Shown: piece after piece, positions 1 through 5,987 of the stretch | Layout of the letters: every line of letters begins with the position of its first letter | How positions within the stretch are numbered: the first letter of the stretch is position 1 | Made by a program: the position numbers and the translations under genes | Notes under the pieces: generated by a model | What the model saw: only the letters and a program-made list of their open reading frames with translations | What the model was told of the DNA's origin: nothing | Database searches by the model: none | NCBI GenBank assembly: GCA_947305045.1 | Contig: CAMZCW010000144.1 | Coordinates: 1 to 5,987, forward strand | DNA from: an uncultured Bacteroidales bacterium | GTDB lineage: Bacteria; Bacteroidota; Bacteroidia; Bacteroidales; UBA932 | Direction of reading: 5' to 3' | Length of the DNA stretch: 5,987 nt

Positions 1-679
1 TGACGCTGGACACCAGCACCTCCACTACGCGCGAGCTCTTTTCCTCGATGACGGAGCTCATCACCATGCCGGAGAACAGGGCGATAAACATATACAGCGC
101 CATGCCCAGAATCATGGAGATGGCCATGTAAACGCCTGATTCAGAAATGCTTTCCTCCCCGCTCTCGGAGATGGTGTAATTGTGGACATGCACATTAGAC
201 TTGACACTGTGCATAATTTCCTCCAGGTTCTCAATGCCGTAAGAATCAATGCGATAAGCCTCCACGGCGTCGTTGATACGGCGCTCTATCCCGCTTCCGC
301 TGTCCATCCCCAGCGGCTTGAGCGAATAAGTATCGGCCGTCACGCTCTTGGTTTCCGGATCCAGCGGAGAAATGGTAAGGAGAATGTCGATATCCGCCTT
401 GCCCAGGTCCGCCTTGATGGCCTCCACGTCTGCATCCACCCCTAAGTCCTTGTATTCCAGCACTTCCCCGCTTTCCAGATAGGGCATGACGATGCCGGAC
501 TGGTCCACCACGCCCACCTGTTTGGCCGCCTCCTTGGTGCCCATCATGATGAGCGAAGGAAGAATGGCGATACCGGCAAAGAGCACCGGCGTAAGGAAAG
601 TAATAAGAAGGAAGCTCTTCTTCTTGACCTTGTTCAGGTATTCCCGTTCAATGACGATTCCTAATTTCTTGAAATTCAT
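1..679 (-). CDS. ABC-2 type (NatB-like) transporter permease, 3' end cut by window
   Basis: Membrane subunit of an ABC exporter, partner of the ATPase just upstream. The 226 complete codons visible from the ATG at 679 show a short basic cytoplasmic N-terminus (MNFKKLGIVIEREYLNKVKKK), a first membrane segment at about residues 22-46, a polar extracytoplasmic domain at about 50-178, and a second membrane segment at about 183-206. The stretch IEEKSSRVVEVLVSS at 211-225 follows; this is the hallmark cytoplasmic motif after the second helix in the ABC-2/NatB/YhaP family. The remaining helices lie beyond position 1. The start is 4 nt after the ATPase stop, with GGAGGAGG 9 nt upstream, and the family normally begins with such a short basic tail. 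Family members export Na+, drugs or unknown substrates; the substrate here cannot be told. The truncation is due to the window, not a mutation. Confidence 0.9.
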   Translation of the reverse strand, partial: MNFKKLGIVIEREYLNKVKKKSFLLITFLTPVLFAGIAILPSLIMMGTKEAAKQVGVVDQSGIVMPYLESGEVLEYKDLGVDADVEAIKADLGKADIDILLTISPLDPETKSVTADTYSLKPLGMDSGSGIERRINDAVEAYRIDSYGIENLEEIMHSVKSNVHVHNYTISESGEESISESGVYMAISMILGMALYMFIALFSGMVMSSVIEEKSSRVVEVLVSSV

Positions 680-683
680 ACGC

Positions 684-1538
684 TTATACCTCCTCCGTTA
701 CCAGTTTAACAAAAATGTCGCGCATCCGGGGAATCACCTCCTTGAAGGAATTGATCCGGATGTCTTGGTCGATAAACTCCTGCAGCTTGGCATTGGCCTC
801 CGCGCGGGGAATCACAATGGATTTGCGCTCCAGGGTGTCTGTGGTGTACTCGATTTCCACATTGTCCTCCCCGTGCTGCCGACGGATTTCCTCCGTGCCA
901 CCGGTGACCACCAGTTTGGCCTTGTTGATAAGGGCGATGTTGTCGCAGAGCTCCTCCACCGACTCCATGTCGTGCGTGGACAGGATGATGGTGGCGCCTT
1001 CCTCCTTGAGCCGGAGAATCTCCTTGCGGATCAGGTCTGCATTCACCGGGTCGAAACCGGAAAAAGGCTCGTCCAGAATCATGAGCGAGGGTTTATGCAC
1101 CACCGTAGTGATGAACTGCACCTTCTGGGCCATACCCTTGGAGAGTTCCTCCACTTTCTTGTTCCACCAATCGGCAATATCAAAGCGGACGAACCATTTT
1201 TTGAGCTCTACGGCGGCCTCGCGGGCACTCATTCCCTTGAGCTGCGCCAGGTACATGGCCTGGTCTCCCACCTTCATCTTGCGGTACAGGCCGCGTTCTT
1301 CCGGCAGGTAGCCGATGCTGGACACATCCGCCTCCGTGATGGGGTGCCCCTGAAAGAGCACCTGCCCTTCCGAGGCAATGGTGATGCGGTTGATAATGCG
1401 GATAAGGGTGCTCTTCCCCGCCCCGTTGGGCCCCAGAAGCCCGAAAATTTTTCCCTCCGGGATTTCCATCGACACGTTATCCAGTGCCACCTTGGGCCCG
1501 AAGGTTTTGCTTACGTTCTTTACTTCAATGATTGCCAT
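684..1538 (-). CDS. ABC transporter ATP-binding protein (NatA-like)
   Basis: Cytoplasmic ATPase that powers the downstream ABC-2 permease. The 284 residues contain a full nucleotide-binding domain: Walker A GPNGAGKST (36-44), signature LSKGMA (132-137), Walker B LMILDEP (152-158), D-loop SGFDP (160-164) and switch histidine H189 in STHDM. In place of the usual Q-loop glutamine there is GYLPEERGLY (76-85), which is typical of the NatA/YhaQ branch and not a defect. Residues from about 205 form the C-terminal extension seen in this branch (DUF4162-like). The ATG at 1538 begins a canonical N-terminus (MAIIEVKNVSKTFG). Its stop is 4 nt before the permease start, so the pair is almost certainly cotranscribed. 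A palindromic repeat ends 6 nt before the start codon, and no Shine-Dalgarno site is visible. Substrate unknown. Confidence 0.95.
   Translation of the reverse strand: MAIIEVKNVSKTFGPKVALDNVSMEIPEGKIFGLLGPNGAGKSTLIRIINRITIASEGQVLFQGHPITEADVSSIGYLPEERGLYRKMKVGDQAMYLAQLKGMSAREAAVELKKWFVRFDIADWWNKKVEELSKGMAQKVQFITTVVHKPSLMILDEPFSGFDPVNADLIRKEILRLKEEGATIILSTHDMESVEELCDNIALINKAKLVVTGGTEEIRRQHGEDNVEIEYTTDTLERKSIVIPRAEANAKLQEFIDQDIRINSFKEVIPRMRDIFVKLVTEEV
689..696 (-). promoter_or_regulatory. Possible Shine-Dalgarno site for the ABC permease
   Basis: GGAGGAGG on the minus strand lies 9 nt before the permease ATG, an ideal spacing. It overlaps the last codons of the ATPase gene (Glu-Glu-Val), so it may exist for coding reasons. 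It is the only strong ribosome-binding-like site among the starts in this window; the others have A-rich or uninformative leaders, as is usual in Bacteroidota. Confidence 0.4.
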
Positions 1539-1544
1539 AAAATT

Positions 1545-1571
1545 GTCATTTCGAGCGAAGTCGAGAAATCT
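1545..1571 (+). repeat. 27-nt palindromic element (TTTCGAG subtype) between holA and the ABC ATPase
   Basis: On the plus strand it starts GTCATTTCGAG and ends GAGAAATCT. The ends are complementary (ATTTC/GAAAT), with an imperfect inner pairing around TCGA. It has the same length and the same termini (GTCA... and ...ATCT) as the GC-rich palindromes inside genes in this window, so it looks like a diverged subtype. It fills nearly all of the 31-nt gap. Its end overlaps the holA stop codon: TAG takes the place where other copies have GAG. No T-run follows the palindrome, so it is not a typical intrinsic terminator. Confidence 0.65.
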
Positions 1572-2610
1572 AATAATTTAAAATTTTTGTCACAAGTTCC
1601 GTGAGCAGCTCTGCGGGCGTGGCCTCGCCGGCGTCCCCGCCCTTGCCTTTATAGTCATACTCACACAGGAGCGAAATTACCTTGCTGCAACGCTGGAGCG
1701 GGTAATTCCGCACGGCAGCGTCATACTCTTTCATGAAATAGGGGTTCACGCCCAGTACCTTGGCGGCCTCCCCGGGCTGCGGGCGGCCTTTTTCCAGCAG
1801 GGCATGGTATTTCAGGATGCGGTAAAAATGGTTGTAGAGCGGTGCCACGGCCATGGGAAGGGCAAAACGCGGGGCCTCCCCCATGTGCGCGGCGATGCGC
1901 AGCGCCTTGGCACTCTCCCTGAAACTCAGGCATTTGGTAAGCTCGAAAACGCTGTACTGGCGGCTTACGCCCACATTTTTCTCCACATCCGCCACGGAAA
2001 TCTCCTGCACGCCTTCAGGCAGGTTCTTCAGGAGCTTTTCCGTTTCTACGGCTATCTTTCCAAGGTCCGTTCCGGCACTCTCTGCCAGCAGCAGGGCGGC
2101 TTCCGGATGGATGCGCAGCCCGCGGCCGTCATAATACGCCTGGATCCACTGCGGGAGTTCGTAGTCCCTGAGCGGCAGTGACTCCACAATGACGCCCGTT
2201 TTGAGGACGCTCTTGTACAGCGCTTTGCGTTTGTCGGCCGATGCCCCGTGCATCAGAATCACCAGCACAGTGCTCTCCAGCGGGTTTTGGCAATAGAGGG
2301 AGAGTTCCTCCAGGCCCTTCATTTGCTGGGCTTCCTTCACCACCACCAGCTGCCGGTCCGCCATCATGGGAAAGCGGCGGGCGGCCGTGATGACGGTATC
2401 TGCATCTACATCGGCCCCGTAACAAATGGTCTCGTTGAAGTCTTTTTCCCAGTCCTGGAGGCAGTTGTCAACAATGGCATTTGCCACCAGCTCCGGGTAA
2501 TAGGGTTCCTCCCCCATGAGCAGATAAACAGACTTGAAGATGCCTTTGCGGACATCTTCAAGTATGCTCTTGACCTGCCTGTCGGTCTCGATGTAGCCTT
2601 TGGTAGCCAC
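1570..2610 (-). CDS. holA: DNA polymerase III subunit delta (clamp loader)
   Basis: Delta subunit of the clamp loader, which opens the beta sliding clamp during replication. At 346 residues it has the usual family length. Recognisable segments are YLLMGEEPYY (29-38), characteristic of Bacteroidota HolA near the N-terminus; RRFPMMADRQLVVVKEAQ (78-95); GTDLGKIAVETEKLL (180-194) of the helical lid region; FELTKCL (222-228); and a C-terminal YDYKGKG...ELLTELVTKIL helix. The start is GTG at 2610, sharing one base with the hpf stop (TAGTG), which implies translational coupling. No better start lies nearby and the N-terminus aligns well with relatives from memory. The TAG stop sits inside the edge of a palindromic repeat. 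No missing parts seen. Confidence 0.93.
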   Translation of the reverse strand: MATKGYIETDRQVKSILEDVRKGIFKSVYLLMGEEPYYPELVANAIVDNCLQDWEKDFNETICYGADVDADTVITAARRFPMMADRQLVVVKEAQQMKGLEELSLYCQNPLESTVLVILMHGASADKRKALYKSVLKTGVIVESLPLRDYELPQWIQAYYDGRGLRIHPEAALLLAESAGTDLGKIAVETEKLLKNLPEGVQEISVADVEKNVGVSRQYSVFELTKCLSFRESAKALRIAAHMGEAPRFALPMAVAPLYNHFYRILKYHALLEKGRPQPGEAAKVLGVNPYFMKEYDAAVRNYPLQRCSKVISLLCEYDYKGKGGDAGEATPAELLTELVTKILNY

Positions 2611-2900
2611 TATTTGGCGAACTTTTTCTCTTTGGCGCGCACAATCTTTTCCTTGAGGGCATCGGCAGCCTCCGTTACGGCTTCCTCAAAGGTGTGTGCC
2701 TGGCGCTCGATGACCATATCCTCACCGGGGATGTGGGTCTGGAGCTTGACGCACTTGTTTTCTGCGTCCGGCAGGAGGCTTAAGGTGACATCGATATCAC
2801 CCATGTTGTCGAAGAACTTCTCTACTTTTCCAACTTTTTTGTCAATGTAGTCCAGCAGCTTCTCGTCTGCGTTGAACTTGAGGGACTTAACGTTAATCAT
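2610..2900 (-). CDS. hpf: Ribosome hibernation-promoting factor, short form (HPF/YfiA)
   Basis: Binds the small ribosomal subunit in slow growth or stationary phase and silences ribosomes. The 96-residue protein matches the S30AE fold of the short HPF class: beta strand MINVKSLKFNAD, helix about 13-32 (KLLDYIDKKVGKVEKFF), strands at about 35-66, the conserved HIPGEDMVIERQAHTFEEAV segment, and a long basic final helix (ALKEKIVRAKEKKFAK). It lacks the C-terminal dimerisation domain of long HPF, so dimer formation would need another factor. The ATG at 2900 lies inside the recombinase gene (8-nt overlap, ATGATTAA) and its stop overlaps the holA GTG by one base. An xerC-hpf order is common in Bacteroidota. 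No Shine-Dalgarno site; the leader is A-rich. Confidence 0.94.
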   Translation of the reverse strand: MINVKSLKFNADEKLLDYIDKKVGKVEKFFDNMGDIDVTLSLLPDAENKCVKLQTHIPGEDMVIERQAHTFEEAVTEAADALKEKIVRAKEKKFAK

Positions 2901-3903
2901 TGCGGTCTTCGTTTTTTGCCCTTGGATGGGCGTTCATGTATTGTGCTTTGAGCCGTTCCACGGAGTTGTGGGTATATACCTCTGTGGCCGCTAAACTGCT
3001 GTGGCCCAGCATCTGTTTAATGGCATTCAAGTCTGTTCCCTCGTTTAACAGCGCAGTGGCCAGGGAATGCCTGAGCACGTGGGGGGATTTCCTCCCGGTG
3101 ATGCCGCTTTGGCCTTGCAGTTCCGCTTTCACCGCCCGGTCCACAAATTCCGGATACAGGGGACGTCCCTTGTCCGTTACCAGGAGCGGAGCATTGGCAG
3201 GTCTTTCCCCTACCATGAAACTAGCTGCACGTAAATATAGCGAAATTTCTTGAAGTAACGAAGGAATGAGCGGAATTTCTCGCATTTTATCGCCTTTTCC
3301 CAGCACGCGGAGGGTCCGGCGTCCGTTATCCACGCTCTGTATTTGCAGGCCGATCAGCTCTGCGCGCCGGATGCCGCAAGTGTACAAAATGCTGATAATG
3401 AGGCGTCTGAGCCTTCGGTTGTAAAGCTCTTTGGCCAGTTTGCTGGCCGGGGCGGTGCTCAGCAGGAGCTGGAGTTCGTCGGTATCGGCCCCATGCTGGC
3501 TTTCCGTAAGATAAGCGTCCATCGCCTGCTCCGTATAATACTCCGGCAGGCGTTTTTCCATTTTGGGCCGCTTCACCGCCTTTGCGGGGTTGCTCTTGAG
3601 TACGCCTTCTTTCATCAGGAAGCCGCAGAAACCGCTGAGCGCACTTATGTGCAAATGTACGGTCCTGGGCTTGAGGCCGGAGTCAATCAGGTGCCCCTCG
3701 TACTCCCTTATCCGGGACGGGATGAGATGGCCGATCAGGTCGGCCATGACGCCCCCCCCGGCCTGACCCCTTCCGTCACCCCCGGCCTGACCGGGGGTCT
3801 CGGCCCACTGGGCAAACGCCCTCAGCGCATCCTCGTACAGCGTCACCGTCCGAGGCGAGTACCGCCGGACATCCCTGAGATATGTGACATATTTATCAAT
3901 CAT
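2893..3903 (-). CDS. xerC: Xer-type tyrosine recombinase with an in-frame repeat insertion
   Basis: Site-specific recombinase, most likely acting with a partner at dif to resolve chromosome dimers. All catalytic residues are visible in the 336 residues: R179 (GIRRAEL), K203 (LGKGDK), H275 and R278 (SPHVLRHS), H301 (LGHSS) and the nucleophile Y310 (EVYTH). The N-terminal SAM-like core-binding domain covers about 1-110. Usual Xer proteins have about 295-310 residues. The extra length is at least partly explained by residues 35-60, encoded by two inverted palindromic elements plus a Gly-rich spacer and lying between the first two helices of the core-binding domain. The inter-domain linker (about 132-165) also looks long. 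The ATG at 3903 gives a standard start (MIDKYVTYLRDVRRYSPRTV). It overlaps hpf by 8 nt. It could be called XerD-like; housekeeping context and absence of phage genes argue against a mobile integrase. Confidence 0.9.
   Translation of the reverse strand: MIDKYVTYLRDVRRYSPRTVTLYEDALRAFAQWAETPGQAGGDGRGQAGGGVMADLIGHLIPSRIREYEGHLIDSGLKPRTVHLHISALSGFCGFLMKEGVLKSNPAKAVKRPKMEKRLPEYYTEQAMDAYLTESQHGADTDELQLLLSTAPASKLAKELYNRRLRRLIISILYTCGIRRAELIGLQIQSVDNGRRTLRVLGKGDKMREIPLIPSLLQEISLYLRAASFMVGERPANAPLLVTDKGRPLYPEFVDRAVKAELQGQSGITGRKSPHVLRHSLATALLNEGTDLNAIKQMLGHSSLAATEVYTHNSVERLKAQYMNAHPRAKNEDRND
3724..3750 (-). repeat. 27-nt palindromic element inside xerC, distal copy
   Basis: Perfect 8-bp stem ATGGCCGA (3727-3734) with TCGGCCAT (3740-3747), loop TCAGG (3735-3739), framed by GAG on the left and GAC on the right of the plus strand. 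It is oriented opposite to the copy at 3775-3801. It is read in frame as xerC residues 52-60 (VMADLIGHL), so this part of the recombinase comes from the repeat. Confidence 0.75.
3775..3801 (+). repeat. 27-nt palindromic element inside xerC, proximal copy
   Basis: Perfect 8-bp stem ACCCCCGG (3778-3785) with CCGGGGGT (3791-3798), loop CCTGA (3786-3790), flanked by GTC and CTC. It is read on the coding strand as xerC residues 35-43, ETPGQAGGD. The GGCCTGACC core also occurs at 3760-3768, exactly 24 nt away, as part of a truncated spacer unit (read as GQAGG) that links it to the inverted copy at 3724-3750. Confidence 0.8.
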
Positions 3904-3926
3904 AAGTACCGAGGCACACCTCTTTT

Positions 3927-3960
3927 GTCATACCGAGGCCCAAAGGGCCGAGTGTATCTC
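3927..3960 (+). repeat. 34-nt palindromic element between cca and xerC
   Basis: Inner perfect hairpin GGCCC (3937-3941), loop AAA, GGGCC (3945-3949); outer pairing ATAC (3930-3933) with GTAT (3954-3957). Its termini, GTCA on the left and ATCTC on the right, match the 27-nt family, so it is probably a longer subtype. It fills most of the 55-nt gap, and its edge contains two bases of the cca stop codon TGA (3959-3961). The nine bases TACCGAGGC recur 24 nt away at 3907-3915, beside the xerC start, as a partial copy. No T-run follows on either strand, so a terminator role is not supported. Confidence 0.7.
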
Positions 3961-5512
3961 ACTTGGGCTCCAGCCCAAAGCACTCCCTGGCCTTTTCCCG
4001 CATATACGCATCCGCGGCCTCAAACGCGTACGGAATCTCCCCGTCCAGCACCGCGTTTTTCACCATTTCCTTAAGCTGGCCGATAATGTTACACGGCTCA
4101 ATACCAAACAGTTGCATGATGTAATCGCCAGTAATGGGGTTCTTCCAGTTGCGGATGCTGTCCTTTGCCTCCACCTCCACCATTTTCTCCTTCACCAACT
4201 CGAAATTGCGTCTGAGGCGTGCGACTTTCACAGGGTTCTTGGAGGTGATATCGGCATTGCAAAGGAGCATGAGGTCGTCAATGTCGTTGCCGGCGTCAAA
4301 CAGGAGGCGGCGAACAGCGCTGTCCGTGACTTCATCGTCCACCAGAGCGATGGGTCTAAGATGCAGATTCACAAGCTTTTGCACGTATTTCATCTTCTCG
4401 TTCAGCGGCATGCGCAGCTTCTCGAAGATTTTGGGCACCAGGCGCGCGCCGGTGACTTCGTGTCCGTGGAAGGTCCAACCCTGCCCCGCCACATACCGTT
4501 TGCTGACGGGCTTGCCGATATCGTGCAGCAGCGCGGCCCAGCGAAGCCACAGATTCGGCTCCGTGCGGGGCGTTGCATTGCCGTCCGGGTCATAGTCGTT
4601 CAGGCGGCCTTCCGCGATGGCTTCTTCTTCGAACCTTATCACGTTTTCCACCACCTGCAACGTGTGGGTAAAATTCTCCTTATGTCCCTTACCGTCAACC
4701 GTTTCCACGCCTTTGAGACGGCTCAGTTCCGGCAGGAATTGCTGCAACAGGCCCGTCTGTTCCATCAGTTCGAACGCCATGGCCGGATGGTCCGTCAGGA
4801 GCATTTTGTTCAGCTCCTCCACGATGCGCTCCTTGGAAAGGATTTGCAGGCGGTCGGCCATGATGTGCATGGCTTTCAGGCTTTCCGGGACGATAGTAAA
4901 TTTGCGCTCGTCGCTGCTCAGGCGCGCCGCAAAACGGATGGCCCGCAGCATGCGGAGCGGGTCATCGCTGTAGGTCTGTTCGGGCTCCAGGGGCGTGCGG
5001 ATAATACCGGCAGCGAGGTCCTTGATGCCTCCGAACGGGTCCACCAGGGCGCCATAATCTTCTGCTTGAAGTGAGAAGGCCATCGCATTGATAGTGAAGT
5101 CTCTACGGAGCTGGTCTTCTTCCAGCGTACCGTCCTCCACAATGGGTTTCCGGGAGTCCCGGTGATAGCTCTCCTTCCGCGCGCCCACAAACTCCACCTC
5201 CATCCCATGATACTTGAGCATGGCTGTGCCAAAGTTCTTGAACACGCTCACCCGCGCATGACACTTTTTGCCGATAGCCTCCGCCAGCAGGATCCCGGGG
5301 CGCACCACTCCATCCTGCCCGGCCGCACTGCCGTCATGCCCGGCCTGACCGGGCATCTCAACGACAATATCAATGTCCTTATTGGCCCTCCCCAGGAAGC
5401 AGTCCCTGACATACCCCCCTATTACAAAGGCCCGCACGCCCAGCTCCCTGGCCGTTTCACTCACAAGTCGGAACACCGGATGCTCCAAATATCCTTCCGT
5501 AATCGTACTCAT
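3959..5512 (-). CDS. cca: CCA tRNA nucleotidyltransferase / poly(A) polymerase family protein with HD domain
   Basis: Class II nucleotidyltransferase that most likely adds or repairs the 3' CCA of tRNAs in the cytoplasm. The 517 residues show the GGYVRD motif (32-37), metal-binding D46 and D48 in KDIDIVV, a probable third carboxylate in EVEFV (105-109), RRDFTINAM (136-144), DPLRMLRAIRFA (184-195) of the neck and nucleotide-recognition region, then an HD domain with H283, HD at 330-331 (ALLHDIGKP) and H349/H351. This architecture is usual for Bacteroidota relatives. Residues 52 to about 73, directly after the catalytic D-x-D strand, are an in-frame repeat insertion (MPGQAGHDG...AGQDG...RPG); relatives pass from IVV almost directly to the GI.LAEA helix. 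The ATG at 5512 overlaps the upstream stop by ATGA. The TGA stop lies at the edge of a palindromic repeat. A poly(A) polymerase activity cannot be excluded. Confidence 0.9.
   Translation of the reverse strand: MSTITEGYLEHPVFRLVSETARELGVRAFVIGGYVRDCFLGRANKDIDIVVEMPGQAGHDGSAAGQDGVVRPGILLAEAIGKKCHARVSVFKNFGTAMLKYHGMEVEFVGARKESYHRDSRKPIVEDGTLEEDQLRRDFTINAMAFSLQAEDYGALVDPFGGIKDLAAGIIRTPLEPEQTYSDDPLRMLRAIRFAARLSSDERKFTIVPESLKAMHIMADRLQILSKERIVEELNKMLLTDHPAMAFELMEQTGLLQQFLPELSRLKGVETVDGKGHKENFTHTLQVVENVIRFEEEAIAEGRLNDYDPDGNATPRTEPNLWLRWAALLHDIGKPVSKRYVAGQGWTFHGHEVTGARLVPKIFEKLRMPLNEKMKYVQKLVNLHLRPIALVDDEVTDSAVRRLLFDAGNDIDDLMLLCNADITSKNPVKVARLRRNFELVKEKMVEVEAKDSIRNWKNPITGDYIMQLFGIEPCNIIGQLKEMVKNAVLDGEIPYAFEAADAYMREKARECFGLEPK
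5294..5332 (-). repeat. Degenerate repeat spacer inside cca
   Basis: This stretch is read as cca residues 61-73 (GSAAGQDGVVRPG). GCCCGGCC at 5317-5324 repeats 21 nt away at 5338-5345 within the intact palindrome. AGQD followed by a V...PG stretch matches the AGQD-VIPG order in the neighbouring HsdR_N tail, suggesting the same composite insertion with fewer units and a decayed distal palindrome. The left border is approximate. Confidence 0.5.
5333..5359 (+). repeat. 27-nt palindromic element inside cca
   Basis: Perfect 8-bp stem ATGCCCGG (5336-5343) with CCGGGCAT (5349-5356), loop CCTGA (5344-5348), flanked by GTC and CTC. Read on the coding strand as cca residues 52-60, EMPGQAGHD, in the same phase as the copies in xerC and in the HsdR_N gene. 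Confidence 0.8.
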
Positions 5513-5987
5513 ACCTTCTTTTCAGATTCCCGGTCGTGGCCGGGAATGACATCCTGACCGGCCTTCCCCTCGTCATGGCCGGGCTCCCCTTCGTCATGGC
5601 CGGGCTTCCCCTCGTCATGACCGGCTTGACCGGTCATCTCCTCCCACAACGGGGCGTGCTGCATGAACTGCCAACCATCGGCTGTACGTTCAAAGATGAA
5701 TGTTTTGTGACCGTTTGTGATGGCTATATACTTCACTTTCAATTCATTATTATACCGCAGCGCCTGGTCCACCACCACCTGGTCCAATATCACTTCCGGC
5801 CGTTTGCACTCCACTACCATAAGCGGCTGCGCCTGGCGATTGTACACCACGATATCGGCCCTATAGTCCTTTCTCGCATGGCTGAACGCCACCTCGCTCC
5901 CCATCATGTGCTCCGGGACATGCATCCCCTCATGCAGCACCGATATAAACCACTGCCGCACCGCCTCCTCCGGCGTATTCCGCACAC
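5509..5987 (-). CDS. HsdR N-terminal-domain (PD-(D/E)xK fold) protein, 5' end cut by window
   Basis: Small stand-alone protein related to the N-terminal nuclease domain of type I restriction HsdR subunits (HSDR_N_2-like), widespread in Bacteroidota, with unknown cellular role. The visible part begins around VRNTPEEAVRQWF, which corresponds to the family's TPEEWVRQ segment. The first tens of residues are therefore missing, and the GTG at 5985 is probably an internal valine. Counting from that codon, D44 (RADIVVYN) and E59-C-K61 (VVECKRP) form the PD-(D/E)xK signature, followed by DQALRYN and the YIAITNGHKTFIFER core. The family usually ends soon after the segment matching residues 105-116. Here residues 116-154 are entirely repeat-encoded (GQAGHDEGKPGHDEGEPGHDEGK, AGQD, VIPGHDRES), followed by EKKV. 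No helicase or specificity genes lie beside it. Its stop overlaps the cca start by 4 nt (ATGA). Confidence 0.82.
   Translation of the reverse strand, partial: VRNTPEEAVRQWFISVLHEGMHVPEHMMGSEVAFSHARKDYRADIVVYNRQAQPLMVVECKRPEVILDQVVVDQALRYNNELKVKYIAITNGHKTFIFERTADGWQFMQHAPLWEEMTGQAGHDEGKPGHDEGEPGHDEGKAGQDVIPGHDRESEKKV
5524..5550 (-). repeat. 27-nt palindromic element at the end of the HsdR_N gene, distal copy
   Basis: Perfect 8-bp stem ATTCCCGG (5526-5533) with CCGGGAAT (5540-5547), 6-nt loop TCGTGG (5534-5539), bordered by AG and GAC. It is opposite in orientation to the copy at 5614-5640. It encodes VIPGHDRES near the C-terminus of the protein and ends 12 nt before the cca start codon. Confidence 0.75.
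5549..5611 (-). repeat. 21-nt tandem units in the HsdR_N tail
   Basis: Two near-identical 21-nt units (5570-5590 and 5591-5611, both starting TCGTCATGGCCGGGCT) differ at only two positions, one at the unit end. A degenerate third unit covers 5549-5569. They encode PGHDEGE, PGHDEGK-type heptads and AGQD on the coding strand. Each unit resembles the left half of the flanking palindrome plus a few extra bases, so the array probably grew by slippage or unequal exchange from a palindrome. Confidence 0.75.
5614..5640 (+). repeat. 27-nt palindromic element in the HsdR_N gene, proximal copy
   Basis: Perfect 8-bp stem ATGACCGG (5617-5624) with CCGGTCAT (5630-5637), loop CTTGA (5625-5629), flanked by GTC and CTC. 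Encodes EMTGQAGHD (residues 116-124 of the visible protein), in the same phase and orientation as the proximal copies in xerC and cca. It marks the point where family similarity ends and the repeat-derived tail begins. Confidence 0.8.

What the first reader, a model, noticed from the sequence alone, without database searches (positions are those of the whole stretch)
3724..5640. A family of frame-neutral 27-nt palindromes inserted in three unrelated genes, always in the same phase
Five copies with perfect 8-bp stems (3724-3750, 3775-3801, 5333-5359, 5524-5550, 5614-5640) sit inside xerC, cca and an HsdR_N gene. Each is 27 nt, that is 9 codons, and in all five the codon boundary coincides with the element's edge. 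In one orientation they encode E-(M/T)-(P/T)-G-Q-A-G-(H/G)-D, in the other V-(I/M)-x-x-x-x-x-x-(S/L). For the intact consensus, two of three frames per orientation are stop-free, yet only one is used. This suggests a mobile or spreading repeat tolerated, or selected, as protein-coding insert. Coding palindromic insertions are known from Rickettsia (RPE); whether this family is described is unknown to me.
Basis: partly seen in the sequence, partly recalled or inferred. Interest (0 to 1): 0.78.

Follow-up and report, generated by a model that had tools for sequence, protein, structure and literature searches.

The report
In-frame hairpin repeats inside bacterial genes
Short hairpin-forming DNA repeats have spread through the genomes of a group of gut and rumen bacteria and often sit inside ordinary genes, mostly in one reading frame, adding small flexible loops to the proteins.

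Summary
The five palindromes belong to a dispersed repeat family of Bacteroidales (mostly rumen/gut MAGs): 0-66 matches in each of 11 related genomes, none in the reversed control. In the stretches examined from four genomes, 79 of 150 copies lie inside called genes, 71 of those 79 in one reading phase. Corrections: there are two subtypes, type a (5-nt loop; four window copies) and type b (6-nt loop; 5524-5550), often paired with their GTC tags facing each other. Of 33 such in-gene pairs, 30 run a-then-b along the gene. The conserved unit is C-GTC-hairpin-CT; the base after CT looks host-derived. Insertion beside CT plus loss of stop-bearing frames already predicts 73% (CT) to 82% (CCT) same-phase; 90% is seen, so phase alone is weak evidence of selection; orientation is stronger. 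Sites differ between relatives, expand as in-frame tandems, and are sometimes held by other palindrome families. By tag, stem and loop this falls in the known CGTC REP superfamily, which includes Rickettsia RPE-4/RPE-6, as an atypical variant. The mobilising enzyme was not found: Y1 transposases show neither linkage nor co-occurrence.

The parts
2893..3903 (-). xerC-type recombinase gene, host of two intact copies
   Evidence: Pfam PF00589 and PF02899
3724..3750 (-). type-a copy in xerC, sense; with the next codon reads V-M-A-D-L-I-G-H-L, final L being the CTC of the L-I-P-S motif
3750..3774 (.). diverged repeat copy between the two intact xerC copies; L001 has a 24-nt tandem unit more here
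3775..3801 (+). type-a copy in xerC, antisense to the gene; reads E-T-P-G-Q-A-G-G-D
3904..3962 (+). 59-nt segment at the Cca-XerC junction absent from L001; contains another palindrome with GTCAT...ATCT ends (3927-3960)
3959..5512 (-). cca-type nucleotidyltransferase gene
   Evidence: Pfam PF01743, PF12627, PF01966
5297..5356 (-). whole extra loop of Cca (residues 53-72, MPGQAGHDGSAAGQDGVVRP) in place of the GS of most relatives
   Evidence: loop residues 57-69 have pLDDT below 50
5333..5359 (+). type-a copy in cca, antisense; reads E-M-P-G-Q-A-G-H-D
5509..5985 (-). HsdR_N_2 gene (open at the window end in the reading used by Pfam)
   Evidence: Pfam PF13588
5524..5550 (-). type-b copy (6-nt loop) near the 3' end of the HsdR_N gene, sense; reads V-I-P-G-H-D-R-E-S
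5552..5613 (.). 21-nt tandem units between the two HsdR_N copies
   Evidence: direct repeat family D1, spacing 21 and 21
5614..5640 (+). type-a copy in the HsdR_N gene, antisense; reads E-M-T-G-Q-A-G-H-D; the cluster (a 120-nt gap in the alignment) is absent from L001

Best explanation
These are copies of a CGTC-type repetitive palindrome, a short non-autonomous mobile repeat, in a Bacteroidales lineage. SHOWN: a unit C-GTC-[8-bp stem starting AT/AC]-[5-nt loop, type a, or 6-nt loop, type b]-stem-CT; co-varying stems; copies in and between genes; frequent a/b pairs with tags inside; presence/absence differences between relatives; 21- or 24-nt in-frame tandem growth. INFERRED: a hairpin-recognising strand-transfer enzyme joins the hairpin beside a CT dinucleotide, as TnpA_REP cleaves C|T beside its own tagged hairpin. 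CT in genes falls often on Leu CTN or, on the other strand, Glu/Lys/Gln NAG codons, and one frame per orientation of the repeat contains TGA, so most survivors read the repeat in one phase. Purifying selection then keeps copies in tolerant loops and favours the orientation in which antisense type a (glycine-rich, hydrophilic) precedes sense type b. The peptides are mainly tolerated passengers that decay into ordinary loop sequence. The enzyme and the exact inserted length are not known.
For: Many matches per genome, reversed control 0 in 11 of 11 genomes. Stem pairs 6/22 and 7/21 Watson-Crick in 145 of 150 copies, shuffle means 49.5 and 79.7. Base 27 is C in 57 of 76 CTN copies in genes but 13 of 59 elsewhere. 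71 of 79 in-gene copies in one phase. Of 33 in-gene a/b pairs with tags inside, 30 are a-then-b, 3 b-then-a. Window against L001: HsdR_N cluster and junction palindrome present in one and absent in the other. The Leu codon at the XerC junction is CTN in 8 of 8 inspected alleles without the repeat (L004 and L034, perhaps decayed copies, left out). Cca insert in 44 of the 120 listed homologues, 10-67 aa, in a low-confidence loop of the model. TnpA_REP cleavage at CT: PMC8266576, passages.
Against: No transposase is linked: 24 Y1_Tnp loci carry no such repeat within about 1.5 kb, and Y1_Tnp does not co-occur with the repeat (16 of 22 against 114 of 177 genomes, p = 0.49); one repeat-rich genome of the sample (G489, 25 matches) shows no Y1_Tnp. 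Junctions were not resolved to the base: empty alleles differ around the site. The pre-existing NAG codon is not special at Cca: 36 of 69 GS-type alleles end in AG. Type b plus CT is 27 nt but type a plus CT is 26 nt, so the net inserted length is unsettled.
Confidence: 0.68

Rival explanations
1. Selection for a useful peptide: the E-x-P-G-Q-A-G-x-D insert is a functional flexible module, kept and expanded in genes because it helps.
For: One-sided pair orientation in genes (30 of 33); phase excess over the CT and CTC nulls (z 3.08 and 2.27); in-frame tandem growth of the Cca loop to 67 aa.
Against: Unrelated host proteins (20 of the G001 host genes scanned: primase, Cys-tRNA synthetase, transporters, hydrolases and others). 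The phase excess is not significant against a CCT null (z 1.62, values) nor in G001 or G010 alone against CT. Relatives lack the insert. Copies make up a smaller share of coding DNA than coding DNA makes of the stretches (33 of 47, 24 of 43 and 11 of 46 in genes against coding fractions 0.94, 0.90 and 0.85).
Confidence: 0.15
2. Old insertion, later divergence: the sites were filled once in an ancestor, and the different palindromes now at one site are diverged or gene-converted descendants, as one of two options given for RPE-4/6/7.
For: The Cca insert of the window clade always ends in VRPG-I and L010, with another family, in RPG-I, suggesting one common altered loop. PMC3767692 (passages) argues for common origin in Rickettsia.
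Against: Clean presence/absence between the window and L001 at HsdR_N and at the Cca-XerC junction, and many intact stems (149 of 177 perfect), which argue for recent copies.
Confidence: 0.12
3. RNA or DNA hairpin with a regulatory role (transcript stability, termination, gyrase site), the coding effect being incidental.
For: Stem covariation; such roles are proposed for REPs (PMC3733652, passages).
Against: Pairing is equally expected for transposase recognition; 79 of 150 copies are inside genes, where a terminator would harm. No expression data were available.
Confidence: 0.05

Closest known systems
CGTC-tagged REP superfamily (Di Nocera et al. 2013, PMC3733652; parts 1-3 of 8, section 15, section 17 part 1 and passages seen)
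   Same: CGTC tag, 8-bp stem beginning AT, 5-nt loop (type a), heterodimers, some copies inside genes, no linked transposase; Bacteroidetes is among its five phyla
   Different: Pairs have tags inside (TT) rather than outside (HH), a 6-nt-loop partner exists, the tail is CT-N rather than mostly CCA, and the in-gene share is high in G001 and G005
Rickettsia palindromic elements RPE-4, RPE-6, RPE-7 (PMC3767692, passages)
   Same: In-frame in genes, ATGAC motif (reverse complement of our GTCAT), same host sites held by different family members in relatives
   Different: Listed in-gene inserts there are 68-192 nt (their Table 1); here the unit is 26-27 nt, often paired; the host is an unrelated phylum
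GTAG REPs with RAYT/TnpA_REP (PMC8266576 and PMC6006769, passages)
   Same: Short hairpin with a 5' tetranucleotide tag; CT next to the hairpin is the cleavage dinucleotide there; inverted pairs
   Different: Tag is CGTC, and no Y1 gene flanked by the repeat was found in the loci examined

Membership tests
CGTC REP superfamily | unpaired CGTC (or TGTC/CCTC) at one end | tested here: met
   GTC in 167 of 168 and preceding C in 143 of 168 copies (T in 17)
CGTC REP superfamily | stem 8-9 bp beginning with paired A-T | tested here: met
   8-bp stems, 149 of 177 perfect; second pair T-A in 135 and C-G in 14 of 150
CGTC REP superfamily | loop of 4-5 nt | tested here: inconclusive
   type a 5 nt: met; type b 6 nt: not met
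CGTC REP superfamily | 3-nt tail, mostly CCA | tested here: not met
   CT then a variable base; the paper says most, not all, tails fit CCA
CGTC REP superfamily | dimers predominantly with tags outside (HH) | tested here: not met
   53 tags-inside, 5 tags-outside, 22 tandem of 80 neighbour pairs; this is a described tendency, not a strict definition
RPE-like coding palindrome | palindromic repeat in-frame inside diverse genes | tested here: met
   79 of 150 copies in called genes, stop-free; host Pfams
RPE-4/6/7 | sequence homology to a Rickettsia RPE consensus | not tested
   only the ATGAC motif was compared, from passages of PMC3767692
GTAG REP with RAYT (REPtron) | GTAG tag | tested here: not met
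   tag is CGTC
GTAG REP with RAYT (REPtron) | Y1 transposase gene flanked by the repeat | tested here: not met
   0 of 24 Y1_Tnp loci within about 1.5 kb; loose palindromes near background density, 0.08 against 0.06 per kb. Y1 genes below the profile threshold would be missed

The most novel reading that the evidence does not exclude
The a/b pair is a mobile element adapted to live inside genes: a target rule that lands on Leu and Glu/Lys/Gln codons, arms whose open frames read as a soluble glycine-rich loop, and an orientation that is tolerated. It spreads through essential genes without killing the host and supplies raw material for new protein loops, including in-frame minisatellites.
Probability: 0.25. 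Interest if true: 0.82.

Novelty: new variant of a known kind. Interest (0 to 1): 0.6.

Why it matters
In-frame palindromes are best known from Rickettsia, where it was left open whether shared sites are insertion hotspots or old insertions that diverged. Here a gut/rumen lineage carries tens of copies, many in housekeeping genes, with occupied and unoccupied alleles among relatives, so targets, phase, orientation and decay can be counted. The CT junction, CGTC tag and a/b pairing also give handles for finding what moves CGTC repeats, which Di Nocera 2013 left open.

Tried and rejected
Y1_Tnp as linked mobiliser: 24 loci in 10 of 11 genomes, none with a family-1 palindrome in the 2.4-3.3 kb held. 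Loose palindrome density is near background (there the reversed control gave 21 against 53, so over a third of such loose hits are chance). No co-occurrence in the 199-genome family sample. This does not prove absence: partial MAGs, one profile.

Phase bias as proof of selection: rejected as sole cause. Expected of 68: 35.3 at random sites, 49.8 beside CT, 53.3 beside CTC, 56.0 beside CCT (from values); 61 seen. G003 (10 of 11 in phase) was not in this pool.

'27 nt with edges GTC and CTC': rejected; base 27 varies outside genes.

Base-exact junctions: six G001 stretches were searched against relatives (alignments). Junctions stayed approximate.

Spread: exact 26-mer pattern in 1 of 295 genomes of the class sample (G001 itself) and 22 of 199 of the family sample, G001 included. 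Exact matching undercounts.

Limits: gene calls come from a simple codon-usage caller written here, not curated annotation. Repeated contexts were dropped before counting. G001: 20 stretches plus 17 hit loci; G005 and G010: 20 stretches each; G003: 15 hit loci; not all hits of the last three. Some G001 and G003 insertions are orthologous, so counts are not fully independent. One search used looser criteria and some G002 loci.

A second structure job, the viral and PDB fold searches and the covariance models were not used.

Full report
WHAT WAS CHECKED. The five palindromes exist as described. A degenerate pattern finds four of them against 0.05 expected by shuffling; the fifth has a longer loop and is a second subtype. 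The host genes are a XerC-type recombinase, a Cca-type nucleotidyltransferase and an HsdR_N_2 protein.

A DISPERSED FAMILY. No genome is held for the window. Cca relatives, 80 loci kept of 570 confirmed, most titled as Bacteroidales MAGs and many from ruminants, gave handles to genomes. Eleven of these hold 49, 18, 34, 2, 66, 2, 31, 24, 63, 53 and 0 matches at up to one mismatch; the reversed control is 0 in all eleven. With an exact core pattern 22 of 199 genomes of the family sample and 1 of 295 of the class sample (the centre itself) are positive. The family seems lineage-restricted.

ANATOMY. Over 168 distinct copies the consensus is C-GTC-AT-NN-CCGR-CYTGA-YCGG-NN-AT-CT. Stem positions vary in step: pairs 6/22 and 7/21 are Watson-Crick in 145 of 150 copies and pair 11/17 in 146, against shuffle means of 49.5, 79.7 and 76.6. 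Copies had been filtered to at most two stem mismatches, which lifts these numbers somewhat. The base after CT is C in 57 of 76 CTN copies inside genes but in 13 of 59 others (by genome), which suggests host sequence. A partner type with a 6-nt loop has the same ends. Of 80 neighbouring pairs within 60 nt, 53 have tags inside, 5 outside and 22 are tandem; 37 of the 53 are a/b pairs. Other palindromes with [CT]GTCAT...ATCT ends also occur.

IN GENES, MOSTLY IN ONE PHASE. In the stretches from four genomes 150 copies were placed: 79 inside called genes, 58 outside, 13 overlapping an end. Of the 79, 51 are antisense in phase (the E-M-P-G-Q-A-G-H-D reading and its variants), 20 sense in phase (V-M-P-G-L-T-G-H-L and variants), 8 in the other open frame. 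A recount gives 73 of 82 in phase for type a, and for type b 31 sense in phase, 8 sense in another, 3 antisense in phase and 3 in another. Null simulations on real genes of G001, G005 and G010 expect 35.3 of 68 in phase at random sites, 49.8 beside CT, 53.3 beside CTC; 61 are seen, z 6.25, 3.08 and 2.27. For CCT, the C being the conserved base before the tag, the same run gives 56.0, z 1.62. Against CT the excess is significant in G005 (24 of 24) but not in G001 (29 of 33) or G010 (8 of 11). Target choice plus stop codons can therefore explain most of the constancy. Orientation is the stronger sign of selection: of 35 a/b neighbours in genes, 33 have tags inside, and 30 of these run antisense-a then sense-b, 3 the other way; 2 have tags outside. 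Four of the 35 are from G003 and may be orthologous to G001 sites.

TOLERATED, POLYMORPHIC, EXPANDING. Of the 120 listed Cca homologues 44 carry the insert (10-67 aa), 49 have the GS-type loop and 27 another loop of 8-12 aa. In the AlphaFold2 model (mean pLDDT 74.2) residues 57-69 are below 50, between strand 47-52 and helix 72-84. The XerC insert is in the window, L001, L005 and L006, perhaps decayed in L004 and L034, and absent from L002, L003, L007, L008, L010, L017, L018 and L072. Between window and L001, the HsdR_N cluster (120-nt gap) and a 59-nt junction segment are window-only, and a 24-nt XerC unit is L001-only. Of the G001 host genes 20 were scanned; Pfam matches include RlmN, a tRNA 2-thiouridylase-type protein (MnmA; name recalled), a transglycosylase/transpeptidase, DnaG primase, Cys-tRNA synthetase, two beta-ketoacyl synthases, ATP synthase (PF00231) and an amino-acid kinase. 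In RlmN the copy is in the other frame.

SAME SITES, DIFFERENT FAMILIES. In the MnmA-type gene, G001 has an a/b pair and G003 a different palindrome at the same place. In the Cca loop L010 has the GAGATTTCTCGACTTCGCTCGAAATGAC palindrome, three codons further on, where the window has type a. At one gene boundary G001 has type a and G004 another palindrome. The same was reported for RPE-4/6/7, with hotspots and common origin both left possible (PMC3767692, passages). Clean absences in L001 favour renewed insertion for at least some.

HOW IT MAY MOVE. The CT beside the hairpin and the 5' tag recall TnpA_REP, which cleaves C|T next to a tagged hairpin (PMC8266576, passages). At XerC the junction codon is CTN in 8 of 8 alleles without repeat, though CTN is also the usual Leu codon here. 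At HsdR_N, L001 has the GAG. At Cca 36 of 69 GS-type alleles end in AG, so this site neither helps nor hurts. No Y1_Tnp gene examined is flanked by the repeat, and co-occurrence is absent (16 of 22 against 114 of 177, p = 0.49). The mobiliser remains open, as Di Nocera et al. wrote for CGTC repeats in general.

KNOWN OR NEW. By tag, stem and type-a loop this is a CGTC REP, with the coding habit of RPE-4/6. It departs by tags-inside pairs, the 6-nt-loop partner, the CT tail and a high in-gene share in G001 (33 of 47) and G005 (24 of 43), less so in G010 (11 of 46). Literature searches turned up no description of a Bacteroidales coding family in their listings. Figures and supplements were not readable, so an earlier listing cannot be excluded.

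Noticed in passing
window 1545-1571 (+): A palindrome of another family, GTCATTTCGAGCGAAGTCGAGAAATCT, lies between the HolA-type and ABC-transporter genes; the same family sits in frame in Cca of L010.
   Followed up: partly
window 3927-3960 (+): A longer palindrome, GTCATACCGAGGCCCAAAGGGCCGAGTGTATCTC, at the Cca-XerC junction, inside a 59-nt segment absent from L001.
   Followed up: partly
L148:2407-3054 (-): A TruB-like reading frame (name recalled, not tested) carries VIPSSTTSVIPSAVEESPF, an in-frame palindrome of another family; Di Nocera 2013 also reports REPs in TruB genes.
   Followed up: no
L167:7920-10814 (+): The MnmA-type protein is called as 964 aa with Pfam matches only from residue 494 on; a fusion or a wrong start.
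   Followed up: no
L073:6130 and P0001: Cca inserts of the EIPGQARDE type, whose DNA has CTC in place of the GTC tag, like the CCTC tag variant mentioned by Di Nocera 2013.
   Followed up: no
Cca site of L002-L005 and L072: A different 8-aa loop (SKPGTEHA, SRPGLEHA and the like) replaces GS in a sister group; unclear whether it is a decayed palindrome.
   Followed up: no
family sample: Several repeat-positive genomes have Y1_Tnp proteins of about 310-350 aa whose match starts near profile position 27-30; some repeat-negative ones (G474, G400, G443) have them too. The hit list was truncated, so this is only a lead.
   Followed up: no
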